Shown here: positions 1-45,464 of the stretch, piece after piece
Position numbering within the stretch: position 1 is the stretch's first letter
How the letters are laid out: each line of letters begins with the position of its first letter
Assembly (NCBI GenBank): GCA_035651955.1
Contig: DASRES010000073.1
Span: 1 to 45,464, forward strand
Reading direction: 5' to 3'
DNA: 45,464 bases
Source of the DNA: Acidimicrobiia bacterium
GTDB taxonomy: Bacteria; Actinomycetota; Acidimicrobiia; IMCC26256; JAMXLJ01
Notes under the pieces: model-generated
Seen by the model: the letters and a program-made list of their open reading frames with translations, nothing else
Databases searched by the model: none
Told to the model about the DNA's origin: nothing
Position numbers and translations under genes: made by a program

Positions 1-1
1 G

Positions 2-811
2 CCGCTGCAGGCGTACTTCCGGATCAACGCCGAGAACGCGGGCCAGTTCGAGCGGACGCTCATCATCGCCGACGAGGGCGCTTCGGTGCACTACATCGAG
101 GGGTGCTCCGCGCCCATCTACACGAGCGACTCGCTGCACTCCGCGGTGGTCGAGCTGATCGCCAAGCCTGGCGCGCGCATTCGCTACACGACGATCCAGA
201 ACTGGTCGCCGAACGTCTACAACCTCGTGACGAAGCGCGCCCGTGCCGAGCGTGAGGCGACCGTCGAGTGGATCGACGGCAACCTCGGATCGAAGCTCAC
301 GATGAAGTACCCGGCCGTCGTGATGACCGGCCCGAAGGCGCACGGCGAGGTGCTGTCCGTCGCGTACGCGGGCCCGGGCCAGCACCAGGACGCGGGGGCG
401 AAGATGACGCACGCCGCGCCCGAGACGACGTCGATCATCGACTCGAAGTCGATCTCGAAGGACGGTGGGCGCACCACGTACCGCGGGCTCGTCAAGGTCG
501 ACGAGGGTGCGCACAAGGTGAAGAGCCATGTGCGATGCGACGCGCTCATCCTCGACGACGAGAGCCGCTCCGACACCTACCCGTACATGCAGATCGACGA
601 GAAGGACGCCCGCATCGGGCACGAGGCGACCGTCTCGAAGGTCGGCGACGACCAGATCTTCTACCTGATGAGCCGGGGCCTCTCGGAGCAGCAGGCGACC
701 GCGATGATCGTGAACGGCTTCATCGAGCCGATCACGAAGACGTTGCCGATGGAGTACGCGGTCGAGCTCTCGCGTCTGATCGAGCTCAACATGGAAGGTG
801 CCGTCGGCTGA
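2..811 (+). CDS. sufB: SufB, Fe-S cluster scaffold subunit (5' end outside window)
   Basis: C-terminal 269 codons of SufB, the scaffold subunit of the cytosolic SufBCD complex that builds Fe-S clusters from SufS-derived sulfur. The frame is open from base 2, so the start lies upstream of the window. The segment reads through the typical SufB core ([19 protein letters not shown], then HYIEGCSAP), the [10 protein letters not shown] region, a YRGLVKV strand and the [10 protein letters not shown] region near the end. An internal GTG at 86 is not a plausible start because the homologous sequence continues before it. Only 2 bp separate its stop from sufD, so the genes are co-transcribed. The identification is secure; only the missing N-terminus is uncertain. 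Confidence 0.96.
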
Positions 812-813
812 GC

Positions 814-2016
814 ATGGCCGACGGGTTCGACCTCGACGTCGCGCGCAGCCTTCCCGGTCCGGACTGGCTCGCAGCGCGCCGCGCCGAAGCCGCCTCGCGC
901 CTCGCGGAGCTGGCGTGGCCGAGCGCGAGCGAGGAGATCTGGCGGTACAGCCCGATCGACCGCTTCGACCCGTCGCGCTACCGACCCGACGTGACGCCAC
1001 CGCCCCAGTGGGGCGGGCTCGACCCGGCGATCACGTCGAAGGGCGTCGTCGTCGGCACGCTCGACGCGGTCGACGACGCGACCGCCCGCGAGCTGCTCGG
1101 CACGTGCGCGAACGAGTCACCCGACGCGTTCACGGCCCTCCACGACGCGTTCCTGACGGGTGGCGCCTTCGTCCACGTGCCCGCAGGTGTCGTGGTCGAG
1201 GACCCGATCGTCGTCGACCACGCGTCGTTCGGCGACGGGCGCGCGGTGTTCCCGCACACGTTGGTCGTGCTCGACGAGGGCGCCGAGGCGACGGTGCTCG
1301 AGCGGTCGTCGAGCGACGGCGAGGACCGACTCGTCGTACCGGTTGTCGAGCTCGTGGTCGGTCAGGCCGCGCACCTGCGCTTCCTGTCCGTGCAGCAACA
1401 CGGGGCGTCGACGTGGCAGATCGCGCTGCAGCGTGCGCACGTCGGCCGCGACGCGACGTTGCGCTCTTCCGCGATCGCGCTCGGCGGCGACTACGCGCGC
1501 GTGCGCAGCGAGGCGCTGCTCGCCGGTGACGGCGCGGACAGCGACGTGCTCGCCGTCTACTTCGGCGACGGGGACCAGACGCTCGACTTCCGTACGTTGC
1601 AGGACCACGCCGCGCCGCACACGCGCAGCAACCTGCTGTTCAAGGGCGCGGTCGAGGACCGTGCGCACTCGGTGTACTCCGGGCTCGTCCGGATACGCCG
1701 GCACGCGCAGCGCTCGGACGCGTTCCAGACGAACCGCAACCTGGTCCTCACCGAGGGCGCGGGCGCGGAGTCGATCCCGAACCTGGAGATCGAGGCCGAC
1801 GACGTGCGCTGCTCGCACGCCTCCGCCGTCGGCCCCATCGACGAGGACCAGCTCTACTACCTCGAGACGCGCGGCGTGCCGCCGGCCGACGCGCAGCGGC
1901 TCATCGTCCTCGGGTTCTTCGACGACGTGTTCGACCGGCTCGCCGTCCCGGCTCTGGTCGAGCCGTTGCGCGGCGCGGTCGACGAGAAGGTCGGGAGGTT
2001 GACGACCGGTGTCTGA
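814..2016 (+). CDS. sufD: SufD, Fe-S assembly complex subunit
   Basis: 400-aa SufD, the SufB paralogue that pairs with it in the SufBC2D complex. The ATG at 814 lies 2 bp after the sufB stop. The frame is open much further upstream but that part overlaps sufB, so the short start is chosen. The N-terminus contains the SufD-like segment EEIWRYSPIDRFDPSRY. The C-terminal beta-helix includes TRSNLLFKG, VYSGLVRI, QTNRNLVLT and the final DQLYYLETRG/LGFFDDV region shared with SufB. The end overlaps the Rieske gene by 8 bp, indicating translational coupling. Length is normal for actinobacterial SufD. Confidence 0.94.
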   Translation: MADGFDLDVARSLPGPDWLAARRAEAASRLAELAWPSASEEIWRYSPIDRFDPSRYRPDVTPPPQWGGLDPAITSKGVVVGTLDAVDDATARELLGTCANESPDAFTALHDAFLTGGAFVHVPAGVVVEDPIVVDHASFGDGRAVFPHTLVVLDEGAEATVLERSSSDGEDRLVVPVVELVVGQAAHLRFLSVQQHGASTWQIALQRAHVGRDATLRSSAIALGGDYARVRSEALLAGDGADSDVLAVYFGDGDQTLDFRTLQDHAAPHTRSNLLFKGAVEDRAHSVYSGLVRIRRHAQRSDAFQTNRNLVLTEGAGAESIPNLEIEADDVRCSHASAVGPIDEDQLYYLETRGVPPADAQRLIVLGFFDDVFDRLAVPALVEPLRGAVDEKVGRLTTGV

Positions 2017-2323
2017 GGTCCGCGTGTGCTCGGTCGGCGACGTCGATCCCGGTGCGGCGCGGCGCTTCGACGTGGAAGGGCATCGCCTGTCGGTCGTGCG
2101 GATCGGTGACGACTTCTACGTCATCGGCGACGAGTGCTCGCACGAGGACTACTCGCTCTCCGAGGGGTTCGTGTGGGAGGAGGAGTGCGAGATCGAGTGC
2201 CCGAAGCACGGCTCGATGTTCTCGCTCAAGACCGGTGAGGCGATGACGCTCCCCGCGACCGAGCCCGTCCCGGTGTACGACGTGCGCGTCGAGGGCGACG
2301 ACGTGATCGTGAGCCTGCCGTGA
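2009..2323 (+). CDS. Rieske-type [2Fe-2S] ferredoxin in the suf operon
   Basis: 104-aa small Rieske ferredoxin of the type annotated as a non-heme iron oxygenase ferredoxin subunit. Cys43-x-His45 (in DECSHED) and Cys64-x2-His67 (in CPKHGSMF) form the four-ligand Rieske site. The GTG start overlaps the 3' end of sufD by 8 bp, and the stop overlaps the following sufC start by 4 bp (GTGA). A Rieske gene between sufD and sufC is a known arrangement in actinobacterial suf operons, where it may donate electrons during cluster assembly. That role is inferred from context; no oxygenase partner is nearby. Confidence 0.92.
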   Translation: MSEVRVCSVGDVDPGAARRFDVEGHRLSVVRIGDDFYVIGDECSHEDYSLSEGFVWEEECEIECPKHGSMFSLKTGEAMTLPATEPVPVYDVRVEGDDVIVSLP

Positions 2324-3123
2324 GCGAGCTCACCGTCCGCGGGCTGCACGCCTCGGTCGACGGGCACGAGATCCTGCGCGGCGTGGACCTCGAGGTGCGT
2401 TCGGGCGAGGTCCACGCGCTGATGGGCCCGAACGGCTCCGGCAAGTCGACGCTGTCCCACACGATCATGGGCCGCGGCGACTACACCGCGACGGCCGGCT
2501 CGGTGACCCTCGACGCTGAGGAGCTGCTCGGCCTGCCGACGTGGGAGCGCGCGTCGAAGGGGCTGTTCCTCGCGATGCAGTACCCGGTCGAGGTCGACGG
2601 CGTGCGCGTCCTCGACGTTCTGGACGCCGCGCTGCGCGCCCGCGGCGAGCCCGTCGACGATCTCGCGTCGCGGCTCGCCACGGAGGCCGACCGGCTCTCG
2701 GTCGCGGACGAGTTCCTCGCGCGTGGCGTCAACGTCGAGTTCTCGGGCGGCGAGAAGAAGCGCGCGGAGACGTTGCAGCTCGCGGTGTTGCGTCCCGCGT
2801 TCGCGATCCTCGACGAGATCGACTCCGGGCTCGACGTCGACGCGTTGCGCGACGTCGCCCGCCGCATCGAGGCGATGACGACCGAGAACGGTCTCGGTGT
2901 CCTCGCGATCACGCACTACGCCCGCCTGCTCACCGAGCTCCGTCCCGACCGCGTGCACGTGCTGATGGGCGGTCGCGTCGTGGCGAGCGGCGGGCCCGAG
3001 CTCGCCGAGACGCTCGAGGCGACGGGCTACGAGGGCCTGGCCGAGCAGCTCGGTGTCGAGCAGCTCGCGGTCCCGGCCGTCGAGCAGCCCGAGGATCCCT
3101 TCGCCGACCCGCTCGGCTTCTGA
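2320..3123 (+). CDS. sufC: SufC-type ATPase, first copy
   Basis: 267-aa cytosolic ABC ATPase of the SufC family, which binds SufB and SufD and powers scaffold remodelling. Walker A GPNGSGKS is at residues 36-43. The SufC-specific signature FSGGEKKRAE, Walker B with the switch to DEIDSGLDVDAL, and the H-loop ITHYARLL are all intact. The GTG start overlaps the Rieske stop by 4 bp. Compared with the second copy at 6406-7179 it has AMQYPVEVDG where the other has GFQHPEEIAG, and an extra acidic/hydrophobic tail ending EDPFADPLGF. It is the more diverged of the two, but nothing suggests it is inactive. Confidence 0.93.
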   Translation: MSELTVRGLHASVDGHEILRGVDLEVRSGEVHALMGPNGSGKSTLSHTIMGRGDYTATAGSVTLDAEELLGLPTWERASKGLFLAMQYPVEVDGVRVLDVLDAALRARGEPVDDLASRLATEADRLSVADEFLARGVNVEFSGGEKKRAETLQLAVLRPAFAILDEIDSGLDVDALRDVARRIEAMTTENGLGVLAITHYARLLTELRPDRVHVLMGGRVVASGGPELAETLEATGYEGLAEQLGVEQLAVPAVEQPEDPFADPLGF

Positions 3124-3131
3124 CCCTCGTC

Positions 3132-3180
3132 GTTCTGGGAAGCGTCAGACACACCTGTGGTGGATGACGCTTCACAGAAC
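3132..3180. terminator. Bidirectional terminator between convergent genes
   Basis: Inverted repeat of 16-nt arms (3132-3147 and 3165-3180, 15 of 16 positions paired) around a 17-nt loop that holds a small CACC/GGTG hairpin. It fills the 73-bp gap between the convergent sufC and L,D-transpeptidase genes, so it can terminate both transcripts. Confidence 0.75.
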
Positions 3181-3196
3181 CGATCGCGGGGGTGGG

Positions 3197-4231
3197 TCAG
3201 GGCTTCGGCGTGGGTGTCGCGGTCGGGGGAGCGCCCTTCGGCGCGGCGCTCGGCGGCGGCGGGGCCGGTAGCGCGGCAGGTGGCGCGGGAGGCGGCGGTG
3301 TCGCGGGCGGCGCGGTGGTCGGCGGTGCCGTCGGGATCGGCGTGTACGTCACGTTCCCCGGGCCGTCGCTCCCGCCGAGCACGTACACGGGGTCGCCCTT
3401 GTTCACGAGCGTGTGGAAGTAGTTCGCGATGTCCATCGGGATGCGGACGCACCCGTGCGACGCGGGCGAGTTGGGCACCGACGGGTACCCGTGCACCGCG
3501 ATGCCGCCGTTGAAGTAGAAGGGGTTGTACAGGTGCCCGAGCGGTGACGTGTCCCACCCGCTGACGAACCGCGTGTACGTGTAGCGGCCCGACGGCGTGT
3601 ACGCGTTCTCGCACACGCGCACCGGGCGGTACTTGTCCGTGTAGCAGTAGTGCTCACCACTCCCGCTCGACATGGTCGTGATCAGGCGCACCTGCCCGCC
3701 GGCGTACAGGGTGAGCACCTGCTTCGACACGTCGATCTCGGTCCGGTTCGGTTCGCCGTTCGGCACGAGCGGCTCCGGGTAGCGGAAGTTGGTGAGCGCG
3801 ATCGCTTCCGCGAGCCCGATGCGGCCGTTGACCGGCAGGCCGAACAGCTTCTGGAGGGCGTCCACCGCGTACGCCATGTCCTGGCCGTAGTGGCCGTCGA
3901 CCGGGCCGGGGTCGAAGTGCACGTCGGTCAGCCGCTGCTGGTACGCGGCGACGACCGGGCCTGACGATCCCTGGCCGAGCCCGCCGGAGGGCAGCGGCGG
4001 GAGCGTCGCGGGCGGCGGTTGGACGAGCGCGGGCGTCGTGGTCGTCGTCGTCGCCGGCAACGTCGACGTCGTGGTGGCCGCCGCGGCGTCGTGCGAGGTC
4101 CGTTCCGGCGCGCTCGACGCGCTCGAGCGGGGCTGGCTGCGCAGCAGCGCGCCGGCGACCGCGACGGCGGCGAGCAGACCGAGGGCCGACCCGACCGCGA
4201 TGAGCACGCGTGGCCGGAAGATGTTTCTCAC
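3197..4231 (-). CDS. L,D-transpeptidase (YkuD domain) with peptidoglycan-binding domain
   Basis: About 344-aa membrane-anchored L,D-transpeptidase, predicted to cross-link peptidoglycan stem peptides (3-3 links) outside the membrane. A single N-terminal hydrophobic segment (about residues 8-27) is followed by a Ser/Thr/Pro linker. A PG_binding_1 domain follows (about residues 85-140: GPVVAAYQQRL, DGHYGQDMAYAV, FGLPVNGRIG), then a YkuD domain with the catalytic motif HGYP...SHGCVRIP containing the nucleophilic Cys. The C-terminal 45 residues are a Pro/Ala/Thr-rich tail. I chose the GTG at 4231 because GAGGGTGGG precedes it; an ATG at 4279 would add 16 residues. It sits between the two suf arms with no evident functional link. 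Confidence 0.9.
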   Translation of the reverse strand: MRNIFRPRVLIAVGSALGLLAAVAVAGALLRSQPRSSASSAPERTSHDAAAATTTSTLPATTTTTTPALVQPPPATLPPLPSGGLGQGSSGPVVAAYQQRLTDVHFDPGPVDGHYGQDMAYAVDALQKLFGLPVNGRIGLAEAIALTNFRYPEPLVPNGEPNRTEIDVSKQVLTLYAGGQVRLITTMSSGSGEHYCYTDKYRPVRVCENAYTPSGRYTYTRFVSGWDTSPLGHLYNPFYFNGGIAVHGYPSVPNSPASHGCVRIPMDIANYFHTLVNKGDPVYVLGGSDGPGNVTYTPIPTAPPTTAPPATPPPPAPPAALPAPPPPSAAPKGAPPTATPTPKP

Positions 4232-4344
4232 CGCGAACCCACCCTCATGCCGGGAAGGGCGCGCCCGGGGGGTGGGCACGCCGACGGCGACCGGGAAAGT
4301 CTAGCGACGGGGTCGGTTCGTCCTCGGGCACCCCGATGGGCCGC

Positions 4345-4527
4345 TCACGGGTGCGCGGGCTCCGACTCGCGAGCGAGCAGCTCCTCGAGCGGGTCGGCCG
4401 GCTCGAGCAGCGCGATCCGCAGGTCGAGGAGGAAGTCGGTCACCTCGGACGCCGAGACCAGGTCACGCGTGGCGAACCGCTCGAGGGCCTCGTCGACCAT
4501 CGTCGTGAGCCGGGTCTGCTGGTCCAT
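4345..4527 (-). CDS. Small protein of unknown function (60 aa)
   Basis: A 60-aa, acidic, probably helical protein beginning MDQQTRLTTMVDEALERF and ending in an acidic Leu-rich stretch (PLEELLARESEP). The ATG at 4527 is preceded by GGGAGGAGCTCG, an excellent ribosome binding site, which is why it is preferred over the longer frame starting at 4590. No family is recognised and no Cys or membrane segment is present. It lies between sufU and the L,D-transpeptidase gene on the same strand; a role with either is not shown. Three copies of a 15-bp repeat lie directly upstream. Confidence 0.6.
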   Translation of the reverse strand: MDQQTRLTTMVDEALERFATRDLVSASEVTDFLLDLRIALLEPADPLEELLARESEPAHP

Positions 4528-4537
4528 CGAGCTCCTC

Positions 4538-4583
4538 CCTGATCTCGTCGCGCCTGATCTCGTCGCGCCTGATCTCGGTCGCG
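4538..4583. repeat. Tandem repeat, three copies of a 15-bp unit
   Basis: CCTGATCTCGTCGCG occurs at 4538-4552 and 4553-4567, and a 16-bp variant occurs at 4568-4583. The array sits in the presumed 5' leader of the 60-aa gene, just upstream of its ribosome binding site. Confidence 0.85.
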
Positions 4584-4621
4584 CCACCACCGTACCCGCC
4601 GCGCGGGTCCTCCCCGCAGCA

Positions 4622-4647
4622 GGTTCGTGTCAATCGCGTCACGAACC
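4622..4647 (-). terminator. Hairpin downstream of sufU
   Basis: Perfect 8-bp stem GGTTCGTG/CACGAACC with a 10-nt loop, beginning 11 nt past the sufU stop. It is placed to end the leftward suf transcript. There is no clear U-tract. Confidence 0.5.
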
Positions 4648-4658
4648 GATGACGCGCG

Positions 4659-5162
4659 TCACCGTCCGGATGGGGTCGTGAGCTCGTCGAGACCTTGTTG
4701 CAGCGTGTTCCACGCGAGCGTCGCGCACTTGATGCGCACGGGGAACTTCACGACACCTTGCAGTGCCTCGAGGTCGCCGAGCCGCACGCCCTCGACGGCG
4801 TCGCCCGCGTCGTCCTCCTCGCTCGACGCGCCGTCACCTTCGAGCTTCGACTCGTGGATCGACATCAACGCCTTGAACGCGCGGATCAGCCGGCGCGCCT
4901 CGTCGACCGACTTGCCCTTCACCGCCGCGCTCATCATCGATGTCGACGCCTGGCTGATCGAGCAACCCTGGCCCGCGATCTTCAGATCGCGCACCTCGCC
5001 CGTCGCGTCGTCGACGTCGAGGTAGAGGACGACTTCGTCGCCGCACAGCGGGTTGAACCCCTCGACCTTGTGCGCGGGTGGCACCGCGAGCTCGCCACGG
5101 TTCCGCGGCGACCGGTAGTGGTCCAGGATGATCTCGCGGTACAGCTCTTCGAGACCGGGCAT
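4659..5162 (-). CDS. sufU: SufU, sulfur-transfer partner of SufS
   Basis: 167-aa SufU, the zinc-containing IscU-like protein that accepts persulfide sulfur from SufS in Gram-positive bacteria. It starts MPGLEELYREIILDHYRSPR, a hallmark N-terminus. Three conserved Cys are visible: in NPLCGDE, in AGQGCSISQAS and in IKCATLAW, with the insertion between the second and third that distinguishes SufU from IscU. AGGAG precedes the ATG. Its start lies 11 bp after the sufS stop, so the two are one transcript. Confidence 0.94.
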   Translation of the reverse strand: MPGLEELYREIILDHYRSPRNRGELAVPPAHKVEGFNPLCGDEVVLYLDVDDATGEVRDLKIAGQGCSISQASTSMMSAAVKGKSVDEARRLIRAFKALMSIHESKLEGDGASSEEDDAGDAVEGVRLGDLEALQGVVKFPVRIKCATLAWNTLQQGLDELTTPSGR

Positions 5163-5173
5163 GCGGGAGGCTC

Positions 5174-6403
5174 CTAGAGGGCGAAGAACTTCTCGGCGCG
5201 CGCGAGCGCGTCCACGAGCGCGTCGGCGTCGGCCTCGTCGTTGTACACGTAGAACGACGCGCGTGTCGTGGCCGGGACGCCGAGGCAGCGCATCAGCGGC
5301 TTCGCGCAGTGGTGCCCGGCTCGCACGCACACCGCGTCCTCGTCGAGGACCTGCGAGATGTCGTGCGCGTGGATCCCGTCGAACAGGAACGAGATCGCCC
5401 CTCCCCGCACGTCGACGTCACGAGGCCCGTACACGTGGAGACGGCCCTCGAACCGGTCGTCGAGCGCAGCCAGCGTGTAGCCCGTCAGCGCCTTCTCGTG
5501 CTCGCGGACGGTGTCCATGCCGAGCGCGTCGAGGTACTCGATCGCCGCGTGCCAGCCGACGGCCTCGGCGATCGCGGGCGTGCCGGCCTCGAACTTCCAC
5601 GGCACGTCGTTCGGCGTGAACCCGTCGAGGCGGACGTCGCGGATCATCTCGCCGCCCCCGAGGAACGGCGGCATCGCGTCGAGCAACTCGGCGCGCGCCC
5701 ACAGCGCACCGATCCCCGTCGGGCCGAGCATCTTGTGGGCGGACAGCGCGACGAAGTCCGCGTCCCACGCCTGCACGTCGCACGCGACGTGCGGGACCGA
5801 CTGGCACGCGTCCACGAGCATGTGCGCGCCCGCGGCGTGGGCGGCGTCGGCGAGTGGTCGGACGTCGTTCATCGTTCCGAGGACGTTCGACATGGCCGAG
5901 ACCGCGAGCAGCTTCGCGCCGTCGAGCAGCGCGTCGAGGTTCGACAGGTCGAGGCGGAAGTCGGGCGTCAGCCGGATCCACCGCAGCTCGACGCCGCGCT
6001 CGGCGGCGAGGATGTGCCACGGCACGACGTTCGCGTGGTGCTCCATCTCGGTGAGCACGATCGGATCGCCGGCCCGGAGGTTCGCGCGTGCCCACGTGTA
6101 CGCGACGAGGTTGATGGCCTCGGTCGCGTTGCGCACGAACACGATCTCGTGCGCATCGCGCGCGCCGAGGAATCGTGCGAGACGGGCACGCGCGGCTTCG
6201 AACGCGGCCGTCGCCTCCTCGGCGATCGTGTAGACGCCGCGGTGCACGTTGGCGTAGTGGTTGCGATAGCAGTCGTCCATCGCGTCGAGCACGTGGACGG
6301 GCTTCTGCGACGACGACGCCGAGTCGAGGTACACGAGGCGCTTGCCGTGCACCTCGCGTTCGAGGATCGGGAAATCGCCCTTGACGCGCGCGACGTCGAT
6401 CAT
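5174..6403 (-). CDS. sufS: SufS, group II cysteine desulfurase
   Basis: 409-aa PLP-dependent cysteine desulfurase that releases sulfur from cysteine and passes it to SufU. Visible features are YLDSASSSQKP near the N-terminus, NATEAINLVAY, the TEMEHHANVVPW histidine region, the PLP-lysine motif LSAHKMLGPTG and the catalytic Cys in AGHHCAKPLM. The ATG at 6403 lies 2 bp after the sufC stop; the frame is open further upstream only as an overlap with sufC. Residue pattern and length fit SufS rather than the ergothioneine C-S lyase EgtE. Confidence 0.95.
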   Translation of the reverse strand: MIDVARVKGDFPILEREVHGKRLVYLDSASSSQKPVHVLDAMDDCYRNHYANVHRGVYTIAEEATAAFEAARARLARFLGARDAHEIVFVRNATEAINLVAYTWARANLRAGDPIVLTEMEHHANVVPWHILAAERGVELRWIRLTPDFRLDLSNLDALLDGAKLLAVSAMSNVLGTMNDVRPLADAAHAAGAHMLVDACQSVPHVACDVQAWDADFVALSAHKMLGPTGIGALWARAELLDAMPPFLGGGEMIRDVRLDGFTPNDVPWKFEAGTPAIAEAVGWHAAIEYLDALGMDTVREHEKALTGYTLAALDDRFEGRLHVYGPRDVDVRGGAISFLFDGIHAHDISQVLDEDAVCVRAGHHCAKPLMRCLGVPATTRASFYVYNDEADADALVDALARAEKFFAL

Positions 6404-6405
6404 GG

Positions 6406-7179
<774 letters not shown>

Positions 7180-7186
7180 GCCGAAA

Positions 7187-7211
7187 AGTGTAATAACACT
7201 ACGGGCGTAGT
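7187..7211 (-). promoter_or_regulatory. Candidate operator/promoter of sufC-sufS-sufU
   Basis: Two overlapping inverted repeats: AGTGT-N4-ACACT (7187-7200) and ACTAC-N4-GTAGT (7198-7211). On the minus strand TACACT (7187-7192) is a -10-like box 7 nt before the ATG, so a bound regulator would block initiation. The ACACT/AGTGT arms resemble what I recall of SufR-type operators in actinobacteria; this identity is inferred. Confidence 0.5.
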
Positions 7212-7222
7212 GGAAACCTGGG

Positions 7223-8248
7223 TCAGCCCCCGACGATCCGGCGGTAGATCTCCTCGTAGCCCTCCACCATCGCCGCGGCCGAGAAGTGACGGGCCACCCG
7301 CTCGCGGCACGCCACGGGTGAGCATTCCCGGACCCGGCCGACCGCGGCGGCGAGGTCGTCGATCGAGTCGCGGAGGAACCCCGTCACGCCCTCCTCGACC
7401 AGCTCGACGGCCGCGCCGGCCGGGCACGCGACCACGGGCGTGCCGCACGCCATGGCCTCCACCATCACGAGCCCGAACGGCTCGGGCCACTGGATGGGGA
7501 AGACCATCGCCCGGGCACGCGACAGCAGGTCGGTCTTCGCCTCGTGGCTGAGGTGCTCGTACACCTCGACCTCGTCGTTCAGCGCGGGCGCGACCATCTC
7601 GTCCCAGTACGCGCGCTCGAACGGCTCGTTGCGCTTCACGATCATCGCGAGGGGCAGGGCGGCGCGCCGGGCGACCTCGATCGCGACGGTCGGCCCCTTC
7701 TCGGGGTTGGCGCGCCCGATGTAGACGAGGAAGTCGTCCTTCTCGTCGAGCAACGGGTACTCGTCGAGATCGATCCCGTTGTGCACCGTGCCCGCGTACC
7801 GGATCGACGGGTTGTCGGCCCGCTGCGCCGCGCTGATGGCGACGAGGTGCACGCGCTCGTGGAGCAACGCGTAGTAGCGCCGCGACGGCTCGCTCCACGG
7901 GCCGTGCAGGGTGTGCACGACGGGTGGCGTGCCGCCGAGGAGCGCGCCGAGCGCCGGGCCGATGATCCCGGAATGGTCGTGCACGACGTCGAACTCGGCT
8001 GTGTGCAGATACGACGAGAGCGCGTGGTATGCGTCGAACCACACGTTCCCGAGAAGCGCGGCGTCCGGGGGCTCCTCCATCGCGGACACGAGCTCGGCCT
8101 TCGTCTGCGAGCCGCCCGAGGCGAAGAGCGTGACGTCGTGCCCGCGGTCGGCGAGCCCGTCGGCGAGGAGCGAGACGACGAGCTCGATGCCCCCGTATCC
8201 GCGCGGCGGGACGGTGAACCAGACCGGTGCGATCTGCGCGATGCGCAC
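7223..8248 (-). CDS. GT4-family glycosyltransferase
   Basis: 341-aa cytosolic GT-B fold glycosyltransferase. The N-terminus begins RIAQIAPVWFTVPPRGYGGIE, the donor-side glycine-rich loop of GT4 enzymes. The C-terminal half has YIGRANPEKGP and the E-x7-E motif in EPFGLVMVEAMACGTPVV. The GTG at 8248 is supported by the protein start and by a TACCGT box 6 nt upstream; the longer frame has no homology-like N-terminus. It diverges from the debranching-type glucosidase gene, suggesting related glucan metabolism, but donor and acceptor cannot be read from sequence. Confidence 0.87.
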   Translation of the reverse strand: MRIAQIAPVWFTVPPRGYGGIELVVSLLADGLADRGHDVTLFASGGSQTKAELVSAMEEPPDAALLGNVWFDAYHALSSYLHTAEFDVVHDHSGIIGPALGALLGGTPPVVHTLHGPWSEPSRRYYALLHERVHLVAISAAQRADNPSIRYAGTVHNGIDLDEYPLLDEKDDFLVYIGRANPEKGPTVAIEVARRAALPLAMIVKRNEPFERAYWDEMVAPALNDEVEVYEHLSHEAKTDLLSRARAMVFPIQWPEPFGLVMVEAMACGTPVVACPAGAAVELVEEGVTGFLRDSIDDLAAAVGRVRECSPVACRERVARHFSAAAMVEGYEEIYRRIVGG

Positions 8249-8254
8249 GCGTCC

Positions 8255-8301
8255 ACGGTACCCACCGACCCCGGGAACGGCGTCGCGTCCCGGGGTAGCG
8301 T
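8255..8301. promoter_or_regulatory. Divergent leaderless-type promoters
   Basis: TACCGT on the minus strand (8255-8260) lies 6 nt before the GT4 start. TAGCGT on the plus strand (8296-8301) lies 8 nt before the glucosidase start. Both fit the TAnnnT -10 pattern seen across this window. Confidence 0.5.
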
Positions 8302-8309
8302 GAGGAACC

Positions 8310-10445
8310 GTGCCGACGCCGTGGACCAGCAGCGTCAGCGCGTCGTTGGGGGGCGATGGTGCGGCGCTCACGCTCGTCGAGGGCTCCGCGTTCTGCATCT
8401 CCGCGCACAGCGGCGACATCGTGCCCGGGCTCGCGCACGGGCTGTTCTTCCGCGACACGCGCTTCCTCTCCGAGCTGCGCCTGCGGGTGAACGGCGCACC
8501 GCCCGAGCCGTTGTCGGCCACGACGGGCGACCCGTTCAGCGGGACGTTCGTGCTGCGCGACCATCCCCGGCCCGGCCGCGCCGACTCGACGCTCATGGTG
8601 TTCCGGCGCCGCTACGTGGGCCGCGGCATGCGCGAGGACGTCGTCGTGCAGAACTTCGGCGAGGAGCCCGCGTTCTGCTCGCTCGAGCTCGCGTTGGGAT
8701 GCGACTTCGCCGACCTGTTCGAGGTGAAGGAGGGACGCGTCGAGAAGGTCGGCGATTCGCACGTCCGCACCACCGAACGGTCGCTCGAGTACTCGTACCG
8801 TCGCGGGCGCTTCACGCGCGGGACGCGCGTCGAGCTCTCGCACCCGGCCCAGGTGAGCGAGGACCTCGCCGTGTACGAGGTGATCGTGCCGCCGCGTGCC
8901 AAGTGGAGCGTCTGCGTGCAGGTGACGCCGGTCATCGACGAGCACGAGATCACGCCGCGCTACCTCTGCGGACGGCCCGTCGAGCGCTCGACACCGGTGG
9001 AGCGGCTCGAGGCGTGGCGGCGACGGCTGCCCGTCCTCACGACGGCGCACGACGACTTCCGCGCGCTCCTCGCCCGCTCCACCGAGGACCTCGCCGCGCT
9101 GCGCATCTTCGACCCGGAGTTCCCGGATCGCGCCGTCGTCGCGGCCGGCGCGCCGTGGTTCATGACGCTGTTCGGGCGCGACTCGCTCCTCACGTCGTGG
9201 ATGGCGATGCTCGCCGACTCCGACCTCGCGCTCGGCACGTTGCAGACGCTCGCCCGCTTCCAGGGCACCGAGGTGAACCCGATCACGGAGGAGGAGCCCG
9301 GTCGGATCCTCCACGAGATGCGCTTCGGCGAGAGCGCGGAGCTCTCGCTCGGCGGTGGGCGCGTCTACTACGGGACGGCGGACGCCACGCCCCTGTTCGT
9401 CATGCTCGTCGGAGAGCTCGAACGGTGGGGCAACAAGCGCGCCGAGGTCGACGCGCTGATCCCCGCGGCGGATCGCGCGCTCGAGTGGGTCACACGCTTC
9501 GGCGACCGCGACGGCGACGGGTACGTCGAGTACCAGCGCACGAGCGACCACGGCCTGGCCAACCAGGGGTGGAAGGACTCGTGGGACGGGGTCCGCTTCG
9601 CGGACGGCACGCTCGCCGAGGCCCCCATCGCGCTCTGCGAGGTCCAGGGGTACGTGTACGCCGCGCTCGTCGCGCGCTCGCACATCGCGACGGAGCACGG
9701 TGACGCGGCGCTCGCGACGTCGTTGCGTGACCGCGCGGCCGCGCTGAAGCGGTCCTTCAACCGTGACTTCTGGATCGACGACCGCGGCTGGTACGCGATG
9801 GGCCTCGACCGCGACAAGCGGCCGATCGACGCGCTCGCGTCGAACATGGGTCACTGTCTGTGGACGGGCATCGTCGACGAGGAGAAGGCACCGCTCGTCG
9901 CGAAGCAGCTTCTCTCGGACGCGTGCTTCTCCGGTTGGGGGATCCGCACGCTCGCGTCGACGATGACGGGCTACAACCCGATCAGCTACCACGTCGGCAG
10001 CGTGTGGCCGCACGACAACGCGGTCTGCGCCGCGGGCCTGATGCGCTACGGGTTCGTCGACGAGTTCCACCGTGTGATGGAGGGACAGATCGCGGCGGGC
10101 TCGCACTTCGGGAACCGGATGCCCGAGCTGTTCGCGGGACTCGACCGCGACGAGGTCGCGTTCCCGGTGGCGTACCCGACGTCATGCTCGCCGCAGGCGT
10201 GGGCCGCGGCGAGCCCGTTGCTGTTCCTGCGCGCGATGCTGCGCTTCGAGCCTGACATCCGCAACGCGGAGCTCCATCTCGCCCCCGCCGTCCCCGACTG
10301 GATCGGTCCGCTGCGCCTCGACGACGTGCCGCTGATGGGGGGCGAGCTGTGCATCGAGACGGAGGGCGACCGGCTCGACGTCCTCCAGGTCCCCGACGGG
10401 CTGCGGATCGTGAGCGAGCCCCGCCGCCCGACGCTCGAGCCGTAG
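8310..10445 (+). CDS. Glycogen debranching-type amylo-alpha-1,6-glucosidase
   Basis: 711-aa protein of the bacterial/archaeal amylo-alpha-1,6-glucosidase family. An N-terminal beta-rich domain (about residues 20-230, with ISAHSGDIVPG and GLFFRDTRFLSEL) is followed by an (alpha/alpha)6-barrel domain. The barrel carries PWFMTLFGRDSLLTSWM, NQGWKDSWD, SYHVGSVWPHDNAV and YPTSCSPQAWAAAS. It probably trims alpha-1,6 branches of glycogen or a similar glucan in the cytosol; the exact substrate is inferred. The GTG start is 8 nt after a TAGCGT box. The 3' end is only 4 bp from the convergent egtD stop. Confidence 0.88.
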   Translation: MPTPWTSSVSASLGGDGAALTLVEGSAFCISAHSGDIVPGLAHGLFFRDTRFLSELRLRVNGAPPEPLSATTGDPFSGTFVLRDHPRPGRADSTLMVFRRRYVGRGMREDVVVQNFGEEPAFCSLELALGCDFADLFEVKEGRVEKVGDSHVRTTERSLEYSYRRGRFTRGTRVELSHPAQVSEDLAVYEVIVPPRAKWSVCVQVTPVIDEHEITPRYLCGRPVERSTPVERLEAWRRRLPVLTTAHDDFRALLARSTEDLAALRIFDPEFPDRAVVAAGAPWFMTLFGRDSLLTSWMAMLADSDLALGTLQTLARFQGTEVNPITEEEPGRILHEMRFGESAELSLGGGRVYYGTADATPLFVMLVGELERWGNKRAEVDALIPAADRALEWVTRFGDRDGDGYVEYQRTSDHGLANQGWKDSWDGVRFADGTLAEAPIALCEVQGYVYAALVARSHIATEHGDAALATSLRDRAAALKRSFNRDFWIDDRGWYAMGLDRDKRPIDALASNMGHCLWTGIVDEEKAPLVAKQLLSDACFSGWGIRTLASTMTGYNPISYHVGSVWPHDNAVCAAGLMRYGFVDEFHRVMEGQIAAGSHFGNRMPELFAGLDRDEVAFPVAYPTSCSPQAWAAASPLLFLRAMLRFEPDIRNAELHLAPAVPDWIGPLRLDDVPLMGGELCIETEGDRLDVLQVPDGLRIVSEPRRPTLEP

Positions 10446-10449
10446 CTCG

Positions 10450-11415
10450 TCACGCGAGCGACGACAGCGAGAGCGCGAAGTCACCCGCCGCGTCCGTCCA
10501 CCAGCGTCGCAACTGCAGTCCGGCCGCGGCGAGCTCCTGCTCGACCCGTTCCTTGCGGAACTTCGCGCTGATCTCGGTGCGCATCTCCTCACCCGCCGCG
10601 AACGTCGCGGTGAGCTCGAGGTCGGGGACGTGGACCTCCTGGTCGACCGTCGACCGGAGTCGCATCTCGATCCACTCCGGACCGGTCTCGAAGCGCGCGA
10701 CGTGCTCGAACCGCTCGGGTACGAAGTCGGCACCGAGTGCGCGGTTGACGACGCGCAGGACGTTGCGGTTGAACGCCGCCGTGACGCCGGCGGAATCGTC
10801 GTACGCGGCCTCGAGGCGCGCGACGTCCTTCACGAGGTCGGTGCCGAGCAGGAACGAGTCGGCCGGCTCGAGGTCGGCGGCGACGTCGGCGAGGAAGGCG
10901 GCGCGCTTCGTCGGCTCGAGGTTCCCGATCGTGCCGCCCAGGAAGGCGACGAGACGGCGGCCCCCCCGCGGGAGCTCGCGCATGTGGTGCTCGAAGTCGC
11001 CGACGACCGCGTGGACGTCGACGGGCGCGTACTCCTTCTCGATCGCCGCGGCCGCGTTCCGCAGCGTCGTCTCGCTCACGTCGAACGGGACGAAGCGCGC
11101 CAGGCGACCGCGCGACGCGAGCGCGTCGAGCAGCAGGCGCGTCTTCTCGGACGTGCCCGAGCCGAGCTCCACGAGCGTGTCGACCCCCGCGACGTCCGCG
11201 ATCTCGCCCGCGCGCGCGACGAGGATCGAGCGCTCCGCCCGCGTCGGGTAGTACTCGGGCAGGCGAGTGATCTCGTCGAAGAGCTCCGAGCCCCGGTCGT
11301 CGTAGAACCACTTCGGGGGCAGGTCCTTCGGCGACCCGCGCAGCCCGGTGGCGACGTCGCCGCGCAACGCCGCGCGCAGGTCGGATTCGTCGAGGTGGAC
11401 GTCGACGCGGATCAT
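10450..11415 (-). CDS. egtD: EgtD, histidine N-alpha-methyltransferase
   Basis: 321-aa SAM-dependent methyltransferase that trimethylates histidine to hercynine, the first step of ergothioneine synthesis. It shows the EgtD start region ([22 protein letters not shown]), [13 protein letters not shown] motif [29 protein letters not shown] and the C-terminal [19 protein letters not shown]. It is the last gene of the egt cluster; its ATG overlaps the egtC stop by 4 bp (ATGA). Confidence 0.96.
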
Positions 11416-12158
11416 CGGACGACCACCGGCTCGACCTCGTAGCCGCAGGCCGACCCGTGCACGGCGCTGCCGTCGGGTACGCGCTTCCAGCCGGGCCGGT
11501 CGTCGAGCGGCTCCGACGCCACCAGTAGTGCGCCATCGTCGTGATGGACGAACAACGAGTTGCCGATCGCGGTCCCGGCGACCGTGCAGCCGTCGGTGAG
11601 GAGGAGGTTGATGCGGCCGCCCGCGCGCGCGTACGTCGTGCGCGCGACGTCGGCGACCGCGTCGCGCGGCGACGCACCCTCGTCGACGCGGTCGAGCACG
11701 AGCGCGAAGAGCACCTCGGAGTCGGTGTCTCCTTCGAGGGCCGAGGCGCGGCGCGCGCTCACCCGTGCGCGCAGCTCGTCGCCCACGCCGTCCCGGAAGC
11801 CGGGGACGGTGCCGTTCAGCGAGAACGTCCACCGCCCGTCGACGAACGGCGCGTTGCCGGTGACGTCGAGCACGAGACCGGGGGACGCGGCACGCGCCGC
11901 CGCGAGCACGGCAACGGATGTCGCACCTCCATGCATCGCGCGGTACCCCGTGTCGTCCCACATGCGCGTCGTCGTGCGGTAGCGCCGCGCGCCGGGCTCG
12001 CGCTCGACGTACCACGCGACGCCCCACCCGTCGGGATTGTCCGGTGTCGCGGTCTGCAACCGGGGGGCCTCGGCCTGCTCGACGAGCGCGTGCGGCGCGT
12101 CAAAGAGGAGCGTGTCGATCGCGATCGGCGCACCGAGGTACGCGAGGTGGCGGCACAT
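11412..12158 (-). CDS. egtC: EgtC, gamma-glutamyl hercynylcysteine sulfoxide amidohydrolase
   Basis: 248-aa class II glutamine amidotransferase-like hydrolase that removes glutamate from gamma-glutamyl-hercynylcysteine S-oxide. Cys2 (MCRHLAYLG) is the N-terminal nucleophile after Met removal. [10 protein letters not shown], the [11 protein letters not shown] loop and [13 protein letters not shown] are typical. Its start shares one base with the egtB stop (TGATG) and its end overlaps egtD by 4 bp, giving tight translational coupling. Confidence 0.94.
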
Positions 12159-13474
12159 CAGGCGATGTCCATGTCACGAGCGCAGCGAAAGCCGGCGAAG
12201 ATCTGACGCCGGATGGGGTAGTCCCAGTTCCGGAACGTCGTGCGCACGGCCGGGACGTGCGTCGCCCACGACCCGCCCCGCAGCACCTTGTACTCCGAGC
12301 CGAAGAACACCTCCGAGTACTCGCGGTACGGGAACGACACGAACCCCGGGTGCGGGCCGAAGTCGGTCGAGGTCCACTCCCACACGTCGCCGATCATCTG
12401 CTCGCAGCCGTACGCGCTCGCGCCGTCGGCACGGGACCCGACCGGCTCGGGACCGAGCCGCGCCTGACCGAGGTTCGCCCGAGCCGGCGTTGGCGCGCCG
12501 TCGCCCCACGGGTAGCTGCGGGCGCGGCCGGCGCCGGGATCCCACGACGCGGCCTTCTCCCACTCCGGCTCGGTCGGGAGCCGCTTGCCCGCCCAGCGCG
12601 CGTACGCGTCGGCCTCGTACCAGCACACGTGCTGCACCGGCTCGTCCGGCGGGACCGGCTCCCACGTGCCGAAGCGCCGGCGCGCCCAACCCGAGCCGTC
12701 GCGCCGCCAGAACTGGGGCGCGTGCAGGTCGGCCTCCACCCGCCACGCCCAGCCCGCGGCCGTCCACCAACGCGGGTCGTCGTAGCCGCGGTCCGCGACG
12801 AACTCGGCGTACGCGGCGTTCGTCACCGGCGCGCGGTCGATCAGGAACGACGGGACGTCCACGACGTGCGCGGGGCGCTCGTTGTCATACGCCCACGGCT
12901 CCGTCGACGTCCCCATCACGAACGGGCCGCCCTCGACCAGCACCTCGCCGTCGACGTCGCGCACCGCGGAGCGAGGCGCCGGCTCGGCGAACGGATACGT
13001 GGCGTCGCGCAGCTGCAGCGTCGCGAGCATCGTCTCGTCGTGCTGGTGCTCGTGCTGCACCACCATCCCGTACACGAACGCGTTGCGGAGGAGCTCGTCG
13101 CGGTCGAGGTCCACGGTCGCGAGCACGTCGAGCACGCGCGTGCGGACATCGCGCGCGAACGCGCGCGCGTCCGCCGGCCCGAGGATGTCGAGCGACGGGC
13201 GCTCGCGGCGCGGGTGCCGGAAGGCGTCGTAGACGTCGTCGAAGCGCGCGTCGGTGGGCGGCGCGCCCGTCAGCGTGCGGACGAGCCAGAGCTCCTCGTA
13301 GTGCGCGATGTGCGCGAGGTCCCATACGAGCGGCGACATGAGCGGCGAGTGCTGGGCCAGGAGGTCGCCGTCGGAGACCGGTTCGAGCAGCGCGAGCGTC
13401 CGCCGCCTGGCGGCGTCGAGCTCCGACGCGACGCGTTCGCGGATGCCGGTGACCGGCGCGACACCTGTCGTCAT
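12158..13474 (-). CDS. egtB: EgtB, iron-dependent sulfoxide synthase
   Basis: 438-aa sulfoxide synthase that couples gamma-glutamylcysteine and hercynine with O2. An N-terminal DinB-like four-helix domain carries the iron ligands: HIAHYEELW and the H-x3-H of QHEHQHDETML (about residues 140-146). The C-terminal FGE-sulfatase domain has VTNAAYAEF, VCWYEADAYARWAGKRLPTE, GDVWEWTST and the end GFRCARD. The ATG at 13474 overlaps the egtA stop by 4 bp, which favours it over longer in-frame starts. It uses EgtA's product, consistent with the mycobacterial-type pathway. Confidence 0.95.
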   Translation of the reverse strand: MTTGVAPVTGIRERVASELDAARRRTLALLEPVSDGDLLAQHSPLMSPLVWDLAHIAHYEELWLVRTLTGAPPTDARFDDVYDAFRHPRRERPSLDILGPADARAFARDVRTRVLDVLATVDLDRDELLRNAFVYGMVVQHEHQHDETMLATLQLRDATYPFAEPAPRSAVRDVDGEVLVEGGPFVMGTSTEPWAYDNERPAHVVDVPSFLIDRAPVTNAAYAEFVADRGYDDPRWWTAAGWAWRVEADLHAPQFWRRDGSGWARRRFGTWEPVPPDEPVQHVCWYEADAYARWAGKRLPTEPEWEKAASWDPGAGRARSYPWGDGAPTPARANLGQARLGPEPVGSRADGASAYGCEQMIGDVWEWTSTDFGPHPGFVSFPYREYSEVFFGSEYKVLRGGSWATHVPAVRTTFRNWDYPIRRQIFAGFRCARDMDIA

Positions 13475-14694
13475 GTCGTCTCCCATTCGGGTTCCGGAAG
13501 CGGCAGGAGCGTGCCGTCGCGCGTCCACTCCGCAAGCCGGTCGTCGGCGGGACATCGACCTCTCGCGACGTACTGGTCGCGGTACCGCGCGACGAGGTCG
13601 ACGGTCGACGCCGCTGCCCCCATGCGCGGCAGTGCATCGAGCGCGGCCGCGAAGCAGTCGCGCGCGGCGCGGGCGAGGAGCGGGTGCGCGGTCGCGTGAC
13701 GTGCCGCGTCGCGCCACATGCCGGTCGTCCGTTCGACCACGCGCGCCGCCCGCTCGGCCGCGTCGTCGTCATCGAGCAGCGCGACCGTGACCGCGACCGC
13801 GACCTGCCACCAAGGGTCGGGCAGGGAGTCGATCATGCGGAGCTCCAGCCAGCCCCGCGGGCGGACCGGTGGGAACAGCGTCGTCAGGTGGTACTGCAGG
13901 TCGTCGACGGTCGGGTAGCCGAACCGTTCGTGCCCCGACATCCACGCCCGGAACGTCAACGGCTCGAGCACGGGTTCGTAGTGCGTGCACGAGTGACGGA
14001 CGAGCATGACGCGGGCGTCGAGCGCGTAGCGCGCCCAGTCGTCCGCAGGATCGTCCGAGACGTGGACCGGCGCGGTGCGCGTGGGGTCGAGCGCGGCCCA
14101 CACCGCGAGCCGGCTCGAGCGCCACCCGCTCGGCCGTCCGCACGCGAGGGGCGAGTTGGCGAACGCGGCCGCGAGGACGGGCCCGAGCGCGTGGGCGAGC
14201 CGCCACCGTGGCACGACGCGGCCGTGCCGGCCGACGTCGACGTTGACCTGGAGCGCCGCGGTGGAGCACATCATCGTGCGACCACTGGGCCACGCGGACG
14301 CGAAGTACCGCTCCATCGCGCGGTAGCGGGGCGCGTCGACGACGCGTCGACCGTGCCGAGCGGGATCCTGCCCGACGGCGACGAGCCCGTACCCGTCGCG
14401 TGCGAGCGCGGTGCGGATGCTCGCCATGTCGCGGGCGAGCGCGCGGCAGGCGGCGTCGATCCCGGACGCGGGTTGGGTGCTCAGCTCGAGCTGGCCGCCC
14501 GGCTCGAACGTGATCCGGCACGGATCCGGTCCCGCGAGCACGTGCTCGCAGGTCGCGTGCACGTGCGACGACGGCACAAGACGACGGACGTCGTCGGTCG
14601 CGACGACGAACCACTCGCATTCCACACCGACCCGGCCGTCGGACGAGCCGTGGAAGCAGGCGTCGACGACGGCGCGCGCGTCGTGCGCCGTCAT
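13471..14694 (-). CDS. egtA: EgtA, glutamate-cysteine ligase
   Basis: About 407-aa GCS2-type glutamate-cysteine ligase supplying gamma-glutamylcysteine to EgtB. Visible landmarks are GVECEWFVV, FEPGGQLELSTQP, YRAMERYFAS, MMCSTAALQVNVD, HALGPVLAAAFANSP and YHLTTLFPPVRPRGWLELR. I prefer the ATG at 14694 because family similarity begins there; an ATG at 14748 would add 18 residues but lies inside the upstream leader ORF. Neither has a clear ribosome binding site, so initiation probably depends on translation of that leader, which stops 23 nt upstream. Confidence 0.92.
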   Translation of the reverse strand: MTAHDARAVVDACFHGSSDGRVGVECEWFVVATDDVRRLVPSSHVHATCEHVLAGPDPCRITFEPGGQLELSTQPASGIDAACRALARDMASIRTALARDGYGLVAVGQDPARHGRRVVDAPRYRAMERYFASAWPSGRTMMCSTAALQVNVDVGRHGRVVPRWRLAHALGPVLAAAFANSPLACGRPSGWRSSRLAVWAALDPTRTAPVHVSDDPADDWARYALDARVMLVRHSCTHYEPVLEPLTFRAWMSGHERFGYPTVDDLQYHLTTLFPPVRPRGWLELRMIDSLPDPWWQVAVAVTVALLDDDDAAERAARVVERTTGMWRDAARHATAHPLLARAARDCFAAALDALPRMGAAASTVDLVARYRDQYVARGRCPADDRLAEWTRDGTLLPLPEPEWETT

Positions 14695-14717
14695 CTCGCG
14701 GACGGAGGCCGGCACGC

Positions 14718-14792
14718 CTACCGGTGCCCGAAGTGCGCGGCCACCCATGTCATGTTGCGGACCGGGGCGAGCCAGTCGTGGATCGCGTCCAT
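14718..14792 (-). CDS. Leader micro-ORF upstream of egtA (24 aa)
   Basis: A 24-codon ORF starting MDAIHDWLAPV and ending WVAAHFGHR. Its ATG follows GAAGGAGGAGCG, one of the best ribosome binding sites in the window. It contains three His and two Trp codons. It lies in the gap between the ABC ATPase gene and egtA, stopping 23 nt before the egtA start, which lacks a good Shine-Dalgarno. Coupling or His-responsive control of the ergothioneine genes is possible. It could also be a chance ORF, but the spacing and strong site argue against that. Confidence 0.55.
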   Translation of the reverse strand: MDAIHDWLAPVRNMTWVAAHFGHR

Positions 14793-14824
14793 CGCTCCTC
14801 CTTCGTCGAGAGAACAGTCGGGGA

Positions 14825-15958
14825 TCAGAGAGACTTCAGCTCGGCGGGCACCGACTCGGCGCCGACGGAGCTCCGCAACGCGCGGTGGATGGCGTCGGGC
14901 GTCAGGACGCCGAGGAACGTCTCGCCGTCGAGCACCGCGACGCGACCCGACTCGGTCAGGAGCGTCGCGGCCAGGGCGGCCTCCAACGAGTCGTCGACCG
15001 AGATCCACGCTTCGATGCGCTCCATCCGGTCGCGCACCGGGCCGGTTCCGTCGACGTCGTCCTCGAGAACCTGTCCGCGCAAGGTGCCGTCGTCGTCGAC
15101 GACGGCCACCCAGTCCGTCGCGTCACGAGCCAAGACCGCGCGTGCCGCTTCGAGCGGTGCGTCCGGGGACACCGTCGAAGGTCGGACGATCCCGTCGAGC
15201 GAGACGGGCGTGACGCGCAGTCGCTTCAGGGCGCGGTCCGACCCGACGAAGTCGGCGACCATCTTCGACGCGGGCTGACCGAGGACCTCGGCCGGCGTGT
15301 CGTACTGCATGAGGATGCCGCCGACGTCGAGGATCGCGATCCGCGTCCCGAGCTTCACCGCTTCCTCGACGTCGTGCGTGACGAACACGACGGTCTTGCG
15401 CACCTCGTCCTGCAGCCGCAGGAACTCGTCCTGCAGACGGCCGCGCGTGACGGGGTCGATCGCACCGAACGGCTCGTCCATCAGCAGCACCGGGGGGTCG
15501 GCGGCGAGCGCGCGAGCGACGCCGACGCGCTGGCGTTGCCCACCCGAGAGCTGCGCCGGGTACCGGCTGCGGTACGCGGCCGGATCGAGACCGACGAGCT
15601 CGAGCAGCTCGTCGACACGCCGGCGCGTGCGCGCGCGGTCCCAGCCGAGCAGACGCGGCACGGTCCCGACGTTCGTCTCGATCGTCTGGTGTGGGAACAG
15701 GCCCACCTGCTGGATCACGTACCCGATACGGCGCCGCAGGCCGACCGGATTGACGCGCGTGACGTCCTCGCCGTCGAGGAAGATGCGCCCGCTCGTCGGC
15801 TCGATGAGCCGGTTGATCATCTTCAACGTCGTGGTCTTGCCGCACCCTGACGGTCCGAGCAGCACGCACGTCTCACCCGCGGGGACGTCGAGGTCGAGGT
15901 CGCGGACCGCGAGCTGTCCGTTCGGGTAGCGCTTGCTGACCGACTCGAGACGGATCAT
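14825..15958 (-). CDS. Betaine-type ABC transporter ATPase with CBS domains (OpuCA/ProV family)
   Basis: 377-aa ATPase of a quaternary-amine/betaine uptake system. Walker A GPSGCGKTTT (about residues 35-44), the family-typical YVIQQVGLFPHQTI Q-loop, signature LSGGQRQRVGVARAL, Walker B LLMDEPFGAIDP and H-loop VTHDVEEA are present. Two CBS repeats follow from about residue 255 to the C-terminus and usually sense ionic strength or nucleotides. GGGAGG precedes the ATG. Its permease and binding-protein genes diverge from it, while downstream on the same strand lie the leader ORF and egtABCD. That suggests the transporter handles ergothioneine or a related betaine. Confidence 0.92.
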   Translation of the reverse strand: MIRLESVSKRYPNGQLAVRDLDLDVPAGETCVLLGPSGCGKTTTLKMINRLIEPTSGRIFLDGEDVTRVNPVGLRRRIGYVIQQVGLFPHQTIETNVGTVPRLLGWDRARTRRRVDELLELVGLDPAAYRSRYPAQLSGGQRQRVGVARALAADPPVLLMDEPFGAIDPVTRGRLQDEFLRLQDEVRKTVVFVTHDVEEAVKLGTRIAILDVGGILMQYDTPAEVLGQPASKMVADFVGSDRALKRLRVTPVSLDGIVRPSTVSPDAPLEAARAVLARDATDWVAVVDDDGTLRGQVLEDDVDGTGPVRDRMERIEAWISVDDSLEAALAATLLTESGRVAVLDGETFLGVLTPDAIHRALRSSVGAESVPAELKSL

Positions 15959-16068
15959 GCGCGGGCCTCCCGCGGCGTGACGAGGAGCGGTCAGGCGACT
16001 CCGCGTGCGACGGTCGCCACGAGCGGCGCGATGCGGAGCGGGACGCGTGGGGGTGGGACGGTCGCCCG

Positions 16069-16078
16069 ACGGTACCAT
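16069..16078. promoter_or_regulatory. Overlapping divergent -10 elements of the transporter
   Basis: Within 16069-16078, TACCAT (16073-16078) reads rightward toward the permease genes and TACCGT (16074 down to 16069) reads leftward toward the ATPase/egt genes. They share the GGTACC core, a symmetric arrangement that could drive both transcripts. No strong -35 is seen. Confidence 0.4.
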
Positions 16079-16130
16079 CGCCCTTCCCCGCAATTCCCGG
16101 CGGTTTCGGGCGAGCGATGGAACCCGTGCC

Positions 16131-16814
16131 ATGAACCTGCTCGCCGCGGGCTACAGCGGCAGCGCGTGGATCGACTGGTCCTGGGTCACGAACCACACGA
16201 CGGAGATCTCGACGCGCCTGCACGAGCACGTCGCCCTCGCGGGACTCGCGCTCCTGTACGGGCTCGTGATCGCGTTCCCGCTCGCGGTGCTCGCGTCGCG
16301 CCGGCGCCGGACGCTCGCGCCGATCCTGTCGGTGACGGGCGTGCTGTACACGATCCCGTCGCTCGCCGCGTTCGCGTTCCTGCTCCCGTACACGGGCCTG
16401 TCGCGCAACACGGCGCTGATCCCGTTGACCGCGTACTCGTTGCTCATCCTGATCCGCAACATCGTCTCGGGCCTCGACGCCGTTCCACCCGAGGTGACGG
16501 AGGCCGCGCGCGGCATGGGGTACTCGTCGACGCGCCAGCTGCTGTTCGTGGAGCTCCCACTGGCCGTGCCCGCGATCGTCGCGGGCATCCGCATCGCGGC
16601 CGTCACGCTCATCGGGCTCGTCCCGGTCGCGGCGCTCATCGGGCAGGGCGGGCTCGGCGCGTTGATGCTCGATGGTTTCCAGCGCCAGTTCCGCACGCCG
16701 ATCACCGTCGCGGGCGTCCTCGTCATCGCGCTCGCGGTCGTCACCGACGCCGCGCTGCTCCTCGTGCAACGGCTCGTGACGCCGTGGGCGCGCGCGAAGG
16801 TCGTCGCGTCGTGA
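16131..16814 (+). CDS. Betaine-type ABC transporter permease (OpuCB/ProW-like), first
   Basis: 227-aa integral membrane permease of the glycine betaine/choline type. Several hydrophobic segments run from about residue 35 to the end. The cytoplasmic EAA loop reads EAARGMGYSSTRQLLFVELPL, in contact with the ATPase. It starts at the ATG at 16131; the longer frame upstream runs into the promoter region. The stop overlaps the next permease gene by 4 bp (GTGA). The second permease and a lipoprotein complete an OpuC-like four-gene system. Confidence 0.88.
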   Translation: MNLLAAGYSGSAWIDWSWVTNHTTEISTRLHEHVALAGLALLYGLVIAFPLAVLASRRRRTLAPILSVTGVLYTIPSLAAFAFLLPYTGLSRNTALIPLTAYSLLILIRNIVSGLDAVPPEVTEAARGMGYSSTRQLLFVELPLAVPAIVAGIRIAAVTLIGLVPVAALIGQGGLGALMLDGFQRQFRTPITVAGVLVIALAVVTDAALLLVQRLVTPWARAKVVAS

Positions 16815-17560
16815 GCTTCTTGCAGGACGTGCTGCGGTGGTTCTCCAACGGTGACCACTGGCGCGGCAACGAGGGGATCCCGCACCTCGTCGTGCAGCAC
16901 CTCGAGATCTCCGCGGTGTCGCTCGTCGTCGCCGCGCTCGTCGCGCTGCCGATCGGGCTCGTGCTCGGGCACCTGCGTCGCGGCGGCTTCGCGGCGGTGA
17001 ACGTGTCCAACGTCGGGCGCGCGCTCCCGAGCCTCGCGATCCTGCTCCTCGCGGTGCTCGCGTTCGGGGTCGGGAACCCGCCCGCCGTCCTGCGCGGGAT
17101 CGGTATCGGCTCGATCCCCACGTTCATCGCGCTCGTCCTGCTCGCGATCCCACCGATGCTCACGAACACGTACGTCGGGATGGCGAACGTCGACGCGGAG
17201 CTGCGGGAAACCGCGCGCGGCATGGGGATGAACGGCGGACAGGTGCTGCGACGCGTCGAGCTCCCGGTCGCGATGCCGTTGATCATGGCCGGCGTGCGCA
17301 CGAGCGCGGTCGCGGTCGTCGCGACCGCGACGCTCGCCGCGTACGTCGGGTGGGGTGGTCTCGGCCGCTACATCATCGACGGCATGGCGGTGTCCGACAA
17401 CGTGCGCGTGTTCGCGGGCGCGCTGCTCGTGGCGGTGCTCGCCATCGTGGTCGAGCTCGCGCTCGCCGGGGTCCAGCGGCTCGTCGTGTCGCGCGGGCTG
17501 CGGGCCGGAGTCGGACCGGTCGAACGTGTTCGCGAGCAACCTGCGCCGGTGAACGCGTAA
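16811..17560 (+). CDS. Betaine-type ABC transporter permease (OpuCD/ProW-like), second
   Basis: 249-aa permease paralogous to the preceding one. After a short amphipathic N-terminus (SFLQDVLRWFSNGDHW) it has about six hydrophobic segments and an EAA loop (ETARGMGMNGGQVLRRVELPV). The GTG start overlaps the upstream stop, and 39 bp separate its stop from the binding-protein gene. It should form the heterodimeric membrane channel with the first permease. Confidence 0.88.
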   Translation: MSFLQDVLRWFSNGDHWRGNEGIPHLVVQHLEISAVSLVVAALVALPIGLVLGHLRRGGFAAVNVSNVGRALPSLAILLLAVLAFGVGNPPAVLRGIGIGSIPTFIALVLLAIPPMLTNTYVGMANVDAELRETARGMGMNGGQVLRRVELPVAMPLIMAGVRTSAVAVVATATLAAYVGWGGLGRYIIDGMAVSDNVRVFAGALLVAVLAIVVELALAGVQRLVVSRGLRAGVGPVERVREQPAPVNA

Positions 17561-17599
17561 CGTCTGACCTTCTACTCGACGGGCCCATGGGGAGGCACC

Positions 17600-18541
17600 G
17601 TGACCAAGTCCAGATTTCGGGTCGGTCGTCGCGCGCTCGCGACGGTCGCCTTCGCGAGCGCGCTCGCAGTCGTGCTGGCCGCGTGCGGCAGCTCGAGCAG
17701 CGGGAAGAAGAGCAGCGGCAGCGGCGCGACGTCGGCACCGACGAAGACGCTCACCGTCGGTTCGAAGAACTTCGGTGCGGCGCAGGTGCTCAGCCATCTC
17801 TACGGCGGTGCGCTCGCGGCGAAGGGCTACAAGATCACGTACAAGGACAACCTCGGGGCCACCGAGATCGTCTACAAGGCGTTGCAGAACGGCGACATCG
17901 ACCTGTACGGCGAGTACCAGGGGACATTGCTGACGTTCCTCAACGGCACGCCGACGAACGACCGGACGACGACGTACGACGCGCTCAAGGCGAAGCTGCC
18001 GACGACCCTCGTCGCGACGACGCCGGCGACCGCCGTGGACGTCAACGGCTTCTATGTGTTGAAGACGACCGCGGACAAGTACCACCTCAAGACGATCTCC
18101 GACCTCAAGCCGGTCGCGAGCCAGCTCGTGTTCGGTGGTCCGCCGGAGTGCCTCGACCGCCCGCTGTGCCTGGGGACGAAGGAGCAGCAGCTCTACGGGC
18201 TGCAGTTCAAGGACGTGAAGAAGCTCGACGCCGGTGGGCCCGTCACCGAGACGGCCCTCGACGACGGCACGATCCAGGTCGCGCTGCTGTTCACGGGGAG
18301 CAGCGTGATCAAGCCCAACTACGTCCTGCTGCAGGACGACAAGGGCCTCCAGCCCTCGGACAACCCGGTCGCGCTGGTGCGCAAGAGCGTCGACAGCGCG
18401 CAGCTCAACTCGATCATCGACGCGGTGAACGCCAAGCTCACGACCGACGCCTACAACAAGCTCGCGCTGCAGGTGCAGAACGAGAAGCAGGACCCGGCCG
18501 ACGTCGCGAACGCGTTCCTCAAGGAGAACGGGCTCGGGTAG
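17600..18541 (+). CDS. Betaine-type ABC transporter substrate-binding lipoprotein (OpuCC/ProX-like)
   Basis: 313-aa lipoprotein that captures substrate outside the membrane. The signal peptide ends in lipobox LAAC with Cys29 as the lipidated residue, followed by a Ser/Gly/Lys linker. The mature part starts TVGSKNFGAAQVLSHLYG and has NGDIDLYGEYQGTLLTFLNG, hallmarks of the OpuAC/ProX fold. GGGAGG precedes the GTG start. Substrate is not provable from sequence: glycine betaine, choline, or, given the adjacent egt genes, ergothioneine/hercynine. A long perfect hairpin follows the stop. Confidence 0.9.
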   Translation: MTKSRFRVGRRALATVAFASALAVVLAACGSSSSGKKSSGSGATSAPTKTLTVGSKNFGAAQVLSHLYGGALAAKGYKITYKDNLGATEIVYKALQNGDIDLYGEYQGTLLTFLNGTPTNDRTTTYDALKAKLPTTLVATTPATAVDVNGFYVLKTTADKYHLKTISDLKPVASQLVFGGPPECLDRPLCLGTKEQQLYGLQFKDVKKLDAGGPVTETALDDGTIQVALLFTGSSVIKPNYVLLQDDKGLQPSDNPVALVRKSVDSAQLNSIIDAVNAKLTTDAYNKLALQVQNEKQDPADVANAFLKENGLG

Positions 18542-18558
18542 CTCACACGCCCGACGCG

Positions 18559-18603
18559 AGATGCGGCACTGACGTACGGAATGCGTACGTCAGTGCCGCA
18601 TCT
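18559..18603. terminator. Long perfect hairpin after the transporter operon
   Basis: Perfect 20-bp stem (18559-18578 with 18584-18603) and a GAATG loop; with one bulged T the stem extends further through CGCGA/TCGCG. It begins 18 nt after the lipoprotein stop. It has no U-tract, so it may act as a strong structural terminator or an RNA stabiliser. Confidence 0.7.
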
Positions 18604-18616
18604 TCGCGTTCGCGTC

Positions 18617-18736
18617 GGCTACCAGCCGCGCTCGATCCACTCGTCGAGATGCGGACGCTCTCGCCGATGGTCGCGTCCGCACCTCTTGCTGGGGCTACCA
18701 GCCGCGTTGGATCCACTCGTCGAGGTGCGGACGCTC
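18617..18736. repeat. Duplicated 3' tail of the metallo-hydrolase gene
   Basis: A 44-bp segment occurs at 18617-18660 and again at 18693-18736 (41 of 44 identical). The second copy is the real 3' end of the metallo-hydrolase gene, encoding ERPHLDEWIQRGW plus stop. The first copy still encodes the same tail with Q changed to E, including the stop. Weaker similarity, with a 1-nt deletion, extends a further roughly 20 bp. Confidence 0.85.
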
Positions 18737-19306
18737 CGTGCCCACCGTCGTGTCGAGACCGTGGCCCGGCAGCACGAGCATGTCGGCCGGCAGCGTGAAC
18801 AGCCGACGGTCGATCGACTCGATGATCTGCTCGAAGCTCGCGTTCTCGAACCTCGTGTTGCCCGGGCCGCCCGGGAACAGCGTGTCGCCGCTGAACACGA
18901 GCGGCTTGCCCTCGAGCACGAAGCACGTCGAGCCGGGCGTGTGACCGGGCGTGTGGATCGTGCGCAGCCGGAGGTCGCCGACCTCGATCACGTCGTCGTC
19001 GGGGATCGTGAAGTCGTAGCCCGGCAGCATCGCGGCGTCCTCGGTCGCGATCCCGACGTCGATCCCGGCGTCGCGCACAGCGGTGACCGCCTGGATGTGG
19101 TCCCAGTGGCCGTGCGTCGTGAGTACGCGCCGCACGCCGGTCGCGCGGCTCACCTCGAGCAACAGGTCGTGCTCGTTCGCGGCGTCGACGAGTACAGCGT
19201 CACCCGTCCGCTTGCTGCGCACCACGAACACGTTGTTCTCGAACGGGCCGACGACGATCTTGTCGACCCGCACGTCGGCGTCCTCGAAGTGCGCGGGACG
19301 GGCCAT
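18695..19306 (-). CDS. Metallo-beta-lactamase-fold hydrolase (glyoxalase II-like)
   Basis: 203-aa cytosolic metallo-hydrolase. The metal motif THGHWDHIQAV (HxHxDH) is at about residues 64-74, followed by HTPGHTPGSTCF, FSGDTLFPGGPGNT and a final His in LPGHG. Similar proteins act on thioester or lactone-like substrates; the substrate here is unknown. The start codon lies 7 nt after a TACGCT box. It diverges from the acyl-CoA dehydrogenase pair. Its last codons are duplicated downstream. Confidence 0.87.
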   Translation of the reverse strand: MARPAHFEDADVRVDKIVVGPFENNVFVVRSKRTGDAVLVDAANEHDLLLEVSRATGVRRVLTTHGHWDHIQAVTAVRDAGIDVGIATEDAAMLPGYDFTIPDDDVIEVGDLRLRTIHTPGHTPGSTCFVLEGKPLVFSGDTLFPGGPGNTRFENASFEQIIESIDRRLFTLPADMLVLPGHGLDTTVGTERPHLDEWIQRGW

Positions 19307-19313
19307 GTCGCCG

Positions 19314-19319
19314 AGCGTA
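19314..19319 (-). promoter_or_regulatory. Leaderless-type -10 of the metallo-hydrolase gene
   Basis: TACGCT on the minus strand, 7 nt before the ATG at 19306. Confidence 0.45.
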
Positions 19320-19357
19320 CCGGTGCACCGTCGCGATCGCGCTCGGGCGGGGCGGTA

Positions 19358-19381
19358 CTTGACCGGGCGGTCTAGTAGCGT
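19358..19381 (+). promoter_or_regulatory. Palindromic operator and -10 of the acyl-CoA dehydrogenase pair
   Basis: CTTGACCG-GG-CGGTCTAG (19358-19375) is an inverted repeat with 7 of 8 arm positions paired, the form of many TetR-family operators. TAGCGT (19376-19381) abuts it and lies 10 nt before the ATG, so a bound repressor would mask the promoter. No TetR gene is present in the window. Confidence 0.55.
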
Positions 19382-19391
19382 CCGGGACCCG

Positions 19392-20579
19392 ATGGACTTC
19401 CGTGACTCACCGCAGGAGGCCGAGTTCCGCGACGAGGTGCGGACCTGGCTGGCCGAGCACCTGAAGGGCGAGTTCGCCGAGATCGGCGGGGGCGGCGGTC
19501 CGGCCGACGAGGCGGGGTGGGAGGTCCGCGTCGAGTGGGAGCGGCTGCTCGGCAAGGATCGCTGGGTCGGCATGGCGTGGCCCAGCGAGTACGGCGGACG
19601 CAACGCGTCGATCGTCGAGCAGGTGATCTTCAACGAGGAGTACGCGAAGGCCGACGCGCCCGCGCGCATCAGCTTCTTCGGCGAAGGCCTGTTCGCGCCG
19701 ACGCTCATCGCGTACGGCACCGAGGACCAGAAGCGACGCTTCCTCCCGCGGATCCAGGCCGTCGAGGAGCTGTGGTGCCAGGGCTACTCCGAGCCCAACG
19801 CCGGCTCCGACCTCTCGAACGTGCAGACGCGGGCCGTCCTCGACGGCGACCAGTGGGTGATCAGCGGGCAGAAGGTGTGGACGACGCTCGCGCACCGCGC
19901 CCAGTGGTGCTTCGCGGTCGTGCGCACCGATCCCGACGCGCCCGCGCACAAGGGCATCTCGTACCTCCTCGTCCCCATGGACCAGCAGGGCGTGAGCGTG
20001 CGGCCGCTGCGCCAGATGACGGGCACCGCGGAGTTCAACGAGGTGTTCTTCGACGACGCGCGCACCGACCGCGCCAACATCGTCGGCGAGCCGAACGACG
20101 GGTGGAAGGTCGCGATGGCGACGCTCGGGTTCGAGCGCGGCACCGCGTTCCTGTCCCAGCAGCTCGGGTTCCGGCGCGAGCTCGACCACGTGATCGATGC
20201 GGCGCACGCGCACGGGACGGCGACCGACCCGTCGATCCGTCAGCGGCTCGCGGACGCGTACGTCGGGGTCGAGATCATGAAGTACAACGGGCTGCGGATG
20301 CTGACGAACCTCGTCCGTCGCGGCGTCCTCGGCCCGGAGGCGAGCATCGGCAAGCTCTACTGGAGCACGTGGCACCGCCGGCTGGGTGAGCTCGCGATGG
20401 ACGTGCTCGGTCCTGACTCGCAGATCCTGCCCGGCGACCCGCGCGACCCGTACGAGCTCGGCGAGCTGCAGCGCATCTACCTGTTCAGCCGCTCGGAGAC
20501 CATCTACGCGGGCGCGAGCGAGATCCAGAAGAACATCCTCGGCGAGCGCGTGCTCGGTCTGCCGCGCGAACCCCGCTGA
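19392..20579 (+). CDS. Acyl-CoA dehydrogenase (FadE-like), first of pair
   Basis: 395-aa FAD-dependent acyl-CoA dehydrogenase. Features include WLAEHLKGEF, WPSEYGGR, the FAD/substrate segment CQGYSEPNAGSDLSNVQTRA, GQKVWTTLAHRA and the C-terminal SRSETIYAGASEIQKNILGERVLGLPR. The usual catalytic Glu position of the YEGT motif is Ala here (YAGA). The architecture resembles the FadE29-like half of mycobacterial heteromeric steroid or acyl dehydrogenases. The ATG at 19392 is chosen because the protein similarity starts there; the upstream frame overlaps the divergent gene. Its partner follows after 80 bp. Confidence 0.87.
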   Translation: MDFRDSPQEAEFRDEVRTWLAEHLKGEFAEIGGGGGPADEAGWEVRVEWERLLGKDRWVGMAWPSEYGGRNASIVEQVIFNEEYAKADAPARISFFGEGLFAPTLIAYGTEDQKRRFLPRIQAVEELWCQGYSEPNAGSDLSNVQTRAVLDGDQWVISGQKVWTTLAHRAQWCFAVVRTDPDAPAHKGISYLLVPMDQQGVSVRPLRQMTGTAEFNEVFFDDARTDRANIVGEPNDGWKVAMATLGFERGTAFLSQQLGFRRELDHVIDAAHAHGTATDPSIRQRLADAYVGVEIMKYNGLRMLTNLVRRGVLGPEASIGKLYWSTWHRRLGELAMDVLGPDSQILPGDPRDPYELGELQRIYLFSRSETIYAGASEIQKNILGERVLGLPREPR

Positions 20580-20580
20580 C

Positions 20581-20610
20581 TGGGAGCGGGCGCTGCGTCG
20601 CCGGCTCCCA
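20581..20610 (+). terminator. Hairpin between the two dehydrogenase genes
   Basis: Stem TGGGAGC/GCTCCCA plus inner GGCG/CGCC (separated by one G-G mismatch) around CTGCGT, directly after the first dehydrogenase stop. It may partly terminate or attenuate; a TACCCT box follows at 20613-20618. Confidence 0.5.
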
Positions 20611-20659
20611 CTACCCTGCGCCGCGCGCGACCGCGGCGTGACGACCCACAGGAGCAACC

Positions 20660-21790
20660 GTGAACTTCGCCTTTTCGGAAGAGCAGGAGGAGCTGCGCCA
20701 GACCGTCCGGCGGTTCCTCGAGGACAAGTCGCCGTCGGCCGAGGTCCGCAGGCTGATGGAGACGACCGAGGGCTACGACGAAGGCGTCTGGAAGCAAATG
20801 GCCCAGGAGCTCGGGCTCCAGAGCCTGCACCTGCCCGAGGCGTACGGCGGCCAGGGGTTCACGTTCGTGGAGCTGGCGATCGTCCTCGAGGAGATGGGCC
20901 GCGTGCTGCTCTGCGCGCCGTACTTCTCGACGGTCGTGCTCGCGGCGAACGCCATCATGAACGTCGGGACCGACGAGCAGCAGGGCACGCTGCTGCCCGG
21001 GATCGCGTCGGGAGAGACGATCGCGACGCTCGCGTTCACGGAGCCGAGCGGGAAGTGGGACGCGTCCGGCATCACGATGGAGGCCCGTCAGGACGGCGAC
21101 GGGTACGTCCTCGACGGCACGAAGATGTTCGTGATCGACGGCCACACCGCGGACCTCGTCGTCGTGGTCGCGCGCGCGGCCGGTACGAGCGGTGAGGACG
21201 GCATCGGGTTCTTCACCGTGGACGGTGACGCCGCCGGTCTCACGCGCACGCCGCTCGCGACGATGGACCAGACGCGCAAGCAGGCGAAGCTCGAGTTCTC
21301 GGGTGTGAAGGCGCAGCCGCTCGGCGCGCCCGGTGGTGGTTGGGCCGCGCTGTCGAAGACGCTCGACCAGGCGGCGGTCGGCCTGTCCAACGAGATGGTG
21401 GGTGGCGCGCAGAAGGTCCTCGACATGTCGGTCGAGTACGCGAAGGTGCGCGTGCAGTTCGGCCGCCCGATCGGTTCGTTCCAGGCGATCAAGCACAAGT
21501 GCGCGGACATGCTGCTCGAGGTCGAGTCGGCGAAGTCGGCTGCGTACTACTCGGCGTGGGCCGCGGCCGAGGACAACGAGGAGCTGCCCGTCGTCGCGAG
21601 CCTCGCCAAGGCGTACTGCTCCGACGCCTACTTCCACGCGGCCGCGGAGAACATCCAGATCCACGGCGGCATCGGCTTCACCTGGGAGCACGACGCGCAC
21701 CTGTACTTCAAGCGCGCGAAGAGCTCCGAGATCCTCCTCGGCGACGCCACCTACCACCGGGAGCTGTTGGCGCAGCGGATCGGGATCTGA
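20660..21790 (+). CDS. Acyl-CoA dehydrogenase (FadE-like), second of pair
   Basis: 376-aa acyl-CoA dehydrogenase paralogue. It starts MNFAFSEEQEELRQTVRRFL, has LPEAYGGQGF, TEPSGKWDAS, the Arg/Phe-containing KVRVQFGRPIGSFQAIKHK and IQIHGGIGFTWEHDAHLYFKRA. The canonical YEGT Glu segment is replaced by LLGDATYHRELL. This pattern, next to the first gene, fits heterotetrameric alpha2beta2 acyl-CoA dehydrogenases of the FadE28/FadE29 kind acting on bulky acyl chains. AGGAG precedes the GTG start. Substrate is unknown. Confidence 0.87.
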   Translation: MNFAFSEEQEELRQTVRRFLEDKSPSAEVRRLMETTEGYDEGVWKQMAQELGLQSLHLPEAYGGQGFTFVELAIVLEEMGRVLLCAPYFSTVVLAANAIMNVGTDEQQGTLLPGIASGETIATLAFTEPSGKWDASGITMEARQDGDGYVLDGTKMFVIDGHTADLVVVVARAAGTSGEDGIGFFTVDGDAAGLTRTPLATMDQTRKQAKLEFSGVKAQPLGAPGGGWAALSKTLDQAAVGLSNEMVGGAQKVLDMSVEYAKVRVQFGRPIGSFQAIKHKCADMLLEVESAKSAAYYSAWAAAEDNEELPVVASLAKAYCSDAYFHAAAENIQIHGGIGFTWEHDAHLYFKRAKSSEILLGDATYHRELLAQRIGI

Positions 21791-21916
21791 CGATCCATGT
21801 CTTCTGCGTCTTCTGCGCCGCCGACGGAGTCGGAGCGGGGAGGGCTGGGTTGTCGTCGAGGCGGCGCCTCACCAACAGCGGCTTACGTCGGTTGACGCGT
21901 CTCGGCCGCTGATCGA

Positions 21917-22387
21917 ATGGCGGTTCTCGTCGGGTTTCTCGTCGTGGCCGTGGTGCTCGCGATCGCGGCTGCGTTCGTCGTGCGCGAGGCGAGTCGCATG
22001 GCGGTCGACCCGCCCGCCGCCGTGTTCGACCCCGACGAGGCGTTCGCGTGGGTCGTCCGCCACGTGCCCGACGACGTCGCGGCGACGCTCACGGAGGACG
22101 ACGTCCGCCGCATCCTCGACTTCCAGCTCGAGTTCTTCCAGCGGAAGGGCGTGTCGGCGAACGGTTCGTCGCCCACGCCGGCGGGGCCGGTCGTCGTCGG
22201 CGGGTCCGAGACCGTCGACTACATCCTCGGCCGGGCGGCCGCGACCGGGGAGGCGTACCTGCCCGAGCAGGTCCACGCGGTGATCGACACCCAGCTCACC
22301 TACCTGCGGGCGATCGGCGCGATCGGCTCGCAGGCACCGCCCGGCGCGTCGGGGACCGAGCCGGGCGACGACGACCGGCCTGCGTGA
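21917..22387 (+). CDS. Single-pass membrane protein of unknown function
   Basis: 156-aa protein with one N-terminal transmembrane segment (about residues 3-21) and a soluble domain rich in acidic residues. The soluble part includes a predicted helix around DDVRRILDFQLEFFQRKGV and another around VHAVIDTQLTYLRAIGAIG. No family is recognised. The ATG at 21917 puts the membrane segment at the very N-terminus. The 126 bp upstream contain no gene and only a direct TCTTCTGCG repeat. No clear link to neighbouring genes. Confidence 0.7.
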   Translation: MAVLVGFLVVAVVLAIAAAFVVREASRMAVDPPAAVFDPDEAFAWVVRHVPDDVAATLTEDDVRRILDFQLEFFQRKGVSANGSSPTPAGPVVVGGSETVDYILGRAAATGEAYLPEQVHAVIDTQLTYLRAIGAIGSQAPPGASGTEPGDDDRPA

Positions 22388-22458
22388 CCGAAACGGCTCC
22401 CGGCCGCCCCTCCGCGCGTGCTACCAATGGGGCACCAGGGAAAGGAGGTGGTCCATAC

Positions 22459-22500
22459 ATGCATGATCAACGTGGGACCCTGGAGGTGCGCGGCCGCTAG
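22459..22500 (+). CDS. 13-codon micro-ORF with extreme Shine-Dalgarno
   Basis: ATG at 22459 encodes MHDQRGTLEVRGR and stop. GAAAGGAGGTGGTCC (22440-22454) can pair with 15 consecutive nt of the 16S rRNA 3' end (one G-U), with 10 nt from AGGAGG to the ATG. CCAG...CTGG and GGTCC...GGACC can fold so that the Shine-Dalgarno sits in a bulge. The peptide may be a real product, a leader, or incidental to an RNA function. Confidence 0.5.
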   Translation: MHDQRGTLEVRGR

Positions 22501-22637
22501 GCCGTAGGGGCGCCCCCACGGGGTGCCGATGGCTGGACCGCCTGGCGGAATCCACCCGCCGCACCGTCGCCGAGCCCGGACGGGAGTTGGTCCCACCCGT
22601 GTGTCCCGGACGGCGATGCCTTTCAGCCCATTCGATG

Positions 22638-22665
22638 TGGAGGGGGCGCGCGAGCGCCCCCTCCA
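22638..22665 (+). terminator. Perfect 12-bp hairpin terminator
   Basis: TGGAGGGGGCGC and GCGCCCCCTCCA form a perfect stem around a GCGA tetraloop (GNRA class), followed by CAATTCT. It closes the RNA-like segment 18 nt before the next gene. Confidence 0.8.
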
Positions 22666-22683
22666 CAATTCTCCGGAGACGCC

Positions 22684-22905
22684 GTGACCCACCTCGATCG
22701 CTTCGAAGGCTTCCGCTACGTCGGCGACAAGCGCAGCCAGCTCGTCTACGACCTCGAGCACCCGCCGTCGGACGACGTCCTCGACGAGCTCATGGCGTCG
22801 CAGGAGTTCACCTGCTTCGGGCCCGACACGCTCGCGGAGGCCCGCAACCGCGGCTACCGGCTCCATCGCCTCGCCGCGCTCGGGGCCGAGCTCGGCATCG
22901 AGTAG
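22684..22905 (+). CDS. Small protein of unknown function (73 aa)
   Basis: 73-aa soluble protein starting MTHLDRFEGFRYVGDKRSQL with a central acidic stretch and an Arg-rich C-terminal third. GGAG lies upstream of the GTG start. I do not recognise the family. Its stop is immediately adjacent to the stop of the convergent DUF1802 gene, with no bases between. Composition and codon use match the neighbours, supporting a real gene. Confidence 0.65.
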   Translation: MTHLDRFEGFRYVGDKRSQLVYDLEHPPSDDVLDELMASQEFTCFGPDTLAEARNRGYRLHRLAALGAELGIE

Positions 22906-23517
22906 CTACGCGACGACCGGTTCCGTGAGCGAGCCGTCCGGCAGCGCGTCGACGACGCCCTTGCGACGCGCCTCGAACGCGGTGTCGGACAGCACCGGCT
23001 CGCTCGGCAGCGCAGCGGGGTCGTCCGGCAGCCCGTCGAGGTCGACCCACGAGCTGCAGCCGCGGTACTCGTCGCGCATCGGGACGGTGAGCGGCTCGAG
23101 CAGCCGGTACGCGCGCACGACGAGCACCCACAGCGGGTCGCGCTTCTTCCAGTTGAGGCGCGACGCGGCGTAGTCGTCGGACCAGATGAGCTTCGATCCG
23201 AGCTCGGTCAGCTGCGCGGGGTCGGTGAGCTTCGCGACTCCGACGACGTCGGCCCACCCGTCGATGCGGATCGTGTCGTCGGGCGGTGCGGCCGCCTCGT
23301 TGAGCTCGACGCGGTGGCGGTACGCGGGCTTGAGCAGGTCGGCACGCTGGTGCTCGACGGTCGGGTAGAGCCAGCACCGCGTCGAGCGCAGCGCGAAGTG
23401 GCGACCCTCCTCGCGCAGCCCGCCCTTGCGCACGTCGACGATCTGCTCGCCCTCGAGCAGCGCGTCCACGATGACGCCCCACTCCTTGAACGCGGGGATG
23501 CGGTCCGGGCCCGGCAC
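22906..23517 (-). CDS. DUF1802 family protein
   Basis: 203-aa protein of the DUF1802 family: FKEWGVIVDALLEGEQIVDVRKGGLREEG is followed by the family's WLYPTVEHQ motif and a VVRAYRLLEPLTVP segment. Function is unknown. The GTG at 23517 is chosen because the family N-terminus begins just after it and a TATCCT box lies 8 nt upstream; longer frames have no support. It diverges from the alpha/beta hydrolase gene. Confidence 0.82.
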   Translation of the reverse strand: MPGPDRIPAFKEWGVIVDALLEGEQIVDVRKGGLREEGRHFALRSTRCWLYPTVEHQRADLLKPAYRHRVELNEAAAPPDDTIRIDGWADVVGVAKLTDPAQLTELGSKLIWSDDYAASRLNWKKRDPLWVLVVRAYRLLEPLTVPMRDEYRGCSSWVDLDGLPDDPAALPSEPVLSDTAFEARRKGVVDALPDGSLTEPVVA

Positions 23518-23525
23518 GGTCGTCC

Positions 23526-23531
23526 AGGATA
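23526..23531 (-). promoter_or_regulatory. Leaderless-type -10 of the DUF1802 gene
   Basis: TATCCT on the minus strand, 8 nt before the GTG at 23517. Confidence 0.45.
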
Positions 23532-23568
23532 GAGAACCGACGTCGAGACGGCGCGAGCGGGAGGACGG

Positions 23569-24312
23569 GTGGACGACGCGATCACGTCGGGCGGGCTGCG
23601 CCTCGGCGCGCACTTCGCCCGCCCGCCCGGCGGCCGCGTCCCCGGACTCGTCCTGTGTCACGGCTTCCCGAGTGGTCCGCGCGGCGCGGCGACGTCCGGC
23701 GCGACGTTCCCCGAGCTCGCGGATCGGATCGCGCGCGAAGCGGGCTGGGCCGTGCTGACGTTCAACTTCCGCGGGACGGGTGCGTCCGAGGGCGACTTCT
23801 CGATCGCGGGCTGGCGCGCCGACCAGCGCGCTGCCGCCGAGTGGCTGTGGGCGCGCGACGACGTCACCGGCGTGTGGATCGCGGGGACGAACCTCGGAGG
23901 CTCGCTCGCGATCTCGACGGCCGCGGACGACGCGCGCATCCGCGGTGTCGCGGTCCTCGCCGCGCCCGTCAACATGCGCGACTGGACGCGTGACCCGGCG
24001 CGCTTCCTCGAGCACGCGCGCGCGATGGGCGTCATCCGGAATCCCGCGTTCCCGCACGACGTGAACGCGTGGGTGCGCGGGATCACGGAGCTCGACCCGC
24101 TCCGCATCGCGCGTCGCCTCCCGCCGCGTCCGCTGCTCGTGCTGCACGGCACGGCCGACGACGTCGTGCCGGTCAGCGACGCACGCGCGCTGGCCGATGC
24201 GGCCGCGCCCGCGTCCGAGCTGCGCCTCGTGCACGCCGCCGGCCACCGGTTGCGTCACGACCCACGTGCGGTCGCTGCGCTCCTGGGTTGGCTCGACCGC
24301 CAGATCACCTGA
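23569..24312 (+). CDS. Alpha/beta-hydrolase-fold protein lacking the nucleophile Ser
   Basis: 247-aa alpha/beta hydrolase fold: LVLCHGFPSGPRG oxyanion region, FNFRGTGASEGDFS, a nucleophile elbow, the acid strand LLVLHGTADDVVPVSDA, and GHRLRHDP with the catalytic-type His. The elbow reads GTNLGG, so Asn occupies the usual Ser/Cys/Asp position; esterase chemistry is therefore doubtful. GGGAGG precedes the GTG start. Function is unknown; it could be a degenerate hydrolase with a binding role. Confidence 0.8.
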   Translation: MDDAITSGGLRLGAHFARPPGGRVPGLVLCHGFPSGPRGAATSGATFPELADRIAREAGWAVLTFNFRGTGASEGDFSIAGWRADQRAAAEWLWARDDVTGVWIAGTNLGGSLAISTAADDARIRGVAVLAAPVNMRDWTRDPARFLEHARAMGVIRNPAFPHDVNAWVRGITELDPLRIARRLPPRPLLVLHGTADDVVPVSDARALADAAAPASELRLVHAAGHRLRHDPRAVAALLGWLDRQIT

Positions 24313-24315
24313 GCG

Positions 24316-24366
24316 GCTCCGGCGACCGGAGCGACGGAGGAGCGGAGGTCGCTCGCCAGCGAGCGA
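24316..24366 (+). terminator. Two consecutive hairpins after the hydrolase gene
   Basis: GCTCCGG-CGA-CCGGAGC (24316-24332) and TCGCTCG-CCAG-CGAGCGA (24349-24366), both perfect 7-bp stems, fill the gap before the next promoter. Confidence 0.55.
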
Positions 24367-24382
24367 ACCGGCCCAGCGGCTC

Positions 24383-24388
24383 TAAGCT
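24383..24388 (+). promoter_or_regulatory. Leaderless-type -10 of the nucleotidyltransferase gene
   Basis: TAAGCT, 9 nt before the ATG at 24398. Confidence 0.4.
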
Positions 24389-24397
24389 TCCCGGCCC

Positions 24398-25138
24398 ATG
24401 AAGGGCGTCATCCTCGCGGGCGGGCAGGGGACGCGCCTCGACCCGCTCACGCGGATCACGAACAAGCACCTGCTCCCCATCTACGACCGGCCGATGGTCG
24501 CGTTCGCGATCGAGTCGCTCGTGCGCGCCGGCATCACCGAGGTCATGCTCGTCACCGGCGGGACCCACGCGGGCGAGTTCCTGCGCCTGCTCGGCAACGG
24601 CCACGAGTGGGGTCTCGAGCGGCTGTTGTACGCGTATCAGGAGCGCCCCGGCGGGATCGCGGAGGCGCTCGGGCTCGCGGAGCGGTTCGTCCACGACGAC
24701 CAGGTCGTCGTGCTCCTCGCCGACAACGTCTTCGAACGCTCGATCCGGGCGTCGGTGGGGCGGTTCCGGGAGCAGGGGACGGGCGCGCGCGTGCTCCTCG
24801 CCGAGGTCGGCGACCCCGCGCACCTCCGCAACCTGGGCGTCCCGCGGCTCGGCGACGACGGCCACATCGCGCACATCGTCGAGAAGCCCGACGACCCGCC
24901 GAGCCCGTACGCGGTGACCGGCGTGTACTTCTACGACGCGTCGGTCTTCGATGTGCTGCCCCGTCTGGAACGGTCGGCGCGCGGTGAGCTCGAGATCACC
25001 GACGTCAACAACCACTTCGTCGACGCCGGCACCATGCGCTACGACGTGATCGACGGCTTCTGGGGCGACGCCGGCGAGTCGATCGACGCGTACTACACGG
25101 TGAACGACTTCGTCCGCCGCTTCGGCGCGAACAAGTAA
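24398..25138 (+). CDS. Sugar-1-phosphate nucleotidyltransferase (RmlA-like)
   Basis: 246-aa nucleotidyltransferase that activates a sugar phosphate, probably glucose-1-phosphate with dTTP. The pyrophosphorylase signature VILAGGQGTRLDPLTRITNK opens the protein. DRPMVAFAIESL, LLADNVFERS (metal/substrate region), VEKPDDPPSPYAVTGVYFYD and FWGDAGESIDAYY follow. It has the short RmlA-type length without an extra C-terminal domain. It marks the left edge of the surface-glycan locus and converges with the SDR gene. Confidence 0.88.
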   Translation: MKGVILAGGQGTRLDPLTRITNKHLLPIYDRPMVAFAIESLVRAGITEVMLVTGGTHAGEFLRLLGNGHEWGLERLLYAYQERPGGIAEALGLAERFVHDDQVVVLLADNVFERSIRASVGRFREQGTGARVLLAEVGDPAHLRNLGVPRLGDDGHIAHIVEKPDDPPSPYAVTGVYFYDASVFDVLPRLERSARGELEITDVNNHFVDAGTMRYDVIDGFWGDAGESIDAYYTVNDFVRRFGANK

Positions 25139-25152
25139 CGCGAACAGGTAGG
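25127..25152. repeat. 13-bp tandem duplication of the gene tail
   Basis: GCGAACAAGTAAC (25127-25139) is followed by GCGAACAGGTAGG (25140-25152). The unit covers the last codons and the stop of the nucleotidyltransferase gene, so an in-frame-like tail plus stop is repeated. Confidence 0.7.
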
Positions 25153-25155
25153 CGG

Positions 25156-26064
25156 TCACGCACGGACGCGCGTCCGCGCGTCGTCCAGGACGTCCGCGAG
25201 GGTGCGGTCGAGGTCGATCTCGGGTCGCCACCCCGTTGCCGTGGTCAGCTTCGTGTGGTCGCCGACGAGCCACGGCACGTCGACGGGACGGACGAGGTCG
25301 GGATCGACGCGCAGCTCCAGCCGTCGCGTGGTGAGCGCGAGCAGTCGCCGCGCGATGTCCTCGACGGTCACGGCGCGGCCGGAGCAGACGTTGTACACGT
25401 CGCCCGGCTCGCCGTCGGTGACGAGCAACCGGTACGCGCGCACGACGTCGCGCACGTCGCTGATGTCGCGGACCGGGTCGAGCGACCCGACCGCGACCTC
25501 GCGTGCACCGTCGCGCTCCGCGAGCGCGATCCGGCGGGCCAGGGCCGGCACGAGGAACCGGTCGGACTGGCCCGGCCCGGTGTGGTTGAAGGGCCGCACG
25601 CGTACCGTCGCCAGCCCGTCGCCGAGGAACGCCTGCAGCGCGAGGTAGTCGGACGCGACCTTCGCCGCGCCGTACGGCGTCATGGGCCGCAGCGCGGTCG
25701 TCTCGGTGATCGGTGTCTCGCCGGCCGGGCGCGCGCCGTACTCCTCGCTGCTGCCGACGACCAGGACGCGCGACACACCCGTGTCGCGCGCGGCGGTGAG
25801 CACGTTGAGCGTGCCTTCGGCGTTGACGCGGAACGCGGCGGTGGGCGCGTCCCACGACTCGCCGACGTGGCTCAGCGCGGCGAGGTGGTAGACGGCGTCG
25901 GGCCGGACGGTGCGGAACGTGCGGACGACGTCGTCGAGATCCGTCACGTCCATGGTGCGCTCACCGTGCCGGTCGACCGCGACGACGTCGTCGCCACACG
26001 CCTGCAGGTGCGTGACGAGATGGTGGCCGACGAACCCGCCCGCCCCCGTGACGAGCGCGTTCAC
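25156..26064 (-). CDS. NAD(P)-dependent sugar-nucleotide reductase/epimerase (GDP-6-deoxymannose reductase-like)
   Basis: 302-aa extended SDR enzyme. The Rossmann motif GAGGFVGHHL, VYHLAALSHVG, active-site Ser region VVGSSEEYG and YxxxK in YGAAKVASDY are present. PFNHTGPGQ and DPVRDISDVRDVVRAY are typical of GDP-4-keto-6-deoxymannose reductases and related epimerases. The GTG start overlaps the upstream glycosyltransferase stop by 4 bp. It is the last gene of a seven-gene leftward operon. Exact substrate is inferred; no GDP-mannose dehydratase is visible here. Confidence 0.85.
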   Translation of the reverse strand: MNALVTGAGGFVGHHLVTHLQACGDDVVAVDRHGERTMDVTDLDDVVRTFRTVRPDAVYHLAALSHVGESWDAPTAAFRVNAEGTLNVLTAARDTGVSRVLVVGSSEEYGARPAGETPITETTALRPMTPYGAAKVASDYLALQAFLGDGLATVRVRPFNHTGPGQSDRFLVPALARRIALAERDGAREVAVGSLDPVRDISDVRDVVRAYRLLVTDGEPGDVYNVCSGRAVTVEDIARRLLALTTRRLELRVDPDLVRPVDVPWLVGDHTKLTTATGWRPEIDLDRTLADVLDDARTRVRA

Positions 26065-27215
26065 GAGCGCGTTCCGGCACGTTCGACGTCGCGTGACCGC
26101 AGCGCGATCCGGTACGCGTCGACGTGGCGGTCGGTCGCACGCGCCCACGTCGCGCCGTCGGCCCGGACCGGGCCGGCCGCGCGCAGCGCCTCGGCGAGTG
26201 CCGCGTCACCGAGAAGGGCGTCCAGCGCGGACGCGAGCGCGGTCGCGTCGCCCGGCGGTACGAGCAGCGCGGCGTCGCCGACGACCTCCTCGACCGCGGA
26301 TCCCAGGGTTGACACCAGCGGGGCGCCGCACGCGAGCGCCTCGAGCGCGGGCAGACCGAACCCCTCCTCGAGCGACGGGTAGGCGACGGCCGCGGCGCGG
26401 CGGTACAGCGCGGCCACCGCGTCGCCGTCGACGTACCCGGGCCGCACGATGCGCGTCGCGACACCGCTGCGCTCGACGGCATCGCGCAGCGCGGCGGTGC
26501 CCCAGCCGTCGCCCCCCGCGATCACGAGCCGGAGGTCGGGACGGTGGCGCGCGACGGTGGCGAACGCGGCGACGAGCGTCGGGAGGTCCTTGCGCGGCTC
26601 GATCGTCCCGACGGAGACGACGTACGGAGGACGCGCGCCGAGCGCGGCGACGCGCGCCAGATCGTCGGCCGCATCGGCATCGGGGGAAGGGTGGAAGCGT
26701 TCGTGGTCGACGCCGTGCGGCGCGACGACGATCGGCGCCCGGGGTGTCAGCACGTCGCGCAGCCGGCGGGCCGTGAACTCGCTCACCGCGACGAGCGCGA
26801 CCGCCCGCCGTGCCGACTCGCGCAACATGCGCCGGAAGAACGCGACCTTCGTCCGCTCGTGCCACTCGGGATGGTCGAAGAACGTGAGGTCGTGCACGGT
26901 CACCACGCACGGGACGTCGGCGCGCAACGGCATCGTGTAGTGGATGCCGTGCCAGACGTCGGGCCGGACGTGGCGGGCCAGCGTCGGGCCGCCCAGCTGC
27001 TCCCACGCGAGGCGGGCGGGCCGGGGTCCCGGTGCGACCGCGTGCACCGTCGCCCCGGGCGCGAGCTCGAGCCAGCGTGCGCCGTCGGCTCGACGCGTGG
27101 CGAGGTGGACGTCGATCCCGTCGCGTGCGGACAGCTCGCGGGCCAGGTTCACCGCGTAGACGCCCGCGCCGACCGGTCGCGCCGGTACGGCGGAGACGTC
27201 GAGGAGCAGCCGCAC
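26061..27215 (-). CDS. GT4-family glycosyltransferase
   Basis: 384-aa GT-B glycosyltransferase of the mannosyltransferase-like GT4 group. It begins RLLLDVSAVPARPVGAGVYAV, has VTVHDLTFFDHPEWH, VSEFTARRL, VSVGTIEPRKDLPTLV and EEGFGLPALEALACGAPLV (E-x7-E). The GTG start lies 9 bp after the upstream gene's stop. It is one of several related enzymes in this operon that probably extend one glycan in the cytosol. Donor is unknown. Confidence 0.87.
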   Translation of the reverse strand: MRLLLDVSAVPARPVGAGVYAVNLARELSARDGIDVHLATRRADGARWLELAPGATVHAVAPGPRPARLAWEQLGGPTLARHVRPDVWHGIHYTMPLRADVPCVVTVHDLTFFDHPEWHERTKVAFFRRMLRESARRAVALVAVSEFTARRLRDVLTPRAPIVVAPHGVDHERFHPSPDADAADDLARVAALGARPPYVVSVGTIEPRKDLPTLVAAFATVARHRPDLRLVIAGGDGWGTAALRDAVERSGVATRIVRPGYVDGDAVAALYRRAAAVAYPSLEEGFGLPALEALACGAPLVSTLGSAVEEVVGDAALLVPPGDATALASALDALLGDAALAEALRAAGPVRADGATWARATDRHVDAYRIALRSRDVERAGTRS

Positions 27216-27224
27216 CGTGCGAGT

Positions 27225-28349
27225 CTACGAGCGCGGACCCGGCGCGAGCGCGGCTTCGTACGCTTCGCGGTGGACGTGCGCGGATTCGGTCCACGTGAAG
27301 CGGCGAGCGCGCTCGACGCTCGCGCGACGGCGCGCGTCGCGTCCCTCCTCGTCCTCGACGACGCGCACGAGCGCGTCGAACCATCCGTCGTCGTCGTTCG
27401 GGGCGACGAGCGCCCCGGCGTCGCCCACGACCTCGGGCAGGCTCGACGTGGAGGAGGCGACGACCGGGCAGCCGCGCGCCATCGCCTCGAGGACGGGGAG
27501 CCCGAAGCCTTCGTAGTGCGACGGCATCGCGCACACGGTCGCGGCGCGGTAGAGCGCGTCGAGCGTGTCCTCGTCGACCGCGCCGAGCTCGCGGACCCCG
27601 GGTCCCTCGATGGACGTGACGTCGCCCCATCCCGGCGGACCGACACGGACAAGCGTGACCTCGGGGTGCCGCTCGCGCACGCGTGCGACGACGCGCGCGA
27701 GGAACGGGATGTTCTTGCGCGGCTCGAGCGTCCCGACCGACAGCACGAACGGCGGTGCGACGCCGACGCGGCGCAGCCGCAACGCGAGGACGTCGTCGGC
27801 GAGATGACCCGGGATGTCGACGCCGTGATGCGCGACGAACAGCAGGCTCGCGTCGAACCCCTCGCGGAGCAGCTCGTCGCGCGTGAAGGTGGACGGCACG
27901 ATGACGGCGCGCGCGTCACGCCGGGCGAGATCGAGGCCGCGCCGGTGGAACCGCACGCCCTGGCGCGTGAACATCTCCGGGTAGCGGAGGAACGCGACGT
28001 CGTTGACCGTCACGACGAGCGGCCGTCGTCCGGTGGGCGGCACCGCGAGGCTCGGCGCGTGCACCACGTCGGCGTCGATGCGGACCGGTGGGAAGCGGAG
28101 GCGGTGCCAGAGCTCGTAGCGCCACGGCGCGTACGGGTGTCCGAGCGCGGTGAACGACGGCCATCCCGCGGCGCGGTGGACGGACGGGTCACCCGCCGCG
28201 AACGAGACGACCTCGACCCCGGCTCGGGGGAGCGCGCCGAAGAGCCCCTCGACGTAGCGGCCGATGCCACCGGGGACGCGCTGCAACAGCTGACCGACGT
28301 GGAGCGCGACGCGCAACGAGTGCGGCGCTTGCGCGCGATGCGGTCTCAC
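27225..28349 (-). CDS. GT4-family glycosyltransferase
   Basis: 374-aa GT4 enzyme: RVALHVGQLLQRVPGGIGRY near the N-terminus, VTVNDVAFLRYPEMFTRQG, VPSTFTRDELL, VLSVGTLEPRKNIPFLA and EGFGLPVLEAMARGCPVVA. The GTG at 28349 overlaps the upstream stop as GTGA, which supports it over a TTG 11 codons downstream. It resembles its neighbours on both sides, suggesting expansion by duplication with divergence. Confidence 0.86.
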   Translation of the reverse strand: MRPHRAQAPHSLRVALHVGQLLQRVPGGIGRYVEGLFGALPRAGVEVVSFAAGDPSVHRAAGWPSFTALGHPYAPWRYELWHRLRFPPVRIDADVVHAPSLAVPPTGRRPLVVTVNDVAFLRYPEMFTRQGVRFHRRGLDLARRDARAVIVPSTFTRDELLREGFDASLLFVAHHGVDIPGHLADDVLALRLRRVGVAPPFVLSVGTLEPRKNIPFLARVVARVRERHPEVTLVRVGPPGWGDVTSIEGPGVRELGAVDEDTLDALYRAATVCAMPSHYEGFGLPVLEAMARGCPVVASSTSSLPEVVGDAGALVAPNDDDGWFDALVRVVEDEEGRDARRRASVERARRFTWTESAHVHREAYEAALAPGPRS

Positions 28350-29437
28350 AGGAGGGAACCGTAGAGGGCCACCATCTCGTCGACGGCACGCCGCCACGTG
28401 TACCGGTCGGCGCGCGCGTGTCCGCGCTCGACGAGCGTGCCCCGCGCGCCGTGGTCGCGGAGCAGCGCGTCGAGCGCGCCGGCGATCGCGTCGACGTCCT
28501 GCGGGTCGACGAGCAGGGCGGCGTCGCCGAGGACCTCGGGGAGGGAGCCCGCCGCGCCCGCGACGACGGCGCTGCCGGCGGCCATCGCCTCGAGGGGCGG
28601 GAACCCGAACCCCTCGTACACCGACGGGTACGCGAACACGGTCGCGCCCGCGAGCAGGTCGCGACGGTCGTCGTCGGAGACGTAGCCGAGACGCCGAATG
28701 CGTGTGTGTGCTTTCGACGCGTCGACGGCCGCCCTGAACGCGTCCGAACCCCAGCCGTCCGGACCGGCGACGACGAGCACGACGTCGTCGTGCGCCGCGG
28801 CCACCGCGTCGAACGCGCGGACGAGGCGAGGAAGGTTCTTGCGCGGCTCGACGGTGCCGAGCGCGAGCACGTACCGCGCGGAGCCCGCGAGCTCCCGCCC
28901 TCGCCCGCCGTCCCCGCCCGCGACCGGCGCGAGCCCCGGGTAGACGCACGACACTCGCTGCTCGTCGGCGTGGAGATGCTCCACGACCTCGTCGCGAACG
29001 AACTCGCTCGTCACGTGCACGTGTGCGCCGCGTGCGAGCGCACGGCGCAGCAACCGGGGATACCGCAACGTGTCGGGCGTGCACATCTCGGGGAAGTGCA
29101 CGAACGTCAGGTCGTACACCGACACGAGCGTCGGGACGCGCGCCGGCGGCGCGACGTAGTTCGTGGCGTGCACGACGTCGACCGGCCCGGTCCAGTGCTC
29201 GATGCGCGGCACGTCGCTGCGCATCCACAGCTCGCGCACCAGCCGCGCGGGCAGGCGCGATCGCGCCGCTGTGACACCGTCTGGCAGCACGCCGTCCAGC
29301 GCGCGTCGCCCGCTCACCGCGTAGCAGACGACGTCGACGCCGTCCCGCCGGCACAACCCGTGGACCAGGCCGTCGACGACGCGTGCGACCCCCGTGCGCG
29401 CACCGAGCAACGGCGTGCCGTCGAGCGCGACGCGCAC
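28346..29437 (-). CDS. GT4-family glycosyltransferase
   Basis: 363-aa GT4 enzyme: RVALDGTPLLGARTGVARVV, VSVYDLTFVHFPEMCTPDT, VTSEFVRDEVVEHL, LALGTVEPRKNLPRLVRAF and EGFGFPPLEAMAAGSAVVAG. The GTG start lies 3 bp after the methyltransferase stop. It shares the same arrangement as the two following GTs. Role: sugar transfer in surface-glycan assembly; donor unknown. Confidence 0.87.
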   Translation of the reverse strand: MRVALDGTPLLGARTGVARVVDGLVHGLCRRDGVDVVCYAVSGRRALDGVLPDGVTAARSRLPARLVRELWMRSDVPRIEHWTGPVDVVHATNYVAPPARVPTLVSVYDLTFVHFPEMCTPDTLRYPRLLRRALARGAHVHVTSEFVRDEVVEHLHADEQRVSCVYPGLAPVAGGDGGRGRELAGSARYVLALGTVEPRKNLPRLVRAFDAVAAAHDDVVLVVAGPDGWGSDAFRAAVDASKAHTRIRRLGYVSDDDRRDLLAGATVFAYPSVYEGFGFPPLEAMAAGSAVVAGAAGSLPEVLGDAALLVDPQDVDAIAGALDALLRDHGARGTLVERGHARADRYTWRRAVDEMVALYGSLL

Positions 29438-29440
29438 CGC

Positions 29441-30787
29441 TCAGACGTCGCGAGCGGGCGCGGCGGTCGCGATCGCGGCGTATTCCTGGGGCCCGTAGAG
29501 GGAGTCGTTCAGGCGGCGGAACGCGTCGTTGACGAGGCGGACGTCCTCGACGACGACGGCGTCCGTCCCCGCCGGCGGCTCGGGGAGGAGCGGGAGGTGG
29601 TACGCGGACGCCGGCGCGTGGAACTCGAGACGCACGTCGCGGAAGCCGGCCCGCTCGCACAAGAACGTGACCAGGGCGGGGTGGAGCGGGCGGACGTGCG
29701 TCGGGTCCATGACGTAGGAGTTGCCGAGCACGACGAGCGACGCGGGGTTCGGCGTCTCGACGACGAGCACGCCGCCCGCGCGCAGACGCGTCGCGGCGAG
29801 CTCGAAGAACGCGACGAGCGTGTCGAGGTCGAGGTGCTCGACCACGTGGATCGCGGTGATCGCGCCCAGCGACGCCGGCTCCGCGGCGCCGAGGAACTCG
29901 ACCGCGCCGGTCTCGTGGATGTCGAGGCCGCGGGCGCGCGCCGCCGCCGCCATGCCGGGGTCCGGCTCGACGCCGACCACGCGTGCGCCGCGTGACGCGA
30001 GGACCTCGAGCAGCTCGCCGCGGCCGCACCCGATGTCGACGACGGGCTGGTGCTCGAACAGCAGGTCGGCATAGCGCCGTTCCTGCTCGGCGAGGACGGC
30101 GGCCGGGTCGCCGCGGAAGCGGTGCTCGAACCCGACGTAGTCGAACCCTGACGACGGCTCGGTGGTCGCAACCGCGGGCGGCGCGCCCGCGTCGCCTGGG
30201 GGCGTGCTCGTCCCCGCGCGCACGCGTCGCAGCTCGCGATCGATCGCGTTCACGCGCTCACGCAGCTCCGCGAACCGCTCGGGGACGCCGGCCAGCCCGG
30301 CGGCAGGCGCGATCGCGGTGCCGAGCGAGTCGAGCGCGGCGTGGAACGCGCCGAGCTCACCCTTGAGCAGCTCCTGGTTCACCTCGAGCACGTGGACGCG
30401 CTCGTTCGCGCGCCCGAGCTCGACGATCGGTGCGAGCAGCCCCTCGATCGCGTCGACGCGCGCCTTGACGACCTGCAATTCGGATTCCAGGGGGCCGTAC
30501 TCGCTGCGGAGCTCCGCGCGCACGGACTCGCGCACGCGGTCCTGCAGGCGCGCGGCAAGGCGGTCGAGCGCGCTGCCGACATACGGACGAAGGGTCTCGC
30601 GAGCCGCGTGCTTGACCCGGGTGCGCAGCGTTCCCGGCGTGTCGGGCGCGTCGGGCGCGGCCGCGGGCGTCACGGGACCGGGCGCCTTGTCGCTCGCGTC
30701 ACCCGTGCGACCGTCGCCCGCGGCCGTGTCGCCGAGGTCGGCCCGCAGCGCGTCGAGCGCGGCCGGCTCGAGGTCGGGGTGGCTCAT
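29441..30787 (-). CDS. SAM methyltransferase with N-terminal coiled coil
   Basis: 448-aa protein. Residues 1-60 are a disordered Ala/Pro/Asp-rich segment. About residues 60-190 are a long helical/coiled-coil region (RLAARLQDRVRESVRAEL, LESELQVVKARVDAIEGLL). A class I methyltransferase domain follows from about 235: VVDIGCGRGELLEVLASRGARVVGVEPD, ITAIHVVEHLDLDTLVAFF, VVETPNP and a DPTHVRPLHP motif common in polysaccharide methyltransferases. The ATG overlaps the upstream stop by 4 bp. It may methylate the growing or terminal sugar; coiled coils measure chain length in WbdD-type terminators, but that parallel is speculative. Confidence 0.82.
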   Translation of the reverse strand: MSHPDLEPAALDALRADLGDTAAGDGRTGDASDKAPGPVTPAAAPDAPDTPGTLRTRVKHAARETLRPYVGSALDRLAARLQDRVRESVRAELRSEYGPLESELQVVKARVDAIEGLLAPIVELGRANERVHVLEVNQELLKGELGAFHAALDSLGTAIAPAAGLAGVPERFAELRERVNAIDRELRRVRAGTSTPPGDAGAPPAVATTEPSSGFDYVGFEHRFRGDPAAVLAEQERRYADLLFEHQPVVDIGCGRGELLEVLASRGARVVGVEPDPGMAAAARARGLDIHETGAVEFLGAAEPASLGAITAIHVVEHLDLDTLVAFFELAATRLRAGGVLVVETPNPASLVVLGNSYVMDPTHVRPLHPALVTFLCERAGFRDVRLEFHAPASAYHLPLLPEPPAGTDAVVVEDVRLVNDAFRRLNDSLYGPQEYAAIATAAPARDV

Positions 30788-31689
30788 CGGGCGTCACCGG
30801 CGAGGGCCACGAAAGGTCCCGCGCGCTCGTACGCGCGGAGCACGACCGGTCCGGCGGCGCGCGAGCCGAGCTCCGTGAGCCGGTCGGCGAGGTGCGGCCC
30901 CGGCTGCTCGTCCGCGCGGCGCACACCGAGCCGGTCGAGGAGGTCGCGTGCGGCGCGACCGCTGTCGTGGACACGTTCGGCGAGGCGCCTGCCCGCCGCG
31001 CCGAGCCGCGCCGCGGTGCGGTCGTCGCGAGCAAGGACGCGCGCGGCCTCCCGCGCGTCCGACGCCGTCCGCGCGACCGCGACGTCGTCGCCGTCGGTTG
31101 CGCCGAGCCAGGCTGCCGTCGCCGCGTCGGTGACGACGGGCGTCGCGAGCGCGAGGGCGACGAGGACCTGCGGGCCGCGCACCGCGGCGGCCGCGCACAC
31201 CGCGAGCGCGGCGGGAACCGACTCGGCACGCAACGGCGTGGGCTGCGGGAAGCCGACGACCACTGCGAGGTCGCCGTCGAGTGCGAGGCGCCGGCGCCAG
31301 CGTGCGCGCACGAGCGGCCCGACGGGGGGATGTTCGGACGTGTCGACCGCGGGATGCGGGAACCGCAACGCGTCGGCCGGGTCGCCGGCCGACGCGGGCT
31401 CCGCGGTTCCCATCCGCACGACGACGTCGACGCGCGACGCGAGCACCCGCTCGTCGTCGTGGGGTCCCACGACGACCGCGACCGGAACTCCGTCGCGGTC
31501 GCGGGACCGGACCGCGGCATCGAGCCGGTGCGCGTCGCTCGAGAGCGCGAGGCGAGCGTCCGGCGTGACGACGGAAGGGTCGCTCGCACGGACGTCGCAC
31601 ACGCGTCCGAGCGCGACGACGAGCGCGTCGGTCCCCGGCACGGTGCGGAACCCGCCGAGGACCTCGACCGTCGGTCGCCGCGCACGCAT
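30784..31689 (-). CDS. Putative glycosyltransferase-like protein (divergent)
   Basis: 301-aa protein with weak GT-B character: alternating Val-rich strands (DVVVRMGTAEP, LAVVVGFPQ, ATPVVTDAATAAWLG) and a C-terminal segment (VLARDDRTAARLGAAGRRLAERVH) like the last helices of GT4 enzymes. No E-x7-E motif or N-terminal glycine-rich loop is evident. The ATG shares a base with the upstream stop (TGATG). Translational coupling indicates a role in the same glycan pathway; function is not established. Confidence 0.6.
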   Translation of the reverse strand: MRARRPTVEVLGGFRTVPGTDALVVALGRVCDVRASDPSVVTPDARLALSSDAHRLDAAVRSRDRDGVPVAVVVGPHDDERVLASRVDVVVRMGTAEPASAGDPADALRFPHPAVDTSEHPPVGPLVRARWRRRLALDGDLAVVVGFPQPTPLRAESVPAALAVCAAAAVRGPQVLVALALATPVVTDAATAAWLGATDGDDVAVARTASDAREAARVLARDDRTAARLGAAGRRLAERVHDSGRAARDLLDRLGVRRADEQPGPHLADRLTELGSRAAGPVVLRAYERAGPFVALAGDAR

Positions 31690-32702
31690 CACACGCCGAG
31701 GAGCCGGTCGACGACGGGCGCCCAGCTCAGATCGGCGACGCGCTCGCGAGCCTTCTCGCCCATGCGCTGCGCGAGATCGGGATCCGCGGCGAGCCGGTCG
31801 ATCGCGGCGCCGAGCGCACTCGGCGTCCCGTCGGTGACGAAGCCCGTCACGCCGTCCTCGACCCACTCGAGCACTCCGCCCGCGTCGGCGGTCGTGATGA
31901 CGGGCTTCCCGGCTCGGAACGCCTGCAGCGTGACGTACCCGTAGTCCTCGTCGAAGGGGACGTAGGCGACCGCGAGCGCGTTCGCGTAGAGCTCGACGAG
32001 ACGGTCGTCGGCGACGAAGCCGGGCAGCTCGGTGCGCGACGCGACGCCGAGCGACGCGACCTGCCCGCGCAGCTCGGCGTCGAGCGGACCGCGTCCGGCG
32101 ATCACGAGCCGCGCGCCGGACGTCGACGCCGCGATCGCGTCGACGAGGAGCGCCGGTCGCTTGTTCGCGGCAAGCCGCGTCGGGCAGAACACGTAGTCGC
32201 CGAACGGACCGGGCCGCAGCGCGTCGAACAGCGGCGGCGGGTGGTACAGCGGCTCGCCGGTCAAGCCGTTGTAGCGCGCGAGGCGATCCGCGACGACTCC
32301 CGACGTCGTGAACAGCGCGCGCGCCTCGCCCAGCGCGCGCGTGTCCCACTCGGTCAGCATCCGCTGCGCCTCGAGCGACTCGTCATCGAGCCCGTAGTCG
32401 GACCACGGCGACTCGACGGCGTCGTACGCGGCGCGGTGCTGATGGAACAGCCACACGACCTTGTTCGGGTGCCGGACGAAGTAGGACGGGAAGTTCGTCG
32501 CGATCACCAGCTCGGCGTCGATCGGCACCAGCCGCCACGCCAGCGCGGCGTCGAAGACGCGCATGCGGTCCCACGCGGTGGGCAGTCGTACGAGCTCCGC
32601 GCGATGACCGGCGTCCCGCAGCGCGCCGACGAGGTTGTCCATGTGGAGCTCGGCGCCGCCGTGGACGAAGGGCACCTGGGCGCCGCACACGCAGATGTCC
32701 AT
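31689..32702 (-). CDS. GT4-family glycosyltransferase, first gene of the leftward operon
   Basis: 337-aa GT4 enzyme: VCGAQVPFVHGGAELHMDNLV at the N-terminus, a FPSYFVRHPNKVVWLFHQHR region, PTRLAANKRPALLVDAI and FDEDYGYVTLQAFRAGKPVITT near the C-terminus. The start lies 8 nt after TAGGCT (32711-32716). Seven leftward genes with overlaps or gaps of at most 9 bp follow from here to 25156, so this is the operon head. Confidence 0.86.
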   Translation of the reverse strand: MDICVCGAQVPFVHGGAELHMDNLVGALRDAGHRAELVRLPTAWDRMRVFDAALAWRLVPIDAELVIATNFPSYFVRHPNKVVWLFHQHRAAYDAVESPWSDYGLDDESLEAQRMLTEWDTRALGEARALFTTSGVVADRLARYNGLTGEPLYHPPPLFDALRPGPFGDYVFCPTRLAANKRPALLVDAIAASTSGARLVIAGRGPLDAELRGQVASLGVASRTELPGFVADDRLVELYANALAVAYVPFDEDYGYVTLQAFRAGKPVITTADAGGVLEWVEDGVTGFVTDGTPSALGAAIDRLAADPDLAQRMGEKARERVADLSWAPVVDRLLGV

Positions 32703-32710
32703 TCGGATCG

Positions 32711-32763
32711 AGCCTACTCACGTCGATCCGTTCCCTTCTGCCGGGTCGGGGCGCCGGTAGGCT
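32711..32763. promoter_or_regulatory. Divergent leaderless-type promoters of the glycan genes
   Basis: TAGGCT occurs on the minus strand at 32711-32716 (8 nt before the GT start) and on the plus strand at 32758-32763 (6 nt before the methyltransferase start). The identical hexamers in a 67-bp divergent gap suggest balanced expression. Confidence 0.5.
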
Positions 32764-32769
32764 CGGTCC

Positions 32770-33879
32770 ATGGACTCCTCGGTCGACTCGTCGCGTCGGC
32801 AGCTGCTCGACGCCGTCCGCTCGACGCCCGATGTGACGACACCGAGCCGGTATCCGGCGCTCGCGCACGCGATCCGCCGTGCCGTGTTGCGGCTGACGCG
32901 TCACACGCGCGAGCACGACCAGCAGACGCTCGAGATGCTCGTCGCGTACGTCGACGAGCTGACGCGGCGCGAGGCCGCGCCCGATCTCGCCGGAGAGGTG
33001 CGCGACGCGCTCGCGCGCCGGCTCGTCCGCGATCCGGCCGCCGTCGGCGTCGACGTCGCGCGCTGGCGGAACGAGGTCGAGCAGCACCTGCTGTCCCACG
33101 GTGGCTGGGCGCCGCGACTGCCCGACGACATCGTCGAGGCGTCGACCGACGCGGGTTCGATGCTCCTGCCCGGCTACGACCGGTACATCACACCTCCGCT
33201 GCAGGAGCAGGGGAGGTGGGAGCCCGAGGAGGCCGAGTTCATCACGTCGCTGCTGGGCCCGGGCATGCACGTGATCGACGTCGGCGCGCACGTCGGGTAC
33301 CACACGCTGCGCGCGGCGCGTGCCGTCGGCGAGAAGGGCCGCGTCATCAGCTTCGAGGCGTCGCCCGCGAACTTCGCGTTGCTGTGCGCCAACATCGTGC
33401 GGAACCAGCTGACGAACGCGCTGCCGTTCAACGTCGCGCTCGGTGCGGAGACCGGCATCGTCGACCTGACGCTCTCGCTCGACAACACCGGCGGCAACCG
33501 CGCGTACGCGTTGGACTACGTGGAGCCCGACTTCCAGATCCCGTGTGTCGCGCTCGACGAGATCCTCCCGCCGGACGCGGAGTTCGATCTCGTGAAGATC
33601 GACATCGAGGGCATGGACCACCGTGCCATCGAGGGCATGGCGAACATGCTGCGGCGGAGCCGACCGTGGGTGCTCGCCGAGTTCAACCCGGAGCTCATCG
33701 CGTACCTCGGCAGCGACGCCGAGAGCGTCGTGGGCTTCTACCGCGATCTCGGGTACAAGGTCCGCGTCCTCGAGGACCCCGAGCTGCTGCCCGACGCACC
33801 CGCGCGTGACTACGTCGACCGCGCGGTGAACGCAGTCGGCGGGTACGTCACGCTCGTGCTGCAGCCGGAGAGCACGTAG
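32770..33879 (+). CDS. FkbM-family methyltransferase
   Basis: 369-aa SAM-dependent methyltransferase. An N-terminal helical part of about 150 residues precedes the FkbM domain: MHVIDVGAHVGYHTLRAARAV, VISFEASPANFALL, LVKIDIEGMDHRAIEGM and WVLAEFNPE. FkbM enzymes O-methylate sugars or polyketides. In this locus it probably methylates the surface glycan in the cytosol. It starts at the ATG at 32770, 6 nt after a TAGGCT box. Confidence 0.87.
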   Translation: MDSSVDSSRRQLLDAVRSTPDVTTPSRYPALAHAIRRAVLRLTRHTREHDQQTLEMLVAYVDELTRREAAPDLAGEVRDALARRLVRDPAAVGVDVARWRNEVEQHLLSHGGWAPRLPDDIVEASTDAGSMLLPGYDRYITPPLQEQGRWEPEEAEFITSLLGPGMHVIDVGAHVGYHTLRAARAVGEKGRVISFEASPANFALLCANIVRNQLTNALPFNVALGAETGIVDLTLSLDNTGGNRAYALDYVEPDFQIPCVALDEILPPDAEFDLVKIDIEGMDHRAIEGMANMLRRSRPWVLAEFNPELIAYLGSDAESVVGFYRDLGYKVRVLEDPELLPDAPARDYVDRAVNAVGGYVTLVLQPEST

Positions 33880-33933
33880 CGCGACGGACGGCGGGCGCCC
33901 GCGTGATGACCGGGTGCATCGCATCGGCCTCGC

Positions 33934-33939
33934 TACGAT
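33934..33939 (+). promoter_or_regulatory. Leaderless-type -10 of the glycosyltransferase gene
   Basis: TACGAT, 8 nt before the ATG at 33948; this supports the shorter start. Confidence 0.45.
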
Positions 33940-33947
33940 CGGCCGGC

Positions 33948-35141
33948 ATGGATCGCACGGGCCGCCTCGCGTTCGTGCCCCCGCGCTTCGGGGCGGAGGT
34001 CATCGGCGGCGCGGAGGCGGTCGTGCGCGAGATGGCGACCGGGCTCGCCGCGCGCGGGTGGGACGTCGAGGTCCTGACGACGTGCGCGCGCGATCACTTC
34101 ACGTGGGCCAACGAGTACGACGCCGGCATGGAGGAGCACGACGGCGTGACCGTCCGTCGCTTCCCGACGGTGATCTCGACCGCGCGTGCCGAGCGGGCGA
34201 CGTACGAGGCGGCGATGCTCGCCGGTGCACGCCTCGGGCTGCGCGAGCAGTCCCGGTGGATGAACGACGACGTCCGTGTCCCCGAGCTGTTCCACTTCCT
34301 GCTCGACGAGTCGGACCGCTACCGCGCGATCGTCTTCGCGCCGTACCTCTTCTGGCCGGCATTCGCGTGCGGTCAGGTCGCGCCCGAGCGGACGATCCTC
34401 ATGCCGTGCCTGCACGACGAGCCCGCCGCGCACCTCGAGTTGTTCGAGCCGCTGTTCCGCGGGTCGCGCGGGCTCTGGTTCCTCTCGGAGCCCGAGGCCC
34501 GGCTCGCGGCGCGCATCCATCCGACACTCCCGCCCCACGAGGTGATCGGCTCGGGACTCGACGTTCCCGCGTCGTACGACGTCGACGGCTTCCGGCGCCG
34601 GCACGGCATCGAGGGCCGGTTCGTGCTCTACGCCGGGCGCCGGGAGGGCGGGAAGAACTGGGAACGGCTGCTCGACGGGTTCGCGGCCGCGAACGAGCGG
34701 TCGAAGCTGCCGTTCTCGCTCGTCACGATGGGAACGAGCCGGGTCCAGGCGCCGCGCGCGATCGCCGACCGCGTGGTGGACCTCGGGTTCTGCGAGACGC
34801 GTGACCGCAACGACGCGTTCGCCGCGGCGGACGCGTACCTCCAGCCGTCGCGCTACGAGAGCTTCTCGCGCACGATCATGGAGGCCTGGCTCGCGGGCAC
34901 GCTCGTCATCGCGAACGGCGCGAGCGAGGTCGTCCGCTGGCACTGCGACCGATCCGGCGCGGGCCTGCTCTACGACGACGACGCCGAGCTGGAGCAGTGC
35001 CTTCGGTTCGTCGCCGACGAGCCCGCGGCCGCAGCCGCGATCGCGTCGGCGGGGCGTGCGTACGTCCTCGACAACTACACGTGGCCGGACGTCCTCGACC
35101 GCGCCGAGCGCACGCTGGACGCCTGGCTGCCCGCGCGCTGA
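33948..35141 (+). CDS. GT4-family glycosyltransferase
   Basis: 397-aa glycosyltransferase: RLAFVPPRFGAEVIGGAEAVVREMA (donor loop) at the N-terminus, EVIGSGLDVPASYDVDGF, YAGRREGGKNWERLLDGF and a C-terminal SRYESFSRTIMEAWLAGTLVI with E-x7-E spacing. The ATG at 33948 is favoured over one at 33903 by the TACGAT box and by the protein start. It is followed after 20 bp by another glycosyltransferase gene on the same strand. Confidence 0.85.
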   Translation: MDRTGRLAFVPPRFGAEVIGGAEAVVREMATGLAARGWDVEVLTTCARDHFTWANEYDAGMEEHDGVTVRRFPTVISTARAERATYEAAMLAGARLGLREQSRWMNDDVRVPELFHFLLDESDRYRAIVFAPYLFWPAFACGQVAPERTILMPCLHDEPAAHLELFEPLFRGSRGLWFLSEPEARLAARIHPTLPPHEVIGSGLDVPASYDVDGFRRRHGIEGRFVLYAGRREGGKNWERLLDGFAAANERSKLPFSLVTMGTSRVQAPRAIADRVVDLGFCETRDRNDAFAAADAYLQPSRYESFSRTIMEAWLAGTLVIANGASEVVRWHCDRSGAGLLYDDDAELEQCLRFVADEPAAAAAIASAGRAYVLDNYTWPDVLDRAERTLDAWLPAR

Positions 35142-35161
35142 ACGCGGAGGAGACCAGCACG

Positions 35162-36538
35162 TTGCGGATCCTGATGGTCACGCCGTACCCGCCGGTCCGT
35201 GACGGCATCGCGAACTACGCGGTGCAGGAGGTCAAGCGCCTGCGCGCGGACGGGCACGACGTCGAGGTCCTCTCACCCGAGCCGTCCGCCGCGCACCACC
35301 ACCTCGAGCTCACCTCGCGGCGCGGACCGCTCGCGCTCGCGAAGCGCACCGGCGCGTACGACCGCGTCATCGTGCAGTTCCACCCCGACATGTTCTTCCC
35401 CGTGCTCGCGACGTACCGGCGGCGGCTCGAGACCACGCTCGGCCTGCTCGCCGCGTTCCGTACCGCGCACGACGTCGAGGTGCGCGTGCACGAGGTGAAC
35501 TACGACACCGGGCGAGGCCGGTCCGTGCTCGCGGTCGCCACGCGCGCGATGTGGGGCGCGGTGGACCGGATCTCGGTGCACACCGACGAGGAGCGCCGGC
35601 TCTTCGCCGACGCGTTCCGCGTCCCGCTCTCGCGGATCGACACGCTGCACCACGGTGAGAGCTTCCGCCGGCGGACCGACGCGACGCGCGACGAGGCCCG
35701 CGCGCGGCTCGGTGTCCCCGCCGACGCGTTCATGTTCCTCTCGATCGGCTTCGTCCAGCCGCACAAGGGGTTCGACCGCGCGGTTCGCGCGTTCGCCCGT
35801 CTCGGCGCGGTCGACCCGGCCGCGCCGCGCCGCATCGACGTCGTCGGATCGCTCCGAGTCGAGGAGCCCGAGTACGTCGGGTACATGGAGGACCTGCGCG
35901 ATCTCGTGGAGCAGACGCCGGGTGCGTTCCTGCACGACGGGTACGTCGGCGACGAGACGTTCGACCTGTGGCTCGTCGCGTCCGACGTCGTCGTCCTCCC
36001 GTACCGGTTCATCTGGTCGTCGGGTGTCGTCGAGCGCGCGAACCTCTACGAGCGCCCGGTCATCGCGACGCGCGTCGGCGGGCTCGCCGGGCAGGCCGCG
36101 CCGGGCACGATGCTCGTCGACGACGACGACGAGCTCGTCGCCGCGATGCGGACCGCGCTCGGGGTGCCCTCGGGGCCCGCGGCACCCGCCGCGCCGAGCG
36201 CGCCATGGCCGCACGACGGCCGCGACGCGGTCATGGCCGAGATCCGCACACGCGCGGCTGCGCAGCGCGGCTCGCTCGGGCCGACGGCGACCGGCGCCGC
36301 GCGCGCGGCGAACGGCGCGTCGCGCCGGCAGCTCACGTCGAGCGCGCCCTTGCGGCGCGTCCCTCCGCTCGTCCTCCCGCAACCGGTGTCGGCACGGCCC
36401 GGGGCGTCGCTGCTCAAGCGGGCCGTCCGGCGCCTGACCGCGTGGCAGATCGACCCGATCGTCGATGAGGTGAACCGTCTCCGTGACGCGTCGATCGAGG
36501 CCGCCGAGTTGCAGGGGCCGCGGGACGCTCAAGGCTGA
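35162..36538 (+). CDS. Glycosyltransferase with C-terminal extension
   Basis: 458-aa GT4-type enzyme. Residues 1-335 hold the GT-B domains: RILMVTPYPPVRDGIANYAVQEV, VHEVNYDTGRG, FLSIGFVQPHKGFDRAVRAF, LPYRFIWSSGVVERANLYERPVIATRVGG. An Ala/Pro/Ser-rich linker follows, then a terminal helix (LLKRAVRRLTAWQIDPIVDEVNRLRD) of a type also found at the ends of polysaccharide methyltransferases, probably membrane- or partner-binding. I chose the TTG at 35162 because it gives the conventional N-terminus and GGAGG lies upstream; in-frame upstream codons overlap the preceding gene. Confidence 0.82.
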   Translation: MRILMVTPYPPVRDGIANYAVQEVKRLRADGHDVEVLSPEPSAAHHHLELTSRRGPLALAKRTGAYDRVIVQFHPDMFFPVLATYRRRLETTLGLLAAFRTAHDVEVRVHEVNYDTGRGRSVLAVATRAMWGAVDRISVHTDEERRLFADAFRVPLSRIDTLHHGESFRRRTDATRDEARARLGVPADAFMFLSIGFVQPHKGFDRAVRAFARLGAVDPAAPRRIDVVGSLRVEEPEYVGYMEDLRDLVEQTPGAFLHDGYVGDETFDLWLVASDVVVLPYRFIWSSGVVERANLYERPVIATRVGGLAGQAAPGTMLVDDDDELVAAMRTALGVPSGPAAPAAPSAPWPHDGRDAVMAEIRTRAAAQRGSLGPTATGAARAANGASRRQLTSSAPLRRVPPLVLPQPVSARPGASLLKRAVRRLTAWQIDPIVDEVNRLRDASIEAAELQGPRDAQG

Positions 36539-36597
36539 GGCCGCCGCGACCGAATTCAGTAGGTACGCGAACCTCAGGTCCACGGAAGGCCCCCGCA

Positions 36598-39189
36598 GTG
36601 CCACACGTCTTCTCCACGTCGTCGCGTCCGCGCCGTGTCACGGTCGTCCTCGCGGCGGTCGCCACGCTCGTCTCACTCGCGGTCGCCGGGTCCGCGCCGG
36701 CAGCCCACGCGTCGACGCCCTCGTCACGCGCCGCCGCCGTGCACGCGAGCTCCGTGCAGCTCGGGCAGGTCGTCTCGCCGATGAGCGAGAAGCCCTACGC
36801 CGCGTTGCCGAACGTGGTCGGCACGAACGAGGCGTTCTCGAGCCCGGCGGTCGGCGACCTGAACGGCGACTCGCAGCTGGAGGTCGTCACCGGCGGCATG
36901 GACGGATGGGTCCGCGTCTTCGGCCTGGACGGGTCGGTGAAGTGGACGGCGTTCACGGGGTCGGGCCCGATCCAGGCCAGCCCGCTGCTGTACGACTTCA
37001 ACCGCGACGGCAAGCTCGACGTGCTCGTCGCGAACGCGGGCACCGGCGACGTCTGGGTCCTGCGCGGCACCGACGGCGCGCCGCTGTTCCACAAGGCGAC
37101 CGCGTTCAGGAACGGGCCGCCGGGCGTGTTCGGCACGCCTGCGGTCGCGGACCTCGACCACGACGGCTCGCTCGACATCATCGTGACGAGCTGGGACAAC
37201 CACCTGTACGCGTGGCACTACTCGACGGGCCTCGACGTCTTCCCTCCCGTCTGGGTCTACGACACGATCTGGTCGAGCCCCGTCGTCGCGGATCTCGACG
37301 GCGACGGCTGGCCCGAGATCGTCTTCGGCGCCGACATGGACTACTACCCGGGCGCGCCGTATCCCGGCGGGGGACTCGTGTGGGTCGTCCGCCACGACGG
37401 CACGCTGCAACCGGGCTGGCCGCGCTCACTGCCCGGTCAGACGATCTGGTCCTCGCCCGCGGTCGTCGACCTCAACGGTGACGGCCACCTCGACGTCGTC
37501 GTCGGCACCGGTCTCAACTTCCCGAACGCCGGGCACGTCGTGTGGGGGCTCGACCGCTTCGGCCACGACCTGCCGGGCTGGCCGGTGCCGACGCTGGGCG
37601 CGGTCATGGCGTCGCCCGCGGTCGCCAACCTCCCGGGCGTCGGGATGGTGAGCGTCGTCGCGATGGAGGGCGGCTACATCACCGCGATCAAGCCCAACGG
37701 TCAGGTGCTGTGGACCCAGTGCGGCGCGTCGTGGGGCTGCTCGGCCGGGTACCCGACGCACGGCGGCGTGACGATCGCGGACGTCGACGGTGACGGCACA
37801 CCCGACGTCGTCTCCGCTCTCGACCACGACCTCAAGGTCTTCAACCTCGCCACCGGCGCGCTCGAGGCGAGCGCGCCGCTCGACGGGCACGTGTTCGCGC
37901 CCGCGTCGACGCCGACCGTCTTCGCCGGTCCCGGCGAGACCCGCATCCTCGTCCAGGCGCAGCTGGACGCGAACGTCGACGGCCTGCGCGACCCCGGGGA
38001 CCTGTTACAGGTCTACGAGTTCGGCACGAAGCACACGCCCGGGACGCTCGGCTGGGCAACGTTCAAGCAGAACATGGAGCGCACCGGCACGATCCTCGAC
38101 ACGACGCCGCCGAGCGTGCCCACACTCCCCGCTGCGAGCTCGCCGGCCACGACGGCGGCGAACGTCACGTGGAGCTCGAGCGACGCGGGAACGGGCGTCG
38201 CGTACTTCACGCTCACCGTGAGCGACGACGGCGGCCCGGCCGGGACCTGGTACTCGCGCGCGACGCCGACGTCGCGCTCGGGCTCGACCGCGAGCGGCGG
38301 CAGCGTGCTCTACGGCCTCCCAGGTCACACCTACACCGTCGACGCGCGCGCGGTCGACGGCGCGGGCAACGTCAGCGGGCAGTCGAGCACGACGGTCTCG
38401 TTCGCGGGGGCGACGCGCGCGCAGCCCTTCACCGCCGCCTACACGACCGCGTGGGACGGCACCGTCGGCGCGGCCGCGAGCGCGCCCTTGCCCGCGTCGA
38501 CGTTCCCCGCCCCACTCGGCCGCGGCATCGCGGTCACGAGCGACGGGACCGGCGGCTACACGGTCGACGCGTTCGGCGGCCTGCACCCGTTCGGTGCCGC
38601 TCCGCTCGTGCACACGAACGCGTACTGGCCGGGCTGGGACATCGTGCGCGGCGTCGCGCTCAACGGCGACGGCAGCGGCTACGTCCTCGACGGGTTCGGC
38701 GGTCTCCATCCGTTCGGCGGCGCGGTCCCGATGTCCGGCGCGTACTGGCGTGGGTGGGACATCGCGCGTGGCATCGCGATGCTGCCCGGCTCGACCAAGA
38801 CCAGTCCCGCGGGCTACGTCCTCGACGCGTTCGGCGGCCTGCACCGGTTCGGCAGCGCGCACGTCGTCAGCGTCAGCGGGTACTGGCCGGGATGGGCGAT
38901 CGTGCGCGGCCTCGCGCTCGACCCCGACGGCAACGGCGGGTACACGGTCGACGGCTTCGGCGGCCTGCACCCGTTCGGCGGTGCGCCCGCCGTCGCGGTG
39001 ACCGGTTACTGGCGCGGCTGGGACATCGTGCGCGGCGTCGCACTGATGCACGACTCCTCGCCCGGACACCCCCAGGGCTACACGGTCGACGGGCGAGGCG
39101 CGCTGCACCCGTTCGGCGGTGCTCCCGCCGTCTCGACGACCGGGTACTGGTCCGGCGACGTGGCACGGGGCCTGTCGATCGCGCCGTGA
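36598..39189 (+). CDS. Secreted FG-GAP propeller protein with HPFG repeats
   Basis: 863-aa exported protein. A signal peptide (about residues 1-39, cleavage near AHAS) is followed by seven FG-GAP/VCBS blades (about 80-430; DLNGDSQLEVV, DFNRDGKLDVL, DLDHDGSLDII, DLDGDGWPEIV, DLNGDGHLDVV, a degenerate NLPGVGMVSVV and DVDGDGTPDVV), the number for a closed integrin-like propeller with Ca2+-binding loops. A fibronectin-III-like domain follows (about 505-605), then five and a partial C-terminal repeats of about 41 residues built on YWPGWDIVRG and GGLHPFG. The protein ends ARGLSIAP. It sits just before the exporter genes, suggesting a surface or wall role; binding partner unknown. Confidence 0.85.
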   Translation: MPHVFSTSSRPRRVTVVLAAVATLVSLAVAGSAPAAHASTPSSRAAAVHASSVQLGQVVSPMSEKPYAALPNVVGTNEAFSSPAVGDLNGDSQLEVVTGGMDGWVRVFGLDGSVKWTAFTGSGPIQASPLLYDFNRDGKLDVLVANAGTGDVWVLRGTDGAPLFHKATAFRNGPPGVFGTPAVADLDHDGSLDIIVTSWDNHLYAWHYSTGLDVFPPVWVYDTIWSSPVVADLDGDGWPEIVFGADMDYYPGAPYPGGGLVWVVRHDGTLQPGWPRSLPGQTIWSSPAVVDLNGDGHLDVVVGTGLNFPNAGHVVWGLDRFGHDLPGWPVPTLGAVMASPAVANLPGVGMVSVVAMEGGYITAIKPNGQVLWTQCGASWGCSAGYPTHGGVTIADVDGDGTPDVVSALDHDLKVFNLATGALEASAPLDGHVFAPASTPTVFAGPGETRILVQAQLDANVDGLRDPGDLLQVYEFGTKHTPGTLGWATFKQNMERTGTILDTTPPSVPTLPAASSPATTAANVTWSSSDAGTGVAYFTLTVSDDGGPAGTWYSRATPTSRSGSTASGGSVLYGLPGHTYTVDARAVDGAGNVSGQSSTTVSFAGATRAQPFTAAYTTAWDGTVGAAASAPLPASTFPAPLGRGIAVTSDGTGGYTVDAFGGLHPFGAAPLVHTNAYWPGWDIVRGVALNGDGSGYVLDGFGGLHPFGGAVPMSGAYWRGWDIARGIAMLPGSTKTSPAGYVLDAFGGLHRFGSAHVVSVSGYWPGWAIVRGLALDPDGNGGYTVDGFGGLHPFGGAPAVAVTGYWRGWDIVRGVALMHDSSPGHPQGYTVDGRGALHPFGGAPAVSTTGYWSGDVARGLSIAP
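38518..39186 (+). repeat. Protein-level HPFG repeat array, copy in the FG-GAP protein
   Basis: Units of about 40 codons with the consensus GYxVDGFGGLHPFGGAP...YWxGWDIVRGVAL recur from 38518 to the stop. DNA identity between units is only moderate, so the repeats are old and maintained at the protein level. The same repeat occurs at 42844-43503. Confidence 0.85.
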
Positions 39190-39277
39190 CACCGGGCCCG
39201 ACCGGCACACGATGATCACGGGGTGACGGAGAGCCCGTAGTACCGTCGCGGCGTCCCGCAGGGGGCGACACCGCCGC

Positions 39278-40204
39278 ATGGCCAGTATCACCGCACCTGC
39301 CGATCGGAGCGCTCCCGCGCCGCAGCTCGCCGACGTCTCGTCGCGCCCGAACCCGGTGCGGCGCCTGATCGACCTGTGGCAGTACCGCGAGCTCCTCGGC
39401 AGCCTCGTGCGCAAGGAGCTGAAGGTCAAGTACAAGAACAGCGTCCTCGGCTTCGTGTGGTCGCTGCTCAACCCGGCCCTGTACCTCGTCGTCTTCTACG
39501 TCGTCTTCACGTACTTCCTGCCGGCGGGCGTCCCGAACTTCGCGATCTTCCTGCTCGCGGGCCTGCTGCCGTGGAACCTCTTCGGCATCGCGCTCGGCGC
39601 GTCGACCGGGTCGATCACCGGCAACGCGTCGCTCGTCACGAAGGTGTGGTTCCCGCGCGAGATCCTGCCGCTCGCCTCGATCGGCGCGGGGCTCGTCCAC
39701 TTCCTCCTGCAGACGGTCGTGCTGCTGCTCGCGCTGGTCGTGTTCCGGCAGGTCCCCGCGTGGAGCTACCTGCCGTTGCTGCCGGTCGCGCTCTTCGCGC
39801 TGGTGGTGTTCCTCGCCGCGATGTCGATCGCGCTCGCGGCCATCAACGTCTACGCGCGCGACACCGAGCACCTGCTCGAGCTCGCGCTGCTCGCGTGGTT
39901 CTGGATGACGCCGATCGTCTACGCGTACCGCAAGGTCGCGGACCACAAGGGCGTCGGCGCGCTCTTCCTCCTCAACCCGCTGACACCTGTCGTCATCACG
40001 TTCCAGCGCGCGCTCTACAACAAGGCGACGGTCGTGACGTTCGACAGCGCGGGGACGCGGTACGTCACGAAGATCCTGCCGAACACCGGCCTGGTCTGGT
40101 ACGCCGAGGTGCTCGGGATCCTGCTCGCGGTCTCGCTCGTGCTGCTCTTCGTCGCGCTCGTGATCTTCGGGCGCCTCGAGGACAACTTCGCCGAGGAAAT
40201 CTGA
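39278..40204 (+). CDS. Wzm-type ABC-2 polysaccharide export permease
   Basis: 308-aa integral membrane permease exporting lipid-linked polysaccharide. After a cytosolic N-terminus come LVRKELKVKYKNSVLGFVWSLLNPAL, the hallmark of Wzm/TagG permeases, about six hydrophobic segments, LVTKVWFPREILPL and FWMTPIVYAY. A ribosome site (CAGGGGGCG) precedes the ATG. Its ATPase partner follows. Together they export the glycan made by the GT array. Confidence 0.92.
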   Translation: MASITAPADRSAPAPQLADVSSRPNPVRRLIDLWQYRELLGSLVRKELKVKYKNSVLGFVWSLLNPALYLVVFYVVFTYFLPAGVPNFAIFLLAGLLPWNLFGIALGASTGSITGNASLVTKVWFPREILPLASIGAGLVHFLLQTVVLLLALVVFRQVPAWSYLPLLPVALFALVVFLAAMSIALAAINVYARDTEHLLELALLAWFWMTPIVYAYRKVADHKGVGALFLLNPLTPVVITFQRALYNKATVVTFDSAGTRYVTKILPNTGLVWYAEVLGILLAVSLVLLFVALVIFGRLEDNFAEEI

Positions 40205-40256
40205 GTTGGCTGGTCGCGCTCGCAAGCTCGCCGCTCCCCGACCAACGGTGCCTGCC

Positions 40257-40279
40257 GGCGCCGGGGAAACCCCGCCGCC
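40257..40279 (+). terminator. Hairpin between exporter genes (attenuator candidate)
   Basis: 10-nt arms GGCGCCGGGG and CCCCGCCGCC pair at nine positions (one C-C mismatch) around an AAA loop, in the 111-bp gap between permease and ATPase genes that otherwise act together. It could adjust the ratio of the two products. Confidence 0.5.
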
Positions 40280-40315
40280 TGTCGCCGCCACGCAATTCGC
40301 TCGGAGCCGTTGACC

Positions 40316-41536
40316 ATGGGCGCGGCGATCGAGGTCGAGCGGGTCAGCAAGCGCTTCAAGCTGTACCAGGAGAAGGCGCACTCGCTGAAGGAGCGCGTCA
40401 TCAAGGCCGGCCGCCTGCCCTACGAGGAGTTCTGGGCGTTGCGCGACGTCGACCTCGAGGTCGCGCAGGGCGAGACCGTGGGACTCCTCGGGCACAACGG
40501 TTCCGGCAAGTCGACGCTGCTCAAGTGCGTGACGGGGATCCTGCGCCCGACGTCGGGTCGCATCGCGAAGGCCGGCCGCGTCGCGGCGCTCCTCGAGCTC
40601 GGTTCGGGCATGCACCCCGAGCTGACGGGCCGCGAGAACATCTACATGAACGGTGCGATGCTCGGGCTCCCGAAGACGCACGTCGAACGCATCTTCGACG
40701 ACATCGTCGCGTTCTCGGAGATCGAGGCGTTCATCGACCAGCAGGTCAAGCACTACTCGTCGGGCATGGCAGCGCGCCTCGCGTTCGCCGTCGCGGTGAA
40801 CGTCGATCCGGAGATCCTCGTGATCGACGAGGTGCTGTCGGTGGGCGACGAGGCGTTCGCGCGCAAGTGCCTCGAACGGATCAAGGAGTTCCAGAAGCAG
40901 GGCCGCACGATCCTGTTCGTCACCCACAACGCCGACCTCACGCGGCAGATCTGCGACCGCGCCGCGGTGCTCGACCACGGCAAGCTCGTCATGGTCGGCC
41001 CTCCCGGCGAGGCGGTGCTGTCGTTCCGCGACACCCTCCTCGACCGCGGGCTCGACCCGTTCGCGGAGGCCGGGATCAGGAACGAGCTCCGCCACACCCG
41101 CCAGATGCGGATCACCGGCGCGGAGATCGAGTACGCCCGCCCGGAGCGCAGGTACGCGCTCCCCGACGAGCCCGTCCGCATCCACCTGCACTACGACGCG
41201 CCCAAGCGCCTCGGTGACGTCGTGTTCGCGATCAACATCCACGACCAGGCCGGCAACCTGCTCCTCGGCACGAACACCGACATCATCGGCGTGGACGTCG
41301 ACGACGTGTACGGCCGTGGCGAGATCGTGTTCGTGCTCGACCGCGTACCGTTGCTCGACGGCGTGTACGTGGTGAGCCTCGGGATCCACAACCACACGAC
41401 GGGCGTGTCGTACGACCACCGCGACCAGAAGGACTTCCTCGAGGTCATGAACCCGGGGAAGACGATGGGGCTCGTCCACTTCCCGATGCGGGTCGAGCTC
41501 CTCCCGTCGGGCCGCCGCACCGAAGCGGTGTCCTGA
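40316..41536 (+). CDS. Wzt-type ABC ATPase with C-terminal glycan-recognition domain
   Basis: 406-aa ATPase of the polysaccharide exporter. N-terminal nucleotide-binding domain: VSKRFKLYQEKAHSLKERV, Walker A GHNGSGKSTLL, LELGSGMHPELTGRENIY, signature HYSSGMAARLAFAVA, Walker B ILVIDEVLSVGDEAF. From about residue 245 a Wzt_C-type beta-sandwich domain follows (VFAINIHDQAGNLLLGTNT, VYVVSLGIHNHTTGVSYDH), which in O-antigen systems reads the terminal modification of the glycan. The ATG at 40316 is preferred over an in-frame TTG two codons earlier. A terminal methyl group made by one of the two methyltransferases would be a logical signal (inferred). Confidence 0.92.
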   Translation: MGAAIEVERVSKRFKLYQEKAHSLKERVIKAGRLPYEEFWALRDVDLEVAQGETVGLLGHNGSGKSTLLKCVTGILRPTSGRIAKAGRVAALLELGSGMHPELTGRENIYMNGAMLGLPKTHVERIFDDIVAFSEIEAFIDQQVKHYSSGMAARLAFAVAVNVDPEILVIDEVLSVGDEAFARKCLERIKEFQKQGRTILFVTHNADLTRQICDRAAVLDHGKLVMVGPPGEAVLSFRDTLLDRGLDPFAEAGIRNELRHTRQMRITGAEIEYARPERRYALPDEPVRIHLHYDAPKRLGDVVFAINIHDQAGNLLLGTNTDIIGVDVDDVYGRGEIVFVLDRVPLLDGVYVVSLGIHNHTTGVSYDHRDQKDFLEVMNPGKTMGLVHFPMRVELLPSGRRTEAVS

Positions 41537-41569
41537 CCGCACGGCACCGCACTGACCGCACGGCACCGC
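41533..41569. repeat. 19-bp tandem duplication at the Wzt stop
   Basis: CTGACCGCACGGCACCGCA (41533-41551) is repeated at 41552-41569. The unit includes the Wzt stop codon. A third partial GCGGCACCG follows. Confidence 0.8.
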
Positions 41570-41646
41570 GCGCGGCACCGTCGCGCCAGCCGGTAGCGTC
41601 CTCGGGTCCGTCGCTCCCAGCCGCCCCCGTGTGCCGGAGGTCCCGG

Positions 41647-43506
41647 ATGATGCGCCGCCTGCTCCCGCTCGCCGCGATCGCGTCCGTCGGCGCGCTCGTC
41701 GCCGTCGTCCTGCCCGTCGCGACACCCGCGCCCGGTGCGCCGAAGGTGTCCGAGCAGGGTGTGCCGCTGAGCGCGCAGGGCGTCGCGCCCGGATGGCGCG
41801 CCGACGCGAACGTCGGCGCCGATCTCGTCGGTGTGAAGTGGGACGGCGACCCGAACGCGCAGTTCACCGTGTCGACGCGTGACTCCTCGGGGCACTGGTC
41901 GGTGCCCACGCCGCTCGACGCCGTCGACACCGGGCCCGACCCCGGGACGAAGGAAGCCGCGCACGTCGCGAGGAAGCACGCGACCGAGCCGCTGTGGGTG
42001 CACGGCGACAGCGACGTCCGCGTGACGCTCGCGTCCGGGTCGGCCGCGAACGTCGAGCTGCGTACCGTGCACTCGCCCGCGCAGCAGGTGCCGGCGAGCT
42101 CGGCGTCTGCCGCGATCGCGTGGCCCAGCGTCATCCTGCGCGCGCAGTGGGGCGCGGACGAGAGCCTGCGCTCGCGCAACTGCTCGCCCGCGCCGCAGTA
42201 CAGCGACGCCGTGAAGTTCGCGGTCATCCACCACACGGTGGACTCGAACAACTACTCGCCCGCGCAGAGCTACCAGATCGTCCGCGGGATCTACGCGTAC
42301 TCGGTGCTCACGCTCGGGTACTGCGACATGATGTACAACTTCCTCGTCGACAAGTACGGCCAGATCTTCGAGGGCCGGTACGGCGGCGCGGACAAGCCGG
42401 TGCTCGGCGCACACGCCATCGGATTCAACTGGGAGAGCGTCGGCGTCGCGGCGATCGGTGACTACTCGACGACGACACCGTCGGCCGCGCTGATCGACGC
42501 CATCGAGCGGCTGCTCGCGTGGAAGTTCGCGGCAAGCGGGATCGACCCGCTCCAGCCCGTCACCTACACCACGAACGGCAACGACAAGTTCCCCGCGGGC
42601 ACGACGATGGTCATCCCGAACATCGTCGGGCACCGCGACACGTGGTTCACCGCGTGCCCGGGGCAGGCGCTCTACGACATGCTCCCCGCGATCCGCGCGA
42701 GCGTCACGCAGCGCATCGAGTTCCAGCCGCTCGACACGTTCCCGGGATGGCGCGCGCAACCGGGCTACCCGAGCCTCATGGCCGTGAGCGCGTTCGGCGC
42801 GCTGTACCCGGCCGGCGCCGAGAACCCGCTGCTGCCGAGCGCGTACTTCCCCGGTTGGCAGATCGTGCGCGCGGTCAAGCTGCTGCCCGGCGGGGGCGGT
42901 GGCTACGTGCTCGACGGCTACGGCGGCCTGCACCCGTTCGGGAGCGCGCCGGTCGTCTACGGCTCGTACTGGCCGGGCTGGGACATCGCGCGTGACTTCA
43001 CGCTGCTGCCCTCGGGCCGGGGCGGTTACGTCCTCGACGCGTGGGGCGGACTGCATCCCTTCGGCGTCGCGCCACCCATCGCGAGGACGACGTTCTGGCC
43101 CGGTTGGGACATCGCGCGACGCGTCGCGATCCTGCCGTCGGGCACCGGTGGCTACGTGCTCGATGGGTGGGGCGGTGTGCACCCGTTCGGGAGCGCGCCC
43201 GCGGTCGGCAGCGGCCCGTACTGGCCCGGTTGGGACATCGCGCGCGACATCGCGGTGCAGCCGAGCACGCAGCGCGTCTACGTGCTCGACGGCTTCGGTG
43301 GCGTGTGGCCGCTCAACGGCGCGCCACGCCTCCCGTCGCCGTACTTCGGCAGCGACCAGATCCGCGGCTTCGCGCTGACGGCGACCGGCGGGTACGAGAT
43401 GAACCGCGTCGGGACGATCATGAACTTCGGCGGCGCGCCGCCCGTCCCGCAGCCGATGCCGATCATCTCGCCGCCGTACGCGCGGCAGCTCGCGATCGCG
43501 CCGTGA
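41647..43506 (+). CDS. Secreted PGRP-type N-acetylmuramoyl-L-alanine amidase with HPFG repeats
   Basis: 619-aa exported protein. A signal peptide (about 1-30) precedes a beta-rich region to about 150. An Amidase_2/PGRP domain follows (about 159-355): ILRAQWGADESLR, FAVIHHTVDSN with a zinc His (about 195), YNFLVDKYGQIFEGRYGG, GAHAIGFNWESVGVAAIG, and the second His and the Cys ligand in GHRDTWFTACPGQ (about 328-337). It should cleave the amide between muramic acid and the stem peptide. Residues 400-619 are five HPFG repeats ending ARQLAIAP, matching the end of the FG-GAP protein. GGAGG lies 5 nt before the ATG pair at 41647. Confidence 0.9.
   Translation: MMRRLLPLAAIASVGALVAVVLPVATPAPGAPKVSEQGVPLSAQGVAPGWRADANVGADLVGVKWDGDPNAQFTVSTRDSSGHWSVPTPLDAVDTGPDPGTKEAAHVARKHATEPLWVHGDSDVRVTLASGSAANVELRTVHSPAQQVPASSASAAIAWPSVILRAQWGADESLRSRNCSPAPQYSDAVKFAVIHHTVDSNNYSPAQSYQIVRGIYAYSVLTLGYCDMMYNFLVDKYGQIFEGRYGGADKPVLGAHAIGFNWESVGVAAIGDYSTTTPSAALIDAIERLLAWKFAASGIDPLQPVTYTTNGNDKFPAGTTMVIPNIVGHRDTWFTACPGQALYDMLPAIRASVTQRIEFQPLDTFPGWRAQPGYPSLMAVSAFGALYPAGAENPLLPSAYFPGWQIVRAVKLLPGGGGGYVLDGYGGLHPFGSAPVVYGSYWPGWDIARDFTLLPSGRGGYVLDAWGGLHPFGVAPPIARTTFWPGWDIARRVAILPSGTGGYVLDGWGGVHPFGSAPAVGSGPYWPGWDIARDIAVQPSTQRVYVLDGFGGVWPLNGAPRLPSPYFGSDQIRGFALTATGGYEMNRVGTIMNFGGAPPVPQPMPIISPPYARQLAIAP
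42844..43503 (+). repeat. Protein-level HPFG repeat array, copy in the amidase
   Basis: Five units of about 41 codons: YFPGWQIVRAV, YWPGWDIARDF, FWPGWDIARRV, YWPGWDIARDI and a degenerate YFGSDQIRGF, each followed by GYVLDGxGGLHPFG-like text, with the last copies decayed (GGVWPLNG, GTIMNFGG). Confidence 0.87.
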
Positions 43507-43527
43507 CGCGGCCGCGCGCGCCGCGCG

Positions 43528-45345
43528 TCAGCCCGGGACCGGGAGGTTCGCGGGCAGCGGCGCGCCGGGTGTGCGCGGCGCCAGGTACACCGCGACACCA
43601 CCGGACGACGCGACGCGCCGCAGTCCCGGCTGCGGCGCGGGCGGCGCCGTAGCCGGCGTGACGGTCAACGTCTCGCCCGCACGCTCCGGATGCACCGCGA
43701 GGCGCGCGCCGTAGAGCCAGCCCCAGGCGGGCGGGACGCGTGCCGCCACGCCGTGCTTCTCGAGCTGGAGGATCAACCCCGCCGCCCACGGCCACTCCTG
43801 GGCCTGGTTCACGACGAGCACGGGCCGGTGATCGCCGCGGGTCGCGGCGAGCGTGCGCTGCGCGAGCACGCGCATGACGTCCGGCTTGGGCTCGCTGTTC
43901 GCGACGTCGGCGGCGGCCTGCACCGTGAACGCGGTGCCGACGAAGAACGCGACGAGCAGCACCGCGGGTGCGGCCCGTCGCCATTCGGGCGGTACGTGGA
44001 GACGGGCCGCGCGCGGCCATCGCACCGGCGCGGGCGTGCGGCCGTCGCCCAGCACGGACGCGCCGATCCCGAGCCAGGCCGTGAAGCTGGCCGCCGAGAT
44101 CCACGTGACGAGGTAGACCTCGAAGCCGCCCGCGATGCGCAGCACCGACCACGCGGCCGCGGCGAACAGCACCACGTTGAGCACCGCGAGTCGCAGGACG
44201 TCCGGCATGCGGCGACGCACCGCGAGCGCGGTCGCCGCGCCGAACACGACGAGCGTCACGACGCCGAAGCCGTACCCGCTCGGCGCCGCGCGCTGTTGCG
44301 CGGACAGTGGCAGCAGCGCGCGCGGGATCCCGCCGAGCTGCTGCAACGTCACGCGCACCATCTGGTGGACGCCCACCGTCGGCTTCGCGTGCTCGAAGAA
44401 CTGGTCGATCCGCGTGAGGTTGCCCGGGTGGTGACGGAACTGCTCGACGATCGGCGGCAACCACACCACCACACCGACGACCGCCGCCACGGCGAGCCAG
44501 CGCAGCGCGTCGACGACGACCGCCCGCCGTCGCGGCCCGGTCGCGGCGCGCGCCGAGTGCACCACGTCGGCCGCACCGAGGACGATCGCCGCGCCGAGCA
44601 CCGCGACCGTCGCCGGTGTGTACCCGATGTGCGTCTGCACGACGAAGGACGCGACGAACACGGCAGGGGCGAGCGAGCGCGTGGACCCGCACGCGATGCT
44701 CCACGCGAGGACCACGACGAGGCCGAACGGCAAAACCGTCACGAACGGGTTCCACGCGTTCTGCAGCAGCGGAGCGCCGAGGAAGCGCATCCAGACTGCG
44801 AGCAGGACGGCCGTCCACAGCACGAGCCGCCGGCCGCCGCGCTGCCACGCGACGACGAGGATCCCCGCGCACGCAGCACCGTTGATCGCGAGCGCGCCGA
44901 TGCTCAGCGAGACGGACCGCGTCCCGAACAGGCGGTAGACCGGCGCGAGCACGTAGAACAGCAGTGGGCCGGGATGGTTGAAGTGGAACCGCGAGTACGG
45001 CCCGAGCCAGACGGGGTGGACGCCGACGTCGTGGATCGACAGCTCGGTGATCGCGAGGTCCCCGGGGTTCCACACCCTCCCGCCCAGGTCGACGAGCAGG
45101 CGGATCGCCTGGAGGAGGAGCGGGAGCAGGACGAGCGCGATCGCGAGGCCGAGGAGACGTCGCGTCGGTCGGGCGTCGGCGCGCGCGACGGCGACGGGTT
45201 CGTCTGCGTGGGGGTCGTCGTCGGCGGCGGTGTACGCCGGGACGGTACGCACGGGGAGCGGCTCGACCTTCTCGCTCGCGGGACGCCGGAGCGACCCTAG
45301 CCGCACCACCGACGGTGCCCGTGCCACGGCGTCGGCCTGCGTCAC
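43528..45345 (-). CDS. Multi-pass membrane protein, GT-C-type glycosyltransferase-like
   Basis: 605-aa polytopic membrane protein. A cytosolic N-terminus of about 60 residues precedes roughly ten hydrophobic segments. After the first segment an external loop reads GDLAITELSIHDVG...HFNHPGPLLFYVLAPVYRLFG, with the acidic residues and His expected of lipid-phosphosugar-dependent GT-C enzymes. The C-terminal 100 residues form a soluble domain. It probably decorates the surface glycan outside the membrane. The start is GTG at 45345; 21 bp separate its stop from the convergent amidase gene. Family assignment is by topology and loop pattern only. Confidence 0.68.
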   Translation of the reverse strand: MTQADAVARAPSVVRLGSLRRPASEKVEPLPVRTVPAYTAADDDPHADEPVAVARADARPTRRLLGLAIALVLLPLLLQAIRLLVDLGGRVWNPGDLAITELSIHDVGVHPVWLGPYSRFHFNHPGPLLFYVLAPVYRLFGTRSVSLSIGALAINGAACAGILVVAWQRGGRRLVLWTAVLLAVWMRFLGAPLLQNAWNPFVTVLPFGLVVVLAWSIACGSTRSLAPAVFVASFVVQTHIGYTPATVAVLGAAIVLGAADVVHSARAATGPRRRAVVVDALRWLAVAAVVGVVVWLPPIVEQFRHHPGNLTRIDQFFEHAKPTVGVHQMVRVTLQQLGGIPRALLPLSAQQRAAPSGYGFGVVTLVVFGAATALAVRRRMPDVLRLAVLNVVLFAAAAWSVLRIAGGFEVYLVTWISAASFTAWLGIGASVLGDGRTPAPVRWPRAARLHVPPEWRRAAPAVLLVAFFVGTAFTVQAAADVANSEPKPDVMRVLAQRTLAATRGDHRPVLVVNQAQEWPWAAGLILQLEKHGVAARVPPAWGWLYGARLAVHPERAGETLTVTPATAPPAPQPGLRRVASSGGVAVYLAPRTPGAPLPANLPVPG

Positions 45346-45373
45346 GGCCTGTGCCTGGGCGGACGCGGTTCGG

Positions 45374-45379
45374 TACCCT
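45374..45379 (+). promoter_or_regulatory. Leaderless-type -10 of the GT2 gene
   Basis: TACCCT, 8 nt before the GTG at 45388. Confidence 0.45.
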
Positions 45380-45387
45380 GTCCCGCC

Positions 45388-45464
45388 GTGCCCGCTCCGC
45401 CCGCCGATCGCGGCGTCGACGCCGAGCGCTGTCTCTCGGTCGTCATGCCTTGTTACAACGAGGC
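45388..45464 (+). CDS. GT2-family glycosyltransferase (N-terminus only)
   Basis: First 25 codons of a gene running off the window. It encodes a short Pro/Asp leader followed by LSVVMPCYNE, the classic first strand and loop of GT2 (GT-A fold) glycosyltransferases. The GTG start is supported by the TACCCT box 8 nt upstream. It diverges from the GT-C-like gene and may work with it, for example in making a lipid-linked sugar donor. Confidence 0.8.
   Translation, partial: MPAPPADRGVDAERCLSVVMPCYNE

Follow-up and report, generated by a model that had tools for sequence, protein, structure and literature searches.

Ms_IGR-5 is reportedly an actinobacterial small RNA (sRNA) that was first found in Mycobacterium smegmatis. 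Two other groups of RNAs offer points of comparison, namely leader-peptide attenuators of the trp and whiB7 type, in which the codons of a short translated open reading frame (ORF) join alternative pairings, and 6S RNA and Ms1, which bind RNA polymerase. Our literature search on Ms_IGR-5 retrieved catalogue mentions and one note on ribosome profiling (Ribo-seq), and no described function. RNA-seq backs the RNA in Streptomyces lividans (PMC8079986), an sRNA transcription unit has been reported in S. avermitilis (PMC8780764), and Ms_IGR-5 homologues carried ribosome footprints in Ribo-seq data from M. abscessus and M. smegmatis, an observation to which the authors attach the caution that footprints also arise on non-coding RNAs (PMC4974804). 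Here, we describe an element in a 45,464-nt stretch of DNA from an Acidimicrobiia bacterium, hereafter the window. On balance, we favor the reading that this element is a divergent Ms_IGR-5 homologue, an sRNA of about 240 nt that is transcribed on its own and whose fold would be controlled by the ribosome.

Searching the window at the Rfam gathering score returned no match, neither to 6S RNA nor to any other named RNA, and ARAGORN found no tmRNA in it. The Rfam model of Ms_IGR-5, RF02471, matched the window weakly at 22434-22622 (15.4 bits), below its curated cut-off of 45 bits. A covariance model built from 30 sequences, all of the window's order (R1), recovered distant homologues that match RF02471 over its full length, with scores of 97.9 (L090), 93.9 (L091), 84.8 (L092), and 49.9 bits (L060), and a genome of the window's own class (G340) scored 45.9 bits against RF02471. 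When RF02471 was run on the same 396 sampled genomes of the phylum, 84 matched at E <= 0.01 and 34 lay above the cut-off. Strong matches of R1 and RF02471 coincided in 37/37 genomes having both, and a second model restricted to the 5' domain (R2) matched at the same place in 34/34 genomes above the cut-off, a comparison made by eye that includes some sequences used to train R2. Because a model trained within one order finds above-cut-off RF02471 members at the same coordinates, the element is, on this comparative evidence, a divergent Ms_IGR-5 homologue beyond the reach of the present Rfam model; since its own score falls below the cut-off, we call it a variant rather than a formal RF02471 member. 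The statement of an earlier sequence-only reading that this was not a named RNA was thus wrong at the level of homology.

The window RNA and Ms_IGR-5 share the same start (AC...GGAAGGAGGUGGUCC), the same extended Shine-Dalgarno sequence (SD), a micro-ORF similar in length and position, the potential to form helix P1a (CACA/UGUG in Ms_IGR-5) and a pseudoknot (GGACA/UGUCC), and sequence signals, among them a terminator, of a putative stand-alone transcript. Conservation in alignment A5, which was made by sequence only, covers the 5' domain with its AC stem, extended SD, GGAC, GAGGTG, and stop codon, and R2 scored the window (71.2 bits) and a Mycobacterium-like genome (70.0 bits) almost equally, both being in its training set. 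In contrast, the 3' domain of the window RNA (P2, PL, P4, and P3) is unlike the Mycobacterium consensus, and the Rfam structure of RF02471 contains neither P1a nor the pseudoknot.

A DNA search with positions 22390-22690 detected the element in 37/61 relatives and 24/35 genera, with the highest identity in the initial ~70 nt of the RNA; a -10-like box lies directly 5' of ACCAG. R1 identified it in 115/396 sampled phylum genomes and 145/296 class genomes, and R2 in 146/396 phylum genomes. A covariance search across actinobacteria had been proposed by the sequence-only reading, and it revealed conservation of both sequence and structure. There is nearly always one copy per genome; two copies were seen in G018 (contigs C1 and C3) and G280. 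One contig labelled as a Bryobacterales metagenome-assembled genome (L122), outside Actinomycetota, carries the actinobacterial pattern and may reflect a binning error.

The inferred transcript spans 22434-22672 (plus strand, as for all RNA features given here), as placed by the R1 and R2 models and the weak RF02471 match. A -10-like promoter element, TACCAA (22422-22427), lies 12 nt 5' of the inferred RNA start, A22434, and the pattern TANNN[TA] occurred at the fixed distance 5' of the inferred start in 154/201 elements, against a control of 2.3. At the other end, the fold places a terminator hairpin with a GCGA loop and without a U tract at 22636-22667; a strong hairpin occupies the same region in homologues, and a downstream stem of at least 10 bp was present in 89/191 elements compared with 11/181 controls. 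A terminator with a GNRA loop had been proposed before, and that part stands, while its stem measures 14 bp rather than 12. A short CAGCC/CCAGY motif recurs just 5' of the terminator (22620-22630 in the window, and in homologues). The fixed -10 box, the following stem, and the changing neighbors described below indicate that the element is a gene of its own, as judged from genome comparison.

The extended SD, GAAAGGAGGTGGTCC (22440-22454), is complementary to the whole 16S rRNA 3' tail. A search of the window's own assembly for 16S gave no match, and the tail, GGCTGGATCACCTCCTTTCT, was taken from related genomes. The predicted duplex comprises 15 bases including one G-U pair and has a computed energy of about -31.5 kcal/mol, compared with -11.6 kcal/mol for an ordinary SD and -16.6 kcal/mol for a strong one. 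No other such SD-like site with up to two mismatches exists in the window (chance 0.09). All 201 non-redundant homologues can pair 15-20 contiguous bases with the 16S tail, whereas other GGAGG sites reach a maximum of 12. The 15-base pairing that the sequence-only reading had pointed out, and its remark that this is far more than translation needs, are both borne out by these values. A literature search with the SD string yielded no matches.

The micro-ORF of 13 codons, also proposed earlier, runs from ATG at 22459 to TAG at 22498-22500 (22459-22500) and would encode MHDQRGTLEVRGR*. When each AUG, GUG, or UUG located 6-13 nt 3' of GGAGG was compared with the conserved stop, the start codon was in frame in 172/191 scorable non-redundant elements, the other two frames accounting for 5 and 4. 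This agreement holds despite the SD-to-stop distance occurring in all three phases across elements, and distances from the start codon to the GGAC strand change in steps of three. Conservation of the frame suggests that ribosomes ordinarily translate as far as the stop. N-terminal residues vary freely among homologues, and the recurrent C-terminal residues, EVxGR or REVAxR, are encoded by structurally constrained nucleotides of P1a and PL. The same conserved nucleotides read EVxGR in some lineages and SGGGSS, in another frame, in others; as the reading frame of this conserved stretch changes between lineages, it is seemingly translation rather than the peptide that is under selection. Where AUG, GUG, or UUG is missing, AUC, AUU, AUA, or CUG is often found at that position. 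In-frame near-cognate codons of this kind were AUC in L036, L038, L040, L045, L051, and L052, AUU in L044, L047, L257, and L261, and CUG in L039, L046, L099, and L250. A near-cognate start codon is also used by infC of E. coli, and the near-cognate starts of the micro-ORF may point to initiation-factor sensing.

The 240-nt transcript folds more stably than its shuffled versions (z-score -4.3). RNAalifold on a MAFFT alignment missed P1a and P4, and the helices were therefore placed by hand and tested by counts. In the order-level alignment, six helices showed 94.7% paired cells and 62 double-changed cells, compared with 16.7 after shuffling, with a clear peak against slid partners. Among 78 phylum-level sequences, P1a, P3, and PL together reached 98.0% paired and 125 double-changed cells, compared with 30.2; the alignment itself had been fitted to a structure with these helices in it and hence leans toward them. 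On A5, P1a was 98.2% paired, with 86 double-changed cells compared with 27.0. P1a joins CCAG (22435-22438) to CTGG (22480-22483); its pairs are formed in 98-100% of sequences, double changes affect up to 36/69 sequences per pair, and the pair types include CCAG/CTGG, CACG/CGTG, CGAC/GTCG, CCAC/GTGG, and CTTC/GAAG. This phylum-wide covariation proves, within the limits of comparative evidence, that the predicted P1a stem bracketing the SD is real. PL pairs GGTGC in the last ORF codons (22485-22489) with GCACC (22561-22565), is 96% paired among the 78 sequences, and shows double changes at two pairs. Hairpin P2, GGCGG/CCGCC (22544-22560), carries order-level covariation counts. P4 (22566-22617, pairing 22566-22572 with 22611-22617) shows double changes at 6/6 counted pairs and encloses hairpin P3, CGGG/CCCG (22581-22599), which is 97% paired with double changes at 4/4 pairs. 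Hairpins downstream of the ORF had been anticipated by the sequence-only reading, and folded domains are present there. A GCG(G)AAUCCAACC-like motif 3' of the ORF (22546-22555 and homologues) is strongly conserved and is a candidate single-stranded binding site for a target or protein. Protein-coding on the minus strand (ORFs of 81 and 188 aa) was rejected in view of the covariation and of non-triplet indels.

Within the ORF, GGGACC (22474-22479) can pair with GGTCCC in the P3 loop (22589-22594), forming a pseudoknot, or, in competition, with the GGTCC of the extended SD (22450-22454), whose partner in this alternative (P1b) is 22475-22479. In a model used for aligning from which the pseudoknot was absent, its cells were 93.2% paired, with 9 double changes compared with 1.1, and the column pair 104/330 held 8 double changes versus 2 unpaired cases. 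For the variant GGATG/CATCC the count was 6/6, versus 24/198 for the others; further types were GTGAC/GTCAC and, in Mycobacterium-like sequences, GGACA/UGUCC. Phylum-wide covariation thus supports a putative pseudoknot between the ORF and the downstream P3 loop. Because the GGAC strand pairs with either the GGUCC of P1b or the P3 loop, the two are mutually exclusive. P1b scarcely varies, so covariation is unable to prove it, and its outer pair breaks in other lineages. The CCAG/CTGG and GGTCC/GGACC stems with the SD in a bulge, as drawn in the earlier reading, are both present in the window. The minimum-energy fold of the single window RNA hides the SD by means of GGACCGCC and is ~12 kcal/mol better than a fold with P1 enforced, the pseudoknot being uncounted; this SD-masking fold is unaccounted for by the conserved model. 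SD masking by GGACCGCCT (22536-22544) was considered as a conserved state and rejected, as it looks broken or missing by eye in alignments of several relatives. Overall, conservation and covariation show the predicted anatomy, comprising promoter and terminator signals, P1a, P3, P4, PL, the GGAC/GUCC pseudoknot, and an open frame. A structured RNA, including micro-ORF translation, as the sequence-only reading had suspected, is strongly supported at the sequence level by helix covariation and the conserved frame.

The combination of a micro-ORF and a long ribosome-docking sequence in a conserved pseudoknotted fold suggests putative control by the ribosome, from which we infer switching between P1 and the pseudoknot and a resulting output. 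In the ribosome-free RNA, GGUCC beside the SD would keep the ORF's GGAC strand paired in hairpin P1, leaving the SD exposed in a bulge. A 30S subunit would capture the RNA through a hybrid of 15 or more bp, with the 16S tail taking GGUCC, and the freed GGAC could then form the pseudoknot with the P3 loop. In the window, this pseudoknot would begin about 16 nt past the start codon, where an initiating ribosome has its leading edge, and translation of 10-17 codons to the UAG would open both the pseudoknot and PL. The RNA might thereby report on, or be activated or stabilized by, translation initiation, and what would count is that translation takes place, not which peptide results. A trans-acting output would follow downstream, with a target mRNA or ribosome titration as candidates. 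The wider proposal of a phylum-wide initiation sensor, combining 30S capture through the entire 16S tail, a translated micro-ORF with near-cognate starts (AUC, AUU, CUG) in some lineages, and a P1/pseudoknot flip by ribosome occupancy with a trans output that tracks free-ribosome or initiation-factor levels, is offered tentatively, as one that we consider possible yet rather improbable.

The same docking site could instead make the RNA a ribosome decoy, another role raised by the sequence-only reading, in which the 16S-tail hybrid of 15 or more bp ties up 30S subunits or ribosomes at the initiation stage and thereby reduces general initiation or keeps ribosomes in store. Pairing of 15-20 nt, conserved in each homologue, well beyond that of other SD sites and worth about -31.5 kcal/mol, would fit such a role, as would a pseudoknot near the leading edge of the initiating ribosome and the AUC, AUU, and CUG starts of some lineages. 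However, the conserved frame and stop would be superfluous in an RNA that serves purely as a trap, and one gene per genome would need to supply RNA roughly as abundant as ribosomes; we regard this role as unlikely. The conserved frame could alternatively be explained by a micropeptide mRNA whose product is the 13-residue peptide, and the phylum-wide frame and the recurring EVxGR or REVAxR terminus speak for it. However, the N-terminal half varies freely, the recurrent part coincides with the nucleotides forming P1a and PL, and the SGGGSS lineages read those nucleotides in another frame. The micropeptide role raised by the sequence-only reading is accordingly disfavored, and we give it little credence.

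That reading had also suggested a cis-acting leader or attenuator of the 73-aa gene (22684-22905), which begins about 16 nt past the terminator; a 156-aa gene (21917-22387) lies upstream. The order acyl-CoA dehydrogenase, 156-aa gene, RNA, and 73-aa gene is common in the window's class, and Pfam and NCBIfam returned no family match for the 156-aa and 73-aa proteins. A leader role would suit this order, but the terminator intervenes, and the RNA and its hairpin occur without the 73-aa gene in L019, L027, L028, and L029 of the window's class. Outside the class, neither the 156-aa nor the 73-aa gene was found beside the RNA, so that the 73-aa gene follows in the window's class only, and not always there. 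In some genomes tRNA-Glu follows instead; a tRNA-Glu (UUC) was found closely 3' of the RNA homologue on the same strand in L094, L103, and L261. Flanking-gene calls at distant loci are unreliable at high G+C and were used for strand and context alone. The changing neighbors and the losses of the 73-aa gene argue against a cis-acting leader, a reading that is largely refuted and to which we assign only a very slight chance. As in leader-peptide attenuators, the window RNA has a short ORF whose codons enter alternative pairings; unlike them, it possesses its own promoter and terminator signals and lacks a run of regulatory codons, and neighborhood comparison found no conserved regulated gene directly 3' of it, as an attenuator would have.

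Returning to the favored ribosome-controlled sRNA, its resemblance to 6S RNA and Ms1 lies in being putatively stand-alone, single-copy, widely conserved, and apparently built to engage a core machine. It differs from them in its structure and in engaging, as predicted, the ribosome via the 16S tail rather than RNA polymerase. Our comparison indicates that conservation of Ms_IGR-5 spans a large phylum to which Streptomyces and Mycobacterium belong, and it extends the family to lineages missed by the Rfam model. The conserved micro-ORF, the SD complementary to the full 16S tail, and the pseudoknot between ORF and loop provide testable handles on this family and suggest that it may be a ribosome-controlled small RNA.
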